From the NCBI GenBank assembly GCA_023205875.1, contig CP060758.1:62001-126000 (forward strand): 64,000 nt of DNA, in the 5' to 3' direction. The position numbers were made by a program, and so were the translations under genes. Below, in pieces: positions 1-64,000 of this stretch. Every line of letters starts with the position of its first letter. Within the stretch, counting starts at the first letter, position 1. Under the pieces are notes generated by a model, which had not been told where the DNA came from, searched no databases, and was given only the letters and a program-made list of their open reading frames with translations. This DNA comes from Chloropicon primus (taxonomy: Eukaryota; Chlorophyta; Chloropicophyceae; Chloropicales; Chloropicaceae).

Positions 1-847
1 GCAGGACGAACTCGGCCTCGACGGCGTCGATCTGCTTCCACTTGCTCCTCGAGTTCCCCGACAGCATCTCGGAGGAGAACACCAGCTTCTCGGCCGAGTG
101 GTCGCTGACGTACACCGCGGGGTACAGGTGCGGCGCCGTGTGGTGGAGCTTGAGGCTCGCCAGCCTGAGCCGCCGCCCCGCCCCCCCCACCTCCCCCGGG
201 GACTTGAGCAGGAGCTCGTAGTACCTGAGGTACCTCTGCTGGGACGCCAGGGTCAGGCCCTTGCCGTCGTGCGTCCTCCTGAGGTTGTAGTACGCCACGG
301 CCTCCTCCGCGGTGTCCGCGTAGCTCAAGTAGATCAGCAGGCAGCAGATCATCAGCCCCGTCCGGCTCTTCCCCGCCTTGCAGTGCACCACGACCACGTG
401 GCTCATGCTCTGCCTCAGCCACGACTTGGCGGACTCCACGAACGCCTGGATGAGCCGAAGGGGCGGGCAGTTGTGGTCGTCGAAGGGGAAGCTCGCCACC
501 TTCCCGTCGAAGAGCGCCGCGTCGTACGTCCGCTCAGAGCAAAGGTTGTAGATCTTGTACTTCCCCCCGGGGTGCTTCTCGTCCAAGAAAGACGTGACGT
601 GACCCATGTGGTTCCGGTACAAGCCCTCCACGTACCCGAGCACCCCGCTGCTCCGGTCCCCCGCCGGGAACCCCATCGCGATCACGTTCTCCGTGATGTA
701 AGACAAGTCCAAGTCGTACTCGCTGTCCTTGTACCGCCGCTTCTTCTGAGACACCAAAGACCGCGCGAAACGCGTCAGGGCGTTCCCCTTCGAGCGCCCG
801 GAACCACCTCGAGGGCGCGCCATCCGACTCCTCTCGCCATCCGCCAT
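1..847 (-). CDS. PTEN: PTEN-family phosphoinositide 3-phosphatase (5' part, runs off left edge)
   Basis: The minus strand reads open from an ATG at 847 (second in-frame ATG at 823) to base 1, so the 3' end is outside the window. The PTEN landmarks appear in order: a basic stretch KKRRYKDSEYDLDLSYI (PTEN has RRYQEDGFDLDLTYI), then NVIAMGFPA, YKIYNLCSERTYD, FPFDDHNCPPL, and the P-loop HCKAGKSRTG at about residues 155-164, with catalytic Cys and Arg and the two PTEN-type lysine positions occupied by K and K. YLRYYELLLKS closes the phosphatase domain, and the remaining ~70 residues would start the C2 domain. The family removes the 3-phosphate of PI(3,4,5)P3 at membranes. The family call is firm; substrate range is inferred. 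The 24-nt difference between the two ATGs is unresolved. Confidence 0.93.
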   Translation of the reverse strand, partial: MADGERSRMARPRGGSGRSKGNALTRFARSLVSQKKRRYKDSEYDLDLSYITENVIAMGFPAGDRSSGVLGYVEGLYRNHMGHVTSFLDEKHPGGKYKIYNLCSERTYDAALFDGKVASFPFDDHNCPPLRLIQAFVESAKSWLRQSMSHVVVVHCKAGKSRTGLMICCLLIYLSYADTAEEAVAYYNLRRTHDGKGLTLASQQRYLRYYELLLKSPGEVGGAGRRLRLASLKLHHTAPHLYPAVYVSDHSAEKLVFSSEMLSGNSRSKWKQIDAVEAEFVL

Positions 848-1022
848 CTCTCCGACTTCTGGCGGCGGCGGGACGGCGGGACACCTCAACCTCGAGGTCG
901 AGACACCTCCGCCACAGCCTCGGCGTCGCTCTCGTCCTCCACAGTCCGCTGCTGCTCTCGCGCTCCACAGTCCGCTGGTGCTCTCGCGCTCCTCGGCGCT
1001 CCGGCTCCATCACACAGCGCTG

Positions 1023-1028
1023 TATAAA
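1023..1028 (+). promoter_or_regulatory. TATA box upstream of the permuted tRNA
   Basis: TATAAA lies 39 bases before the 3' tRNA half, where an upstream TATA of a Pol III gene could sit. Its role is inferred. It may instead serve the PTEN 5' region, but it reads in the tRNA direction. Confidence 0.4.
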
Positions 1029-1066
1029 GACGAAAATGTGATATGATTCATGTGTACCTAATGGAC

Positions 1067-1246
1067 ATCTAAAGGTCGTGTGTTCGATCCACACTCATCG
1101 CAGTAAAGTCAGCATTTACTCCGCGCGAAACCTACTCACCGCGTGGCACTTGAGATGAACCAAACCCTAATCCAGACTTCCCTCTTACTCTGCCTCGTCG
1201 TACCGTTCGGCGATGATAGCTCAGTTGGGAGAGCGTTAGACTGAAG
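1067..1246 (+). tRNA. circularly permuted tRNA-Phe (GAA)
   Basis: The 3' half (1067-1102) precedes the 5' half (1210-1246), separated by 107 bases. Placed in mature order they give a 73-nt tRNA: acceptor GCGATGA/TCATCGC pairs 7 of 7, D stem GCTC/GAGC, anticodon stem TTAGA/TCTAA, loop CTGAAGA with anticodon GAA, T stem GTGTG/CACAC around TTCGATC, discriminator A. The A box (TAGCTCAGTTGG) and B box (GTTCGATCC) are intact but in reversed order. The break lies between positions 37 and 38, the canonical intron site. Bases flanking the break pair across the gap (GTGT/ACAC, ACC/GGT, TAA/TTA), forming the bulge-helix-bulge expected for splicing-endonuclease cutting. CCA is not encoded. No T4 terminator is seen in the next ~300 bases, which is odd for Pol III. 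Permuted tRNAs are known from Cyanidioschyzon, prasinophytes and chlorarachniophyte nucleomorphs; they mature through a circular intermediate. Confidence 0.93.
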
Positions 1247-1544
1247 TTACGGTGCACACCCCAGGAGGAGGCGGCGAAACTACAGTCGCCTCTCCTCTTG
1301 CTCCGCGAGATAAGGGTTCGGTGAGAGACGTTAAATATACGAGCACAATAAGATCACAATAAGATCGTAACGGCGGAGGACGGCGAGGAGGACGAGAAGA
1401 CCGCGACCAGAGAGAGAGCGATGAGTTACCTCCTGGAATACTACAGCCGCGGGTTGCCGACGAAGAAGAGGAGACTGACGAATACTGGGACGTCATGTGA
1501 AGAAGGGGCTGGTGGCGCCACCCCGGCCGCGGTTCTCCAGGGGG

Positions 1545-2585
1545 ATGGCGCCCAAGGATGGCGGGTGGCGCCCAAGGATTGTGGTGCCAATGTCTCTGTC
1601 TTCACCCACTTGCAGGGCAGCGGGCAGCCGTGCGGCAAGCCTGGACACCAACGCTTGCACAGTGGCCATGGCGACCTCCGCGGGACCTCATAGGGAGCGG
1701 GAGATGGCCGCCATCGAGGAGAACGCGGATCCGACGACGCTTCTCAATGCGGATGGACTTCTTGCCTCTCTTCGCTTCGCAGACGAATTAGCTGGCGCGC
1801 CGCCCACCCTTGCACGCGAGGGTACACGGGCGGAGCGAACTCGCGAGCCTGAGGAGCTGACCCTGGTCCGCGTGGTCCGAGGCCGTGGCGGAGTCCACCT
1901 GGAGCGCGTTGCGGGCTTGAAAGAACTGACCCACTGCATCGTCTTCCTCCGCGAGTCCCTTGCGCGGGAGGGGCTTGGGAACAAGCTCGCTGGTCAGGCG
2001 GCCACGATCTCAAGCGCGTTGCTCGGCAAAGATCTTCCTAAACAGGTGAAAGCATTTCGTTTCGTGGAGCTTGGGACCGCCAGCCGCTCGCGATGCCTCA
2101 AGGACCGCAAAGTTCTTACGAAAGCTCTTGCCCTTGCGAAGGAGAAGGGCGAGCCTTGCGCGCTTCTTGTAGCTGCCTTGTCGCGATTGTCGAGACGGTC
2201 ACAAGCTGAAGAGGACCTCGACTACCTTGCTGAGCGCGCAGGGCAGGCCTCTATACTGGCGTGTATCCCGACGTCCCATGCAGCAGCTTTGATTGGGGAG
2301 GAAAAGAAAGAGGAGCTCAAAAAGTACATGAGCAAGGCTGCAAGCACCTCGGACGGGCACGCCGTGTACTCGGCGTCGCACTGCATGCTCAAGTCCGGCG
2401 CCACCCGTTGTTCTGTAGCATCGGGCCAACACACTTCTGAGGAACTTTGTCTCCTCGTCGAACACGTCGAGCACGTCCTGAGGCACAAGCTGGAGAATCT
2501 GGAGAAGCCGGGGGAGCAGAAGCACGGGAAACCCCTTCTCCTCGTATCTTCTTGGAAAGCGCTTTGTGGAGCAACGGGCGAGTGA
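1545..2585 (+). CDS. serine-recombinase-like protein, first module (possibly broken or spliced to the next ORF)
   Basis: An ATG at 1545 (others at 1665 and 1704) opens a frame to 2585. The centre resembles the resolvase/invertase catalytic domain: CIVFLRESL at the place of the usual YxRxS strand with the nucleophilic Ser, then FRFVELGTASRSR, DRKVLTKALALAKEKG, and CALLVAALSRLSRR, which fits the common 'R..L.KAL..A....LVV..LDRLSR' run. After this a second, weaker copy of the same pattern starts and continues in the next frame from about 2554, so the stop at 2585 is either a frameshift in a decaying gene or hides an unrecognised intron. GC content is visibly lower than in neighbouring genes. The family call rests on motif resemblance only. 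No terminal inverted repeats or target duplications were recognised. Confidence 0.4.
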   Translation: MAPKDGGWRPRIVVPMSLSSPTCRAAGSRAASLDTNACTVAMATSAGPHREREMAAIEENADPTTLLNADGLLASLRFADELAGAPPTLAREGTRAERTREPEELTLVRVVRGRGGVHLERVAGLKELTHCIVFLRESLAREGLGNKLAGQAATISSALLGKDLPKQVKAFRFVELGTASRSRCLKDRKVLTKALALAKEKGEPCALLVAALSRLSRRSQAEEDLDYLAERAGQASILACIPTSHAAALIGEEKKEELKKYMSKAASTSDGHAVYSASHCMLKSGATRCSVASGQHTSEELCLLVEHVEHVLRHKLENLEKPGEQKHGKPLLLVSSWKALCGATGE

Positions 2586-3858
2586 TCTCGTCCGCGCATG
2601 GAAGAACCAACCCACAGTTCGTGTGCTCGTCGCTGCTTGTTCCATCACGGAAGCGAACTACGACATCATTCTTCGCGAGGAGCACATGGAGTTCCTGGAG
2701 ACCTGCAGGCAATACTGCCACGTTCACTCCGTGAGGGACGAGTTGTTTGAAAACCGTGATGGACACGGCTTGGATGAAGACGCATTGAGCAGAGTCTTTG
2801 AGTACTTTGCGGATGCACTAAAGGGAGAACATGTCGATGTCGTGTTTGAGAATGAATGTTTCCCAGAAACCGCGATCTCTGTGACTCAAAAAGATTTCTT
2901 CAAATGCTCCTGCGCTGATAAATGCTCTCGCAAGTCGTCCAGGACAACAGGCACCGCGAACACCGCTCCAGCACATACTCGATGCCTTTGTGCTTGTGAC
3001 ATGTGCAAGAGGAGTCGTCCTTGCATTCTGGTGGACAGCGACGCCGAGGACGGCGGGGAGAGGGAGAGAGAGCTTCGGAAATTTGATGCCGCTGCATGTC
3101 CCTGTGAACGTTGCAGCAGCAGCCCCTTGAGCACTGGTACGACAAGGAAGACACAGGCCAAGACCAACACGAAAGGGAAGAGGAAGACCAAAGCAAGGGA
3201 GCCGATGAAGGAGTTTCCTCGACTTCCTACTACAGACGGTACTCAAACCCTGCGCTGCATCTGCTGTGATGCTTTTCGTCGCCCTGAGTGCCCCTTGGTC
3301 AAAACAGGAGCTCTGACACCGGTTCCGGGGGAGGAACGTGATCGAGGTGGGCACAATCCCACTTGCCTCCTCTCGAACTGGTGCTGGTACTGCCACCGCT
3401 TCATCTTCAAAAGTGAGTTTAACCACTGGTGCTCGTTCGACTGCTTCTCGAAAGCCACGAGGGTCGTGGACAAGGGGAAGCTTTGGGACAGGGGCATGGA
3501 AATTGGCATCGAACTGAAGAACACGATTGGTTTTTGGTTTTGTGATCCGTGTACAAAGAAATCGGAGTCCGAGAAAACCTTGATCCCAATCAAGAGTTCA
3601 TATGGCTTGAAGTGCTGGAGATGCAAATATGGACATGGCAAAATCGGCAAGGGGTGCGAGGAGAACGCAGGAGGAGGCGGCGTGAACATGCAGCGCGCAA
3701 ACATGCAGCGCGCAAAAATTGGTGAGAACAGAAAGGCCAAAGAGGTAGTGATCCGGCATCCAATGCTCGTCAAAATGATACTCATGATGCTTGAGAACAA
3801 TAGCGAGGTGAATACGGAGCAAGCGAAACCAGGGGAGGAGTCGGAGAAGGAGATCTAA
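2566..3858 (+). CDS. Cys-rich protein continuing the recombinase-like locus
   Basis: This frame has no obvious own start; it is open from about 2548. It begins KRFVEQRASDLVRAW and VRVLVAACSITEA, which line up with FRFVELG...KALALA and CALLVAALSRLSR of the upstream ORF, so it looks like a second degenerate copy of the recombinase fold. Then follow several Cys clusters (CSCADKC, CLCACDMC, CPCERC, CICCDAF, CWYCHRF with HWCSFDC, CDPCTKK, CWRCKYGHG) separated by a Lys-rich linker, suggesting several zinc-binding units. Together with the ORF before it this would be a two-module, zinc-rich DNA-binding protein. No close family is recognised. It could be a pseudogene; GC content is lower than in nearby genes. 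Confidence 0.35.
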   Translation: MEQRASDLVRAWKNQPTVRVLVAACSITEANYDIILREEHMEFLETCRQYCHVHSVRDELFENRDGHGLDEDALSRVFEYFADALKGEHVDVVFENECFPETAISVTQKDFFKCSCADKCSRKSSRTTGTANTAPAHTRCLCACDMCKRSRPCILVDSDAEDGGERERELRKFDAAACPCERCSSSPLSTGTTRKTQAKTNTKGKRKTKAREPMKEFPRLPTTDGTQTLRCICCDAFRRPECPLVKTGALTPVPGEERDRGGHNPTCLLSNWCWYCHRFIFKSEFNHWCSFDCFSKATRVVDKGKLWDRGMEIGIELKNTIGFWFCDPCTKKSESEKTLIPIKSSYGLKCWRCKYGHGKIGKGCEENAGGGGVNMQRANMQRAKIGENRKAKEVVIRHPMLVKMILMMLENNSEVNTEQAKPGEESEKEI

Positions 3859-3895
3859 AACTCAGTGGGCTCGAAGCCAGGGCCATTGGATATCT

Positions 3896-4507
3896 TTGCG
3901 GGAGGAATGGTTGGCGGAGCACGAACTTTTCGAGAAGGAAGATTATATCCCAAGCCGAAAAGCATTGAAGGCCAAGTACATGGCCGAGGTCAAGAAGAAG
4001 AAGCCGACGCCTGACACTACGTCACAGCTCGCGACCGGCAGCACCACCTCTGCCCTCCCTAACGCTGGTGTTGCTCGAGGGTCAGCAGGGCGGGAGCTGA
4101 CGTTCACCACCCAGCTACAGGGAGTGGGGCAGGGGCGTGGATCGGGGACACTGCGTGAGGTTCCTCTGCCTAAAACGGCTATCAAGGCCCTTGCAGCTAC
4201 GGCTTGGCCTCTACGAATCGCGGAGGTCAAGCTCATCAACAATTGCCTCGATGAGGAGTCGATGATTCTCGTCGCCGCGATGCTGTCTTCGGATGCAGGG
4301 GGAGGTGGGTCGCAGAAGGAGGCACCCGAGGGCCTTGGAACTCAGAATCGCCAGCGCGCACCCTCTCCCTCTCTCCTCCTCTCCTCTCCTCCTCTCCTCT
4401 CCTCTCTCCTCTCCTCTCCTCTCCTCTCCTCTCTTCTTGTCCGTTGGTTCTTCCGTCTTAAAATCGATCCAAGACAGAACAGGAGACAAGAGACAAACAA
4501 ACACTAA
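3896..4507 (+). other. open frame downstream of the recombinase-like locus, unrecognised
   Basis: The frame is open from about 3842, so it overlaps the end of the previous ORF by a few codons in a different frame. It encodes a charged stretch (EEWLAEHELFEKEDYIPS, then KKKKPTP) and ends in low-complexity sequence translated from the CT-rich microsatellite. The first ATG in frame is deep inside. It may be a third frame-shifted piece of the same locus, or non-coding. Confidence 0.18.
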
Positions 4508-4859
4508 CACCAACACCAACACGAGCAACACCAACAACACAAGAGTCTCGTTCCTTACGATCGAGTTGTTCTTCGAGTCGCTCTCGGCGTTGCGTTGCCA
4601 AAGGTCCCGCCTTTGCACACCACACCATAGTGTTCTATTCGTCTATGTGTGTTTGTGATCCTCAACAACAACAACGAGCCAAAGGAGGATGAGGCTCAGC
4701 AGCGAGAACAAGAAGAACAAGACGACGACGACGAAGAAGAAGACGAGCAGCAGCAGCAGCACGAGCTGGTGAGGAAGGACGCGGGAACTGCATTTCTCAT
4801 TTCTCAGAAGAATCTGCTGCCTCGACCACCTCAAGCCACAGGTGGTCATCATCATCATC
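4243..4859. other. non-coding gap with microsatellites before the TTLL gene
   Basis: This stretch holds a CT-rich microsatellite (4361-4436), AACACC-type repeats near 4496-4545 and purine-rich GAAGAA/CAGCAG runs near 4690-4770. No gene could be supported. The last part is the presumed 5' leader of the TTLL gene. Confidence 0.5.
4361..4436. repeat. CTCCT/CTCTC microsatellite
   Basis: Irregular tandem CTCCTCTC units of pyrimidines on the plus strand. It sits in the gap after the recombinase-like locus. Confidence 0.85.
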
Positions 4860-6683
4860 ATGGCCCTGACGTGCGCCACGACCGTCCTGCGGCCCCCATC
4901 CACCTGCTACGACGGCGACGACTGCGACGAGGAGCTCTCCCTCAGCAGCACGTTCTCCTCCTCCTCCCAGGAGTCCGTGTCCCAGTCCTTCAGCGAGGAG
5001 CCCCCGCTGCCGTCCAGGGACAGCAGCTGCTCCTCGCTGAGGTCCCTTTCCCTGTCAGTCTCGTCGTCGGAACCCAGCAGCAGCAACAACAGCAACAACA
5101 GCAGCACGCAGTACCTCGTGGAGCGCTCCAAGTTCGTGGGGACGCCCCCCACGGTGTTCTTCGGGACGGACGCCAACCCCCCCAGCGAGGAGGCCGCGGC
5201 ACTGCCTCAGGTCCTCCCCAAGGTGTTCCTCAAGTACACCGGGGTGAACTGCAACGTGGTCAAGCAAGCCTTCGCGAGGGCGGGGTTCAGGAACTGCCCC
5301 AAGGACAAGGACCACTTCAACGCGGTGTGGGCCTCGCCCATGAAGGTGAACCACTTCCAAAGCTTCAAGGCGTACCAGAAGGTGAACCACTTTCCGGGGA
5401 CGTGGGAGCTGGGGAGGAAGGACAGGCTGTACCGGAACATCTCCAAGATGAGGCGGCGGCACGGGGACAAGTACGACATCCTTCCCTTTGCGTTCGAGCT
5501 CCCCGGGGACTACGACGAGTTCCTCAAGGACTGGGAGAGGAGGCCCAACCAGTGGTACATCATCAAGCCCAGGTCGTCCTCCAGGGGCAGGGGGATCAAG
5601 CTGCTGAAGAAGCTGAGCGACGTGGAGAAGAAGAAGTCCGGCCCGAGGGAGTGCATCGTCCAGAGGTACATCAAGGACCCCCTGCTGATCGACGGGTACA
5701 AGTTCGACATGAGGGTGTACGTCCTGGTGACGTGCTTCGACCCCCTGAGGGTGTACGTCGCGAGGGAGGGCCTCGCGAGGTTCGCCACGGAGCCCTACTC
5801 GAGCGACTCGAGCAAGATGAAGTCCAGGAGGTGCCACCTGACGAACGTGAGCATCAACAGCAAGAGCAAGAAGTTCGTGGTGAACCAGGACGCGGCCAAG
5901 GACGGGGAGGGGAGCAAGTGGACGCTCTCCGCCCTGCGGAGGCACCTCGAGTCCAACGAGGAGTTCGGGGTGACCTCGTGGGAGGAGCAGATCTGGTCCC
6001 AGGTCAAGGACCTCGTCATCAAGGCGGTGATCTCCGTGGACGCCAAGGTCAACACCCTGGTCAAGATGCACGTGCCGGGGAACAACTGCTTCGAGCTGTA
6101 CGGCGCGGACGTAATGCTGGACTCCAAGCTCAAGGCCTGGCTCATCGAGTTCAACACCGGGCCCGCCCTGAACACCCCGACGCCCCTGGACAAGGCCGTC
6201 AAGTCCCGGGTGGTGACCGACATGTTCCACATCGTGGGCTTCGCCCCGGTGGACAAGAAGAAGCACGAGAGGGGCGTCCAGGCGTCCAGGCAGAACAGGC
6301 TGACCGGCATCGGGCTGCAGAAAATGAGCGCGACTCACAGGGACACGAACCAGGCGCAGACCATGGTCTTCGACGGGGTGAAGGAGAGCCACCTGCCCGA
6401 CGTGGTGAGGGAGACCGAGGCCGAGCACAGGAGGAGCGTCGACAGGGTCTTCGAGCGGGCCTTCCCCTGCTCGGCGAGACCCTCCGCGTACCACAGCCTC
6501 TTCGAGGTCCAGAGGTACAACAACATCGTGGTCAAGAGGTGGCTCATCTCCGAGAGGAGGAAGAGGATCCGGCTCGAGAGGGAGAGGGCGGAGCAGGAGG
6601 AGGAGGCGAAGAGGACAATGATGGAGTCGCCCAAGGTGGACGACGCCTTGCAAGCCACCGCCGCCGCCGTCGCGGCCACCTGA
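4860..6683 (+). CDS. TTLL: tubulin--tyrosine ligase-like polyglutamylase (TTLL4/5 type)
   Basis: The ATG at 4860 (MALTCATTV) gives 607 residues. The first ~110 are Ser-rich and low complexity. The TTL domain follows with the family's ATP-grasp landmarks: DRLYRNISKMRRRHG, WYIIKPRSSSRGRGI (nucleotide-binding Lys, from about residue 234), CIVQRYIKDPLLIDGYKFD, RVYVLVTCFDPLRVY, CHLTNVSIN, and CFELYGADVMLDSKLKAWL followed by EFNTGPAL with the metal-binding Glu. The spacing follows animal TTLL4 closely (LWRNLSRMQARHG, PPASARGIGI, LISGSKFDLRIYV, CHELFGFDIMLD). These enzymes add glutamates to tubulin tails, mainly on axonemes and basal bodies. The C-terminal ~110 residues include a charged helix. No intron. 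The long opposite and alternate frames over this region are shadows. Confidence 0.92.
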   Translation: MALTCATTVLRPPSTCYDGDDCDEELSLSSTFSSSSQESVSQSFSEEPPLPSRDSSCSSLRSLSLSVSSSEPSSSNNSNNSSTQYLVERSKFVGTPPTVFFGTDANPPSEEAAALPQVLPKVFLKYTGVNCNVVKQAFARAGFRNCPKDKDHFNAVWASPMKVNHFQSFKAYQKVNHFPGTWELGRKDRLYRNISKMRRRHGDKYDILPFAFELPGDYDEFLKDWERRPNQWYIIKPRSSSRGRGIKLLKKLSDVEKKKSGPRECIVQRYIKDPLLIDGYKFDMRVYVLVTCFDPLRVYVAREGLARFATEPYSSDSSKMKSRRCHLTNVSINSKSKKFVVNQDAAKDGEGSKWTLSALRRHLESNEEFGVTSWEEQIWSQVKDLVIKAVISVDAKVNTLVKMHVPGNNCFELYGADVMLDSKLKAWLIEFNTGPALNTPTPLDKAVKSRVVTDMFHIVGFAPVDKKKHERGVQASRQNRLTGIGLQKMSATHRDTNQAQTMVFDGVKESHLPDVVRETEAEHRRSVDRVFERAFPCSARPSAYHSLFEVQRYNNIVVKRWLISERRKRIRLERERAEQEEEAKRTMMESPKVDDALQATAAAVAAT

Positions 6684-6950
6684 AAAAAAAAATGAAAAAG
6701 AAAAAGGCACGTTCCTGTTGTCCAGCAAGCAAGCAAGCAAAGCAAGCAAAGCAAGCATCACCCACCCACCGGGTCCTTTTGCGTTCCATCCTTCTTCTTC
6801 TTATCATCCCATTGTTTTATTATAACTTGTACACTGGCCTTGAGTTTGAGTTCTCGACTGCAACGCCACGTTGGATTTCCAGCGGATAAGATAAGGAAAT
6901 CAGGAGGATGGCGGGAGGGCGAGGGCGAGGGGAACGAGGGTGACGCTGGG

Positions 6951-7570
6951 ATGACGGACGACGGAGGGGGAGGGTTCGCGACGGAAGCGGCGTCCGGTCG
7001 TGAGCCAGCGATGTGTGGTGGGCTTGGACCTGGACCGAGGAGGACCCACCAACACCATGATCGTCGTCATCGTCATCGTCGTCGTCGTCGTCGTCGTCAT
7101 GGTTGGAGGTCCGTCGTTGGCCTGATCCTCGTGGCGCAGGCGGCGCTCTGTGCGTTCGTGTCGCCCGCGGCGGCGAGGGGAATGGTGGCGGGGAAGAGCT
7201 CCGGAGGGTCTTGTCACAGGTACCACGTCCCCCAGAAGTCGCACAGGATCCCCATCGCGAGCATGAGGATAAAGCAGGGCTTCAACGTGGTGGACATGGC
7301 GTGCGTCGTGAGCGTGACCCACAGGAACGTGGAGAACCTGCGGATGACGCTGTCGTCGTACACGCCGAACAGCTTCGACGGCCTCGGCCAGGAGACGCGG
7401 ACCATTGTGCTGAAGGACTTCCAGGAGGAGGAGGAGTCGGCGGGCGCCGGGGGCGGCGTGAGCCACAACTTCACGGACGCCGTCTTCGCTGACTTTGGGG
7501 ACCAGCTTAAGATCGGCGAGCAGGAGGTGAGGTCTCGAGAGCACGCCCGTCTCGCGCCGAGGACATCGCC

Positions 7571-7606
<36 letters not shown>

Positions 7607-8267
7607 TTTCGTTTTCGTTTTCCTCTAGGCCCCGTACACGGGCGTCTGGATGCCGACCACGCCGTTCAAGAGCTTCATCAGGGGCTGGGGCAAGCGCACG
7701 TCGATCGGTGGCAGCAGGGGGATGTGGACTCTCGAGGTGGAGGCCGTCTCCTCGGCGGGGCGAGACCAGCTGGTGAGCATGTTCTCGGAAGAACTGCCGC
7801 ACCTCGAGAGCTGGACGGTCTACCTGTGCGCCGAGGGCGAGTCCCTGAGGAACACCCCGGAGGTTGACAAGATACTGAGGAGTCAGAGGGGGGGCGGCAT
7901 GGGGGGAGGAGGCGTGTACAGGGCCCGGTGGGGCAGCGAGGGGGGCGGGGGAGGGTCGAAAGCGCCGCTCGTGCGGGCGTTCTCCGGCGGGCCATCGCCG
8001 GGGCCCTCCCTTCCGCCCTCCGCGGGGTTGTGGGGCGCCCAAGGCCTGGGGGGGTTCTCCCTCGGAAGGGTGGCGAGGACCGCGCTGGGCTGGTCTCTGG
8101 GCGCCTGGATGTGGCGGGCGGCTTCCGAGGCCGCTCGCGCCGGCTCCTCCCCGCTCGCCGCGACGGCGGCGGGGAGTCATTTGGAGGTCCACAACCACGA
8201 TCCCGGTCACGCGAAAACGATCATCGAGCACTTTGATAAGGTCGCTCACAACGACGACGGCCCATGA
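6951..8267 (+). CDS. predicted type II membrane protein, unrecognised
   Basis: Two exons, 6951-7526 and 7629-8267, join across a 102-nt GTGAGG...CTCTAG intron in phase 0, giving 404 residues from the ATG at 6951. The N-terminus is acidic, then carries a long His/Arg run (from the CATCGT repeat near 7060-7100) and one hydrophobic segment (WRSVVGLILVAQAALCAFV), consistent with a signal anchor. The luminal part starts VVDMACVVSVTHRNVENLRMTL (split here by eye: VVDMACVVSV and THRNVENLRM), has an N-glycosylation site NFTD, and continues GVWMPTTPFKSFIRGWGKR. The 'VVSVTHRN..NL..TL' opening is reminiscent of glycosyltransferase-like folds, but no DxD motif could be fixed. The C-terminal ~170 residues are Gly/Ala-rich. 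Function unknown. Confidence 0.6.
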
Positions 8268-8959
8268 CTACTGCTTTTTTTTTGAGGGGGGTCGGGCAAA
8301 GTCGTTGTTGGGGACGGATGCTGCAAGACAAGCAAAAGAATCCATATTATCATTTCATTATACTATGTAACCTCCGCCTCACCGGATCACCGGATCACGC
8401 AATGCAGCGAGAGGGAGGAAGCAACGAGGGCGATTCGCCGGAGGCCGTTCCTCCCTCCTCCTACCAAAAAAAAAAAAAATTATTAATAATAGAAGAAGAA
8501 TCTCGGATGAAACCATCCTCCCCACTCTTCTCCCCTCCATCCATCATGCCCCCTCCCTAAAACCCAAATCAAATTATGGGAAGCCTTGCCTTCCTCCCTA
8601 GGGACCTACCCCAGATTGAAAACCTCCTCCTCCTCCTCCTCCCCCTCCTCCGTGAGTCCTCCTCCTCCTCCCCTCCTCCATGAGTCCTCTCCTCCGGCGT
8701 CCGGGGTCCCCCCCCCTTCCTCCTCCTCCTTTTCCAAATGTGGAGACGGAAACATGGCACGGTCTCCGCCCTCGTTCCTCGGCGGCGGCGCAAAGGCGGC
8801 TCCCCCCTAAGACCGATTTTCTACTCTCCCCCCTCCAAATTCTTCAGCCCCCCAAAAAACCAAAACGCGACGAGAAGCGAAGCGCACGACGCCGAGCAGA
8901 AGACGACCGCGCGACGACGAACACCAACACCACGCAGGACAACGCAACGGAGCGGAACC
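8268..8959. other. non-coding gap
   Basis: Low-complexity sequence between the membrane-protein gene and RPL11: an A13 run near 8467, an AT-rich patch, and CCTCCTCCT runs at 8625-8740. The last ~100 bases are the presumed RPL11 promoter and leader. No gene is visible. Confidence 0.5.
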
Positions 8960-10170
8960 ATGTCGGGACAAGTTGTAAGTGAAACTTCTCCACGACCACA
9001 CCATCATCTTCCTTTTATTCCCATCGTTTCAGCGCCTTCACCCCACTCGACTCGACTCTCTCGACTCGAGGGAAGGAAGGAAGGAAGGCATCGATGCGTT
9101 GGGTTGGGTTGGGTTGGGATGGGATGGGATGGGGGTCTCGTCTCGTCCTTGCTCTTCGGTCCGACCGTGAAGAGCAAGGTTTTGTGTTCGGTTCTCAGGA
9201 AGGAGAAACGGAGGACTGACTTTTGTTTTTGTTTTTGTTCTTGTTCCTTTGATGGCAACCCAACTCCACTCCACTCGACGCTCGACGCGCGCACCACGAA
9301 AACCATCTCGACTCGACTGGGTGACTCGCGGCTTGGACGGACTGCAGAGTGAGAAGAAGGCGAAGAACCCCATGAGGGACATCCGCGTGGCGAAGATGAT
9401 CATCAACTGCTGCGTGGGTGAGTCTGGTGATAGACTGACGAAGGCCGCCAAGGTTTTGGAGCAGCTCACTGGCCAGACCCCAGTGTTCTCCAAGGCCAGG
9501 TACACTGTCAGAACCTTCTCCATCAGAAGGAACGAGAAGATCGCTTGCCACGTTACGATCCGCGGGGAGAAGGCCCTCCAGCTTCTCGAGTCTGGCTTGA
9601 AGGTCAAGGAGTACGAGCTCCACAGAGACAACTTCAGCGACACCGGTTGCTTCGGATTCGGCATTGACGAGCATATTGATTTGGGTATTAAGTACGATCC
9701 ATCCACTGGTATCTACGGTAAGTGAACACGAACGGAGGCCTGCTGTGCCCCCTGCTGGGTTGTGCACAGGTGTGCACCTTTAGAACTGATTGCTGGTCGG
9801 CTCAAAGTCCCTAGAAGACAATTTTGTGAACAGCATGAGCGAGGTGCAAGAGCGACATCTTTGCGGGCTTTCAAAGAGGGCATGCTCGTTTACAAGCATC
9901 TTTCTGCCACCGGTCTGCAAGAGACACCCACGAGCACGCAAACCTCTGCATCGAGCAAGCAAGCTGACACCGAACGCGTTTCTTTTTTTTCTTCTTCTTC
10001 TTCTCCGTCCAAAAGGTATGGATTTCTACCTCGTTCTCGAGAGGCCAGGAAAGAGAGTAGCAAGGAGGAAGAGGTGCCAGAACAAGGTGGGAACTTGTCA
10101 CCAAGTCACAAAGGAAGATGCCATGAAGTGGTTCCAACAGAAGTACGACGGAATTATCCTCACCAAGTAA
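8960..10170 (+). CDS. RPL11: 60S ribosomal protein L11 (uL5)
   Basis: Three exons: 8960-8974 (MSGQV only), 9348-9717 and 10016-10170; introns of 373 nt (GTAAGT...CTGCAG) and 298 nt (GTAAGT...AAAAG). The 179-residue product follows eukaryotic RPL11 closely: [79 protein letters not shown], then [11 protein letters not shown] and the C-terminus [20 protein letters not shown]. It binds 5S rRNA in the central protuberance of the large subunit. A tiny first coding exon right after the ATG is common in ribosomal-protein genes. Intron 1 contains GGAAG and GGGTT/GGGAT repeats. TGTAA lies at 10295. Confidence 0.97.
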
Positions 10171-10443
10171 GGAGACCAACACATAGGCTTGCCGAACTCT
10201 GCGCGTTGAAGAAGAAGAAGAAGAAAAATTCGTCCCGCGTCCTTTGGAGGTGGGCATTCCCGGCACAACGAGGCGGCATAATATCCAACATGACTGTAAA
10301 TAGACAATATAATCTTTACTAAAGAGAGGACGACGTCGTCGAAACGAAGCGCCCCCCAACACGAACGATCACACCGGTCCGTCCGCGAGCAGAAGGATTG
10401 CCCGTGTCCAAAACTTTTCTTTTTCGCTTGCTTCTTGTGCCAT

Positions 10444-11263
10444 CTACGACGCGAGAACCCTCTCGATGTACTCCTCTAGCTCACCGGACTGGAAACTCTC
10501 GAGCAAAATGTCACACCCTCCGTAGAACTCCCCTTCGATGTAGACTTGGGGGAACGTGGGCCACTGCGAGTACTCCTTCATCCCCACCCGAATCCTCTCG
10601 TCCTCCAGCACGTTGATGTCCTCGAAGGGCGCGCCGAGCTGGTTGAAGATCTGGACGCAGGTGTTGGAGAAGCCGCACTGGGGGAACATTTTCGTGCCCT
10701 GCTCGTACACAAGAGCCAAGCGTCGTGAACACACGAGACGCACAAGGAGGAGGAGGAGGTGGTGGTGGTGGTGGCACAGGAGGACAAGCCAGTCAGTTCT
10801 GCTGCAGCTGAACGCAAAAGAGAGAGGAAAACCTGGCCCAAGAAGCGAGCCCTACCTTCATGAACAAAACAATCTTGTTCTCGCTGATGAGCCTGTCCAC
10901 GGCGTCCCTGCAAGAAGAAACACAAAACGACAGACAGCAGAGAGGACAAGCGAGCGAGTCAGAAGAAAGAAGCGCGAAACCAGGTCCACCCGAGGCGTCC
11001 CACCCTCGATCCCACCCTCACCTCAGCTCTGGCGTGAACCCCGACGGGGATTCCCCCTGCTGCGCCTCACACCTCCACGACCAAGTCCTCGCTCTCCCTT
11101 GTCCCCCGGTCCAGTTTCTGGCCGCGATTCTGTCTCTCCTCCCCACCCCTCTTCCCTCCCGCCTCCTCCCTTGGCCACCCGCTTCCCTCCTTCCGCAGGA
11201 ACACGCCACCCTCTTCCACCCCCCAACACCCGCCCTCGTCCTCGCCCTCACCCTCGCTTCCAT
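10444..11263 (-). CDS. GRXS14: monothiol CGFS glutaredoxin, plastid GRXS14 type
   Basis: Exons on the minus strand: 11263-11022, 10907-10856 and 10698-10444; introns of 114 and 157 nt. All junctions are in phase and give 182 residues. The first ~75 are Arg/Gly-rich with few acids, fitting a plastid transit peptide. The mature part reads FTPELRDAVDRLISENKIV, LFMKGTK, then the active site PQCGFSNTCVQIF, APFEDINVLEDERIR, EYSQWPTFPQVYI, GGCDILLESFQSGEL. It matches plant GRXS14 better than mitochondrial Grx5 (PFEDVNILEN, EYSNWPTFPQLYIGGEF). The single Cys of CGFS coordinates a [2Fe-2S] cluster with glutathione for transfer to stromal Fe-S targets. It is convergent with RPL11 (about 270 bases between stops). 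Confidence 0.93.
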
Positions 11264-11782
11264 CGTATCGATCGTGATCGTCCCTCCTTCCGCTCCTTAT
11301 CCATTCCCTTCTCTCTCTGTCTCTGTCTCTCTGTCTCTGTCTCTCTGTCTCTGTCGGAAGCGGAGGAGTGGCGTGTCTTTGAGCGGCGAGCGAGGGTGGA
11401 GGGAACAGACAAAAAGGAGAACGAGAATACAGAACGAAAGAGCGTCTCACGAGCTTTCCCTGGACCCTTCACTCGATACGTTTGGACCTCGGGGTGGTTG
11501 AGAAAAGTCGCAGGGAAGTTGTTCCTCGGTGCCTTTTGGAGCGAGAAGAAGGGGGGGCATTGAGGAGAGCGTGAGCGGCGAGAGCGAGGAGTAAAGGTCT
11601 TCGGCGCGTTACTGAAGGACGCTACGTCTCACGAGCTTTCCATCGACCGTCGCACGGTCGTTTTGGGTGCCAGGGGTGGTGGAGGAAACTTGCGTGAGGG
11701 GGGAGCGCTCCAGCGACCGAGGGCGACCGGGGCCATGGAGACTTGACTTTGGTCTTGTCGGGCAGGAGTGGTGTTGTTGAGG
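11264..11782. other. bidirectional 5' region between GRXS14 and the sugar porter
   Basis: Non-coding. It carries a CTCTGT microsatellite at about 11312-11355 and two copies of the motif TCTCACGAGCTTTCC (11445-11459 and 11627-11641), the second 138-156 bases before the transporter ATG and preceded by CTACG. Similar motifs lie before several other genes of the window. Confidence 0.55.
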
Positions 11783-13501
11783 ATGGACGCGGACGGGAAG
11801 ATGTTTCCAGATGCGGCGAGCAAGCCCCACCTTGGCTCTGCTCTGTTCGCGGCATCGAGCGGACTTCTCTTCGGGTATGACTTGGGCCTCGTCCAGGGAG
11901 CCATACACAGCATAAGGGAGCACCTGGAACTGAGCAACGCGATGATAGACGTGGTCGTCGCAGCGGCGAAGATTGGTGCGGTGTTCGGGCCGTTCATGGC
12001 GGGGTACCTGATGAGCAAGCTGGGGAGAAGGGCCGCGCTTGTCGGCGGGGCCTTCTTCTTCTTCCTCGGCCCGATCGTCATGGCGATGTCGCAAGTTGAA
12101 GCAAAGGGCTTAGACATGCTCGTAGGAAGGTTTTTGGTGGGGCTAGGGATAGGCCAGTGCTCTGTGGTGGTCCCAGCGTATCTCGGAGAGACGACGCCGG
12201 CGTCCTGCAGGGGTTTTGTCGTGGAGCTGTACGAGGTTTCTCTCGTGTTTGGCATGATCCTGTCTTCCGCGGTGGACTACCTCCTGAGCGGCATCCCGAG
12301 CGACTGGAGGTACATGGTGGGGGTGCCGGCAATCCCAGGGTTCCTGCTGATGATCGGCCCGTGGTTCCTGCCGGAGTCTCCGAGGTGGCTCGTTGCGCAA
12401 AACAGGGAGAAAGAGGCCCTGGAGGTGCTGCACAAGATCAGGCACGCCCCCGGCTCAGTGGTGGACGATCGATCCACGCCTGAAGTGGAGAACGAACTGC
12501 TGGAGATCTGGTCTGACGTCAAGAGGGTCGAGGCAAGCGAGGAGGAGGTCTCCAGGAAAAACACGGCGCGGTTCTCTTCTCGCTCCCTGGCGGGTGGTGC
12601 TTCCGCCGCCAGCGGTAGCACGCGCGCCGAGGATGAGGGGCAGGTGAACGAAATCGAGCCCACAACCAGCGGGGAGGGCTCAGGCTCAAGCGTGAAGGGG
12701 ATCGAGATTGAGCACGCAAATGGAGACCTGCGGGAGGAAAACGTGGGGTGCTGGGCCCAATGCAAGAATTGGTGTGCAGAGCTGATGCACGGCCCGGAGA
12801 AAAATGCTGTGCGGGCGGCGCTGGGGCTCGCCATTTTCAATCAATTCAGCGGCTCCACGGCTGTGACAAATTACGCTGTGGAGGTTCTCCGAGAGATCGG
12901 TTTGACGGATAACAAGAAGGGAATCTTGCTGTCGTCAGGGATATCGTTCGCAAAGCTTTTGGGGATCGTTGTATCTATGTTTCTTGTGGATGGGGTAGTG
13001 GGGAGGAGGCCGCTGCTTATTGGGGGAGGACTCGGGATGTCCTCCTGCATGGTGCTGCTGACAATCGGGATAGAGATGGCTTCGATTCCGCTCGTGATCA
13101 TCGCAGAGAGTCTGTACATGCTCTCGTTTGCCGTCAGCTGGGCAGGCATCTTTTGGGTTCTAATGAGCGAGATCTTCTCCATGAAAATCAAGGCCGTGGC
13201 AGTCTCTGTGGCCACTTCGGTGCTTTTTGCGGGTGGGGCCATTGCCAACATTCTATACCACGTCCTGCTAAAGAAGGGAGGGCCCTTGTTCGGGCTCTTC
13301 TTTGCTCTGGTTTCGCTCCTCTCCAGTGCCTTTGTCTACGTGTACGTTCCGGAGACAAAGGGAAAATCACTGAAGGAAGTGCAGAAGATGTTTCAGAGCT
13401 TGAGCCCTTACGGGGTCTTCAAAAAGGCGAACCTGTCACCGGCAGAGGGGCAAAGGCTGATTGACGACAGGACGCCGAAGAGCAGTAACGGGGCTTACTA
13501 A
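11783..13501 (+). CDS. sugar-porter family MFS transporter
   Basis: The ATG at 11783 gives 572 residues without introns. Sugar-porter signatures are all present: GLLFGYDLGLVQGA in TM1, the loop 2-3 motif YLMSKLGRRAAL, GRFLVGLGIG in TM4, VPAYLGETTPASCRG, PESPRWLVAQ after TM6, NQFSGSTAVTNYAVEVL in TM7 (family QQxSGxNxxxYY), DGVVGRRPLL in loop 8-9, and VPETKGKSL after TM12. The central cytoplasmic loop is long (about residues 225-345) and acidic. Such proteins carry hexoses, polyols or inositol by H+ symport or facilitation. The Gln pair of the TM7 motif is NQ rather than QQ. Substrate cannot be told. TGTAA follows at 13555. Confidence 0.9.
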   Translation: MDADGKMFPDAASKPHLGSALFAASSGLLFGYDLGLVQGAIHSIREHLELSNAMIDVVVAAAKIGAVFGPFMAGYLMSKLGRRAALVGGAFFFFLGPIVMAMSQVEAKGLDMLVGRFLVGLGIGQCSVVVPAYLGETTPASCRGFVVELYEVSLVFGMILSSAVDYLLSGIPSDWRYMVGVPAIPGFLLMIGPWFLPESPRWLVAQNREKEALEVLHKIRHAPGSVVDDRSTPEVENELLEIWSDVKRVEASEEEVSRKNTARFSSRSLAGGASAASGSTRAEDEGQVNEIEPTTSGEGSGSSVKGIEIEHANGDLREENVGCWAQCKNWCAELMHGPEKNAVRAALGLAIFNQFSGSTAVTNYAVEVLREIGLTDNKKGILLSSGISFAKLLGIVVSMFLVDGVVGRRPLLIGGGLGMSSCMVLLTIGIEMASIPLVIIAESLYMLSFAVSWAGIFWVLMSEIFSMKIKAVAVSVATSVLFAGGAIANILYHVLLKKGGPLFGLFFALVSLLSSAFVYVYVPETKGKSLKEVQKMFQSLSPYGVFKKANLSPAEGQRLIDDRTPKSSNGAY

Positions 13502-13592
13502 CAAATGAAAAATAGAAACACATGGTTGTTTGTTAATTGTACACACAGAATATTTGTAACCTCCGAAACAGCCTCGCTCTAACACTCTTGCC

Positions 13593-15869
13593 TCAGAAAA
13601 TTGGGGAGCCTCTTGGCTTTGCAAGGGATCTTATCCCGGTGCCCTCCTTCCTGTAGCTGCTGGTGCTGGTGCTGGGCCTCTCTGACCTGGTGGTGACCTT
13701 TGCGTCAAAGCCCGACAATTCTCTTGCTTTCTTGATGGCAGCGAGAGCAGTCTGAACGTCTGTCAGCACCTTGCTCCTGGCCTTTCTGGGCGATGCTGCG
13801 CTCCTCACCCCCTTTCTGGGGGAGCTCAGTTTCTTTTCATCCGCTCGTGCCAGGCTTTGGACCCCAGACCTGATTATAGCCCGCGGCCTTGGCTTCATCT
13901 TTACTTTTGTTGGGGACGCCACGGCTGCTTGCTTGCTCAGCTCCTTTTGCTCCTTCTTCACCGACAAGCACACAGATCTCAGAGCATGAGCGAATTTGCT
14001 TTCCAGGGTCTTGAGTGCCGCCGAGAAGTTCCCCTTCTCTTCCATGCCCCCAGTTTCCTCGCTCGCGCCCTCCGCCTCGGCTTGGTCTTTCCTCTCCTCG
14101 ATAGCAGAAAGAGCTTCCAGCCAAGACTTGCTGCTAAGCTTCACAGGCTCTCTCCCGACGAGCAGGGAGAGCCTGCCGTCCAGATCTGACAGAGAAGAGG
14201 ACGCCTCTTTCCAGGCCTCTTTCCTCCTTGTGTGCACAAGCTGCTCGGCGCTTTTGCAAGCGGCGGTCAGTTCCTCGAGTTGCCTCGATTGCGATTCTGA
14301 TTCCCGCTTCTTCTCAAACAAGGAGGCCTGCATAGTTGCGAGCTCCTCCTTTCTCGCATCCAACTGCGCTTCCAGCGACTTGGATTTCTGCTCCTCCTCC
14401 TGAACCTTTTGTCTCAGCTCGGCGGTGGTCTCGGCCATTTTCCTGACTTTCGTATCCGCTATGGCTTTATCCGTCTGAGCCCTCTCCACCACCTTTTGAA
14501 AGCCACTCAACTCGGATTGCAACTCAACCATTTTCTTGTCCTGCTTTTCCCTCTCTGCTTGGAGCTCCAACAGTCTTCTCTCGTGGGCCTCCTTTGACAC
14601 CCAGTTCCCACTTGTACTCATTTGCGCCCAGTGCTTGGTCCAGCTGTTCCGAACAGTCTCCGAAGCGGTGCATGCCTCGGACATGTCCTTGACGAACCCT
14701 CGAACAGTCGCAAGCGTTTCCTCCCTCAACCCCTCGACCTCTTCCTTGGCAGCCCTCAAGTAAGCTTCCCTCTCCTGAAGCAGGTCCTCGCATGGCGAGA
14801 GGACGCCCTCGAGGCCTTCGATCTCACGCTTCAAGTCTTCCTGCCCTTCCCTTGCGTCCTTGCACAGGGCCGAGTAGTCTCGCGCGATCGACTCTGCGCG
14901 GGACCTCTGCTGCTCGACCTGGAGGGCGATGAGCTCGCTCCTGCCCTCGTGCTCGGATATCATGGCCCTCGTCTGCTTCTGAATCTCTTCCACCTGCGTC
15001 GCCATCAGGTCTGTCGTGTCAGCCGCCCTCTTCTCGGCTCTCTGGGCCCTATCCACGGCCCTCCCCAGCTTGTCCTGGATCTTCTTCTCCCTCTCGGACG
15101 TCCCCTCCATCGCAGTCCGGAGCTCCCTGTCCTTCCTGCTGCACTCGAGCTGGGCGTTGTTCAGCTTCTTCTTCAGGGAATCGATCTGGCGCTTGGACTT
15201 GTACACCTCCTGGCTCAGGCCGTCCTGCTCCTGCTTCGAAGCCCTTTCGAGGTTTCGAAGCCTCTTCGTCGCGTTCTCCTCCGCCTTGGCCAAGGCCTTG
15301 AGCTTGTGCGCCCGCGCCTTGCCCTTCAAGTCCTCCACCGCGGCGCTCATGATCTCGTCAAACTTGTCCTGGACGAAGGAGACCACCGCCTGGATCTCAA
15401 TGTCGTACGTGAAGAGCGAGTTGCCCTTGTCGGCGTCTTCCTTCTGGCCACCACCACGCCCTTGCGCGCCCCTGTCCGCCCCCCTCGTGAGGGACACCGA
15501 CAAGGCATCCACCACCTCCTTCAGCAGCTTCCGCCTCTGGTTCGTGACGTCTGACTTGCGCGCGCTCGCCGAGTCCAGCCGGTGCGGCACCTGAACCACC
15601 TTGAGCGGGTTCTTCAGAGCGTTCTGGGCCGCCTTGAGCAGGTTCCTCCGCTCCGTCTTGGCCTCCTCGAGCTCCTGCCTGAGCTGCTTCAAGCTCGAGA
15701 GGCTCAGCATGTCTTTGGGCGACGACTCCGCGGCCCCCCAAGCCACCTGGCTCGCACCTGGCTCCCCAGGGACCTCCCAGTTCTCCTTGCTCTGCCTCTT
15801 GTCCATTCTCGCCCTCACCCTGGCGAGCTCCTCCGGCGAGCTGCTCTCCGACGACCACCCCTCCTCCAT
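13593..15869 (-). CDS. coiled-coil protein, unrecognised
   Basis: One intronless frame from the ATG at 15869 encodes 758 residues. Heptad-rich helix dominates from about residue 55 to 640, broken by a short Ser/Trp patch (SWTKHWAQMSTSGNW). The C-terminal ~120 residues are basic with SPRKGVR and SPRKARSK repeats, suited to binding DNA, microtubules or acidic surfaces and to proline-directed phosphorylation. No globular domain is recognised. It is convergent with the sugar porter (91 bases between stops) and divergent from starch synthase III. It could be a cytoskeletal or kinetochore-type protein, but nothing specific supports either. Confidence 0.7.
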   Translation of the reverse strand: MEEGWSSESSSPEELARVRARMDKRQSKENWEVPGEPGASQVAWGAAESSPKDMLSLSSLKQLRQELEEAKTERRNLLKAAQNALKNPLKVVQVPHRLDSASARKSDVTNQRRKLLKEVVDALSVSLTRGADRGAQGRGGGQKEDADKGNSLFTYDIEIQAVVSFVQDKFDEIMSAAVEDLKGKARAHKLKALAKAEENATKRLRNLERASKQEQDGLSQEVYKSKRQIDSLKKKLNNAQLECSRKDRELRTAMEGTSEREKKIQDKLGRAVDRAQRAEKRAADTTDLMATQVEEIQKQTRAMISEHEGRSELIALQVEQQRSRAESIARDYSALCKDAREGQEDLKREIEGLEGVLSPCEDLLQEREAYLRAAKEEVEGLREETLATVRGFVKDMSEACTASETVRNSWTKHWAQMSTSGNWVSKEAHERRLLELQAEREKQDKKMVELQSELSGFQKVVERAQTDKAIADTKVRKMAETTAELRQKVQEEEQKSKSLEAQLDARKEELATMQASLFEKKRESESQSRQLEELTAACKSAEQLVHTRRKEAWKEASSSLSDLDGRLSLLVGREPVKLSSKSWLEALSAIEERKDQAEAEGASEETGGMEEKGNFSAALKTLESKFAHALRSVCLSVKKEQKELSKQAAVASPTKVKMKPRPRAIIRSGVQSLARADEKKLSSPRKGVRSAASPRKARSKVLTDVQTALAAIKKARELSGFDAKVTTRSERPSTSTSSYRKEGTGIRSLAKPRGSPIF

Positions 15870-16735
15870 ATCAAAACCAACCCGCTCCGCCCGGTTCTCA
15901 AACGAAACCCAAACGCCTCCTCCTTCCCATCATTCAACACGCGAGCCCCAACAAACACAGCAAACGAAAACAGAACCAAGGCAGACGAAACCAAAGACCT
16001 CTCTCGTTCCCTCCGCGCCGTGGAGGTGGAGGATTCCAAATCCCAATCCTTCGTGCGAGGGCTCCTCCGAAAGAGCACGAGACGATCTCCCGCACCAACC
16101 GACCTCCCTTCCCCTCTTCCTCCCCCGTGGACACACCTCCCTCGGCCAACCTCTCCCCTCTCCCCTCTCCGATCCTCTAATCTGTCCAAGGACAAGTTCA
16201 AAACCTTTCCTCCCTGGAAGCTCTCATGCTCGGCTGTTAATGAAGGAATGAAATCGTATAGGTACCATACACTCGTTTATACCATATGTGTACACTCTTC
16301 CGTGACCCCCGGGAATGCGGAAAAAAACGAGTGGCTGAGGGAGAAGGACGTGACTGCAGCGGAGGAGGAGAGCGTTACGGGGTGTTTGAGGACAAGTTAG
16401 AGGGCGAAGGACCTCGAGGAAGGTGAAGGCGAGTGGACAGGACGAAACTACGTCTCTTCCTCTTTCCAATCGATGGTTTGGTTGTAGGGTTTCATCCACG
16501 AACGCGACGGGAACGGGTCGAGAGCGAGGAGAGGGAGGAGGAGTAACGGAGGCAGAGGGGCGAAGCGTTGGGGTTTGAGCGAGGTTTCGAGGGGGAGGAG
16601 GAGAAGGTCGGACGAAAGGAGGGGCGTAGACCTAACGGAATATCGGAATATCGAAATATCGAACGAGGTGCCGCGGTTTGCCGAGGTTCGCTCAGGATTC
16701 GACCAGGTGAAGCGAGGGGACCTGTGCTGGACGGG
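15870..16735. other. bidirectional 5' region between the coiled-coil gene and SS3
   Basis: No gene seen. Notable are TCTCTTCCTCTTTCCAATCG at 16453-16472, preceded by CTACG, which resembles the motif before the sugar porter, and three direct ATATCG units at about 16640-16663 (GGAATATCGGAATATCGAAA and on). A frame continuous with SS3 runs upstream from 16736 without ATG to 16568. Confidence 0.45.
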
Positions 16736-19700
16736 ATGGTCGTGGACCGTTTTCCTGGAAGGGGGAGGCTGGTGGGGAGGAAGGCCGTGACGGAGGCGCG
16801 TCACTTTTGTGCGTCGAGGTCGCGTGCTGGATCGAGGGGCTCCGTGGTCCCGAGGTGCAACAAGGTGAGCCAAGTGAACAGCCAAAATATCACGGACAAG
16901 ATTGCCCGAGTGGAGGCGGAGAACGCCAAGTTGAAGGACAAGATCGCGCGCGTGAAGACCCAGGCGGGGAAGAAGGGCCAGAGCGACGACGAGGGCTCGG
17001 ACGAAGGTTCTTCCCTCTCCCGACAGGACCTCGAAACGGAAATCGAGCAGATCGAGCAGTTGAGGAAAGAGAACGAGGAGCTCCGGAGGCTCGCAGAGGA
17101 GAGGATCAGGATCTTGACCTCGAGGCAGGAGTCCGAAGTGGCGGCGGCGGCGGCGGCGGGGGAGGAGGGGGCTGAACCGGAACCGGAACCAGAACGGGAA
17201 CCAGAACCGGAACCAGAACCGGAACCGGAACCAGAACCGGAGCCGGAGCCGGTGGTGGCTACGGAGGACGCTCCGGAGGAGATCGAGGAAGAGGAGGGTG
17301 AGGTGGTGACTCTGGTCGCCGAAGAGGAGACCAGCCGGCCGGAGGCCGAATCCGCGGCTGAACCTGCTGCGCTCGACCTGGATTCCCTCGACACTGCCGA
17401 GCTGATCAAGCACAAGGCTCACTTTTTGTACTTCACCGTCCCGGAGAACCCCAAGTCCGGCGAGGACGCTCTGGTGTACATGAACAGGGCGTGCTCGTCG
17501 ATTCTCAGGGAGAGGCCGAGCATCAACATGGCCCTGAGCTTCAATGGCTGGGAGCTTGCTACCAAGACCTACTCGCTGAATCCGACGTCCACGACCAAGG
17601 ACGATTACAACGACTGGTGGAGTTGCAAGGTCAGCATCAAGGAGGATGCCTACGAGATGAACTTTGTGTTCCACGACAATGACGGGAACTTTGAGAACAA
17701 CAGCGGCCAGGACTTCTGCCAGGACGTCTTCGGGGGGATGACCAAGAGGGAGTGGAAAGAGAGCGCCGCAGACCGGGAGGCTCAGCTCGAGGAAGAGAGG
17801 CTCGAGGAAGAGAGGCTGGAGAAGGAAAGGGAAGGGCAGAGGAAGATCGCGATGATGGAAGAGGAGGACAGGACCCAGGCTCTGGCCATGGTCCACGAGA
17901 CTCGCGGGAAAATGGAGGAGCTCCAGGCCGGGGCGGGTGCCCAGGTTGAGAGGGGCGGCAGAATTGTCGTGGCCACCAAGCCAGCCATGGCAGTCGCGGG
18001 GGAGAAGTGCGTCGTCATCTACAACGCAAGTGACAGTGCGCTGCACGCCTCGAGTCAGATCAAGCTCCACCTCGGGCACAACGGCTGGAAGGCCTCCACG
18101 GTGACGGAAATGAAGAAGCAGTCGACTTTCGATGACGAGAACGTTTGGTTCGCAGAAGTCGACATTCCTTCTGATGCCGTCGTCCTGAACCTCGTCCTTT
18201 CGAACGAGCACAACACCTACGACAACAATGACAAGAATAACTTCAACTTGCTTGTGAAATTGCCTGGGGAAGCAGAGACGTACTGGGACGATCTGGCCCT
18301 GAAGTTGCAGGGGGAGATCAAGGCAAAGAGGCTGGAGGCGGAGGCGAAGGAGCTGGAGAGGCTGAGAAGGAGGGAGGAGAGGAAGCAGAAGGCAAGGGAT
18401 TACTCCACGGAGGTCGCGAGGAGGAAGATATCCCACGTGCTGTACACCGAGCCCTGTGAAATTGTTGCGGGAGAGAAGGTCAAGGTCTTTTACAACACAG
18501 CCAACACCGCGCTGAACGGGAGGGCGGAATCCACCTTCTTGCAGTACAGCTTCAACAGGTGGGCCCATCCGGACACCTTCTCCCCAGTCAAGATGGAACA
18601 ATCGGCTGCCAAGGCGCGAGGGGGCTCCTGGGTCAGCACGGAGATCCAAGTGCCGGAGGATGCTTACATGATGGACCTCGTGTTCTGTGACTCGGAGCAC
18701 GGAGAGGGGACGTTCGATAACAACCACGGCCTGGACTACCACTTGAGCGTGGCCAAGGGGCCGAAATCTCCCCCACTTTACATCTGTCACGTCGCGGTGG
18801 AGATGGCCCCGATCGCCAAGGTTGGGGGGCTCGGAGACGTCGTCACGGCGCTGTCCAGGGCAGTGCAGGAGCACGGCCACCACGCCGAGATCATCTTGCC
18901 GAGGTACGACTTCCTTCTCGCCAGCCCTTTGCTGCAGGGGACCACCTTTGAGACGGAAATGGATTGGGGCGGGTGCAAGAACTTCGTCACAACCTGCATT
19001 GTTGAGGGTGTCCGAGTTTTCTTCATCGAGCCCAGCAACGGGATGTTCAAGGTGGGCAGCGTCTACAGCACTCCCAGCGAAGATGAGGGCAAGTTCGAAT
19101 TTTTCTGCAAGAGCGCCCTAGAGTTCCTGCTGCAGACCGGGCGGCAGCCTGATATCATTCACTGCCACGACTGGTCCTCCGCCACCACGGCGAGGGCGTA
19201 CTGGCAGGACTACCACCACTATGGCTTGTGGAAGCCAAAGGTTGTGTTCACGATCCACAACTTGGAGTTTGGGGCCGGGGCGATCGGGGACGCGGCCATG
19301 AACGCACAAAAGTTCACAACCGTGTCGCCGTCTTACGCCGGTGAGGTTGGGGGGCACCCGTCTGTGAATCCCCACATCGGCAAGTTCAGCGGCATCATCA
19401 ACGGGATCGACACGGACATCTGGGACCCAATGGACGACCAGTTCCTTCCCATCCCCTACTGCTCTGAGAACACCGTGGAGGGCAAGGAAGCCGCGAGAAA
19501 TGCTTTGCGGGATCGCCTGGGTCTCAGGAAAGACAGGGATTGCCCAGTCATCGGAGTGGTCAGCCGCCTGACGAGTCAGAAGGGCATCCACCTCATCAAG
19601 CACGCCGCGTACAGGACGATTGACAGGGGCGGGCAGTTTGTGCTCCTCGGTTCCGCGCCTGACCCGAAGATCCAGGCCGACTTCAACGACCTGGCGCATC

Positions 19701-20161
19701 AGCTTGGCGGGGACATGGGCGCTTTCTTCTATGCGTACGACGAGCCCCTGAGCCACTTGATCTACGCCGGGTGCGACATGATTTTGGTCCCCTCCATGTT
19801 CGAGCCCTGCGGCTTGACTCAGATGATCGCGATGCGGTACGGAGCCGTGCCGGTCGTCAGGCAGACCGGAGGCCTGAGGGACACGGTGTTCGACGTGGAC
19901 CACGACAGGGAGAGGGCGGCTTGGGAGATCCACGGGAGTGACGACTACACGAAGGAGGGCATGGACGGCACCAACGGATTTTCTTTCGAGGGCACGGATG
20001 AAGGGTCCCTGGACTACGCCTTGAACCGCGCGATAGACTGCTGGTACAACGACAGGGAGTTCTTCCACAAGCTCCAGAGCAGGGTGATGACCCAAGACTG
20101 GTCGTGGAACAAGCCTTCTCTGGACTACATCGAGTTGTACTACTCTGCCATCAAGGGTTGA
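16736..20161 (+). CDS. SS3: soluble starch synthase III (three CBM53 modules + GT5)
   Basis: The first in-frame ATG at 16736 gives 1,141 residues, no introns. An Arg/Ser-rich N-terminus without acids (to about residue 45) fits a plastid transit peptide. Next come a short coiled coil (IARVEAENAKLKDKIARV), an acidic linker and an Glu-Pro dipeptide repeat (about residues 147-172) coded by a 6-bp tandem repeat. Three starch-binding CBM53-type modules follow, starting near residues 245, 423 and 580, each with 'hlGhNGW/sFNgW' and 'DNN' signatures. The GT5 catalytic domain starts near 682 with the ADP-glucose motif KVGGLGDVVTALS and ends with PSMFEPCGLTQMIAMRYG and VVRQTGGLRDTV. It transfers glucose from ADP-glucose to amylopectin in the stroma. 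Domain order is that of plant SSIII, not bacterial GlgA. Confidence 0.95.
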   Translation: MVVDRFPGRGRLVGRKAVTEARHFCASRSRAGSRGSVVPRCNKVSQVNSQNITDKIARVEAENAKLKDKIARVKTQAGKKGQSDDEGSDEGSSLSRQDLETEIEQIEQLRKENEELRRLAEERIRILTSRQESEVAAAAAAGEEGAEPEPEPEREPEPEPEPEPEPEPEPEPVVATEDAPEEIEEEEGEVVTLVAEEETSRPEAESAAEPAALDLDSLDTAELIKHKAHFLYFTVPENPKSGEDALVYMNRACSSILRERPSINMALSFNGWELATKTYSLNPTSTTKDDYNDWWSCKVSIKEDAYEMNFVFHDNDGNFENNSGQDFCQDVFGGMTKREWKESAADREAQLEEERLEEERLEKEREGQRKIAMMEEEDRTQALAMVHETRGKMEELQAGAGAQVERGGRIVVATKPAMAVAGEKCVVIYNASDSALHASSQIKLHLGHNGWKASTVTEMKKQSTFDDENVWFAEVDIPSDAVVLNLVLSNEHNTYDNNDKNNFNLLVKLPGEAETYWDDLALKLQGEIKAKRLEAEAKELERLRRREERKQKARDYSTEVARRKISHVLYTEPCEIVAGEKVKVFYNTANTALNGRAESTFLQYSFNRWAHPDTFSPVKMEQSAAKARGGSWVSTEIQVPEDAYMMDLVFCDSEHGEGTFDNNHGLDYHLSVAKGPKSPPLYICHVAVEMAPIAKVGGLGDVVTALSRAVQEHGHHAEIILPRYDFLLASPLLQGTTFETEMDWGGCKNFVTTCIVEGVRVFFIEPSNGMFKVGSVYSTPSEDEGKFEFFCKSALEFLLQTGRQPDIIHCHDWSSATTARAYWQDYHHYGLWKPKVVFTIHNLEFGAGAIGDAAMNAQKFTTVSPSYAGEVGGHPSVNPHIGKFSGIINGIDTDIWDPMDDQFLPIPYCSENTVEGKEAARNALRDRLGLRKDRDCPVIGVVSRLTSQKGIHLIKHAAYRTIDRGGQFVLLGSAPDPKIQADFNDLAHQLGGDMGAFFYAYDEPLSHLIYAGCDMILVPSMFEPCGLTQMIAMRYGAVPVVRQTGGLRDTVFDVDHDRERAAWEIHGSDDYTKEGMDGTNGFSFEGTDEGSLDYALNRAIDCWYNDREFFHKLQSRVMTQDWSWNKPSLDYIELYYSAIKG

Positions 20162-20210
20162 AACGAGCTGGGCAGGACAAGGAGGAGGTATCAAGAACGT
20201 TGTTATTATA

Positions 20211-20993
20211 CTAGGATTGATTTTTTGAACCCTCTTGGAAAAACTCGCGCTTCAACTGCTTCGACCACTCTTCCACTCGGTCCCCCACCATCTCTCCCTG
20301 GTTCTCAAAATCGAGGGGGAGGCCCACGAACACCCCCTGCTTCAGCGCCCTTGACCGCTTGAACTCGAAGCCCTTGTTCTCGACGGCCCCCACCATCTCC
20401 GCTCCCCTCAAGCTGAAGTGCTCCCACAGTATGCCGATCGCATCGCAAAAGTTCTTCGGATACTCCTTCTGGTCCCCCAGACCATAGATCGCGACCTTGG
20501 TCCCCACCAAGTCCTTGAAGTCGTCGAAGGGCGGCTCAATCGTGTCAAAGTCCAACGCGGACACCCGGTGCTTCTCCCACAAGTAACTCGGCGCACCCAA
20601 GATGATGGCCTCGTACCCCTCGAAGTCCTTCGCATTCGATGCCCCAATCGGCTGAGGCTCGTCCGCAAGATCCCCAAAGTGAACCTTCAGGGAGTTCGCA
20701 ACCCTCTTCGTGTTCCCCGTCCCCGTCGCTGCGTCCAGTCCATGTACAGCAAGCAAGTCAGAACAGAGCCTCCACCTCCTCAGGCAAAGTTTGGATTAAT
20801 TCCTTCCTTCCTCGAGCCCAGGCGTCACGTAGGTCACGGCCGAGTCCAGCCGAAGAGGTTCCTTACCATAGAATATCCCTAGGGTTGGTTTTGCTGCCCT
20901 TGCGACTAACGTCCTCGTCCCCGTCCTCGTCCTCGTCCTCGTCCTCCCCGTCAGGTTGCCTCCCCTCCCGCCCGCCCCGTGCGCCATGATCAT
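20211..20993 (-). CDS. Fld: flavodoxin, plastid-targeted
   Basis: Two exons on the minus strand, 20993-20867 and 20728-20211, across a 138-nt intron; the codon split TAT G/CG joins LGIFY to ATGTGNTKRVAN, restoring the phosphate-binding loop. The 214-residue product has an Arg/Thr-rich transit-type start (from a CTCGTC repeat), then the long-chain flavodoxin fold: PTLGIFYATGTGNTKRV, ILGAPSYLWE (the FMN-contact loop), VAIYGLGDQKEYPKNFCDA, IGILWEHFSLRGAEMVG, FVGLPLDFENQ. It replaces ferredoxin as electron carrier after PSI under iron limitation. Its stop is 49 bases from that of SS3 (convergent); its 5' side faces SLU7 across a tandem repeat. Confidence 0.92.
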
Positions 20994-21011
20994 GATGGTT
21001 CTGGCAAGAGC

Positions 21012-21480
21012 GCGCGGCCAAGGACGACGAAGAAGAGAGGAGCGGCCGAGGAGAGAGGGAGCGGGGTGAAGGACGACGAAGAAGAGAGGAGCGGCCGAGG
21101 AGAGAGGGAGCGGGGTGAAGGAGGACGAAGAAGAGAGGAGCGGCCGAGGAGAGAGGGAGCGGGGTGAAGGAGGACGAAGAAGAGAGGAGCGGCCGAGGAG
21201 AGAGGGAGCGGGGTGAAGGACGACGAAGAAGAGAGGAGCGGCCGAGGAGAGAGGGAGCGGGGTGAAGGACGACGAAGAAGAGAGGAGCGGCCGAGGAGAG
21301 AGGGAGCGGGGTGAAGGAGGACGAAGAAGAGAGGAGCGGCCGAGGAGAGAGGGAGCGGGGTGAAGGAGGACGAAGAAGAGAGGAGCGGCCGAGGAGAGAG
21401 GGAGCGGGGTGAAGGAGGACGAAGGAGGGCCAAGGAGAGAGGGAGCGGGGTGAAGGAGGACGAAGGAGGGCGAAGGAGAG
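21012..21480. repeat. 49-bp tandem repeat between flavodoxin and SLU7
   Basis: Eight copies spaced exactly 49 bases (AGCGGCCGAG at 21041, 21090, 21139, 21188, 21237, 21286, 21335, 21384), followed by two shorter degenerate copies to about 21480. Units differ mainly by AAGGACGACG versus AAGGAGGACG. The array fills most of the 544-base space between the divergent start codons of flavodoxin (20993) and SLU7 (21538). Frames through it are artefacts. Confidence 0.95.
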
Positions 21481-21537
21481 GGGAGGTTGTGTTTGTGTGT
21501 TTGTGTGTTGAGGTGTTGAGGTGGAAGAGGAAGGAAG

Positions 21538-23235
21538 ATGGCGTCGTCAAGCGGGACGAGGCATAAGAACAGGGAGGACTACCGGAGGGCGATGGAGTTG
21601 GAGGAGGCCCGTAAAGCGGGTCTAGCTCCCGCGGCGCTGGATGAGGACGGGAAGGAGATAAACCCGCACATCCCGCAGTTCATGACGACGGCGCCGTGGT
21701 ACATGCAGAGCGACGGGCCGACGCTCAAGCACCAGCGGTCGTGGAAGAAGGAGGTCCGGGAGTCGGAGAAGGCCAAGGAGAAAGCGGCTGGCACCAAGGA
21801 GTGGTACGAGAGGGGGAAGAAGACATTCCAGGCGACAAAGTACAGGAAGGGCGCTTGCAAGAACTGTGGGGCGATGACGCACAAGACGAAGGACTGCATG
21901 GAGAGGCCGAGGGCTCGGGGGGCCCGGTGGACCAACAAGGACATCGCCGCAGACGAGCACGTCGCGGAGGTGAAGCTCGGTTACGACGGCAAGCGCGACA
22001 GGTGGAACGGTTACGACGCTCGGGACTTTTCGAAAGTTCAGCAGAGGTACGAGAAGATCGAGAGCCTCAAGCAGGAGGAGGCCAAGAAGAAGGAGCTGGA
22101 GGAGAAGTTCAGCAAGGGCAAGGCCGAGGCCGAGGCGGGCGCCGGGGAGGGGGAGGGGGACTTCCTCCTGAAGGACGAGGAGGAGGCGGGCTTCTCCAAG
22201 GTCGAGAAGAGGGTGAGGACGACCGCGGGTGGAGCCACGGGGAGCGTCAGGAACCTCAGAATCCGCGAGGACACGGCCAAGTACCTTTTCAACCTGGACG
22301 TGAACTCCGCGCACTACGACCCCAAGAGCAGGTCGATGAGGGCAGACCCCAACCCGGACCTCCCCGACTCGGAGAAGAAGTTCAGGGGCGACGCCCACCT
22401 GCTGAAGGAGGGCGAGGTTCAGGCGTGGAACAGGCTCGTCCTCCACTCCCAGCTGGGCTCCACGAGTCAGGAGTCTCACATGCAGGCCCTGCCCTCCCAG
22501 GCCGAGGCCCTCTACAAGGAGTTCAAGGCCAAGAAGGAGAAGGTCGTGGCCAAGTCCAAGACGAACATCGAGGACGTGTACGGCAACGCGGCGAGCAAGG
22601 CCAAGGTCGACCAGAGGCTCCTGCGGGGGCAGACGGAGAGGTACGTGGAGTACAACCGGAGGGGCCAGGTGGTCAAGGGGGAGGAGGCCAAGGTGACCTC
22701 CCGGTACGAGGAGGACGTCTTCGTGAACAACCACAAGTCCGTCTGGGGATCCTGGTGGCAGGACGGCGTCTGGGGCTACGCGTGCTGCCGCCAGACCCTG
22801 AAGAACAGCTACTGCACGGGCCTAGCGGAGAGGAACGACGGGAACCACGGCCTGCAAGCCCGGGCCGAGGCCTCCGCGGTGGCGGGGGGACCCGAGGAGG
22901 CGGGGGGGGACGGCAGGAAGATGCTGCAGGCCAAGGGGAAGAGGGCGGCCTCCGGCGGCGGCGGCGGCTTCCAGGGAAAGACCGCCATCTGGGGGGGGGG
23001 GCAGGAGAAGGGCGTGGAGCTGGACCAGGAGAAGCTCAGGAGGGCCCTCGAGAAGGAGAGCGAGAGGGTCGCCTCCAAGGTGGAGTCCGACGACCGCAAG
23101 CGCGGGTACAACTCCCTCCGCGGCGAGAGCGGCTTGGACATGACCCCCGAGGAGATGGAGGCTTACAGGATGAAAAAGATGCGCCCGGACGACCCCATGC
23201 TCAGCTTCAGCAAGGACCACCCGGATGCCGTCTAA
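21538..23235 (+). CDS. SLU7: pre-mRNA splicing factor SLU7
   Basis: An intronless frame from the ATG at 21538 gives 565 residues. Family hallmarks: INPHIPQFMTTAPWYM, KTFQATKYRKGACKNCGAMT with the CCHC zinc knuckle CKNCGAMTHKTKDC near residue 104, RPRARGARWTNKDIAADE, DGKRDRWNGYD, ANLN-type stretch LRIREDTAKYLFNLD, YDPKSRSMR, and the C-terminal DRKRGYNSL. SLU7 acts in the second catalytic step, holding the 3' splice site. A Gly-rich insert (about residues 430-490) is less conserved. The transcript starts at the SLU7 end of the 49-bp repeat array. Confidence 0.95.
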   Translation: MASSSGTRHKNREDYRRAMELEEARKAGLAPAALDEDGKEINPHIPQFMTTAPWYMQSDGPTLKHQRSWKKEVRESEKAKEKAAGTKEWYERGKKTFQATKYRKGACKNCGAMTHKTKDCMERPRARGARWTNKDIAADEHVAEVKLGYDGKRDRWNGYDARDFSKVQQRYEKIESLKQEEAKKKELEEKFSKGKAEAEAGAGEGEGDFLLKDEEEAGFSKVEKRVRTTAGGATGSVRNLRIREDTAKYLFNLDVNSAHYDPKSRSMRADPNPDLPDSEKKFRGDAHLLKEGEVQAWNRLVLHSQLGSTSQESHMQALPSQAEALYKEFKAKKEKVVAKSKTNIEDVYGNAASKAKVDQRLLRGQTERYVEYNRRGQVVKGEEAKVTSRYEEDVFVNNHKSVWGSWWQDGVWGYACCRQTLKNSYCTGLAERNDGNHGLQARAEASAVAGGPEEAGGDGRKMLQAKGKRAASGGGGGFQGKTAIWGGGQEKGVELDQEKLRRALEKESERVASKVESDDRKRGYNSLRGESGLDMTPEEMEAYRMKKMRPDDPMLSFSKDHPDAV

Positions 23236-23255
23236 TATTTTAATTGCATCTCGCA

Positions 23256-23400
23256 AAGCAAGTCAGAACATGAACCTCAGGCAAGTTTGGATTGAATTCC
23301 TCGAGCCAAGGTCACGACCTCGCGAAGGGAAAAAAAGCCAAAGAGAGTCCTTACCATAGAATATACCTACGGGCGAGTTGGATGCCCTCGCGACCACCGG
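23256..23400 (-). pseudogene. truncated duplicate of flavodoxin exon 1 and intron
   Basis: This stretch aligns with 20747-20890 of the flavodoxin gene: shared blocks include GCAAGTCAGAAC, AGTTTGGATT, CCTCGAGCC and CCTTACCATAGAATAT. On the minus strand the copied exon reads VVARASNSPVGIFYG (parent TLVARAAKPTLGIFYG) and ends at the same GTAAGG donor. The intron copy stops 20-odd bases from the SLU7 stop codon (23235) and no second exon exists there, so it cannot encode flavodoxin. It is a partial duplication, moved about 2.5 kb to the far side of SLU7. Frame upstream of the exon stays open for about 25 codons. Confidence 0.8.
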
Positions 23401-23675
23401 ATCCGCCCTCCTCCCCGACACTCCCACCCCGCTGACGCCCTTTATCCATTTCGGGAGATCTGCGGAACCTGAGGCTGAGAAGCGAGCTCGAGGACAGGAG
23501 GTGAGTGCAGGGGCGAGGGCGTGGGACGCGGCGAGGGGGGCGGCGAGAGGGCGAAGAGGTCAGGTTCTCCGCGTTCTGCTCTTTCGTTCGAGCCCTCCGT
23601 TGGAAGGAATGACGTCGTGATGAGGATGCGAGAGACTGATGAAACGAGTTGCTCCTGCCAAGAGTAGGAAACATC

Positions 23676-24257
23676 ATGTCTGCTAGAGGGGAGACCAAGG
23701 TGGCGATGCTTCGCTACGCAATGCTGGTCTTAGCAGCGACCATGGCCTTCGTGATTGTAAGTCAGAGCTGCATCTTTCTCTGGTGGTGGTGGGCGGGAGG
23801 TGCTCGCGAAGCTGACTCTCTTGCTCTCTCTGCTCCTGATCACAAGGTTTATACCTGTACGACAGTTGGCACGCCGTTTAAAGCCGAGTACTTGACGGGC
23901 TGGATGCCAGCGACGCTCATCGACTTTTACGTGAACGTGCTTGTCTTGCTCTGCTGGGTCTGGTACAAGGAAGGTGAGTGCCACCCAACTCACTCAACCT
24001 CTCGAGAGTTGTTGTTTGTTGTCGTCACTCCTTGCGCCTGACACTCCTGCTGCGTTCCGTGCCCCTCCACAGAGTCCTGGCTTTCTAGGTTATTTTGGAC
24101 GGCGATGCTCGTGTGCTTGGGCAGCTTCGGGACAACGCTGTACGTGTTCTTGAAGCTCTCCGCCATGCCCAGGCCTCGCAGCATCCAGAAACTTTTGCTG
24201 AGGAGGGATGCCAGCCTCGGCTCGGCAGAGGCCTCAAACGATTTCCTCATCTCTTGA
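23676..24257 (+). CDS. DUF1475 family membrane protein
   Basis: Three exons: 23676-23756, 23847-23973 and 24073-24257; introns of 90 and 99 nt (GTAAGT...ACAAG, GTGAGT...CCACAG). The joined product has 130 residues: a hydrophobic N-terminal helix (MLRYAMLVLAATMAFVIV), then TVGTPFKAEYLTGWMPATL and IDFYVNVLVLLCWVWYKE, then SWLSRLFWTAMLVCLGSFGT with a third helix and a basic tail. 'G.PF...LL..WM.ATLVDFY.N......W..YKE.SW' is the DUF1475 pattern of plants and some protists. Three membrane helices are predicted. Function unknown. A TGTAA element follows at 24328. Confidence 0.85.
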
Positions 24258-24371
24258 GAGGGAGAGATGGGGATGGGAAGGCGGCAACGGCACAGCAACA
24301 ACCGCAAGGGCTTGCTTGCTTGCTTTTTGTAACAATAAAAAATGAAGTGGATTTATAACATTATTTCTCAA

Positions 24372-25694
24372 TTAGCTAATAAACACCCAAAGCCAACCGG
24401 CCATCGCCCCCGAGGAGAGGCCAAACAGCAGGAAGAACACCATCATGGTCCCCGCGACCTCGGCCTTCTGGCCGTCGAACAGAGTCGGAGCAGTGGCCAT
24501 GGCGGCGGTCGTCAAATACCCGTTCGTCAGACCCAAGCTGACAGTTACAATGAAGAACGCGATGTCTTGAAGGCCCTCCTGCACGAAGACGGCATAGATG
24601 GGAACAAAGGCGATCCTCATGATGCTGAAGGCGAACAAGATGCCCCCGTCCTTCACCAGGTACCTCTGCGGGCACATCTTCCCGGTCATGTCCCCCAAGT
24701 TGAACACTGTGATCAAGAACAGCGAGTACCAAGACTTGAGGGTCGAGGACTTGAGGTTTTCCGCCAAGACGCCCGGGAAGATGGACAGGGTGACGAGGTA
24801 CCCGATGAAGACGGCCATGGCGTACATCCACAGCTCCTTGAAGATGGGCATCAGCTGCACCTCCCCGACCCCTTGAAGGCTCGTTTCCCCCTCGTCCTTC
24901 TGCTTCGAGACCGCTTCGATTGCAGTGGGGTGCTCCAGCGCGTTGTACTTCTCTGCGATTTCTATGTTCACGCTGCTGCCGTTACCGTTCTCGCTGCTGC
25001 TGTATCCCTTGAGCAGAGGCGTCCCGGAGCCCCTCCGGAGAGCCTCCTGCTTTCTTTGCCACTTTATGATGGGCAAGTGGGGCACCACCCTCTGGTGCAG
25101 GTACATACAGAACAGGGAGAAGACGCCGCCCGCTGCAAAGTAAACGTACACCCCCTTAACCAACCCGTTGGGGGAGTCCCCGAAAGCGATCTTGGTCCCG
25201 ATTCTCAGGACAGAGATGAAGACGCCCGAGACCGCCGTGCCCACGACGAGGGCACTGGTGTACTTGACCGGCAGCGGTCCGGTCAAGCCAAACAAGCTTC
25301 CCTGCACAAACCCATTCGCCACGGCGATCACCGCGACGAAGCAGAGCGTTATTATCATCGACAGCTGGTTCCCCCCCCCGTGCATGTCATCGTTGTGAGG
25401 GAACAACGCCCTGTCGGTCACCGGCACGCCCATCATGGAGACCGAGTACGCGGCGAACCCGAACAGGATTCTCGTGTTCAGGTCGATGCTCGAGCCAAAC
25501 TTCACGAGAAGTCCCGTCACGATCACATTGATTGTCATGTAAAGCACAGGTATCACCCTGTCCGGGTGGTACTGCGGGTAAAAGTGCTGGTAGTAGTCCA
25601 CTGCCGTCACAAAGGCGTTCCAAGGCAGCAGGGAGCCTATTCCAAGGCAAAGCATGCACAAGTACGCCAACCTATCTTTCGGAAGCTGGTCCAT
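24372..25694 (-). CDS. ENT: equilibrative nucleoside transporter (ENT/SLC29)
   Basis: ATG at 25694 gives 440 residues, no introns. The ENT hallmark in TM1, GIGSLLPWNAFVTAVDYY, is followed by further helices: ITLCFVAVIAVANGFVQGSL with the Gly-Phe-Gln of TM5, and GTAVSGVFISVLRI. A central cytoplasmic loop (about residues 215-275) precedes the C-terminal helices, with SWYSLFLITVFNLGDMTGK (the N-L-x-D-x-x-G motif in TM8) and SLGLTNGYLTTAAMATAP in TM10. About eleven membrane segments are predicted, as expected. These proteins move nucleosides or bases down their gradient; some protist members are H+-coupled. Localisation not visible. Confidence 0.92.
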   Translation of the reverse strand: MDQLPKDRLAYLCMLCLGIGSLLPWNAFVTAVDYYQHFYPQYHPDRVIPVLYMTINVIVTGLLVKFGSSIDLNTRILFGFAAYSVSMMGVPVTDRALFPHNDDMHGGGNQLSMIITLCFVAVIAVANGFVQGSLFGLTGPLPVKYTSALVVGTAVSGVFISVLRIGTKIAFGDSPNGLVKGVYVYFAAGGVFSLFCMYLHQRVVPHLPIIKWQRKQEALRRGSGTPLLKGYSSSENGNGSSVNIEIAEKYNALEHPTAIEAVSKQKDEGETSLQGVGEVQLMPIFKELWMYAMAVFIGYLVTLSIFPGVLAENLKSSTLKSWYSLFLITVFNLGDMTGKMCPQRYLVKDGGILFAFSIMRIAFVPIYAVFVQEGLQDIAFFIVTVSLGLTNGYLTTAAMATAPTLFDGQKAEVAGTMMVFFLLFGLSSGAMAGWLWVFIS

Positions 25695-26370
25695 CTTTTT
25701 CACCAAGCCAAAACTGTGTCCCCTCTCTGATTCACTCTCCTCCTCCTCCTCCTCCTCAAAGCCAGCCTCGTTGCTGGTCCTCCTTCAAAGTGCTAGGTGG
25801 TCGTGCCTCAAAAACGACAACGACGTATACTCATATCCTCTCTCTTGTACACCGCCTCTGCCTTGCACACCGCCTCAGCCTTGCACACCGCCTCTGCCTT
25901 CGAACCAAGGGCGCTCTCGCCCCGGAGCACGATTCGCCGAGGCCCTCGCGTCTCTCCCTCTCCCTCTCGCCCCCCCCCTGCCCTTCCTTCCTCGCCGTCA
26001 CGAGGTCGCCAGCACAGCACCTACCAGGACGTCGCTCGTCGCCTGAGGCGTCAAAACCCTCAACAGAGGCACCTATCGAAAGCTCACGAGAAGAGCACCC
26101 CCGTCAATACGTCTCCTTCCCCTCTCGCCCGCCTCCTCGTCGCCTCGTCGCCTCCCTCGTTCTCGCCCGCGTCAAGGAAAGTGCCGCTGTTCTGGGGCGT
26201 GTTCTCGTCTCTCCGTCAGCACCCCGAAACCTTGAGAATCTTGTCCGCGGGACGAGTGTGCTAATTCCATCTTGAGCCGTTTGAATCCTGCTTTTTTGGC
26301 GCGGGTTGTATTGTGAATCAGTTTACAACTTCACAACGAGGGGAACGAGGGGGAGGAGGGAGGGGCCGAG
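25695..26370. other. ENT 5' region, non-coding
   Basis: Pyrimidine-rich; contains short direct repeats CTTGCACACCGCCTC (25848-25895). On the minus strand TCTCGTGAGCTTTCGATAG (26090-26072), 378-396 bases before the ENT ATG, resembles the motif before other genes. No gene seen. Confidence 0.4.
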
Positions 26371-27270
26371 GAGGAGGATGTGGACTCGTGGCGGGGAGTG
26401 GGAACCAGGAGGATGGATGACGAGGACGGACAACCGCACACACCAGCACGCCAGATAATCCAACACGAGGAGGAGAAGCAGCATGATCGTGATCGTCGGT
26501 CGTGATCGTGAGGAGGAGGTTGCGATGATGTGACCACGAGGCGGGGAGTGGGAACCAGGAGGATGGATGACGAGGACGGACAACCGCACACACCAGCACG
26601 CCAGATAATCCAACACGAGGAGGAGAAGCAGCATGATCGTGATCGTCGGTCGTGATCGTGAGGAGGAGGTTGCGATGATGTGACCACGAGGCGGGGAGTG
26701 GGAACCAGGAGGATGGATGACGAGGACGGACAACCGCACACACCAGCACGCCAGATAATCCAACACGAGGAGGAGAAGCAGCATGATCGTGATCGTCGGT
26801 CGTGATCACGAGGAGGAGGTTGCGATGATGTGACCACGAGGCGGGGAGTGGGAACCAGGAGGATGGATGACGAGGACGGACAACCGCACACACCAGCACG
26901 CCAGATAATCCAACACGAGGAGGAGAAGCAGCATGATCGTGATCGTCGGTCGTGATCGTGAGGAGGAGGTTGCGATGATGTGACCACGAGGCGGGGAGTG
27001 GGAACCAGGAGGATGGATGACGAGGACGGACAACCGCACACACCAGCACGCCAGATAATCCAACACGAGGAGGAGAAGCAGCATGATCGTGATCGTCGGT
27101 CGTGATCACGAGGAGGAGGTTGCGATGATGTGACCACGAGGCGGGGAGTGGGAACCAGGAGGATGGATGACGAGGACGGACAACCGCACACACCAGCACG
27201 CCAGATAATCCAACACGAGGAGGAGAAGCAGCATGATCGTGATCGTCGATCTTGATCGTGAGGAGGGGAG
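26371..27270. repeat. six-copy 150-bp tandem repeat
   Basis: A unit of exactly 150 bases recurs six times (CGAGGCGGGGAGTGGGAACC at 26538, 26688, 26838, 26988, 27138, with a slightly diverged first copy at 26388). Copies are near identical; the clearest variable site is CGTGATCGTGAGG versus CGTGATCACGAGG, which alternates between neighbouring copies on the right side. Because 150 is a multiple of three, long frames run through on the minus strand in all three phases, so none is taken as a gene. Confidence 0.95.
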
Positions 27271-27490
27271 GAGGGTGGATTGTGGAAAGCGGTCGTGCCC
27301 CTCTATCAGGAGGAGGGCGCGGGATCCACACCCGAACCCAGCAGGGACGGCACACTGGGACGTTTGCTATGATGAGAAAGAGTGATGATGGACTGAGTGG
27401 TGATGGATTTACTTTGGATTTACTCTGGACATTGTGATTCCCATGCGTCATCTCCCTTCGTTGCACAACAGCAAAAAACTTGGTTTCATC

Positions 27491-29161
27491 TCACGGCTTG
27501 ATAACGCTCGCCCTGTCGAGGGTCCCAGCGTGGACGCTCGGGTCCGTTCGGAGGACGTCCCGGGCCCGGGAGGGGAGGCACAGGTGCACGTACGCCGCGC
27601 CCTCGGCGTCGCCCAGGACGATCGCGGTCCAGGGGCACCGGGGAAACATCCCGGGGAAGACGCTCGCGGGGGGCTTGGCGAGCCCGAAATCGAGGTCCTG
27701 AAAGGGAAACTGCCAGCTCGTCACAAAACAGTCGTGGTAGCAAGGGAGGGAAGTCACCAGGGCCGGCAAAGTCTTGGCGATCGAGGTCTCCTGGCTCACC
27801 CCCCAGACCAGGTCCATGATGCCCTTGGACTTGCCCCCGCCGTCGAGGCCGGAGACGGCTCCCCGGACGGCGAGGGCGCACTCCGCGAGGGACATCTCCG
27901 GCTCGGCAGAAATCTCAACGGCAACCGCAGCGTTGCCAAAATAACGCTCGTTCAAGTTCTCCACCCTGTTCCTCGCCCTGAGATCGGCCGCGAAGAGCAT
28001 CCTGGACCGATTCTCTCGGTCGGTCCCCCTCAGGTGTCCCAACCTCTGCTGCAGCTTTCGCATCAGGATCCAGGCGTAGGCGACCGCGATGTCGTTCTTG
28101 GAGATCCTCTCCGCCCGGCCCTCGGCGCGGGCTTGGGCGGCCTGCCTCTCCTTGATCTCGCCCATCTGCTCCGGGCAGATCTTCACAACGACTGTAGCGA
28201 GCTTCCCGCCCTTCACGACCTCCCAGAGCAGCTTGAAGAGGTACCTGACGGATCCCCAGGTGCCAAGTGTCGTCGTCGACGACGACGACGGCGGTGGTGA
28301 CGATGGCGGGGCGCTCTCATGGCCTCCGCTCGGGGATCCCCCCTGGCCACCAAGAGGTCCTTGCGGGTGGACCCTCCTCCCCGATTGGAGCTTGCTCGTG
28401 GCGGCCGCGAGACTCGCTGCCGTCGACAGCTTTGCGTCCCTCAGCAGCGAGGACGGCAAACCGTCGTCGGCAGCGTCACCCCCCCCGCCGAGAGGAGCGT
28501 GAAAGGAATCGATCTCGTCCCTCGTGCATAGATCCGCGAGGGGCTGGTAGGTGAGCACCCTCCTGTCCGTGAACGGCTTGGCGTAGGGCTCTCCTTGGTA
28601 TTGGAGGGAGAGGGCCGCGAGGACCTGCGCCAAGGACCTGCCGTCGACAAGGGCGTGGGGCACCGTCACCCCCAGGACGGTTCCGCCGTCCAGCAAGTGC
28701 GTCAAGCGGAAGGAGAGGACGGGGTCCTTCCCCTTGTACACCCTCTTCAGGTCCATGGGGTTCACGTACGACGGCTTGGACGAGGCCTCCTCCGTTTCCA
28801 GGACCAGCGTGCCGCTCAACGCGCTCGACCTCCTCGTGCCCTTGCCGACGACCACACGGACGCCCGTGTTGTTGTGGCTCACGACATTGCCCGACGAGAA
28901 CCGGCCGGCGAGGACCGGGTAGTCCACCAGGACCGTCGCCAGGGCCTCCCTGAACCTCCCCTCGTCGATCCTGCTCTCGTACACGAACGCCCACGCGAGG
29001 ACCGCCTGCCTCGGCAAGGGATGCATGTCGATCGGCGTCAGCTCGGTCGCATCCTTGGCGGGACACGTCCCGAGAACCCCTCGACAGTACACCGTGAACT
29101 CCTCCGTCTTCCACCACTCCATCGTCCCGTCCCTTGCCGTCGCCATGCCGCGCTCCTCCAT
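27491..29161 (-). CDS. BAHD/HXXXD-type acyltransferase
   Basis: ATG at 29161, 556 residues, no introns. The catalytic motif is VPHALVDGRSL (His169, Asp173), the general base of the family, in a context typical of it (LTHLLDGGTVLGVTV before it). The second family motif DFGWG appears as DLDFGLAKP near residue 493. N-terminal LTPIDMHPLPRQAVLAWAF also fits (cf. LSxxD). A Ser/Pro/Gly-rich linker of about 60 residues (260-310) lies between the two halves. The family moves acyl groups from acyl-CoA to alcohols or amines in the cytosol. Acceptor unknown. Loss of the Trp and last Gly of DFGWG is seen in other members too. Confidence 0.87.
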   Translation of the reverse strand: MEERGMATARDGTMEWWKTEEFTVYCRGVLGTCPAKDATELTPIDMHPLPRQAVLAWAFVYESRIDEGRFREALATVLVDYPVLAGRFSSGNVVSHNNTGVRVVVGKGTRRSSALSGTLVLETEEASSKPSYVNPMDLKRVYKGKDPVLSFRLTHLLDGGTVLGVTVPHALVDGRSLAQVLAALSLQYQGEPYAKPFTDRRVLTYQPLADLCTRDEIDSFHAPLGGGGDAADDGLPSSLLRDAKLSTAASLAAATSKLQSGRRVHPQGPLGGQGGSPSGGHESAPPSSPPPSSSSTTTLGTWGSVRYLFKLLWEVVKGGKLATVVVKICPEQMGEIKERQAAQARAEGRAERISKNDIAVAYAWILMRKLQQRLGHLRGTDRENRSRMLFAADLRARNRVENLNERYFGNAAVAVEISAEPEMSLAECALAVRGAVSGLDGGGKSKGIMDLVWGVSQETSIAKTLPALVTSLPCYHDCFVTSWQFPFQDLDFGLAKPPASVFPGMFPRCPWTAIVLGDAEGAAYVHLCLPSRARDVLRTDPSVHAGTLDRASVIKP

Positions 29162-29641
29162 TCTGAACGCACCGACCGTAACGGTCGAGGGTGCACTCGT
29201 CCCAAGGGCAGCATCCTCTCTCGCGCGCGTCGAGGAGCAAGGCAGCCGAGGAGTTTTGGGACGAGGACGAGGGCTCTCCCCTGTTGTGGTGGCAATGTGT
29301 GCGTGCGTGTTCGTGCCTTACTTCTTGTCCTCCTCCTCCTCCTCCTCCTCCTCTTCCTCCTTCTCCCCTGTCGTCCTTCAACGGTGGAGGGCAATGGACG
29401 TACGCCGTGGGCCGGCCGCGCTCGGGCCCCGGGGTCGTGCTCAACAAATGTTTTGTCTATAATACAAAATAGAGGAGACAAAGTGAAGCAAAGGGTGTGA
29501 TAGCCCGAAGCTAAAGCCACGCTCCCCGCTTTGACTCGGAGCCCCAATCCCGAGACCCGAGACCCAATCCCGAGACCCGAAGACGCCGGCCGCTTCCGCC
29601 GCCTCCGTCCTCGGTCCGCTCTTTCTTCTTTCTTTCTACAA
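29162..29641. other. non-coding gap between BAHD gene 5' end and DRC1 3' end
   Basis: Contains a CTCCTCCTC run (29330-29367) and a short direct repeat of CCCGAGACCC (29550-29580). No gene seen. Confidence 0.45.
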
Positions 29642-31561
29642 TTACATGATCTTCGTGGGAGGAATCTGCAGGTCCTCGTTGATCTTGCTGTTCAGGTAGT
29701 TCTGCAGCAGCTTTTGAAGCTCGAGGTTCTCCTTCTGAAGGCTCTGCGTCTCGTTCAAGAGAGAGTTCCTCGACTGGAGCTCCTTGTAGTAGTCTTGCAG
29801 GTTGTTCTCCAAGGCGTTCCAGATGCGGAACATCTGGGGGCTGATCACGTTGGCCAGCCTTTCCCAGTAAATCTTGTCCTTGTCCACGTGCTGCCTCTGC
29901 CCGAGCCTGAACCCCTTGGCGCCCACCGAGGCGGCTGCCGATGCTGTGGCCGCGAGATTCGACTGGACGAAGAGCTTCAAGCGCTTCACGACCTCGCTGG
30001 CGTCCACGAGGGCCGAGCTCGTCTCGTCCTTCTGAAGGATCGCCATGAGAGCATCGAACCCGGGGCCGTCCGAAATCTCCAGGGCGTTCAGAATCTTTTT
30101 CGCGGCGTCCTCCTTGGACAGATCCTTCTGACTTGTCGGGGACCCGCCGCTCAAAAACTTTGACTCGCTGATAAGGAGCTCGAGCGTGGCCGTGAACTGA
30201 GGATCCCTCAGCTTCTCGTCGAGCTGCCTCGCCAAGGCATCCTCGTCCGAACTGCCCTTGTCGGACTCCTCCTCCTCCGCAATCTGCTCCTCCTTGGGGG
30301 ACTCGAAAAGCTCCTTGTCCGGGGCCACCCACTTCATGCCAAGCTGCTGCTCGTGAATGATCTTATCTGCTTGCAAGACCTTGTCCACGAACTTGGAGAC
30401 GATCTCCTGGTTCATGTTCCAGACCTCCTCGAACTTCCTCATGTCGGCCGCCTGGAAGTGCTTGTACTTGTTCTGAAGATCCTTGAACTGCTCCGTGATC
30501 CTCTTGTACTCCTCCGTGAGCTTCAGGTTCTCCTCCTGGAACTTCTTGTCGCTGTCCGCGTACCGGTTTTTCAGGTTCGAAAGCAAGTCCCTCTGCCTCG
30601 CAATCTTTCTCTTCTGCTGGTTGATAGTGCTCTGGTTCTCCTGGTCACGCTCCACCAGAACCCTGTAGTTGTACTCCAGCTTCTCCGTGTTCAGCTGGTA
30701 CGTCGCTCGCATCGCCTCCAGGTGCTGCTCCAAGTTCTGGATGTCCGTCTCCAGCCTGATCTTCAGAATGTTGTAGTCCTCGGCGTCAGCCTGCCTGAGC
30801 TTCTCGAGCTGCTGCTGGTACTGCTCCGCCCTCTCCTGCGCCGCCTCCATGTAGTGCTGCTCCATCTGGTTCCTCTTCTCGAACAAGTGAAGCATCTCGC
30901 CCTTGTGGTTCTCCACAATATCCTTCCTCTCCACCAGGAAGGCGTTCTCTATCTCCTCGAGCTCCTCCTGGTACGCCCTCTCCAGCTTCCTGAACTGCCC
31001 GCCCATGTTCGATATCAGCAGGTCAACATCCTCGGCGTACCGCTTCAGGGTCTTGGAATACTCGTCGTCCTTCTGCTTCAGCTCGGTCTTCAACTGGTCC
31101 AGGAGCTCGTCCTTGCTGTCGATCACGCTCTGCGTGGAGTCCTTCACCGCCTGAATCTCCTTGTACAGCTCCTGGGGGACGTTGAACTTGTAGAGCTCCC
31201 CCCAAGAAAGGGAGATGGAAGCATTCTCCCTCGCGCTCTTCTCCGCCTCGCGCAAGAGCTCCGCGCGAAGGGTCTGCCTCTGCTGCTCCTCATCGATTTG
31301 CCTCAGGTTCTCCCTGTTGTCGTTCACGACCCTAATGTCCGTCACCACGTCATTGCCGTCGAGCTTGAGCCTGTAGAGCCTCTTCCTGCTCTCCACTATC
31401 TGCTGCTTCCCTCTGCTCGTCTCCTTCTTCTCAATGTTTTCCTTCTTCGACACGCCTCCTTCTCCTTGGAGCTTGGCGTTGATACGCTCCTGGATGCGCC
31501 TCCGCCTGGCGAGGATGCGCTCCTCCCGCTCCGCTGCCGTTGATATGCGGTCGCCGTCCAT
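29642..31561 (-). CDS. DRC1: dynein regulatory complex subunit 1
   Basis: One frame from the ATG at 31561, 639 residues. N-terminal RILARRRRIQERI and later KLTEEYKRITEQFKDLQNK and IHEQQLGMKWVAPD match DRC1 (CCDC164) in animals and Chlamydomonas (PF2), where the equivalents are KLTEEYKRITEQFKDLQKK and IHTQQLGLPW. Nearly all of residues 20-430 is coiled coil; the C-terminus holds two further short helices and a leucine-rich coil. DRC1 is the base-plate scaffold of the nexin-dynein regulatory complex between axonemal doublets, so the organism carries the genes of a motile cilium. Confidence 0.94.
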   Translation of the reverse strand: MDGDRISTAAEREERILARRRRIQERINAKLQGEGGVSKKENIEKKETSRGKQQIVESRKRLYRLKLDGNDVVTDIRVVNDNRENLRQIDEEQQRQTLRAELLREAEKSARENASISLSWGELYKFNVPQELYKEIQAVKDSTQSVIDSKDELLDQLKTELKQKDDEYSKTLKRYAEDVDLLISNMGGQFRKLERAYQEELEEIENAFLVERKDIVENHKGEMLHLFEKRNQMEQHYMEAAQERAEQYQQQLEKLRQADAEDYNILKIRLETDIQNLEQHLEAMRATYQLNTEKLEYNYRVLVERDQENQSTINQQKRKIARQRDLLSNLKNRYADSDKKFQEENLKLTEEYKRITEQFKDLQNKYKHFQAADMRKFEEVWNMNQEIVSKFVDKVLQADKIIHEQQLGMKWVAPDKELFESPKEEQIAEEEESDKGSSDEDALARQLDEKLRDPQFTATLELLISESKFLSGGSPTSQKDLSKEDAAKKILNALEISDGPGFDALMAILQKDETSSALVDASEVVKRLKLFVQSNLAATASAAASVGAKGFRLGQRQHVDKDKIYWERLANVISPQMFRIWNALENNLQDYYKELQSRNSLLNETQSLQKENLELQKLLQNYLNSKINEDLQIPPTKIM

Positions 31562-32040
31562 CCTTCTTGACTTGGACTCCTCTCCCTTCTACACTCGTTT
31601 CTTTGCTCCTCTCTTGGACCAGCCTAGAGTCCCATCCCACGCGACACAAGATGTGATGTGATGTGATGTGTTGTCCCGGGTTCCAAGATGTCAATCTTTG
31701 GACAACCAAAAGACACTACTCGACTGAAGGCTCCACCACCTCGGTCCTTGACCTGTTGTGGATACAATGCACCGCCAAAGGTCGCGCCTTTGCCTTTGCC
31801 TTTGCCTCTGCAAAGCTTCTCGTGTGTCGTGCTTCTCGTGTCTCGTGTCGCTCGTCCAACGGCAAGGGCCTCTCCTCGTGATGGATGTAGATTTTCCATC
31901 TTGAGAGGAACCTTGGAAGAAATCAGTTTAGAGTCAAAGGAAAAAAAAAAGAAAAAGAGGTCTAATTCTAGTTCACATTTGAAGTGTTTTCCTTTTCCTC
32001 CTCCTCCAAGAGAGAAAGAGAAAGGGGCCGGCGTGAAGCG
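31562..32040. other. non-coding gap before DRC1
   Basis: GATGT repeats (31651-31671) and TTTGCC repeats (31789-31810), then an A-rich patch. No gene seen. It contains the DRC1 5' region and the 3' region of the next minus-strand gene. Confidence 0.45.
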
Positions 32041-34161
32041 TTAGGTTAGGGATTCTGTGGACTCCTCGTTGGAGGAGGAGGACTCGAAGATGTCCACAGC
32101 GTCCTGGAACATCCTGGACTCGTCCTTCTCCGGGAACTTCCTCGGACCACCCCTTTGCTGGAGCCTCTTGTCCCTTCTCTTCTTGGGACGGACCTGGAAA
32201 GCGCTCTCCGTTTTCTTCATCATTTTATCAAAGTTGTCCATGTGCTCCTTGTCGCTCTTCTTGTAACCCAAGAGCTGCCTTATCCAGACGGCCTGCTCCC
32301 CGATCTTGGACAAGTCGACCTCGACGCTCTCCCCGTCGATGGAGAACTGGATGAGGGCGTCTTCGGGCAGGTCCGGCAAGAAGTCTTCCTCGCACTGCGG
32401 CTTGAAGGTCGCGTACTGGTCTCGCTCCACCACGGCCTCCGCGGTGTCCCCTCGGAGCAGGAAATCCAACATTGTCTCCTCCTCCGCGCCCCCGGCCTCC
32501 TCGTCCTCCCGCTTCACGATCATGTCCTCCACCCTCTCCACGCCCAAGGTTTCCTCCAACCTCGCCAGGTCCAGCCTCTCCTCCGCGGGGAGGCTCGCCT
32601 GGTCCTGCTTGAAGCTCAGGTTCCTCCTCAGGTGCTTCGCCAGCTGCACTCGGATGCTCCTGTCGCACAAAAACGCGATGGATTTCTCGAGGAGGTCCGC
32701 CTTGCGGTTGCTCTGCACCTGGAGCTCGTTGATCTCCTCGATGTCGACCTGCTTTGACTTGAGCTTCTTCTCGAGGTCGAACAAGACTTTGCTCATGATC
32801 ATGGGCTTGTACCTCGCGATGAAAGTCCCGGTCTCCTTGTAGTTCACAATCTCTATCCCGTCGACCTCGTCCTGGATCGCCCTCGCCATGTGGGCCAGGT
32901 AATTGCTCAGGACAAACTCGCTGTTGAACTGCTCCTTGAGGTACCAAGTGACCCGGGCCCTCTCCATGGACTGCTGCTCCTGGTCGTGGATCATCCGAAT
33001 GGTCGAGCTGAACATGGCCTTCTCGAGAATTCTCTGCTCGGCCGGCTTCAGCTCGGGAGGGTTCTCGTACTCGAGCCACTCGGCCCTGCCGCCGTCCTCC
33101 GCCGAGGGGCCCGCACTCGAGGAGCTTGAACCCACGCCGTCGCTTCCTGCTTCCCACTCCTCCGCATCCACGAGGGTGCTCTCGATCTCCTCTACCTCTA
33201 ACGAAGAAGGTCTCGCGCTCACCGAGTTTTTCCAAGGGTGGTCCTGCATGGCGTCGAGCCTCGCCCGGAGTTCCCTCGTCCTCTCGTCTCCCTCGACCTC
33301 CTCTTCCGTCCTCTCCATTTCGAAAAGGCTCGCCGTCTCATCGTCGATGACGAAACTCCCTCCCGAGGGCATGTCCAACCCCCCCTTCTCCTCCGCCACC
33401 CCCGCGTCCTCCTTCTCCTCCGCCCAGCCCAAGTTCTTCACCACGCCTTGGATGTTGGTCGGCTTCCCCCCCTTTGCGATGTAAGCGAACCCGCTCCTTT
33501 CGAGTTGCTGCTCTAAATTCCTCAGATTCTCTGGGCTCTCCAGGGAACTCGCGCCGAAGGCCTCGTCCAAGTCCCCCAGAGCCTCCAGGTCGCCCTCCCC
33601 CAGCTCGTCCGCGAAGAGGCTCCCCCCCTCCAAGTCCGGCAGGAGGTTCTGCAACCTTTTCAGCTCACGCGTCGCTTTCGAGTACTTGTGCCACGTCCGG
33701 CCCTTCTTCCTCGCGGCGGTTTCGCTTCCCTCGCTCCTCCACGACTCGCTTCGGGGCGCGCTGCCAGGCGACTCGCTCGAGTCCCCTTCCCCAGTCGTCT
33801 CGCCCTCCGACATGCTGATGCCCAGACCTTCCGCATCTTCAACGTTCCGCTCGACCTCCTGCTCACCCCACAGCCCCGCCACGTCGTCCAAGAAAAAGTC
33901 CTCACCCTCTCCGCTGTCGCCTTCGCGGCCGACCCCTTCCTCCGCCTCGCCCTCCCCCGACGACGACGACGACGCCCTGCACCCCCACGTGCCTCTCCTC
34001 CTCCAGCCACCTTCCCCCCTCGCGGTCCTCCGATCCTTGTCCGCCTGTCTCGCGCACTCCCTGCGCCTCGGCAGCGAAGCCTTCGCCGTCCTCTCGCTCG
34101 ACCCGCCGTGCCTCACCCCTCCGACAACCTTGGCGCCTCGTGCCCTCGCCGTGGTCCTCAT
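32041..34161 (-). CDS. acidic protein with plastid-type N-terminus, unrecognised
   Basis: ATG at 34161, 706 residues, intronless. The first ~60 residues are Arg/Gly/Ser-rich and nearly free of acids (MRTTARARGAKVVGGVRHGG), compatible with a transit peptide. Residues 65-370 are acidic and low complexity with short conserved-looking islands (RTWHKYSKATRELKRLQNLL, SGFAYIAKGGKPTNIQGVV). The C-terminal half looks folded: EQRILEKAMFSSTIRMIHDQ, EFVLSNYLAHMARAIQDEVD, IVNYKETGTFIARYKPMIMS, then a basic tail KKRRDKRLQQRGGPRKFPEK. No family is recognised. The upstream motif GCGTCTCCAGGGCTTTCC lies about 85-105 bases before the ATG. Confidence 0.65.
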   Translation of the reverse strand: MRTTARARGAKVVGGVRHGGSSERTAKASLPRRRECARQADKDRRTARGEGGWRRRGTWGCRASSSSSGEGEAEEGVGREGDSGEGEDFFLDDVAGLWGEQEVERNVEDAEGLGISMSEGETTGEGDSSESPGSAPRSESWRSEGSETAARKKGRTWHKYSKATRELKRLQNLLPDLEGGSLFADELGEGDLEALGDLDEAFGASSLESPENLRNLEQQLERSGFAYIAKGGKPTNIQGVVKNLGWAEEKEDAGVAEEKGGLDMPSGGSFVIDDETASLFEMERTEEEVEGDERTRELRARLDAMQDHPWKNSVSARPSSLEVEEIESTLVDAEEWEAGSDGVGSSSSSAGPSAEDGGRAEWLEYENPPELKPAEQRILEKAMFSSTIRMIHDQEQQSMERARVTWYLKEQFNSEFVLSNYLAHMARAIQDEVDGIEIVNYKETGTFIARYKPMIMSKVLFDLEKKLKSKQVDIEEINELQVQSNRKADLLEKSIAFLCDRSIRVQLAKHLRRNLSFKQDQASLPAEERLDLARLEETLGVERVEDMIVKREDEEAGGAEEETMLDFLLRGDTAEAVVERDQYATFKPQCEEDFLPDLPEDALIQFSIDGESVEVDLSKIGEQAVWIRQLLGYKKSDKEHMDNFDKMMKKTESAFQVRPKKRRDKRLQQRGGPRKFPEKDESRMFQDAVDIFESSSSNEESTESLT

Positions 34162-34683
34162 CCCGTTCGTTCACCCCAGCAGCAACGCAATGGTCTCGCC
34201 CTTCTTGCCAAGGCCTCCGGTCGCCAAACGGGCCAAGTGAATGGTCTATGGAAAGCCCTGGAGACGCAGCTTGACCTGGTTGCGCTTCTGACAAAATTCT
34301 TCCAGCGCTTCGTTCGGCGTTCCTCGCTGGTTCCTGGATCAGGTGCACTTTTTGCCCCTCCTTCTGCCGCCTTTCTGAGCCTCTAGAAATGGATGAGGCT
34401 AGGGAGCGAGAGAGCGAGGGGAGGAGAGGCCGGAGAGGAGAGGCCGTCACATCACGGGGCAGGGCAGGAGGACCGGACGGGGGGGGTGGATTGGGGGGGT
34501 GCAAGCCCGTGGAATTTGTTCCGAAGACGGGTTGGGTGGGGAGCGGAGAGGAAGGAGGACGGATTGGATGTGGATGCAAGCCCGTGGAAGAGGAGAAAGA
34601 GGAGCGTGGTCTTGGTTTGGTGGACAATCGATTCCGAATCTTGTGCCTCCGTTGTGCTGCTATGGTATTACAAAGCCGAGTTC
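34162..34683. other. non-coding gap
   Basis: On the minus strand GTCTCCAGGGCTTTCCATAG (34265-34246) is one of the shared 5' motifs. The rest is purine-rich with two copies of GCAAGCCCGTGGAA (34501 and 34574). No gene seen. Confidence 0.45.
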
Positions 34684-35832
34684 TCAATTGCTGTAGCTCA
34701 AGAGCTTGTGAAGGTTGGAGAGGGTGAAGTGCGGCGCAACCCCAAAGGCGTCCAGTCCGTGGGCGTTCAGTATCTGTTCGATGTCCTTGTTCAATAAAAA
34801 TACAGCGTAGGCAAACCTCGTCCTCTCCCTCTCCACACCCACGTGGTCAATGTACAATGGAAACTTGATGGTTTCCGCCACCGAGGGGGCGCCCCCCTTT
34901 CCGCCTCCCTGCTTGGAGGAGCCGCCCCCCCCCGCGCCGCCCCCGAGCCCCTTGGAGGGGACCACGTCGCAGATGTAGCTCCTGGAGTTCACAGGCTTCA
35001 CTGGGTACCGCAGGGGGATGTCAAAGTACGCCGAGAGGAGCTGCAGGATGTGCGCAACGTACCCCAGGGCCGTTGCGAGCTTCTCCGCGTGGTTCCCGTT
35101 CTCCTGGTCGAGCATAGCCTCCTTATTCTTTTTGATCACGCTGGAGTCCAGCTCCAGCCCGCAGATGCTGATGTTCCTCTGCCGCCTCATGTCGCTGCCC
35201 GGGCTCTGGTACCCCCCTCCGCCGTTCAAGTCGCTGGCCCCCCTGTGGTACGAGCTCGTCGAGGCCCCGCCCTCCCTCGCCGGCGAGGCTGGCGGGCTCC
35301 TGAGGGCATCAATCGTGGAAAGGGAGAAGATGTGTGCCACGCCCTGAGCCAGCTCCCAGCGCCGGAAGGTGAGGTTCTGCTGAATTATGCTGAGTCGATT
35401 GAAAGTCGTGTTGTACATGACGTCCGTGGCCTCAGCGAGGCGGACCCTCGCCGTCTCGATGCCTTCCATGGCCCTGAGAACCTTCGCTTTCTTCGCCGCG
35501 AGCTCGGCCCTCTGCTGCGACACCTTCCGCCTCCCCTCCACCAGCTTCAGCTCCACCACACGCCTCGCCGCAGTCGCTTCCAGCAGCCTCTTCTTCGCCG
35601 CGTCCACCTCCACTGCATTACCCCTGCTGGACGACGACGAATACTCCGCCGTCTCCTCGGGCGGCAAGGTCTCTGCAAGCTTGGCAAATATTCCAGCCTT
35701 CCTGGCGCTGCAGTCGTCATAAAGCGCCAGCTGGTCCCTGATCCCATTCAAGCGATCGACCGTCTCCCTCCGCGCGGCAGTCCACTCGCTCTCCACGGAC
35801 GGCGACGAGATCACGCCTCTGTCTGTGTTCAT
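34684..35832 (-). CDS. UVRAG: UVRAG/VPS38-like subunit of PI3-kinase complex II
   Basis: The first in-frame ATG is at 35832, giving 382 residues; the frame is open further upstream without an ATG. A coiled coil spans about residues 55-180. The C-terminal domain has the UVRAG/VPS38 signature: EKLATALGYVAHILQLLSAY, FDIPLRYPVKPVNSRSYI, then KFPLYIDHVG, RTRFAYAVFLLNKDIEQIL and APHFTLSNLHKLL. It joins VPS34, VPS15 and Beclin/ATG6 to make PI3P on endosomes. Poly-Gly/Ser inserts interrupt the conserved blocks. PTEN is the other phosphoinositide enzyme in the window, but the two genes are 34 kb apart. Confidence 0.88.
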   Translation of the reverse strand: MNTDRGVISSPSVESEWTAARRETVDRLNGIRDQLALYDDCSARKAGIFAKLAETLPPEETAEYSSSSSRGNAVEVDAAKKRLLEATAARRVVELKLVEGRRKVSQQRAELAAKKAKVLRAMEGIETARVRLAEATDVMYNTTFNRLSIIQQNLTFRRWELAQGVAHIFSLSTIDALRSPPASPAREGGASTSSYHRGASDLNGGGGYQSPGSDMRRQRNISICGLELDSSVIKKNKEAMLDQENGNHAEKLATALGYVAHILQLLSAYFDIPLRYPVKPVNSRSYICDVVPSKGLGGGAGGGGSSKQGGGKGGAPSVAETIKFPLYIDHVGVERERTRFAYAVFLLNKDIEQILNAHGLDAFGVAPHFTLSNLHKLLSYSN

Positions 35833-36721
35833 GGTCTCTCCCTCTTCCAAGGAGAGGAGTCGGTCGTCTTCCGCTGTCCCCTCTCTTCCGTTCTGGGCAA
35901 CAGAACGCGGCGGGCGTTGCTCGGCCTCGCAATGGATTCCCTCGTGCCCCCCAACCCCCTCCTCGCGCGCCTCGTCCTCTCCCTCCCTCCTCCGCCCGAT
36001 GCGAACCCTTCCTCCTCCTTCCTCCTTCACCTCCCCCGCTCGGGCTTTCCCATCTCAATCCCAGGAACGAGGGCGAGGAGAGGCAAGGTGATGGATGGAT
36101 GGTTGGGGAGGGGAGGACAGGGCAGGGGAGGGCAGGGAAGTGATCTCTCTCTCTCTCTCTCTTTCATTCACACACACACTATGTGGATCCCTATCCCTCA
36201 GCCTTGCCGTGCTCAAGGTTTTGATCAAGAGGAGGGAGGGAGGGCTTGGCTTCCCTGGAGAAGGAGGGAAGCAGACGGTCCCCGTGCTCAGCAACGCAGG
36301 GAGAGGGGGATCACGTCCCTCTCCATGTATGTGTGTGTGTGTGTGTGCGCGTGCGTGCGTGTGGAGAATGGTGAAGGGCCAACACTGATGGTGATGGTGA
36401 TGGTGAAGAGGAATCGGGCAAGTCTCACCAGACTGGTCGGACTCGAGCAACAAGACAACCTCCTGGTTTTGTTCTCTTGTCCACCTGATCCTGCCTCCTT
36501 GCATGAAGAGCGGAAACAACACGTTCCATAAGCCGGTAAAAAGAAGAAGAAGTGGATAGGTAGGTAGGTAGGCATAAACCACCACACATTACCACTCCTC
36601 TCCCCAACCATCATGCCCCCTCCCTCCTCATCCATCATGCCTCCTCCTCATCCATCATGATTGAGCGCCAGGTGGATTCCGATTTTCACTTTTTGGATAG
36701 AGTCGCTCTCGCCTCTCCGCG
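35833..36721. other. bidirectional 5' region between UVRAG and Z-ISO
   Basis: Holds TC repeats (36142-36163), TG repeats (36331-36350), GGTGATGGTGATGG and GTAGG repeats. The frame before UVRAG is open to about 36030 and might hide upstream coding sequence, but lacks an ATG. No other gene is seen. Confidence 0.4.
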
Positions 36722-37943
36722 ATGAGGGTTAGCAGGACAACCTTGAGGCCTCGAGGGGTGAAGCAGAGCGCGCGAGCGAGCGCATCCTCCTCCTCCTCCT
36801 CCTCCTCCTCCTCCCCCTCGGCTCCTCCTCCCCTCCACCGCGTCGAGCGGAGGAAAGGCTTGCGACTGCAAGCGACGGAAAGAGCTGGTGATGGCGTTGT
36901 TGATGCTGATGGCACCAGGACGAGGAGGGGTACCTCGCTCGAGGTGAGCGGGGGGGAAGAATCGGCGATGTTCGAATGGAGTGAGGAGAGTCCGCGGAGC
37001 TGGTTCGCGTTCTTCTCGCTCCTCGCGGTGGTCTTCGCCGGCCTCTACGTGGCTTGGATAGATCCGGACTCTGGTATGGGGACGCCTTTCGTGGATGCAG
37101 TGGAGAGCATCTCAAGCAATCACGAGGTGAGTCGTCTCGGGTTCTCGGTATTGTTCGACATGGGACTGACGATGCTTTACTTGGCTCCTCTCGTGTCCTC
37201 CCAGCTTGTGATGATGATCTTGCTCGTGATCTTTGGAGTGGCACACAGCGGCCTCGCTGCGCTGAGGCCTGCGGGAGAGAAGCTGGTTGGGGAGCGGGCC
37301 TACAGGGTGGGGTTTGCCCTCGTCAGTCTGCCTCTGGCCTTGACGACGGTGATGTACTTCATAAATCATCGGTACTCCGGGATTCCGTTGTACGACCTGA
37401 GGGACGTTCCTGGCGTCCACGAGACGGTCTGGTTGCTTTCGTTCGCCTCCTTCTTCTTCCTTTATCCATCCACCTTTAACATTCTTGAAGTGGCCGCGGT
37501 GGACGTGCCCAAGGTTCACTTGTGGGAGACCGGCGTCATTCGAATCACGAGGCACCCTCAGGTAGGATGATCCCGCATTGCGCGAGGACTCTTCGTCCGC
37601 GCCGCTTTCGCTCCAGGCACTGATGAACGTTTTTTTGCTCCTCTCTAACGTTTCGCAGATGGTGGGGCAGGTTTTATGGTCTCTGGCGCATTGCCTCTGG
37701 ATGGGGAACTCGTTTGCGTGGGTCACCTCGTTTGGACTGTGCGCCTACCACCTGTTTGGCTGCTGGCACGGAGACCGGAGACTCCAAAGCAAGTTCGGGC
37801 CTCGTGCTTCTGTCGCGACTGGGCTCGAGGCATTGCATCGGCAATTGAATCACAATCCATTGGGATGGACATGCATGTGCGTTGTGTCTCTCGAAGAGGG
37901 AGGTCAACTTTCCTTCGCAATCATCAGAAATTTCAAAACATGA
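36722..37943 (+). CDS. Z-ISO: 15-cis-zeta-carotene isomerase
   Basis: Exons 36722-37126, 37205-37561 and 37659-37943 give 348 residues. A Ser-rich transit-type N-terminus is followed by the NnrU-like membrane domain: VMMILLVIFGVAHSGLAALR, GERAYRVGFALVSLPLALTT, VMYFINHRYSGIPLYDLR, VPGVHETVWLLSFASFFFLY, HLWETGVIRITRHPQ joined to MVGQVLWSLAHCLWMGNSF, and FGCWHGDRRL. The two heme-ligand-type histidines and HPQMVGQ agree with plant Z-ISO, which isomerises the 15-cis bond of zeta-carotene in carotenoid synthesis. Intron 1 (37127-37204, GTGAGT...CCCAG) is 78 nt, a multiple of three without stops, so retention would keep the frame. The last ~45 residues after WHGDRRL do not resemble the family end (RTS..PF.A), so the 3' exon structure may be incomplete. 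Confidence 0.9.
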
Positions 37944-38391
37944 TCACGTGCTCCCTCGGCCCTGGAGCTTGTTCATTGTTGTACAATGATGATCCCATTG
38001 ATGGGATGAGAGTCAAGAAAAGGAACAAGGAACCCAGGAACCCAAACCAATCTATAATATTTGTCCCTCCAGGATCCTGATAGGACATCTCCTTCTCGTT
38101 CTCGTTCTCGTTCTCGTTCTCGTTCTCGTTCTCCTTGATTCTCCCTCGCTGTTGTGGGGGGTTGATCCCAAGGACATTTTCTTGGACTTTGTGCAGGATT
38201 AGGCGAGACGCGTGGCCCAGAGGAGAGACAGAGACGAGAACAGGAACGAAAGAGAAGCAAGCGAGGAAGACCAAGCAAGCGAAGGGATCCAGGAGCACGA
38301 GGGGGATCGGACCTTGTGGACCAAGACACGGCCAAGAGGCCCAGCAACCCACCTTTGCGTCCCTTCCCTCGAAACACGAGGTCGAGGTATC
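37944..38391. other. non-coding gap with GTTCTC microsatellite
   Basis: Contains (GTTCTC) in about seven copies at 38095-38133. Nothing resembling the missing Z-ISO C-terminus was found. Confidence 0.45.
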
Positions 38392-40576
38392 ATGGAAAGG
38401 GAGAGGAGAAGGTTCAGTGTGAAGCCCTGTGGGGGAGTCGTTTTTATGTAAGTAGACGAAACCGAGGAACGCGACAAGGGATGCGGGTATGGAGCGAGGG
38501 TATGCAGAGGGGTTTGGGGAGTACGCTAGGGGTTCTCTTCGAATCAAGATGCCCATCTTTGGACCGAGAACCAAACTTTTTTCCGTCTCTATCTTGGGTT
38601 GTGGTGGATACCTTGGCCGTGGGAAGCTTTTCCTTTCGTTAGCGCGCTGGACTCCCTTGACTTCACCCTCTGATACAAATGTTCGCTTCGCTCTGCTTTT
38701 CTTTTCATCACAGAATCGACACGTCCGCGTCCATGCTGAATGGGGACTTTGGGCCATCGCGATGGGTGGCACAGAAGGTGAGTCTCGCGCGATGAAAACC
38801 GCGTCAAGGAAGAAGAAGAAAGACCAACGAAAAAAACCAAGAGACCAAGGACTGACAATCACCTCGCGTGCTCTTAAAGACTCTGGTGCAGAACATCTGC
38901 GACTCGATATTGTCCGGGTCGCCTGAGAAGCAGCTGTCGAGCTTCTTCGGCCTGGTTCACTCCAACACCAGCAAGACGGCCTTGGGAGTCCTCCCGTGCA
39001 AAGGGAATTATCTCTCCCTGATGGAATCGCTCGAGAGCTTGACGTACAACGCGGAAGAAGACAACTCGATCGACTTGTCCAAGTCTTTGAGACTCCTCAA
39101 GGTATGCTGGTCCCACTCCATCGCCCTGTTCTTGCTTGAGCCAAGCGGCACTAACGTCGGCAAATCGCGACTCCTCAGCTCTCTCTCAAACAAGAAGGAA
39201 GGGCTCCACCGAGGGTGGTCATCCTCACCTCAAGCGTCCCCTCTTGCGAGGAGCCACTCGTCAAGATCTCTGACAAGGTTGGCAGAGTGGACTGCATTTA
39301 CTTGAGAGGTGCGAACGAGAACGCAGAAGAGGAGGCGGACATGCGCGAGTACTGCGCTCAGCATTTTGGGAAGCTTTTGTGTTTGGATCCATTTGACGCA
39401 TACGGGCAGGAGACCTGGGAGTGGCAGGAGGACTTGCTTTGTCAGCTCGCCCTATCCCACAAGGAGCGCTCCTGTCCGTTCGATTTCAATGCCGAGGAGG
39501 GGAGCACGAGGTTCTCCCACCAACGGGGCTTGCGGTTTCCCGATCCCCATGGAAAGTCCAGGTCGACAATGAAAATGGTGGACTCTTGCCGAGGGGAGAG
39601 CCTGGACAGCTACCAGCACTTGAGCTCGGACGGGTTTGCGCATTCGTGGCTGCCATCGTACAGCAACCTGGCTAAGAAGTACGAAGAGAAGGTGCTGCCT
39701 GGTGCCTGGTACCTGGTGATCATGGACTCTCTGTGCAAGTGGCAGACCGTTTTCTCCTGCAAGGCTGGACGGATGGTTTCCAAGGCCAGCAGACATGAGC
39801 CCGGCAAGAGAGTCCTGGAGCCCAGGCCGAGGAGAGGCCTCCTGAAGCTGCTTTACTCTGCCGACATCGACTCGTGGTGCATGCAGTGGAAGCAGGATGA
39901 CGAGTCTGAGGTGGTGCAGGGTCTGCCGCCATTGGTGGCGAGGGAAAGGGAGCCCGAGGACGAGCTCTCGATCAGGTTCACGGGTCCATCGAAGATCAAA
40001 TTGGAGGCCGTGCCCTGCGAAACGGGTGAGGTCATAGGAGCTCACTTAGTTTCGACCCCGTACAAGAGGCAGCACGTCTTCTTTTGGCTGCAGGAGGAGT
40101 TCACCTCGGAGCACGGGGGAGGGGCCAAGGGCCTGGTGAGAAAGCTAGAGGATGCGATTCGGAAGGAGGGTCAGGAGCACACCAGCTCGAGCAGGAACCC
40201 ACTCCTCACGATAGGTTCGGAGAAGATACAGTTTGAGAGTGTCCTCTTGAATCTCATGTCGTCCTGCAACAGCAAGACGCAGCAGGCTCGTTGTCCGATC
40301 TCCGGAAAGAGGGGAGATGGGGGAATGCTGAACGCCAAGGAGAGCAACGAGTCTGAAATGGGCGCGATGGAGGAAGAGGATGACCTAGACAAGGGCTTCT
40401 ATAGCTGGACAGCAAAACTTGACGCGGACCTGACAGATGTTGAGAGGAAGCTTGGCTCAGAATCTAACTTGGCTCAGATGCAGACCTCTCACAAGGCGCC
40501 TCCCACGGCTGCTGGCGTCCCCCCAGGAACAGAGGTGAACGAGGAGGACTCCTCCATGCTATTCGAGTTGGACTGA
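38392..40576 (+). CDS. von Willebrand factor A domain protein (Rpn10/Ssl1-like start)
   Basis: Four exons: 38392-38447, 38714-38777, 38880-39101, 39179-40576; introns of 266, 102 and 77 nt, all in phase, giving 579 residues. Exons 1 and 2 join in the first beta strand: CGGVVFIIDTSASMLNGDF, a MIDAS motif DxSxS. Then GPSRWVAQKTLVQNICDSIL echoes the start of proteasome Rpn10 (NGDYSPSRFQAQAEAVNLIC), followed by FFGLVHSNTSKTALGVLPC and RVVILTSSVP. The vWA domain ends near residue 185; the remaining ~390 residues are unrecognised, with YEEKVLPGAWYLVIMDSLCK and an acidic C-terminus. Length and C-terminus rule out Rpn10 itself (about 370 residues with UIMs). Integrator or TFIIH-type vWA subunits are alternatives. 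Confidence 0.72.
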
Positions 40577-40672
40577 TTACTGTAAAGCCCCTTGTATTTT
40601 TAATCTCTCTATATATATTATTAACGGACATGTCGTTGGAAAGCCATATCTTACAACGATGTTGATAAAGGT

Positions 40673-42274
40673 TCACACGTCGGCAGGAGATTCCCACTCG
40701 TCGATTTCCGACTCAGCAGGGTCTTCTACCGGGTTGCGGCGCGTTGACATCTGCCGCTTTCGCCTAGGCGCGCGAGAAGTCTGCTCGTCCCTCTTCCTCT
40801 TCGCATCCTCCTCTCGCTTCTGATTCAGCTTCCTTTGTTTATCTCGTTCCGCTCGTCCTCGCTCCCGTTCCAACCTTTTCTTCTGAGATTCGAGGGCCGT
40901 GGTTACCTTCTTGAGCCTCTTGGTCAGTCCATCTGTATTGGGCCAATCATCATCTGCCTTGGACTCTTCCACTGGTTCTTTTCCCTCCGCAGACCCATTC
41001 TTCGCATCTTGCTCCTCCTTCTCGCGCTTCTTTCGAGTGTGGACGCAAGACACGCATTGGCAGCCCTCTTTGTGCCTAAACTGCTCCCTCTTCTTCAAGT
41101 TGGCCTCCACGTTGGTCTCATCACGGGTAAAAGCCTCTGCGTACTCGGGGTCGTTCCTGATCTTATCGAACGCCCCGTAGCCGTGCTTGTAGACGCCAAA
41201 GAGCAAGGCCTTGTCCGCTGCCGTGGACCACCATTCAATTGGAGGCGAGCTGTCCGCCATGGTGGCCATCAGGTCTTCGAACTGTTCGATTTTGGACTCA
41301 TCCATACCCATCAGAGCAGCTTCATTGATCAAATCCATAAGCCTCAGCTTTCTCAGCCACGACAACCCAAGCTTGTCTATTTTCGGCCAAGGGTTCGAGA
41401 GCTCCGGGATCGCTATGGCGCCTTCCTCCTTGTACTCACTAATCTTGCGGATAGCGAAGGCGTCCTCCTTAGGCACGGGGCCGGGGCGAGCTGCTCCTGC
41501 GCCCTTCTTCCCCTCCCCCGTCGCCCCCTCCCCGTCTTCCCCCTCCTTCTCTTGCTTCTCCTTCTCCTTTTTCAACTTGGCCTCCCTCAGCTGATCCTGA
41601 GACTCCTTGAGAGCCACGAGCAAGGTGTAGGTCAAGTTGCGTATGTCGTGCACGCCGTGAACCAGCTGCGTGTGCTCCTCCAGGAGCTGCTTCTGGATCC
41701 TCCCCCACTCTCCCATCCCGTACGTCAGGAGGATCTTCCTCAGCTTGTCCTGCTCGTACTTCCTCCACTCCTTGCCAGTGCTCTCCGGAATGTCCTTCTG
41801 CAAAGACCAGCCCACCTTCTTGTTGCAGGGCCTGTTCTTCGTCCCCAGCTCCACCCCGTGCCCACTGGTGCCGTTAGGATACAAGTTCTTCGCCTTGGCC
41901 TCCTTCTTCGCCATCCTTTGCCTCTGCCTGCTCCTCCTCTTCAAATCATCACGCCACTTCCGCTGGTCCACTTGAATCCTCTCCAGCTTGCTCTTCGTTT
42001 GCCTCTCCAGCAGTTCCGCCCACAACTCGATCCCACGTTTCCGTCGCGAAGGGTCACTCCCCAACCCACGCGAAGAAGACAAAACCCTTTCGTAGACATC
42101 TTCCAGCTTCTCCGTCTCTATGGCGGACACGGACACGCCCTCCGTTCCGTCCACCTCCTCCCACAGCCCCTCCGTCATCCTCCCTCCCCTCAAGAAGCTT
42201 CGGCTTCGCTTCAACGACGACCGCCACACCCCAACGCCTCGACTCCCTTCCGCTTCCTCCAAATCCCCATCCAT
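40673..42274 (-). CDS. SANT-domain chromatin protein, CHD C-terminus-like
   Basis: The ATG at 42274 (MDGDLEEAEG) gives 533 residues; the frame is open 39 codons further upstream through repeats. Two SANT/SLIDE-like regions: KEWRKYEQDKLRKILLTYG with GEWGRIQKQLLEEH, and PPIEWWSTAADKALLFGVYK with HGYGAFDKIRNDPEYAEAF. The second is close to the 'WW..e.D..LL.GvykHGyg.yd.I..DP' of CHD6-9-type remodellers, but no chromodomain or ATPase is present, so this is a stand-alone DNA/histone-binding protein. Highly charged Lys/Glu linkers and a basic C-terminus fit a nuclear protein. Its 5' end is tandemly duplicated upstream. Convergent with the vWA gene (96 bases between stops). Confidence 0.7.
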   Translation of the reverse strand: MDGDLEEAEGSRGVGVWRSSLKRSRSFLRGGRMTEGLWEEVDGTEGVSVSAIETEKLEDVYERVLSSSRGLGSDPSRRKRGIELWAELLERQTKSKLERIQVDQRKWRDDLKRRSRQRQRMAKKEAKAKNLYPNGTSGHGVELGTKNRPCNKKVGWSLQKDIPESTGKEWRKYEQDKLRKILLTYGMGEWGRIQKQLLEEHTQLVHGVHDIRNLTYTLLVALKESQDQLREAKLKKEKEKQEKEGEDGEGATGEGKKGAGAARPGPVPKEDAFAIRKISEYKEEGAIAIPELSNPWPKIDKLGLSWLRKLRLMDLINEAALMGMDESKIEQFEDLMATMADSSPPIEWWSTAADKALLFGVYKHGYGAFDKIRNDPEYAEAFTRDETNVEANLKKREQFRHKEGCQCVSCVHTRKKREKEEQDAKNGSAEGKEPVEESKADDDWPNTDGLTKRLKKVTTALESQKKRLERERGRAERDKQRKLNQKREEDAKRKRDEQTSRAPRRKRQMSTRRNPVEDPAESEIDEWESPADV

Positions 42275-42294
42275 CAGTGGAGGAGGCCAGGCAT

Positions 42295-42325
<31 letters not shown>

Positions 42326-42677
42326 TGTGTCAGAGTGTGAGAGGGTGAGGGTGGTGGAGGACAATACAATGTCTGCATCCTTCACCACCATTCATCATGA
42401 CTACGCTTCCGCTTCCTCCAAATCCCCATCCCCATCGAGGATCAGAGGAGGATGAGGCATCATCCATCATCAGTGGAGGAGGCCAGGCATGAGAGAGAGA
42501 AAGAGAGAGAGAGACTGTGTGTCAGAGTGTGAGAGGATGAGGGTGGTGGAGGACAATACAATGTCTGCATCCTTCACCACCATTCATCATGACTACGCTT
42601 CCGCTTCCTCCAAATCCCCATCCCCATCGAGGATCAGAGGAGGATGAGGCATCATCCATCAGTGGAGGAGGCCAGGC

Positions 42678-42713
<36 letters not shown>

Positions 42714-42850
42714 GTGTCAGAGTGTGAGAGGGTGAGGGTGGTGGAGGACAATACAATGTCTGCATCCTTCACCACCATTCATCATGACTACGCTTCCGCT
42801 TCCTCCAAATCCTCATCCCCATCGAGGATCAGATCAGCATCATCCATCAT
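42275..42850. repeat. ~190-bp tandem repeat carrying copies of the SANT gene's 5' end
   Basis: Three to four copies of a 187-194-bp unit: a GA run (42297-42322, 42491-42513, 42679-42710), GTCAGAGTGTGAGAGG, ACAATACAATGTCTGCATCC, TTCACCACCATTCATCATGA and GCTTCCTCCAAATCC. The last block equals the first codons of the SANT gene (minus strand, around 42250-42274), so each unit repeats the start-codon area. Length differences lie in the GA run. Confidence 0.9.
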
Positions 42851-43467
42851 CAGTGGATGAGAGTGCGTGCGTGTGTCATGTGGGGCGATGGGAAGAGGGT
42901 TTGCCTCGTCTTTACCTCGTCTTTGCCTCGCTGGCAGGGATTTCATACAATACAAATACATTACCAGTACAAGTGGTGTGCCCATGGACTGAAAACTAGA
43001 AAACAAGTGCTCCACTTGCTTTGACGATCAGGTGGCCTGCGATTCGGACTCTGCTTCCGTCGGGAGAGATCTGGTCCTCGGTGATACGGTCACGGTCAGC
43101 GGATAATCCCCAGCCTCACTCTTACCCCTCCCTGCCGCAGCCTAGGGCACCAAAGCCACCAAAGCCACCAGTGGCCTCCAAAGTCTGTGGAGCCAGCAGC
43201 GAATTTGATCTCAAAGGCCAAAACCTAAAAGCGGGGATCGTCCACCACGGAGTGTAGCAAGGTGAGTTGCGGATGGCATGTGGAGGGCGAGGGGGGGGAG
43301 AGGAGACGCGATCGTCGATGGATGGAATCGTCGTCTCGCGCTCGTTCTAACGAGCCCTCGCTCGAAGGAGTTGACGACGTGGGGAAGATTTTAGAAACTG
43401 AACAACTTTCTTCTCTCTGCTTTGCATTGATCGGCGTCAGAGTGAGAGAGAGAGCGAGCGAGGAGAG
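42851..43467. other. gap with unassigned short open stretches
   Basis: Neither strand gives a full gene. On the minus strand a ~32-codon run ends at 43004-43007 with a protein-like sequence (DRITEDQISPDGSRVRIAGH then LIVKASGALVF and a stop). On the plus strand CAAGGTGAGT at 43257-43266 is a good splice donor and could belong to a 5'-UTR intron of NTF2. I could not join these into a gene. Confidence 0.25.
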
Positions 43468-44269
43468 ATGACTGACTTCGAGTCCGTAGGCAAGGTCAGT
43501 GAGTGATCGGCGTGGAGGAGGCCTCCGCCGAGATCGAAGGAACGCGACTGGCGCGACGAGGATGCCGTCATCGTGCGGGAAGTTTTGGGAAAGAGAAACG
43601 GAAGGCCTTCACGACGGTTGGAAGGAGATGGCCGTGCCCTCGTCGGAGGGTGGTGACAGGGGAGGTGTCCCAGCCTTCTCTTTGCCCTCCGATGGTTTTT
43701 GCCAAGCCATCCCTCCACCGTTCGGGACGAGAGGACTTGCTTGCTTTCCAACACCACCCGAATGTTTCTCTGGGCACTGCTAGTTTGATCTTGTCGAGTG
43801 TGTGTGTGTGTGTTGAGTGGTATCTGGAGCCGCCTTCGCTTCGATCTTGCGTCCCGACGTTCTCCCTTTGCAGTGGCTGACCCCGCTCCTTGATGTCTCG
43901 TTTTGACCACGACAGGCTTTCGTTGGGCACTACTACAAGACCTTTGATGCCCCAGGAGGCAGGGCGCAGCTTGGGAGCTTGTATCAGGACACCTCCATGT
44001 TGACGTGGGAGGGCCAGCAGATGCAAGGCGCGCAGGCCATTGTTCAGAAGCTGAGTTCGCTGCCCTTCCAGTCGTGCACGCACCACGTGTCCACTATGGA
44101 CTGCCAACCTTCTGGGCAAACGGGTGGCATCATCGTGTCAGTTACGGGCCAGCTTCTGGTCGAAGGGGAGCAGCACCCCCTCAAGTTCTCCCAAGTCTTC
44201 CAGCTGATGCCTTCCACCCCTGGTAACTACTTCGTACTCAACGACATCTTCAGGCTGAATTATGCTTGA
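43468..44269 (+). CDS. NTF2: nuclear transport factor 2
   Basis: Exons 43468-43494 (MTDFESVGK) and 43916-44269, with a 421-nt GTCAGT...ACAG intron, give 126 residues. The match to NTF2 is nearly collinear: FVGHYYKTFD, LGSLYQDTSMLTWEGQQMQG, AIVQKLSSLPFQSCTHHVST, MDCQPSGQTGGIIVSVTGQL, LKFSQVFQLMPSTPGNYFVL, NDIFRLNYA at the C-terminus. The homodimer binds Ran-GDP and FxFG nucleoporins and returns Ran to the nucleus. The donor GTCAGT is less usual than GTAAGT/GTGAGT seen in neighbours. Confidence 0.97.
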
Positions 44270-44590
44270 GGCCAAAACAAACTCTGTGCCAAGGGAGAGC
44301 TCGAGCGCTTTTTATCTATGATTGTTCCCAAGCACCCGTTCCCCCCTGCCACAATCACCCGCGAGGAGGGAGGACCATGACAGAGACGGATGGGAGCGAC
44401 AGATGCGTCACTGGCACCCTCCACAGCCTCCACTCCATCGCTTCCCCACCGCCCGTTGCATTGCCTCGCATTGCCCCCGACCCTCGCTCCTCCTCCCTCC
44501 TCCAAAATATCTCTCATGCTTCGCGCTCGAGGGAGAGGAGGAGGCGAGGGTGTTCGTCCAGGGAAAGCGAGGGAGTGCGCATCAAAGGTG
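44270..44590. other. short gap between NTF2 and the cytochrome b561 gene
   Basis: Contains the 3' end of NTF2 and the 5' leader of the next gene. The b561 frame is open upstream and has a further ATG at 44516, which would add 25 Arg/Gly-rich residues. Confidence 0.4.
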
Positions 44591-45525
44591 ATGAAGATGC
44601 CGACGATGTCCCTTTGGATGCGCGGGACGTCCACCCTTGTGGCAGCATACGTCATACTTTATCTATTCGATTGGTCCCTCTTCAGTTGGCACCCACTGTG
44701 CATGACGCTCGGGTATGCCGTGCTCATGGGCGAGGCCGTGCGCATCGCCATCGACTTCAGGTCTACGGAAGGGCAAGAGAGGGTCAAGAGGATCACGAGG
44801 CATATGCTGGTTAACCTCGGAACTCTCGCTCTGATTACTGTTGGGTTTGCTTCGATATACAAGAACAAGGCAAGTGTGTGGTTGGATGTCAGAATAATCG
44901 AGTTGTGTGCTCGCTTTGTTTGTTTTAAGCAGGGGAAGGAGCCTCTATTGATTGCAGCCCCAACACCGACAGTGGTGTGGAAACTGACGCGGGAGTTCTC
45001 TCTCTCCCTCCCTCCCTCCCCCTCCTCTCTGCCCGCCCGTGCCCCGCTTGAAACTGAAACGGAGAGCAGATTAGGCTGGGCAAGGACCATTACAAGTCTT
45101 ACCATGCAAAGTTGGGCCTCTTCGTGTTCATCATGACCGTGTTTGTGGTAGCCGGAGGTCTGCTGAGCTTCAAGAAGCTAGGGCTAATCAATATCTTCCC
45201 CGAAAAACACCATGGGCTGGTGAAGACGCTGCATAGGTTGGGCGGTGGGACGACCTTCTTCCTCTCTTTGGTCGTTATGGAGTTGGGCTGCATGACTGGG
45301 GCAGTCAAGAAGCATGGAGTATTCGTACAAAGCATGCTGCAGATCTCTATTGCTGCCATCTTTGTTATGATGCTGGTATTCAGTGCCAAAGGGTCGGGTA
45401 CTGGGAACCCGTCGGGGTCCTATTCCCAAGTCAACAACTCGAGGAATACTAGGGAAGAGGATCACTATGAGATCTCGATGGAGAAGTTGCCTGTATCATC
45501 ATCAAGTTTCGAAAGCAGTCGCTAA
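44591..45525 (+). CDS. cytochrome b561-domain protein (GC-AG intron)
   Basis: Exons 44591-44869 and 45070-45525 give 244 residues; the 200-nt intron starts AACAAG/GCAAGT and ends GAGCAG, a GC-AG intron with an otherwise perfect donor. The product has about five to six membrane helices with four histidines spaced as in the b561 fold: SLFSWHPLCM, ITRHMLVNLG, YKSYHAKLGLF and LVKTLHRLGGG, expected to bind two hemes. It would move electrons across a membrane, typically from ascorbate or a similar donor. The tail is Ser-rich and hydrophilic. The small size and absence of DOMON or other domains fit the CYB561D-type. An earlier ATG at 44516 is possible. Confidence 0.85.
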
Positions 45526-45565
45526 TATTTGTAAAACATGCATTTTAGTGCCCACGACCACAAGT

Positions 45566-48500
45566 TTAGCTTCCACTGACCCAGTTCCACAAATTAGCGC
45601 CCGCTGTCTTCAGTGCCTCGTCAATCTGCACATCCTCTCCGTCTTCATCGGAGTCTTCCACTGCTTCGGCCGCCATCTTATCGAACAGCGAGCCGATATC
45701 CTTGGGACCTTCTTTTTGAGACTTCTCCTCGATGGACGGTCTTCTTGCTGGTTTCTCACTGATCTCCCACCCCTCCTCGGCGCCGCTGTTCCACGAATCA
45801 TCCAGAATCACGGCAGCTTCAGCAGCAGTATCTGGTGGACCGGAAATCGTTGGAGCACTCTGCACGCCGCCCAAGAGCTTCTTCTTCGCTTCTTCCAATT
45901 CCATTGACAATTTTGAATTCTCGTGCTTTGAAAGTGAGAGCTCCTTCTCTTTTGCTTCCAGCTTCTCCTGGATGTTCTTGCCTTTCACTACTGCTGCCTT
46001 CAGCTTGTGCATGGTGTCTTTTTGCTTCTGTTGCAACTTTGAATAGTCCTCGCCCGGCTCTGCTGACGCGGGTGGAGGACTTTGCTGGGAGAGCTCTTCG
46101 ATCTGTTGTTCTTTCTCCTTCAAAGTGGCGGCTGCCTTATCAAATTCTTCCTGGATTGCGCCAAGCCTGGTTTCCAGTTCTTCTGTGTGCAAGAGCTTCT
46201 CCTTCATGCCTTCCTCCAACTTCAAGAATTCATCTTGCATCTCTTGAGCTTTCAGATTATCTTCCTTTTCCTTGTGCAGGTTTGTTTCCAGTTGCGATAT
46301 GTATTCCTTCTGCAAGCCCATCTCCTGCTTCAGCTCCCTCAGTTCAGATGAAGTCTGCGAGTCATTCTTTGCTCCGTTCGCCTGCAAGTCGTTGATTTGC
46401 TCTTGCTTCACATTAATCTCTCGCATCAGCTGTTCCATCTCACTTTGAAGCATTCTTTCCGAGTTCAGCTTGTTCTGTTGTGCCTCTTCCACCTTGGTCT
46501 GAAGCTTACTTATGTCACCGTCCTTCGAAGCAACCGCACTTTGCAACAGCTCTATTTCGTGTGCTTTCTCCTCCAGCTCAGACCTCGCTCCCTCATTCTG
46601 GTCTGCTCTTTCCCTTTCAATATGGAGTCTGCTCTCGAGCTCCGCAATCAATTGCTGTTGCTCAACGGCCTCATCCTCTGCGATCAATTCCCGTTGCTCT
46701 TTCATCTCGAGCGCGACGAGCTTCTCCTTCAGCTCAGCCCCAGCAGCCTCGCTCTGGTTCGCCCGTTCCCTCTCCTCCTCGAGCTTGCCCTGCAGATCAG
46801 CTATCATTTGGCCTTGCTCAGAAGCATCATCCGCCTCAGCATTCGCTCGCTCGCTCAACTGTTGCTCCAGCTCCGCAACCTTGGCACGCAGACCCTCCGC
46901 GTCGGAAGAAGAAGCGCTCCTCATGTTCTCAACCTCGGCGGCCAAGCTCTCTACTTGCTGGGCGAGATCGACCTCTCTCTGCTCCAGCGATGACACCTTG
47001 GCCTCAGCCTCGTCTCTCTGGCTCAAGGACAACGCAGATGCGGCTTCCAGCTTCGTGTTCTCGTCCTCCATCTCGCTTATCTGCTCCTGCAGTGCAGCCA
47101 GCTCGCTGAGCTTCTCCTTCAGCTCAGCCCCAGCAGCCTCGCTCTGGTTCGCCCGTTCCCTCTCCCCCTCGAGCTTGCCCTGCAGATCAGCTATCATTTG
47201 GCCTTGCTCAGAAGCATCATCCGCCTCAGCATTCGCTCGCTCGCTCAACTGTTGCTCCAGCTCCGCAACCTTGGCACGCAGACCCTCCGCGTCGGAAGAA
47301 GAAGCGCTCCTCATGTTCTCAACCTCGGCGGCCAAGCTCTCTACTTGCTGGGCGAGATCGACCTCTCTCTGCTCCAGCGATGACACCTTGGCCTCAGCCT
47401 CGTCTCTCTGGCTCAAGGACAACGCAGATGCGGCTTCCAGCTTCGTGTTCTCGTCCTCCATCTCGCTTATCTGCTCCTGCAGTGCAGCCAGCTCGCTGAG
47501 CGTCTCCTTCAGCTCAGCCCCAGCAGCCTCGCTCTGGTTCGCCCGTTCCCTCTCCTCCTCGAGCTTGCCCTGCAGATCAGCTATCATTTGGCCTTGCTCA
47601 GAAGCATCATCCGCCTCAGCATTCGCTCGCTCGCTCAACTGTTGCTCCAGCTCCGCAACCTTGGCACGCAGACCCTCCGCGTCGGAAGAAGAAGCGCTCC
47701 TCATGTTCTCAACCTCGGCGGCCAAGCTCTCTACTTGCTGGGCGAGATCGACCTCTCTCTGCTCCAGCGATGACACCTTGGCCTCAGCCTCGTCTCTCTG
47801 GCTCAAGGACAACGCAGATGCGGCTTCCAGCTTCGTGTTCTCGTCCTCCATCTCGCTTATCTGCTCCTGCAGTGCAGCCAGCTCGCTGAGCGTCTCCTTC
47901 AGCTCAGCCCCAGCAGCCTCGCTCTGGTTCGCCCGTTCCCTCTCCTCCTCGAGCTTGCCCTGCAGATCAGCTATCATTTGGCTCTGTTCGGCGGCATTGG
48001 ACTCTGCAGCATCGTCATCAACGGCACCTCCTTTCTCTTCATACCCCTTCAACCTTTTCTGGGCTTCTTGGAACTGCTGTTCAATGGCCTTTCCCTTCTT
48101 CACGGCAGCCCTCAGCTTCGTCATTGTTCCAGATTCTTTGCTTTTCAAAGCTTTGATTTCCTCCTCCAACTCTTCCAGCACCTTTGCGTCTGCCCCTGAC
48201 CCCTTTCCTTCCTCCTTCTCTTCCTCCAAAGATTTGATGAGGTTGGCCTTCTCCTCGATCTCACAGGCTTGGCTCGCGATCTCACTGTGCAGCGCCTCCT
48301 TCTCCTCTTCCGTCTTCTTCCCAATTTGCTCCATCCGCTTCTTGAGCACCTGGACCTGCTTCTCTGCCTTCCTCTTTTGAAGCTCGGCCGTTCTCACCTT
48401 CTTGCTCGCGTTCCCTGCCTCTTCCTCGCTCGCGTTCCTTGCAAGGATAACAGCCTGCAGCTGCTCGGACTGCAAAGTCTCCCTCCCCTTCATCTCCTCG

Positions 48501-49273
48501 ATCTCGTTCTCTGCGCTCTGCAAACTGTGCATGCTGGCGACAAGCTTCTCCTCCAGGGTTCGCACCTGCTGGAACATCACTTCTGACTCTTGCTTTTGTT
48601 GCATCATAAGGTGCTGCATGTGCGACGCTTTGTCTCTCAGGCCCTCCTGCTCCTCCATCAAATCGCTGCTGACGTCCTGAATCTTCTGCTTCTCTTCCTT
48701 GAGCTTCCTCAGACTCGACTCGTAGTCCCTCTCCGACCTCTTCCAAGTGTCCCTCTCCTCCTCGTGGTCGGCCTCGACAGTCTTCAGGTGGTTCGCGTTC
48801 TCGTGAATCAAGCTCGACAAGTCGCTGCTCTCGTCCTTCAGGGTGTCCACTCGACCCTGGAGCTCCTCGATCCGCTCCCTCGCCCTCTCGAGCTCGACCT
48901 CTCGCCGAAACCGTAACGGAAGCAGATTCACCCACTCCTCGTGATCGCGAGCCTTGCCGCTCTCGTCGAAAAACCTGCTGACGTTTTCGCTCCCCTCCAC
49001 CGGCCTCCCCGAGATCGACTCGAGCCTCTTCCTTCGCGACTCGAGCGCCAGCGCATTCGTCAACCTCGCCACCTCCTCTGCGCCGCACACCTCCTCCACC
49101 TTCCTCTCCAACGCCCCGCTCAAAGCTATTTGCTCGTCCAGCTTCTCGTAGCAGTTCGCCGCTTCCTCTTCCAGCTTGTAAAGCTCCGTCAACTCCTTCA
49201 CCATCCACCCTTGCACCTCCTCCCCTCCCGGCGAGGAAGCCGACCTCGCCATCATCGCCTTTCCCTCCTCCAT
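45566..49273 (-). CDS. long coiled-coil protein with 130-residue internal repeats (golgin-like)
   Basis: The ATG at 49273 (MEEGKAMMARS) opens 1,235 residues without introns; the frame is open upstream to 49636 but without ATG. Almost the whole chain is heptad coiled coil. Near the middle a unit of exactly 130 residues (390 bp) is repeated about 3.2 times (MIADLQGKLEEERERANQSE ... QQLSERANAEADDASEQGQ). Two short stretches, TKLRAAVKKGKAIEQQF and HKLKAAVVKGKNIQEKL, recall the 'LKxAVKKGKxI' segment of some golgins and tethers. The C-terminus is acidic and ends NLWNWVSGS. A membrane-tethering role is a guess. Convergent with the b561 gene, 40 bases apart. Confidence 0.75.
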   Translation of the reverse strand: MEEGKAMMARSASSPGGEEVQGWMVKELTELYKLEEEAANCYEKLDEQIALSGALERKVEEVCGAEEVARLTNALALESRRKRLESISGRPVEGSENVSRFFDESGKARDHEEWVNLLPLRFRREVELERARERIEELQGRVDTLKDESSDLSSLIHENANHLKTVEADHEEERDTWKRSERDYESSLRKLKEEKQKIQDVSSDLMEEQEGLRDKASHMQHLMMQQKQESEVMFQQVRTLEEKLVASMHSLQSAENEIEEMKGRETLQSEQLQAVILARNASEEEAGNASKKVRTAELQKRKAEKQVQVLKKRMEQIGKKTEEEKEALHSEIASQACEIEEKANLIKSLEEEKEEGKGSGADAKVLEELEEEIKALKSKESGTMTKLRAAVKKGKAIEQQFQEAQKRLKGYEEKGGAVDDDAAESNAAEQSQMIADLQGKLEEERERANQSEAAGAELKETLSELAALQEQISEMEDENTKLEAASALSLSQRDEAEAKVSSLEQREVDLAQQVESLAAEVENMRSASSSDAEGLRAKVAELEQQLSERANAEADDASEQGQMIADLQGKLEEERERANQSEAAGAELKETLSELAALQEQISEMEDENTKLEAASALSLSQRDEAEAKVSSLEQREVDLAQQVESLAAEVENMRSASSSDAEGLRAKVAELEQQLSERANAEADDASEQGQMIADLQGKLEGERERANQSEAAGAELKEKLSELAALQEQISEMEDENTKLEAASALSLSQRDEAEAKVSSLEQREVDLAQQVESLAAEVENMRSASSSDAEGLRAKVAELEQQLSERANAEADDASEQGQMIADLQGKLEEERERANQSEAAGAELKEKLVALEMKEQRELIAEDEAVEQQQLIAELESRLHIERERADQNEGARSELEEKAHEIELLQSAVASKDGDISKLQTKVEEAQQNKLNSERMLQSEMEQLMREINVKQEQINDLQANGAKNDSQTSSELRELKQEMGLQKEYISQLETNLHKEKEDNLKAQEMQDEFLKLEEGMKEKLLHTEELETRLGAIQEEFDKAAATLKEKEQQIEELSQQSPPPASAEPGEDYSKLQQKQKDTMHKLKAAVVKGKNIQEKLEAKEKELSLSKHENSKLSMELEEAKKKLLGGVQSAPTISGPPDTAAEAAVILDDSWNSGAEEGWEISEKPARRPSIEEKSQKEGPKDIGSLFDKMAAEAVEDSDEDGEDVQIDEALKTAGANLWNWVSGS
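46731..47990. repeat. 390-bp in-frame repeat inside the coiled-coil gene
   Basis: AGCTCAGCCCCAGCAGCCTC recurs at 46731, 47121, 47511 and 47901, spaced exactly 390 bases. Copies are nearly identical at the DNA level (e.g. CTTCTCC versus CGTCTCC, CTCCTCG versus CCCCTCG), showing recent duplication or conversion, not only selection on the helix. Confidence 0.95.
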
Positions 49274-49651
49274 CCCCTCCACCAAACACACGTCCTCCTC
49301 TCGGCCACGAAACCGGTCAAGCAACCTATCGATCGAAAGCCCGTGAGAAGCTCTTTCGTATCCTGCACCTTCCCTCCCCTTGGTCTCCTCCCCTCCTCCC
49401 CTTGCCTCACGCAACCGCACACTCGCTCCTCGCCTCCTTGCCCCAATCGATCGATCACTTTTGGAGCTGCGTACCTCTCCAGCGATCGCCTTCCTTCCTT
49501 CGGAGGAGGAGAGGGGACGAAGGGAGCGGGGCGGAGAGAGAGGGGGGGAGGGGATAGGCGGAAGAAGGATCTCGCGCTCTTTCGATCGTGCGGTCGCTCT
49601 AAGGTAACGGCGTTCTGGTGAGGAATTGGCCGTCACGTCACGTCACGTCAT
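49274..49651. promoter_or_regulatory. bidirectional promoter between the coiled-coil gene and PUS10
   Basis: Two copies of the shared motif point outward: TCTCACGGGCTTTCGATCG on the minus strand (49348-49330) about 55-75 bases before the coiled-coil ATG, and TCTCGCGCTCTTTCGATCG on the plus strand (49570-49588) 64 bases before the PUS10 ATG. Four CGTCA units (49631-49650), i.e. overlapping ACGT cores as bound by bZIP factors, abut the PUS10 start codon. Confidence 0.45.
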
Positions 49652-51367
49652 ATGGCGTCCATCGAGGGAGTGCTCCAACGGCGGAGGCAGCACCTCACGA
49701 GAACAGGGGAGGACCTTGCGCACGTCAAGGAGGTTCTCAAGACTTTGCTGAGGCACGAGGTGTGTCCGAGGTGCGCGCTGAGGTTCGTGGGGTGCAACGT
49801 CGAGGACTTGGTGAAGCCCATAAGCGTGCGGGAGGTCCAGAGGTGGTGCTCGGCGGGGAAGGAGGAGGAGGAGGGGGAGGAGGAGGGGACGTCTTGGGGT
49901 GGTGATGGGTTCGTGTGCGCCCTCTGCTTCGGTCTGCTTCAGCTCGATACGGGGAGCAGTTTTGATGCGATTGCGTGCAAAGTGTCACGGTCGTCCCACA
50001 AGCTGGGAGCGCTGGACTCGCAGGACCTGAGCGTGGATTGCACCAGCGCCGGCGACTCTTACGAGCGGTTGTTGTCGAGTGCAATTGCTGCGGTGGAGGA
50101 GACCGGATTCAAGTGCCAGGCCACAGACTTCACTTTGAAATTCTCGATCCCGATGACGATGCTGCTGAGGGACATCTCCCTCGTGCGCTGGCTCGCCGAG
50201 AAATACAGGGAGGACAACTTGAGCTTTGACCACTTGATCTCCACGGACTACTACACTCTGAAAAGGGTGTGCAAGGCACTGCTGACCCAAAAGGTTGGGC
50301 TGGCCTTGGGGTCCAAGGCGGCCCAGGATGCGGACCCGGGCAGCGGAGACCTGGGCTTGGAGCTGCAGCTGGGTGCCCCGGAGGTGGAGGGGGAGGAGAA
50401 GGAGAGTCAGCAGAGGATGGTGGCCCTCGCGTTGAAAGATGGATACTCGAAGAAGAGGAAGAGGGGGGTTCGCAAGGAGGACTATGGTCTTTCGAGCCCG
50501 ACGGCGGTGTTCAAGTCGGCAGTCGCTCTCGCGGCGGGTGAATTTCGGCAAGCTTTCACGGTAACCCCCGACTCCGAGGCCTGGCGCGTCACGAAACCCG
50601 GGTCCATCCAACTGAATTACTTTCGACACCCGATCTACGTGGCGGGGCGTTACATCAAGAAGGCGAGGGACCTGAGCCAGTCGGCCTGGATTGTCACAGG
50701 CAACGTCAGGGTGGGCGAATCATCCGTCGAGGAGGTCATTCAGAATCTTTTGGGGGCGCTGGCGAAGGCGGACGAGTGGAAGATGATCGCCGCCGGAAGG
50801 GAAGACATGGACGTGCGAATGCTGGGAAACGGCAGGCCTTTCGTGATGGAGATCAAGAACTGCGTGGCAAAGTCGCTCCGACTCGAAAAGGTCCTGGACG
50901 AGGAGTTCTCCTCCCCTTTCCTCAGGGGCAAGGTGGAGCTCCGTGACGTTTGCTCCACCACCAAAAGGGCTCTGAAACTCCTTCACGAAGGGGCAGAGGA
51001 GAAGCGCAAAACGTACTCCGCGTTGGTGTGGTCGGCGAGGGCTCTGCGCGCCCCAGACTTTGACAAGGTCAACGGCCTCGTCGACGTGGTGGCCAAGCAG
51101 AAGACCCCGCTTCGAGTCATGCACAGGAGGGCCGGGATGGTGCGAGACAAGACCGTGTACAAGATGAGAATGGAGGCCATACCCGGAAACGATCACTTTG
51201 CCATGCTCGAGCTCACAACCCAGGCCGGGACGTACATCAAGGAGTTCGTGACGGGTGATATGGGCAGGACGACCCCGAGCTTGGCCACCATCTTGGGCTG
51301 GCAGACGGACATCTTGTCCCTCGATGTCATGGGCGTGGAGATGGCCTTTGACGTGCCCAAACTGTAA
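49652..51367 (+). CDS. PUS10: tRNA pseudouridine synthase Pus10
   Basis: ATG at 49652, 571 residues, intronless. The N-terminal accessory part has two zinc Cys pairs (CPRC at 38-41, CALC at 89-92) as in human PUS10. The catalytic domain shows FRHPIYVAGRYIKKARDLSQ, then the catalytic Asp region AGREDMDVRMLGNGRPFVME near residue 385, and C-terminal AGTYIKEFVTGDMGRTTPSL and TDILSLDVMGVEMAFD. Archaeal and animal Pus10 make pseudouridine 54/55 in the tRNA T loop. An acidic insert and a 40-residue linker with KKRKRG separate the two halves. TGTAA occurs at the stop codon and again at 51379. Confidence 0.95.
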   Translation: MASIEGVLQRRRQHLTRTGEDLAHVKEVLKTLLRHEVCPRCALRFVGCNVEDLVKPISVREVQRWCSAGKEEEEGEEEGTSWGGDGFVCALCFGLLQLDTGSSFDAIACKVSRSSHKLGALDSQDLSVDCTSAGDSYERLLSSAIAAVEETGFKCQATDFTLKFSIPMTMLLRDISLVRWLAEKYREDNLSFDHLISTDYYTLKRVCKALLTQKVGLALGSKAAQDADPGSGDLGLELQLGAPEVEGEEKESQQRMVALALKDGYSKKRKRGVRKEDYGLSSPTAVFKSAVALAAGEFRQAFTVTPDSEAWRVTKPGSIQLNYFRHPIYVAGRYIKKARDLSQSAWIVTGNVRVGESSVEEVIQNLLGALAKADEWKMIAAGREDMDVRMLGNGRPFVMEIKNCVAKSLRLEKVLDEEFSSPFLRGKVELRDVCSTTKRALKLLHEGAEEKRKTYSALVWSARALRAPDFDKVNGLVDVVAKQKTPLRVMHRRAGMVRDKTVYKMRMEAIPGNDHFAMLELTTQAGTYIKEFVTGDMGRTTPSLATILGWQTDILSLDVMGVEMAFDVPKL

Positions 51368-51435
51368 CAAAGAGCCTTGTAACAAGTCACGATTCATTCC
51401 CCCTTCCCTTCCCCCTTCCCCCTTTCTCTCCTCCG

Positions 51436-51470
51436 GGCGTTATCGTTATCGTTATCGTTATCGTTATCGT
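51436..51470. repeat. TTATCG microsatellite before CCDC12
   Basis: Five to six units of TTATCG, directly followed by TTTTCTCTCAG, which looks like a splice acceptor; a 5'-UTR intron of CCDC12 is possible. Confidence 0.75.
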
Positions 51471-51524
51471 TTTCTCTCAGTTGTCCTTGTCCCTCTGCTG
51501 CTGCTGGAGCAAACCAAGAACGCC

Positions 51525-51821
51525 ATGGCGGAAGGAGGCCAGAGTATCCGACTGAGGAACTATCTGCCAGAGGACGGGAAAGGGTTCAAGCATACGCGAG
51601 TGGAGGCGGCCAAGGTTCCCGAGACAGGTGCGCCGGGGGAGGAGGAGGAGCAAGCGCACGAGGAGGCGGCCGTGGTCGACGTCGCGCCGAAGAAAGCCAA
51701 CTGGGACTTGAAGAGAGACGTCGAGAAGAAGCTCAAGAAGCTGGAGCGCAGAACGCAGAACGCTATGGTTGAACTGATGCGAGAGGAGGAAGCGGCGAGG
51801 CAGAAGATAGTTTCCGAGTAA
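51525..51821 (+). CDS. CCDC12: CCDC12/Cwf18-type spliceosome protein
   Basis: ATG at 51525, 98 residues. The cwf18 signature is clear: SIRLRNYLPEDGKG, then APKKANWDLKRDVEKKLKKL and ERRTQNAMVELMREE (human CCDC12: LRFRNYVPED, PRKPDWDLKRDVAKKLEKL, RTQRAIAELIRER). The usual N-terminal basic helix (RKERLKALREK) before LRNY is missing, so an upstream exon may exist, but the acceptor-like TTTTCTCTCAG at about 51480 has no matching exon found. Cwf18 belongs to the Prp19/activated-spliceosome set. Its TAA stop shares its last A with the ATG of the next frame (TAATG). Confidence 0.88.
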   Translation: MAEGGQSIRLRNYLPEDGKGFKHTRVEAAKVPETGAPGEEEEQAHEEAAVVDVAPKKANWDLKRDVEKKLKKLERRTQNAMVELMREEEAARQKIVSE

Positions 51822-52207
51822 TGCGCGCGGGGGATTTGGGAAAACGTTTGGCCTCCGCAGGGCATCCTGCCTTGAAGCGAGGGGAGAGGGGCAGAACGAG
51901 ATCGAGTCTGAGCACTCGGGTCCGTGCCTCGGCCTCCGATGGCAAGGTCGTCGTTCCCTCCCTTTGCTTCGTGGCGACAGCGGGACTGGTTGACGCCGCC
52001 TTCAGCGGGGACTGGAGCCGCATAGGTGCCATCTCCACGGGCACCGAGGATCAACTCAAGCTTCTTTGCGGTGCTCTTTTGCTGGAGAGGTTGGCCCTCG
52101 TGGCGTGGCTGGGCAAGGCCGAGACCCAGCCGCTCGTATTGGCAAAGGCCTTCTTCGGCGGCACGCTGAGTGTCCTGAACGAGCTCAAAACGAGGGAGGG
52201 AAAATAG
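51821..52207 (+). CDS. small plastid-type membrane protein, second cistron of a likely dicistronic mRNA
   Basis: ATG at 51821 overlaps the CCDC12 stop by one base, leaving no room for its own promoter. The 128 residues begin with a transit-like basic stretch (KRLASAGHPALKRGERGRTR, SSLSTRVRASASDGK), then a hydrophobic core SLCFVATAGLVDAAFSGDWS with RIGAISTGTEDQLKLL, then a second hydrophobic segment. 'GLVDAxxSGDWSRIGxIS...ED.L' recalls a short chloroplast protein of land plants (I believe the DUF7887 group, from memory). Function unknown. The frame is coding-like and ends 28 bases before a convergent gene. A fused CCDC12 isoform through splicing is the alternative explanation. Confidence 0.75.
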   Translation: MRAGDLGKRLASAGHPALKRGERGRTRSSLSTRVRASASDGKVVVPSLCFVATAGLVDAAFSGDWSRIGAISTGTEDQLKLLCGALLLERLALVAWLGKAETQPLVLAKAFFGGTLSVLNELKTREGK

Positions 52208-52235
52208 TTCTTGAAGAGTAATGAGTAGTTTACAG

Positions 52236-53090
52236 TTACACACGTCGTCGTTGCTCACGCCTGGTGAAGCTGGGGATGGCCTCGCCCCTCCTCTTCCTCT
52301 CCGCCAAAAGGATTGCCTGCGCAGCCTTGAGCATCTGGTCGCTGCGCTCAAGGTCGCTGGTCTGGACGTGAGAGAGCTCCTCGAAAACGATTTCCTTCAG
52401 CTCCGGCAGAGATGCTGCTTCCAGGTTAGCTGCCTTGGAAGCGACCTGAGACTGAATTCTCGATCCCGTCAGTGACTCCCTGTCGTAAGGAACGCAGTGG
52501 GCAATCACAGCCCTCACGCAACTCTTGATCTGAGACAAGACTTCTGCAGGAATCTTGCTTCCTTCTTCCTTCATGCTGATGTTCACACCAGAGCACACGG
52601 CGTCCACGTCAGCGGAGAAGCTGGTCTTGATCAGCAGCTTCGCCCAAGATTCCGCAATGTGGGTGTGGTGGTGCCTGTGCTGCTGGCGTTGCTTGGCCCT
52701 CTCCTTCTTTCCTCGCCCGAGGCCATCGCCTCGCCTCAGGCGTCTCGCCACCGATGCATAGGAAGGGGACTTCTTGTACCTGGTTGGAGACCAGTCCTCC
52801 TCCAGTGCGATGGGTGGGGTCTCCATCGGTGGTGGAGGCTTGCTCTCTTCGACTGCAACCCCCTGGTCATCGTTCTTTGCAACATCTCCACCAACTTGTG
52901 CCGCCTCACTGTTCTGAGAGCCAGGAACAACGTTTGAACCCGGATTGCCCACGACCCGAACCTCGAAGTGGATGGGGTGGTTGTACAAAAAGTTGAAGGC
53001 CACAAGAGCGAAGCATGACGTGACAAGGAGGGCGAAGATCCGCTTCAGACTCAGCAATCTCCGAACCCCCGTCCTGGCTCGGCTCGGCAT
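52236..53090 (-). CDS. single-pass membrane protein, unrecognised
   Basis: ATG at 53090 (MPSRARTGVRRLLSLKR) gives 284 residues. A basic N-terminus precedes one hydrophobic helix (IFALLVTSCFALVAFNFLY), the layout of a type II signal anchor. The soluble part has a Pro-rich segment, a His/Arg/Gln-rich stretch (KQRQQHRHHHTHI), and a helical C-terminus with NISMKEEGSKIPAEVLSQIK, two or three Cys (CVRAVIAHC) and a charged end (RREQRRRV). No family is recognised. The frame continues upstream to 53645, but that part is antisense to the neighbouring plus-strand gene and is not taken as coding. Confidence 0.6.
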   Translation of the reverse strand: MPSRARTGVRRLLSLKRIFALLVTSCFALVAFNFLYNHPIHFEVRVVGNPGSNVVPGSQNSEAAQVGGDVAKNDDQGVAVEESKPPPPMETPPIALEEDWSPTRYKKSPSYASVARRLRRGDGLGRGKKERAKQRQQHRHHHTHIAESWAKLLIKTSFSADVDAVCSGVNISMKEEGSKIPAEVLSQIKSCVRAVIAHCVPYDRESLTGSRIQSQVASKAANLEAASLPELKEIVFEELSHVQTSDLERSDQMLKAAQAILLAERKRRGEAIPSFTRREQRRRV

Positions 53091-53240
53091 GAGAAGCGCA
53101 CTCAAGCCCCTCCCCAAGGGGCTAACTCCTCCAGCTCCTCGTCTCGTTCCCTCGTCATCCCTGCTGGCTTTCCCTCCGAAGCGGCAACGAGAAGGACAAG
53201 AAGAGGAAGAGGAAGAGGGAGAGGGCGGAAGGCCTCTGTG

Positions 53241-53582
53241 ATGATGGTTTCCTTGCGTTCCCCGTGCGCACTGCCCTCGTCCTTGTTCCCGGCACACTCC
53301 GAGTACTCGGTTCCAAGATTTCGTACAAAGCAGAGCAGCAGCAGGTTCGTCGTCCTCGACTGCAAGTCCCCGGAGAAGAAGAGAGAGATTGAGGACTACA
53401 ACGAGGCGTTGAGGGTAATGTTTGCGGAGGCATCTCTTAAGCTGAGCGACAAGGAACAATGCATTGTGAAGAGAGAGTACCTCGAGGAGGTCGGGCTCTG
53501 CAAAGCTCCTCGTCCTCCGTCGTCGAAGAGAACACGAAGCAAGACGGCCCCTTCCATCGTCAAGGTCAAGCAGGAAGAGTGA
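53241..53582 (+). CDS. small protein with plastid-type N-terminus, unrecognised
   Basis: ATG at 53241 gives 113 residues. The first ~35 are hydroxylated/basic without acids (MMVSLRSPCALPSSLFPAHS), then SRFVVLDCKSPEKKREIEDY and NEALRVMFAEASLKLSDKEQ form one or two helices, and the C-terminus is Lys/Pro-rich (KAPRPPSSKRTRSK). Divergent from the membrane protein gene with 150 bases between start codons, which supports a real gene. Function unknown. Confidence 0.55.
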   Translation: MMVSLRSPCALPSSLFPAHSEYSVPRFRTKQSSSRFVVLDCKSPEKKREIEDYNEALRVMFAEASLKLSDKEQCIVKREYLEEVGLCKAPRPPSSKRTRSKTAPSIVKVKQEE

Positions 53583-53723
53583 GGAGGGAGAGTTTAGGCG
53601 AGCAAGCAAGCTGTATAAGCAAAATGTAGTTACAAATATCATCACTCTTTAGTCTCCCCGTGTGCCATGTTTTGCCTTCTCTCATTATTATCCTTGGGTC
53701 TGGTAGAATCCTTGCATTCTACT

Positions 53724-55121
53724 TTAGTTGGGTCTCATGTTGAGGGCCTTGACGACAGCGTTGCTGAAGTTTTGCCTGATGGCGTGAATTCCAGAGCCTT
53801 GGTCGGTCGGGTAGACCCTGTTCGTGAGCAGCACCAAGTAAACTCCGTTGATGGGATCGCCGCAGACCATCGTGCCCGTGTAACCCAGGTGCATGAAGGT
53901 CTTGGAGGAGAAATTCCCGCAAGAAAGATTCCAACCCTCGTCGTGGACTGTCGGATCATTCGTGTTCCATCCCAGGGCTCTGCTTGAGATTGCGTTGTCT
54001 CTCTCTGTCGTGAAGGTCTCGATGGTCGTCTTATTGAGGAAGACGTAGGGCGAAGGCAAACCGCTCATGTTGATTCCAGGAAACAGGAGCGTGTGCATCA
54101 AAGCAGCGAGGTCGCTTGCAGTCGCGAAGGTACCCGCGTGGCCAGAAATTCCACCGAGCATCTCAGCATTGCCATCCTCCACCCTGCCTTGGAGCGTTAC
54201 GTTAAGGCCTTCCGCAGCCGGGATCACCGTTGGCGCTGTGTGAGACCTTGCGTTCACAGGAGGCCTGTACGCAGGGAAGGACATCGCTTGGCCGCTCGCT
54301 CGCTCTACCTGAGGCAAAATCACAGTCCTGAGGAAGCCTTCGAATTCGCACTGCAACTTCACCGGGTAGATTCCGTCCATCTCCATGCACTCTCGCATCA
54401 AGTTGTCGCCCTCGACCAAGTGGTTGTCGTGTATCACTTTGCCTGCCACGAACATCATCGTGATCATGCTCAAGTCGCTGTACACGTACCGAGTCCCCGG
54501 CGGAGCATCCACAGTTTGAGTCATGAGAGAATCAAAAATTCTGTGGGTGCAGGCGAACGACTGCTCCAGTGGAAGAGGCGCGCCATCGCAGCCGAACTTT
54601 GGGTCCCAGTAACAGGGCGATGGGTCTGGCGGGAACCCGGCCTGGTGGAGCATGCAATCCTCCACCGTGATGTTTCCCTTCCCTCCCTGAGCGAACTCCG
54701 GCCCGAGGAGGTCCGGGCTGGACACAAGGGTGTCCAAACTCAGCAGGCCCTTCTCGTACAGCCAGGCCACCACCGAGGTCGTTCCCACGACTTTCGTCAG
54801 GCTCGCGAGGTCAAACAAGGTGTGGCTCCCGATTTCTTCGTTCGTGTGCGAGTACGGAGGAACCTTTCCGTACGTCATCCGGCCGACGTAGTGCTCGAAA
54901 ACTATGCCACCGTACCCCTTCTCGCTTCTCGTGCCCACAACGGCAGCCGCTCCCGGATACACCCGAGACTCCACACCCCCCTCCAGCACCCTAATTGCCT
55001 CTTCCCAAGTGTCGTCGCGGTCTCGCCGCGCCTCCCTCGCCCCTGCACTTGGGCCCCATAGTGCCCCTAGCACCACCACGACCAGCAACCACCCCGAGCA
55101 CACCCGTCCACCCCGTTTCAT
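53724..55121 (-). CDS. secreted serine beta-lactamase-fold hydrolase
   Basis: ATG at 55121 gives 465 residues beginning with a clean signal peptide (MKRGGRVCSGWLLVVVVLGA, cut near SAGA/RE). The class C beta-lactamase/esterase signatures follow: FDLASLTKVVGTTSV with Ser107-x-x-Lys110, GTRYVYSDLSM with Tyr214-x-Asp in place of YxN, and HLGYTGTMVCGDP near residue 420 in place of KTG/HTG. Several N-glycosylation sites (NITV, NVTL, NMSG, NKTT, NLSC, NFSS, NFSN) and paired Cys indicate passage through the secretory pathway. Such eukaryotic members are esterases, amidases or peptidases rather than antibiotic resistance genes. No introns. TGTAA (minus strand) lies about 90 bases after the stop. Confidence 0.88.
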   Translation of the reverse strand: MKRGGRVCSGWLLVVVVLGALWGPSAGAREARRDRDDTWEEAIRVLEGGVESRVYPGAAAVVGTRSEKGYGGIVFEHYVGRMTYGKVPPYSHTNEEIGSHTLFDLASLTKVVGTTSVVAWLYEKGLLSLDTLVSSPDLLGPEFAQGGKGNITVEDCMLHQAGFPPDPSPCYWDPKFGCDGAPLPLEQSFACTHRIFDSLMTQTVDAPPGTRYVYSDLSMITMMFVAGKVIHDNHLVEGDNLMRECMEMDGIYPVKLQCEFEGFLRTVILPQVERASGQAMSFPAYRPPVNARSHTAPTVIPAAEGLNVTLQGRVEDGNAEMLGGISGHAGTFATASDLAALMHTLLFPGINMSGLPSPYVFLNKTTIETFTTERDNAISSRALGWNTNDPTVHDEGWNLSCGNFSSKTFMHLGYTGTMVCGDPINGVYLVLLTNRVYPTDQGSGIHAIRQNFSNAVVKALNMRPN

Positions 55122-55545
55122 GTTTACGCCAAGCCAACAACTAGCGAGGCCTGCTTCTTCCCAAACCAGCAATCACCCAATCGCACCGGCACTCACCTTC
55201 CTTCCGGTACAACCCAAGGACGGTGGACCCAGGCAAGTCTATCCACCCTTGTTCCCCTTGCCTTGCTCGGGACCAACGCCACCACCCCAGCAAAGTCAAA
55301 GCAGTGAAGCACTTGTCCCTGAAACCCGATGGAATGACGATACCGAATCGAAGGCCTCCCCCGCTTGCCCTCTGCGATACCTTCCCTTCCCTGCCTCTGC
55401 AACCTGCAACCGCCTTGGTTTTGGACTCCTCTGGCTTGCCTCCCTCCCTTGTCCTTGGGATGAACGCACTTTTTTGGAACTTCAAAATCGCGCGGTCGGA
55501 AGCGGAGGAGGGCGAGGAGAGGAGAGGAGAGGAGAGGAGAGGAGG
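55122..55545. other. divergent 5' region between the hydrolase and NIPA genes
   Basis: No gene is seen. A GGAGA repeat (55512-55542) directly precedes the NIPA ATG. A frame running on from upstream into NIPA is not coding before 55546. Confidence 0.45.
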
Positions 55546-56763
55546 ATGTGGTTAGCGATACTTGCCGCGGTGGTGTCCTCAGGGGCAAGCAGCGTAGGGA
55601 AAGGTAAGGAGACGTCATCGTCACATCACATCACATCACACGAACGAAAGGAGGAAAGGACGAAACCTCCTGGCTTGGCGATTGCGTTTGGAAAGGGTGG
55701 CTGCCCGAGTGGTTGGTCAGTGGGACTGACTCTCTCTGTCTCTGTCTCTCTCTCTCTGTCCGTCTGTTTGTGGATCTGCCTGCTTCATCGTGTTCTACCG
55801 ACAGCGCTGCAGAGGAAGGGGACGAAGACGTTGCCACAATTCTCGGCGGACCTTCAAACGATACGAAAGTACTTGGTGAATAAGACTTGGGTGCTGGGAT
55901 TGTTGGCGGACGTGTCTGGGTCGTTTTTCATGGTCTCGGCGCTGGCGAATGCTCCGGTGTCCGTCATACAGCCCGTCTCCGGGGGAGGCCTCGTCTTCCT
56001 TTCGCTGCTTAGCCACTTCTTTTTCAATGAGAAGCTCAAGTTTGGCGAGTGGTTGGCTGTGGGCCTGTGCTTTTGTGGGATAGTGGGCGTTGGGATCGCC
56101 ACCTCTGGGATAAATCCGGAGGGACAGACGACTAATATAGCAAGACTCATCTGCACCCTCGTCGCCTTCTTTGCTGTGCTCATATTCGGGCTCCGCAAGG
56201 TGAGGCAGATGAACAAGGGGAAGGCCGCAAAGCCACGCTTTTTCGCGCCCACTTGTGGCCTGTTCGCCGGGTGCTTCTTCTCACTCTCTGCAACGACGAC
56301 GAGGAGCGGATTCGTGGTGGGGGAGCTTGTAGGCCAGCGCCTGTTTTTCGGCCTCCTTGGGATCGGTTGCAGCCTCATGAACACGAGTATTGGTTTCGTG
56401 TACCAAACCCTCGGCTTGAGGGAGGGAAACGCTGTGATGATAAGCACGATAACGACCGTGACAGCGATAATGGTTGGAATGTTCCTGGGGATAGTGGCGC
56501 TAGGAGAGACGCTGCCCGCGACGAGGCCCACGTTTACGCTCCACGTGCTCAGCTGTGCCACAATAACTACAGGGAGTTTAGCGCTGGGCAACGGGGGCTG
56601 GGGCATAAATGCAGACCTGAGCTTTTTGGACAAGGCTCTGAAGTCGAAGGCGGTGTCAAGCGTGCTGCCCAACCAAATTCGATTCTTTTTGCAGCGCTAC
56701 GTGAGCTCCGCCTCCAAGCTTCCCTTGTACAATCCTAACGTGGACAGCAAGAGTGCGAACTGA
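55546..56763 (+). CDS. NIPA: NIPA-type magnesium transporter
   Basis: Exons 55546-55603 and 55805-56763, split by a 201-nt intron with GTAAGG...CGACAG in phase 1, give 338 residues. N-terminal LAILAAVVSSGASSVGKALQ followed by RKGTKTLPQF is the NIPA start; next WVLGLLADVSGSFFMVSALA, NAPVSVIQPVSGGGLVFLSL, HFFFNEKLKFGEWLAVGLCF, and later TSIGFVYQTLGLREGNAVMI (partner to 'aLktf.a.~~~pi~y'). About nine membrane helices of the drug/metabolite transporter fold. Members carry Mg2+ at the plasma membrane or endosomes. The intron has TC-type microsatellites and CACAT repeats. Confidence 0.88.
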   Translation: MWLAILAAVVSSGASSVGKGKETSSSHHITSHERKEERTKPPGLAIAFGKGGCPSGWSVGLTLSVSVSLSLSVCLWICLLHRVLPTALQRKGTKTLPQFSADLQTIRKYLVNKTWVLGLLADVSGSFFMVSALANAPVSVIQPVSGGGLVFLSLLSHFFFNEKLKFGEWLAVGLCFCGIVGVGIATSGINPEGQTTNIARLICTLVAFFAVLIFGLRKVRQMNKGKAAKPRFFAPTCGLFAGCFFSLSATTTRSGFVVGELVGQRLFFGLLGIGCSLMNTSIGFVYQTLGLREGNAVMISTITTVTAIMVGMFLGIVALGETLPATRPTFTLHVLSCATITTGSLALGNGGWGINADLSFLDKALKSKAVSSVLPNQIRFFLQRYVSSASKLPLYNPNVDSKSAN

Positions 56764-57116
56764 TGGTCGGATCCTCGAGGCTGTAATGTAAAGCGGTACT
56801 TGGTGCAACAGTAAGAATATGAACACTTCCGTTAAGCGTGGCGGAGACAAACGAATGGTGATGATGATGCTACTGAACAAGTGCTTGAGAGAATATATTA
56901 TACAAGCTTTTATTTGCTTCAATGGATCATACAAGATGAAGCAAAACATGCAACATGCAACATGCAGAGGGGAACAAGAATCAGGGGGGGTGGGGAGAGA
57001 ACATGCAGAGGCCAAGGTGTACGTTGGTGTCCACCTTGACCCAAAGAAAAATCAAAGCGAGAGCTCAGAAAGCACAAAGAATGCAAGCAGGCAGGCGATC
57101 AAAGTCTTTCTTTGCC

Positions 57117-58325
57117 TCACTTTCCAGGTCCAGGGAAGGCAATATCCACTGCGGTGAGTGGCAAGGCGCCACCTCCCAATCCTCGAAGAGCATCCTGCAC
57201 GCCGAACAGGGCGGGCTCCTTGCTGCTTCTTCCGGCTCCAATGCCAGCGCTGGCGCCAACAAAGGTAGGGGTGGAAAGAGCCACGTCGTTACCGGCGGCA
57301 ACGCGGAAAGGCCTCGACTCGCTGATCGTAGCTCCATCAAAGTAAGAGTTGGCGGTTCCGACAGGCTCGTAGTGGAGGTTGGTCATGTGGCCCTCCGTGG
57401 CAGACTCCGCAAAAGTCTGCTTGGGGCTGCTTTGCCTCACGCCAGTCCTCGCCTGAGTTCCAGAGTTGCCGCTGGCCTTGCCGAACAATCCCGAGGACGC
57501 CCAGGTGGCGGACTTGGTCAGAGACCAGTCCGTGCCATTCCCCCCTCTCTGCCTGAACCCAATGGCACCGTTGGCGGAGGTGATCTCGGCATGTGGTCCC
57601 TTGGCCTCGATGTGAGATCCACCAGTAGCACTGGCAAACCTCCTGCTTCTTGTCTCCTCCTCCTCGCCCACATCAAGGAGTCTCCTTCCGTGTCCAGGGA
57701 AGGCGACATCCACTGCGGCGAGTGGCAAGACTCCACCTCCAAAGGCTCGAAGAGCATCCTGCGTGCCGAACAGGGCGGGCTCCGTCAGCGCCACTCCGGC
57801 TCCAATGCCAGCACTGGCGCCAGCGAAGAGAGGGGTCGCAAGGGCAACGTCGTTACCGGCGGCAACATCGAGAGGCCTTTCCAAGCTCGATCCAGATCCA
57901 TCAAAGTAAGAGTTGGCCGTGCTGTGAGGCTCGTAGTGGAAGTTGCTCATGTGAGCGTCGGTGGCAGACTCTCCGTGGGTGCTGATGTCGTCACCCTTGC
58001 CGGTGTCCGCGTACGTTCCTGAGTTACCATTGGCCTCGCCGTACAATCCGGAGGACACATAGGTGGCGGACTTAGTCAGAGACCAATCGGTCTTGTCCTT
58101 CTCTCTGTACGCGATGGCTGCGTTTCCGGAAGAGACGTGGGCATTGGGCCCCTTGGAAGAGACGTGGGATCCACCAGTAGCCCTGGCGAACTGTCTCGAG
58201 GGTGGGATGCCGGTTCCCTCGTTGTAGAACGAGTTGCTGCAAGCCGCGGAGCTGACCGCGAGTGCGGCCAATGCAAGGTACATGGCCTTCTTGCTCATAT
58301 TGTTGTTGTTGTTGTTCGAGTTCAT
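57117..58325 (-). CDS. array copy 1: secreted two-module protein, unrecognised
   Basis: ATG at 58325 gives 402 residues (a second in-frame Met, 9 codons on, starts MSKKAMYLALAALAV). After a poly-Asn tip comes a signal peptide ending SSAACSNS. Two homologous modules of about 188 residues follow, starting RQFARATGGSHV (residue ~44) and RRFASATGGSHI (~232), joined by a dibasic, acidic linker HGRRLLDVGEEEETRSRR. Each has TDWSLTKSAT, SSGL(Y/F)G, ESAT, HYEP, TANSYFDG, VAAGNDVAL(A/S)TP, GASAGIGAG, EPALFG and a final AFPG. Sequence is rich in Gly, Ala and Ser, poor in Cys and Lys, suited to an extracellular matrix, coat or adhesive protein. No known family. Compared with copy 2 it has SLTK instead of SLAK in module 1. 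Confidence 0.85.
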   Translation of the reverse strand: MNSNNNNNNMSKKAMYLALAALAVSSAACSNSFYNEGTGIPPSRQFARATGGSHVSSKGPNAHVSSGNAAIAYREKDKTDWSLTKSATYVSSGLYGEANGNSGTYADTGKGDDISTHGESATDAHMSNFHYEPHSTANSYFDGSGSSLERPLDVAAGNDVALATPLFAGASAGIGAGVALTEPALFGTQDALRAFGGGVLPLAAVDVAFPGHGRRLLDVGEEEETRSRRFASATGGSHIEAKGPHAEITSANGAIGFRQRGGNGTDWSLTKSATWASSGLFGKASGNSGTQARTGVRQSSPKQTFAESATEGHMTNLHYEPVGTANSYFDGATISESRPFRVAAGNDVALSTPTFVGASAGIGAGRSSKEPALFGVQDALRGLGGGALPLTAVDIAFPGPGK

Positions 58326-58417
58326 GGTTGACTGGTGAGTGATCGTGGGTGTTGCTGGAAGCAAGCAGTTGGCGACAGCCTGATCAAAAATGTGATCCCG
58401 TTTTGGGCCGAAGGCCC

Positions 58418-58425
58418 TATTTATA
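58418..58425 (-). promoter_or_regulatory. TATA box of array copy 1
   Basis: TATAAATA on the minus strand, 93 bases before the ATG, in the context CCTATAAATAGGGCC. A TATA box this clear is rare in the window and argues for strong, focused transcription. Frames continuing upstream of the ATG cross it and so are not coding. Confidence 0.8.
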
Positions 58426-59099
58426 GGTCGGCCGGGCCGGAGCGGAGGGAGGCGAAAACCGGTTTGCCCCGTGGCAATCGAGTGGACGGCGCTGTCCTCT
58501 CCGTTTTGTCCACCCCTTTTGCCGTTGGGATCGGCGTCATTGCCACACTTTGGTCGCCAGGCGGCCATTTTTGCCAGAGCTCGAGGCAAAATCCTCGTGT
58601 TTTTGCCGTTATTTATCCATGGACGCGTACACTAAAAATGAGATGTGAGAGATCGGGCGCTTGGAGGAGGACGGGACCGTGCGTGGTTTTGCTCCCAGGG
58701 CTTGACCAAGACGGCAACCCCTCACGATGGCGATCCCCTTGTCCCTCACGGGTAGGATCTCCCTCCCCTTTGGTGCGATGCTTGCCCCTTTCAAGCTAGA
58801 ATTTCCGGACACCAAGCAAGCAGGAGGAAAGAAAGTGGACGAGGGAGAGAGCAGTGGAGGCAAAAGGTAATTGAAATATATTGTACAAGCTTTTATTTGC
58901 TTCAATGGATCATACAAGATGAAGCAAAACATGCAACATGCAACATGCAGAGGGGAGCAAGAATCAGGGGGGGTGCGGAGAGAACATGCAGAGGCCAAGG
59001 TGTACGTTGGTGTCCACCTTGACCCAAAGAAAAATCAAAGCGAGAGCTCAGAAAGCACAAAGAATGCAAGCAGGCAGGCGATCAAAGTCTTTCTTTGCC

Positions 59100-60308
59100 T
59101 CACTTTCCAGGTCCAGGGAAGGCAATATCCACTGCGGTGAGTGGCAAGGCGCCACCTCCCAATCCTCGAAGAGCATCCTGCACGCCGAACAGGGCGGGCT
59201 CCTTGCTGCTTCTTCCGGCTCCAATGCCAGCGCTGGCGCCAACAAAGGTAGGGGTGGAAAGAGCCACGTCGTTACCGGCGGCAACGCGGAAAGGCCTCGA
59301 CTCGCTGATCGTAGCTCCATCAAAGTAAGAGTTGGCGGTTCCGACAGGCTCGTAGTGGAGGTTGGTCATGTGGCCCTCCGTGGCAGACTCCGCAAAAGTC
59401 TGCTTGGGGCTGCTTTGCCTCACGCCAGTCCTCGCCTGAGTTCCAGAGTTGCCGCTGGCCTTGCCGAACAATCCCGAGGACGCCCAGGTGGCGGACTTGG
59501 TCAGAGACCAGTCCGTGCCATTCCCCCCTCTCTGCCTGAACCCAATGGCACCGTTGGCGGAGGTGATCTCGGCATGTGGTCCCTTGGCCTCGATGTGAGA
59601 TCCACCAGTAGCACTGGCAAACCTCCTGCTTCTTGTCTCCTCCTCCTCGCCCACATCAAGGAGTCTCCTTCCGTGTCCAGGGAAGGCGACATCCACTGCG
59701 GCGAGTGGCAAGACTCCACCTCCAAAGGCTCGAAGAGCATCCTGCGTGCCGAACAGGGCGGGCTCCGTCAGCGCCACTCCGGCTCCAATGCCAGCACTGG
59801 CGCCAGCGAAGAGAGGGGTCGCAAGGGCAACGTCGTTACCGGCGGCAACATCGAGAGGCCTTTCCAAGCTCGATCCAGATCCATCAAAGTAAGAGTTGGC
59901 CGTGCTGTGAGGCTCGTAGTGGAAGTTGCTCATGTGAGCGTCGGTGGCAGACTCTCCGTGGGTGCTGATGTCGTCACCCTTGCCGGTGTCCGCGTACGTT
60001 CCTGAGTTACCATTGGCCTCGCCGTACAATCCGGAGGACACATAGGTGGCGGACTTAGCCAGAGACCAATCGGTCTTGTCCTTCTCTCTGTACGCGATGG
60101 CTGCGTTTCCGGAAGAGACGTGGGCATTGGGCCCCTTGGAAGAGACGTGGGATCCACCAGTAGCCCTGGCGAACTGTCTCGAGGGTGGGATGCCGGTTCC
60201 CTCGTTGTAGAACGAGTTGCTGCAAGCCGCGGAGCTGACCGCGAGTGCGGCCAATGCAAGGTACATGGCCTTCTTGCTCATATTGTTGTTGTTGTTGTTC
60301 GAGTTCAT
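59100..60308 (-). CDS. array copy 2: secreted two-module protein
   Basis: ATG at 60308, 402 residues, identical in layout to copy 1: Asn-rich tip, signal peptide, module 1 (~44-229), dibasic linker and module 2 (~232-402). The only amino-acid difference I see from copy 1 is SLAKSATY in place of SLTKSATY in module 1, a variant it shares with copy 4. Its 5' and 3' flanks match copies 3 and 4 better than the outer flank of copy 1. The reading frame is intact. Confidence 0.85.
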   Translation of the reverse strand: MNSNNNNNNMSKKAMYLALAALAVSSAACSNSFYNEGTGIPPSRQFARATGGSHVSSKGPNAHVSSGNAAIAYREKDKTDWSLAKSATYVSSGLYGEANGNSGTYADTGKGDDISTHGESATDAHMSNFHYEPHSTANSYFDGSGSSLERPLDVAAGNDVALATPLFAGASAGIGAGVALTEPALFGTQDALRAFGGGVLPLAAVDVAFPGHGRRLLDVGEEEETRSRRFASATGGSHIEAKGPHAEITSANGAIGFRQRGGNGTDWSLTKSATWASSGLFGKASGNSGTQARTGVRQSSPKQTFAESATEGHMTNLHYEPVGTANSYFDGATISESRPFRVAAGNDVALSTPTFVGASAGIGAGRSSKEPALFGVQDALRGLGGGALPLTAVDIAFPGPGK

Positions 60309-60400
60309 GGTTGACTGGTGAGTGATCGTGGGTGTTGCTGGAAGCAAGCAGTTGGCGACAGCCTGATCAAAAATGTGATCCCGTTTTGGGCCGAAGGCCC

Positions 60401-60408
60401 TATTTATA
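60401..60408 (-). promoter_or_regulatory. TATA box of array copy 2
   Basis: TATAAATA on the minus strand, 93 bases before the ATG, same context as in copy 1. Confidence 0.8.
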
Positions 60409-61082
60409 GGTCGGCCGGGCCGGAGCGGAGGGAGGCGAAAACCGGTTTGCCCCGTGGCAATCGAGTGGACGGCGCTGTCCTCTCCGTTTTGTCCACCCCT
60501 TTTGCCGTTGGGATCGGCGTCATTGCCACACTTTGGTCGCCAGGCGGCCATTTTTGCCAGAGCTCGAGGCAAAATCCTCGTGTTTTTGCCGTTATTTATC
60601 CATGGACGCGTACACTAAAAATGAGATGTGAGAGATCGGGCGCTTGGAGGAGGACGGGACCGTGCGTGGTTTTGCTCCCAGGGCTTGACCAAGACGGCAA
60701 CCCCTCACGATGGCGATCCCCTTGTCCCTCACGGGTAGGATCTCCCTCCCCTTTGGTGCGATGCTTGCCCCTTTCAAGCTAGAATTTCCCGACACCAAGC
60801 AAGCAGGAGGAAAGAAAGTGGACGAGGGAGAGAGCAGTGGAGGCAAAAGGTAATTGAAATATATTGTACAAGCTTTTATTTGCTTCAATGGATCATACAA
60901 GATGAAGCAAAACATGCAACATGCAACATGCAGAGGGGAACAAGAATCAGGGGGGGTGCGGAGAGAACATGCAGAGGCCAAGGTGTACGTTGGTGTCCAC
61001 CTTGACCCAAAGAAAAATCAAAGCGAGAGCTCAGAAAGCACAAAGACTGCAAGCAGGCAGGCGATCAAAATCTTTCTTTGCC

Positions 61083-61727
61083 TCACTTTCCAGGTCCAGG
61101 GAAGGCGACATCCACTGCGGCGAGTGGCAAGACTCCACCTCCAAAGGCTCGAAGAGCATCCTGCGTGCCGAACAGGGCAGGCTCCGTCAGCGCCACTCCG
61201 GCTCCAATGCCAGCACTGGCGCCAGCGAAGAGAGGGGTCGCAAGGGCAACGTCGTTACCGGCGGCAACATCGAGAGGCCTTTCCAAGCTCGATCCAGATC
61301 CATCAAAGTAAGAGTTGGCCGTGCTGTGAGGCTCGTAGTGGAAGTTGCTCATGTGAGCGTCGGTGGCAGACTCTCCGTGGGTGCTGATGTCGTCACCCTT
61401 GCCGGTGTCCGCGTACGTTCCTGAGTTACCATTGGCCTCGCCGTACAATCCGGAGGACGTCCAGGTGGCGGACTTGGTCAGAGACCAATCGGTCTTGTCC
61501 TTCTCTCTGTACGCGATGGCTGCGTTTCCGGAAGAGACGTGGGCATTGGGCCCCTTGGAAGAGACGTGGGATCCACCAGTAGCCCTGCCGAACTGTCTCA
61601 AGGGTGGGATGCCGGTTCCCTCGTTGTAGAACGAGTTGCTGCAAGCCGCGGAGCTGACCGCGAGTGCGGCCAATGCAAGGTACATGGCCTTCTTGCTCAT
61701 ATTGTTGTTGTTGTTGTTCGAGTTCAT
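61083..61727 (-). CDS. array copy 3: single-module version
   Basis: ATG at 61727, 214 residues. Signal peptide and one module only: it begins as module 1 (RQFGRATGGSHV) and ends with the module 2 terminus (AFPGPGK), so exactly 188 codons (564 bp) covering linker plus one module are absent and the frame is kept. It also has private differences: PPLRQFGRAT for PPSRQFARAT, and SATWTSSGLYG, which mixes module 1 (SATYVSSGLYG) and module 2 (SATWASSGLFG). That pattern fits unequal recombination or gene conversion between modules. Still a plausible secreted protein. Confidence 0.82.
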   Translation of the reverse strand: MNSNNNNNNMSKKAMYLALAALAVSSAACSNSFYNEGTGIPPLRQFGRATGGSHVSSKGPNAHVSSGNAAIAYREKDKTDWSLTKSATWTSSGLYGEANGNSGTYADTGKGDDISTHGESATDAHMSNFHYEPHSTANSYFDGSGSSLERPLDVAAGNDVALATPLFAGASAGIGAGVALTEPALFGTQDALRAFGGGVLPLAAVDVAFPGPGK

Positions 61728-61819
61728 GGTTGACTGGTGAGTGATCGTGGGTGTTGCTGGAAGCAAGCAGTTGGCGACAGCCTGATCAAAAATGTGATCC
61801 CGTTTTGGGCCGAAGGCCC

Positions 61820-61827
61820 TATTTATA
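61820..61827 (-). promoter_or_regulatory. TATA box of array copy 3
   Basis: TATAAATA on the minus strand, 93 bases before the ATG, same context as in copy 1. Confidence 0.8.
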
Positions 61828-62501
61828 GGTCGGCCGGGCCGGAGCGGAGGGAGGCGAAAACCGGTTTGCCCCGTGGCAATCGAGTGGACGGCGCTGTCCT
61901 CTCCGTTTTGTCCACCCCTTTTGCCGTTGGGATCGGCGTCATTGCCACACTTTGGTCGCCAGGCGGCCATTTTTGCCAGAGCTCGAGGCAAAATCCTCGT
62001 GTTTTTGCCGTTATTTATCCATGGACGCGTACACTAAAAATGAGATGTGAGAGATCGGGCGCTTGGAGGAGGACGGGACCGTGCGTGGTTTTGCTCCCAG
62101 GGCTTGACCAAGACGGCAACCCCTCACGATGGCGATCCCCTTGTCCCTCACGGGTAGGATCTCCCTCCCCTTTGGTGCGATGCTTGCCCCTTTCAAGCTA
62201 GAATTTCCGGACACCAAGCAAGCAGGAGGAAAGAAAGTGGACGAGGGAGAGAGCAGTGGAGGCAAAAGGTAATTGAAATATATTGTACAAGCTTTTATTT
62301 GCTTCAATGGATCATACAAGATGAAGCAAAACATGCAACATGCAACATGCAGAGGGGAGCAAGAATCAGGGGGGGTGCGGAGAGAACATGCAGAGGCCAA
62401 GGTGTACGTTGGTGTCCACCTTGACCCAAAGAAAAATCAAAGCGAGAGCTCAGAAAGCACAAAGAATGCAAGCAGGCAGGCGATCAAAGTCTTTCTTTGC
62501 C

Positions 62502-63709
62502 TCACTTTCCAGGTCCAGGGAAGGCAATATCCACTGCGGTGAGTGGCAAGGCGCCACCTCCCAATCCTCGAAGAGCATCCTGCACGCCGAACAGGGCGGG
62601 CTCCTTGCTGCTTCTTCCGGCTCCAATGCCAGCGCTGGCGCCAACAAAGGTAGGGGTGGAAAGAGCCACGTCGTTACCGGCGGCAACGCGGAAAGGCCTC
62701 GACTCGCTGATCGTAGCTCCATCAAAGTAAGAGTTGGCGGTTCCGACAGGCTCGTAGTGGAGGTTGGTCATGTGGCCCTCCGTGGCAGACTCCGCAAAAG
62801 TCTGCTTGGGGCTGCTTTGCCTCACGCCAGTCCTCGCCTGAGTTCCAGAGTTGCCGCTGGCCTTGCCGAACAATCCCGAGGACGCCCAGGTGGCGGACTT
62901 GGTCAGAGACCAGTCCGTGCCATTCCCCCTCTCTGCCTGAACCCAATGGCACCGTTGGCGGAGGTGATCTCGGCATGTGGTCCCTTGGCCTCGATGTGAG
63001 ATCCACCAGTAGCACTGGCAAACCTCCTGCTTCTTGTCTCCTCCTCCTCGCCCACATCAAGGAGTCTCCTTCCGTGTCCAGGGAAGGCGACATCCACTGC
63101 GGCGAGTGGCAAGACTCCACCTCCAAAGGCTCGAAGAGCATCCTGCGTGCCGAACAGGGCGGGCTCCGTCAGCGCCACTCCGGCTCCAATGCCAGCACTG
63201 GCGCCAGCGAAGAGAGGGGTCGCAAGGGCAACGTCGTTACCGGCGGCAACATCGAGAGGCCTTTCCAAGCTCGATCCAGATCCATCAAAGTAAGAGTTGG
63301 CCGTGCTGTGAGGCTCGTAGTGGAAGTTGCTCATGTGAGCGTCGGTGGCAGACTCTCCGTGGGTGCTGATGTCGTCACCCTTGCCGGTGTCCGCGTACGT
63401 TCCTGAGTTACCATTGGCCTCGCCGTACAATCCGGAGGACACATAGGTGGCGGACTTAGCCAGAGACCAATCGGTCTTGTCCTTCTCTCTGTACGCGATG
63501 GCTGCGTTTCCGGAAGAGACGTGGGCATTGGGCCCCTTGGAAGAGACGTGGGATCCACCAGTAGCCCTGGCGAACTGTCTCGAGGGTGGGATGCCGGTTC
63601 CCTCGTTGTAGAACGAGTTGCTGCAAGCCGCGGAGCTGACCGCGAGTGCGGCCAATGCAAGGTACATGGCCTTCTTGCTCATATTGTTGTTGTTGTTGTT
63701 CGAGTTCAT
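62502..63709 (-). pseudogene. array copy 4: two-module gene with a 1-nt frameshift
   Basis: ATG at 63709. Module 1 and the linker read as in copy 2, but a C run near 62926-62930 has five C where copies 1 and 2 have six, so the frame shifts early in module 2 (after IGFRQRGG) and soon stops at 62903; the rest of module 2 stays intact in another frame. As sequenced it would make a protein of about 268 residues, close to module 1 alone. A second homopolymer difference (three T for four at 63901) lies upstream of the TATA box, so a sequencing or assembly error is a fair alternative. Confidence 0.7.
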
Positions 63710-63801
63710 GGTTGACTGGTGAGTGATCGTGGGTGTTGCTGGAAGCAAGCAGTTGGCGACAGCCTGATCAAAAATGTGATCCCGTTTTGGGCCGAAGGCC
63801 C

Positions 63802-63809
63802 TATTTATA
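63802..63809 (-). promoter_or_regulatory. TATA box of array copy 4
   Basis: TATAAATA on the minus strand, 93 bases before the ATG, same context as in copy 1. Confidence 0.8.
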
Positions 63810-64000
63810 GGTCGGCCGGGCCGGAGCGGAGGGAGGCGAAAACCGGTTTGCCCCGTGGCAATCGAGTGGACGGCGCTGTCCTCTCCGTTTTGTCCACCCC
63901 TTTGCCGTTGGGATCGGCGTCATTGCCACACTTTGGTCGCCAGGCGGCCATTTTTGCCAGAGCTCGAGGCAAAATCCTCGTGTTTTTGCCGTTATTTATC

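Follow-up and report, generated by a model that had tools for sequence, protein, structure and literature searches.

Our analysis points, with a probability of about 0.93, to a nuclear gene for tRNA-Phe(GAA) in the tiny marine green alga Chloropicon primus that is circularly permuted and functional. The gene lies in a stretch of 64,000 nucleotides of contig CP060758.1 (assembly GCA_023205875.1, positions 62,001 to 126,000), which is called the window here. From its sequence, this locus very probably gives rise to a circular RNA, which is cut open elsewhere to give a working tRNA-Phe.

On the + strand of the window, the 3' half of the tRNA (1067-1102) precedes the 5' half (1210-1246), exactly as given in a preliminary description of this DNA, which also had the 107-nt spacer right. 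When the 5' half, the 3' half and CCA were joined in this order, ARAGORN called tRNA-Phe(gaa) of 73 nt plus CCA with all stems paired. The joined sequence also bore out the break at the canonical 37/38 position, which is the type II break, a known junction for circularly permuted tRNA genes. In the unrearranged window, neither ARAGORN nor Rfam reported any tRNA, as is expected because the gene is permuted. A custom scanner was employed to search for a T arm, an acceptor stem across the spacer, a D arm and an anticodon stem. With spacers of up to 250 nt, its single match in the window was the Phe gene (score 21), and 20 dinucleotide shuffles of the window gave no match above the threshold of 11.5 (spacers up to 150 nt). 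A permuted-tRNA covariance model did not recover the gene whole but in two partial matches of 21.9 and 19.5 bits; the length of the spacer is the apparent cause. The locus is not an ordinary intron-containing gene, since the 5' half does not lie upstream of the 3' half. A structured RNA in the spacer was rejected as well, since it folds no better than shuffles (z -0.33). The sequence of the locus is best read as a nuclear tRNA-Phe(GAA) gene that is permuted at 37/38. The features are listed in Table 1.

Table 1. Features of the tRNA-Phe locus, the permuted tRNA genes and the repeat copies of C. primus (positions without a prefix, or marked "window", are those of the window).
Feature	Position	Strand	Remarks
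External promoter-like element	1020..1039	+	TATA block CTGTATAAA at 1020-1028; CGAAAATGT block at 1031-1039
Leader arm of the junction helix	1051..1062	+	Cofolds; set test over seven permuted genes
3' half of tRNA-Phe(GAA), positions 38-73	1067..1102	+	36 nt; CCA not encoded
Spacer between the acceptor ends	1103..1209	+	107 nt; without TTTT
5' half of tRNA-Phe(GAA), positions 1-37, anticodon GAA	1210..1246	+	37 nt
Trailer arm pairing with the leader	1247..1258	+	Cofolds
Stable hairpin	1262..1300	+	-23.5 kcal/mol; z -5.0; 0/200 shuffles as stable
TTCGGTGAGAGACGTTA, core of the 3' element common to tRNA/SRP RNA genes	1317..1333	+	Genome pattern search
Repeat copy behind tRNA-Phe	1375..3884	+	Weak Resolvase match; about 437 bp shorter than some copies
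Other near-complete repeat copies	C6:1019072, C15:496709, C5:1003631, C15:467712
Other near-complete repeat copies	C3:1403598, C9:636875, C16:69210, C2:314977
Repeat, tenth place	C17:302998		First 1.2 kb (first half); the rest are fragments
Permuted Phe(GAA)	window 1067..1246	+	Spacer 107
Permuted Arg(ACG)	C1:1319750-1319865	-	Spacer 44
Permuted Glu(TTC)	C14:98385-98475	+	Spacer 17
Permuted Ser(CGA)	C9:641421-641514	-	Spacer 13
Permuted Ser(TGA)	C3:655664-655756	-	Spacer 11
Permuted Ala(CGC)	C6:7025-7112	-	Spacer 15
Permuted Glu(CTC), copy one	C5:490605-490724	-	Spacer 46
Permuted Glu(CTC), copy two	C5:493078-493197	+	Spacer 46

The genome (17,584,162 bases in 20 contigs) was searched for an ordinary tRNA-Phe gene. 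The Phe 5' half occurs once genome-wide at up to 3 mismatches, so that the identical normal gene that would speak against the permuted one was not found. The pattern GAGCNNNNGACTGAAR has 11 genomic sites, and ARAGORN, to which the Phe locus itself is invisible, detected an ordinary tRNA at none of them. Among the best 63 of 285 candidates of an Rfam tRNA search there were 33 matches, none of which was tRNA-Phe. No ordinary tRNA-Phe gene was found in these searches, and its absence is not proven.

ARAGORN placed introns in 20 of the 33 ordinary tRNA genes. With the 37/38 rule, one of these (L027) was read as Leu(TAA) in place of its Ser(tga) label, and L017, L020, L021 and L022 were relabelled in the same way. 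At L051:1306-1398, visual inspection gave a tRNA-Lys(TTT) with 78 nt inserted into the D loop behind position 15; the insert starts with GT and ends with AG, the anticodon loop also holds an insert, and the 78 nt are possibly an ectopic tRNA intron. At L009 (C4:1124897-1127803), four tRNA-Pro(TGG) genes stand in tandem, about 940-950 bp apart.

The Phe gene is one of eight permuted tRNA genes in the genome, which cover seven anticodons on six contigs and are all broken at 37/38; the search was built for this type, and eight is a lower bound. Arg(ACG) and Glu(TTC) were located by BLAST with the sequence 3' of the Phe gene (15 places), and Ser(CGA), Ser(TGA), Ala(CGC) and both Glu(CTC) copies by pattern searches for 5' halves. 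ARAGORN returned the stated anticodon for all eight joined genes. Ser(TGA) has one T-stem mismatch and required a relaxed version of the scanner. Across 604,800 bases, with each strand counted separately, this relaxed version made 13 matches, and all of them were the eight genes, in overlapping loci. One Glu 5'-half pattern had three sites at up to 3 mismatches, and all three were permuted. Five of the seven further genes scored 38.9-60.5 bits with a permuted-tRNA covariance model built without them; Glu(CTC) differs little from Glu(TTC), a gene that the model did contain.

The searches did not locate several anticodons, including that of Trp. A tRNA-Trp pattern gave 8 matches versus 19 for its control, and none of the three inspected was a tRNA. 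The B-box pattern GGTTCRANYCC was discarded as a finder, as it did not discriminate (266 matches versus 338 for the backward control); 100 of its matches were listed and 30 loci scanned, and the one permuted gene among them was the already-known Arg(ACG). The A-box pattern gave 16 matches versus 7 for the control, four of which were known tRNAs. Four further places were inspected and turned out to be the permuted Ala(CGC), two members of an Ala(AGC) array and one non-tRNA. In this array (C2:1153700-1157973), a 5' half of the Ala(AGC) type occurs six times in tandem; two of the six were inspected, and ARAGORN calls one of these.

In permuted genes the A and B boxes are inverted in order, and transcription driven by an upstream TATA has been proposed (PMC3978253). 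An upstream TATAAA had been pointed out at the Phe locus, and it is present at 1023-1028, so that a TATA-like sequence precedes this permuted gene too. An EM procedure trained on the regions upstream of 35 ordinary tRNA genes, with Phe left out, gave a promoter motif of two blocks, gTATATATA and caAAAATGT, separated by 2-8 nt. The held-out Phe gene scored 21.7 bits, a value that one out of 1500 random window stretches of 130 nt attained (99.9th percentile 14.3); the window holds the Phe promoter, and this one stretch may be the Phe promoter itself. Scoring of permuted genes took in Phe, Arg(ACG) and Glu(TTC). Arg(ACG) scored 20.4 bits (also 1 of 1500 random window stretches as high) and Glu(TTC) 8.2 bits (p 0.037), and the SRP RNA gene reached 10.7 bits (p 0.013). 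In a leave-one-out comparison, 30 of the 35 ordinary genes exceeded the 95th percentile of the null and 24 the 99th. By its sequence, the Phe gene carries the promoter-like TATA plus AAAATGT element that is common to ordinary tRNA genes.

The junction of a permuted tRNA is expected to be presented by pairing of leader and trailer, and in green algal permuted genes the bulge-helix-bulge is relaxed (PMC3978253). In the Phe cofold, the outer helix is formed by TTA(C)GGTGCACA with TGTGTACC-TAAT and has one bulged C. Near the splice sites C32 is able to pair with leader base -3, and in the lowest-energy cofold 33-34 are instead paired with 38 and -1. Compared with shuffles, the Phe duplex was borderline (p 0.042, 0.055 and 0.080 for 16, 20 and 25 nt), and it was weaker against random window stretches (0.046, 0.13 and 0.28). 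The duplexes of Arg(ACG) (p 0.24-0.59 versus shuffles; 0.077-0.375 versus random window stretches) and Glu(TTC) (0.24-0.28 and 0.19-0.475) were not significant alone.

The genes were also tested as a set, with seven genes (Glu(CTC) counted once) and 20,000 random leader assignments. The register ran from 32:-3 to 35:-6 and from +2:-7 to +6:-11; it was fixed after the cofolds of Phe, Arg and Glu(TTC) had been viewed, and the cofold test is independent of it. In the fixed register, native leaders formed a mean of 5.2 of 9 pairs versus 3.3 for swapped leaders. The fraction of random assignments as good as the native one was 0.0003 in the register and 0.005 by cofold energy. Pairing of the bulge-helix-bulge type is found at the level of the set, with Phe alone borderline. 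The bulge-helix-bulge proposed earlier for this gene stands as far as the leader-trailer pairing goes, but in a relaxed form with one bulged C. Two loci in the genome also match PF01974, the family of tRNA-splicing endonucleases, above its cut-off of 27 (70.1 and 53.9 bits).

The same junction pairing would fit equally well if the two halves were transcribed separately and joined in trans, as a split tRNA whose halves are adjacent by chance, and a spacer of 107 nt is long. However, the Phe spacer contains no TTTT, both halves are on the same strand, and the sister spacers of 11-46 nt leave little room for a second promoter. We give trans joining a slim chance compared with a single permuted transcript.

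The 3' end of the permuted Phe gene lacks a T-run. TTTT is absent from the spacer and from the downstream sequence until 3273 (about 2 kb). A downstream T stretch was observed in C. merolae, where it was not given as a criterion (PMC3978253). In C. primus, Phe and Arg(ACG) are the two permuted genes without a T-run, and the other six have one. The lack of a nearby T4 terminator had been called unusual, but it is common in this genome. Merging four repeated copies among the 33 genes called by ARAGORN leaves 29 distinct ordinary genes; 13 of these have no TTTT in the first 60 nt, and the TTTT-less end was rejected as the sign of a dead gene for this reason.

In place of a T stretch, the Phe gene is followed by a hairpin and by a 3' element common to ordinary genes. 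Sequence similar to the hairpin stands behind other tRNA genes, and we propose that the hairpin may be a stand-in for the T-run terminator. The core of the element, TTCGGTGAGAGACGTTA, has 34 genomic sites at up to 2 mismatches versus 2 for a backward control. At up to 1 mismatch, all 22 sites are behind tRNA/SRP loci, namely 20 tRNA genes (with the permuted Phe, Arg(ACG) and Glu(TTC) among them), an SRP RNA gene (125.3 bits) and a tRNA-Met 3' fragment. Two of the sites at 2 mismatches also follow such loci, which makes 24 of 34, and at seven sites with 2 mismatches that were inspected there was no RNA gene. The element is present in 10 of the 13 TTTT-less ordinary genes (eight by regex, two by site listing); in the remaining three, namely Pro, Cys and one Met copy of two, a T-run follows by about +105. 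It often stands where the T-run is missing and is a candidate terminator, integration target or element end; transcription may end there. The Met fragment lies around position 1341 of L056 (C9 near 636.5 kb). It is the 3' half of a tRNA-Met(CAT) without an adjoining 5' half, is followed by the 3' element and the repeat described below, and is probably a duplicated fragment.

A dead, rearranged remnant of tRNA-Phe, with the true gene missed elsewhere, is less probable still than trans joining. It gains some room from the ordinary-gene search, which scored the best 63 of 285 tRNA candidates, but all stems of the Phe locus are intact, the promoter motif and the 3' element are present, there is no second 5' half at up to 3 mismatches, and seven sister genes share the design.

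Behind the permuted Phe gene stands a repeat of about 2.5 kb. It is nearly whole in nine places including the window (four in one piece, five in two pieces), and the other near-whole copies are 89-98% identical to the window copy. When coordinates were compared, 28 of the 30 BLAST matches of the repeat followed a tRNA/SRP gene or the Met fragment on the same strand, at a distance of no more than about 3.5 kb. C1:1317285 (opposite strand) and C20:415197 (a 30-base match) depart from this rule. A frame of a fuller copy (L113) matches the serine-recombinase family Resolvase (PF00239) at 29.6 bits (cut-off 23.3), and the window copy and another copy stay below this cut-off at 17.9 and 17.7 bits. 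Searches with the frames of the repeat found no match in NCBIfam and no relevant one among solved structures (best E 0.13). The repeat is likely a eukaryotic mobile element that targets tRNA genes and settles behind Pol III genes. Fanzor2 transposons have been reported in C. primus (PMC10711439). Downstream of the repeat, the window encodes a tubulin-tyrosine ligase family protein (4842-6683, +; PF03133, E 4.5e-84).

That a repeat found in many places stands behind the locus might point to an assembly artefact that swapped the halves, but the repeat starts outside the tRNA halves, and random misassembly does not give eight permuted genes that share a 37/38 break and are spread over six contigs, which leaves this the least probable explanation of all.

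For the permuted Phe gene, we propose the following pathway, in which transcription, termination, circle formation, processing and charging are all predicted from sequence features. The upstream TATA plus AAAATGT promoter would give one RNA of leader, 3' half, 107-nt spacer, 5' half and trailer, which would end near the hairpin or 3' element behind the gene. Pairing of leader and trailer would present both 37/38 splice sites, and the tRNA-splicing endonuclease would cut both. A ligase would then join 37 to 38, leaving a circle in which the acceptor ends flank the looped-out spacer. The spacer would be excised by RNase P and tRNase Z, and addition of CCA would give tRNA-Phe. Such a pathway has been described for permuted tRNAs, and circular intermediates have been seen in red and green algae (PMC3978253). 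A more far-reaching suggestion is tentative, and we consider it rather doubtful: C. primus might decode Phe and Glu wholly via permuted genes, so that circles are obligatory, and the serine-recombinase element behind Pol III genes might have replaced the lost T-run terminator.

Permuted tRNA genes are already known, and C. primus adds members from a green algal class that is new for them. In PMC3978253, 34 permuted genes of seven species are tabled, with spacers of 1-74 nt. The host groups named in the preliminary description are represented in this table by Cyanidioschyzon, by Ostreococcus and Micromonas, and by the Bigelowiella nucleomorph. The C. primus genes resemble the type II genes of Ostreococcus, Micromonas and the Bigelowiella nucleomorph, which have the 3' half first, the 37/38 break and junction pairing (Maruyama et al. 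2010, as tabled in PMC3978253). Ser(CGA) is permuted in 4 of 4 Ostreococcus/Micromonas and Ser(TGA) in 3 of 4, and both are also permuted in C. primus, whereas its Phe, Glu(TTC), Glu(CTC), Arg(ACG) and Ala(CGC) are absent from the 34-gene table (PMC3978253). Ancestral permuted Ser genes have been argued for (PMC4494063). Eight permuted genes in C. primus compare with 3-6 per tabled green alga (PMC3978253). The Phe spacer had been called unusual, and its 107 nt exceed the 1-74 nt of all 34 tabled genes (PMC3978253), but the arrangement itself recurs in the seven other genes.

Like Cyanidioschyzon merolae (Soma et al. 2007, via PMC3978253), C. primus has an upstream TATA-like sequence, no encoded CCA and intron-bearing tRNA genes in the same genome. 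The breaks of C. merolae are at 20/21, 37/38, 50/51 and 59/60 (PMC3978253), whereas all eight in C. primus are at 37/38, the type for which the search was built. In Auxenochlorella UTEX 250-A, also a green alga, tRNAscan-SE gave an incomplete set, and permuted genes were detected afterwards; unlike C. primus it is a trebouxiophyte, and permuted tRNA-Phe is neither shown nor excluded there in the account given (PMC12636532/PMC12633428). For C. primus RCC138, 46 tRNA genes were reported with tRNAscan-SE 2.0.4 (PMC12301720). The word "permuted" is absent from the main texts of that paper and of the 2019 C. primus genome paper, and our literature search on permuted tRNA in green algae and tRNAPhe found no report from Chloropicon.

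These results extend permuted tRNA genes to the Chloropicophyceae. Other green algae were known to have permuted Ser genes, and tRNA-Phe, Glu, Arg(ACG) and Ala(CGC) now join them. They suggest that counts based on tRNAscan-SE only, such as the 46 of C. primus, may miss essential genes in such algae. With eight such genes in one small genome, some of them with the promoter and 3' elements of ordinary genes, questions on permuted genes can be tested in one organism: which promoter is used, whether the circle is obligatory, and what spacer length is permitted.
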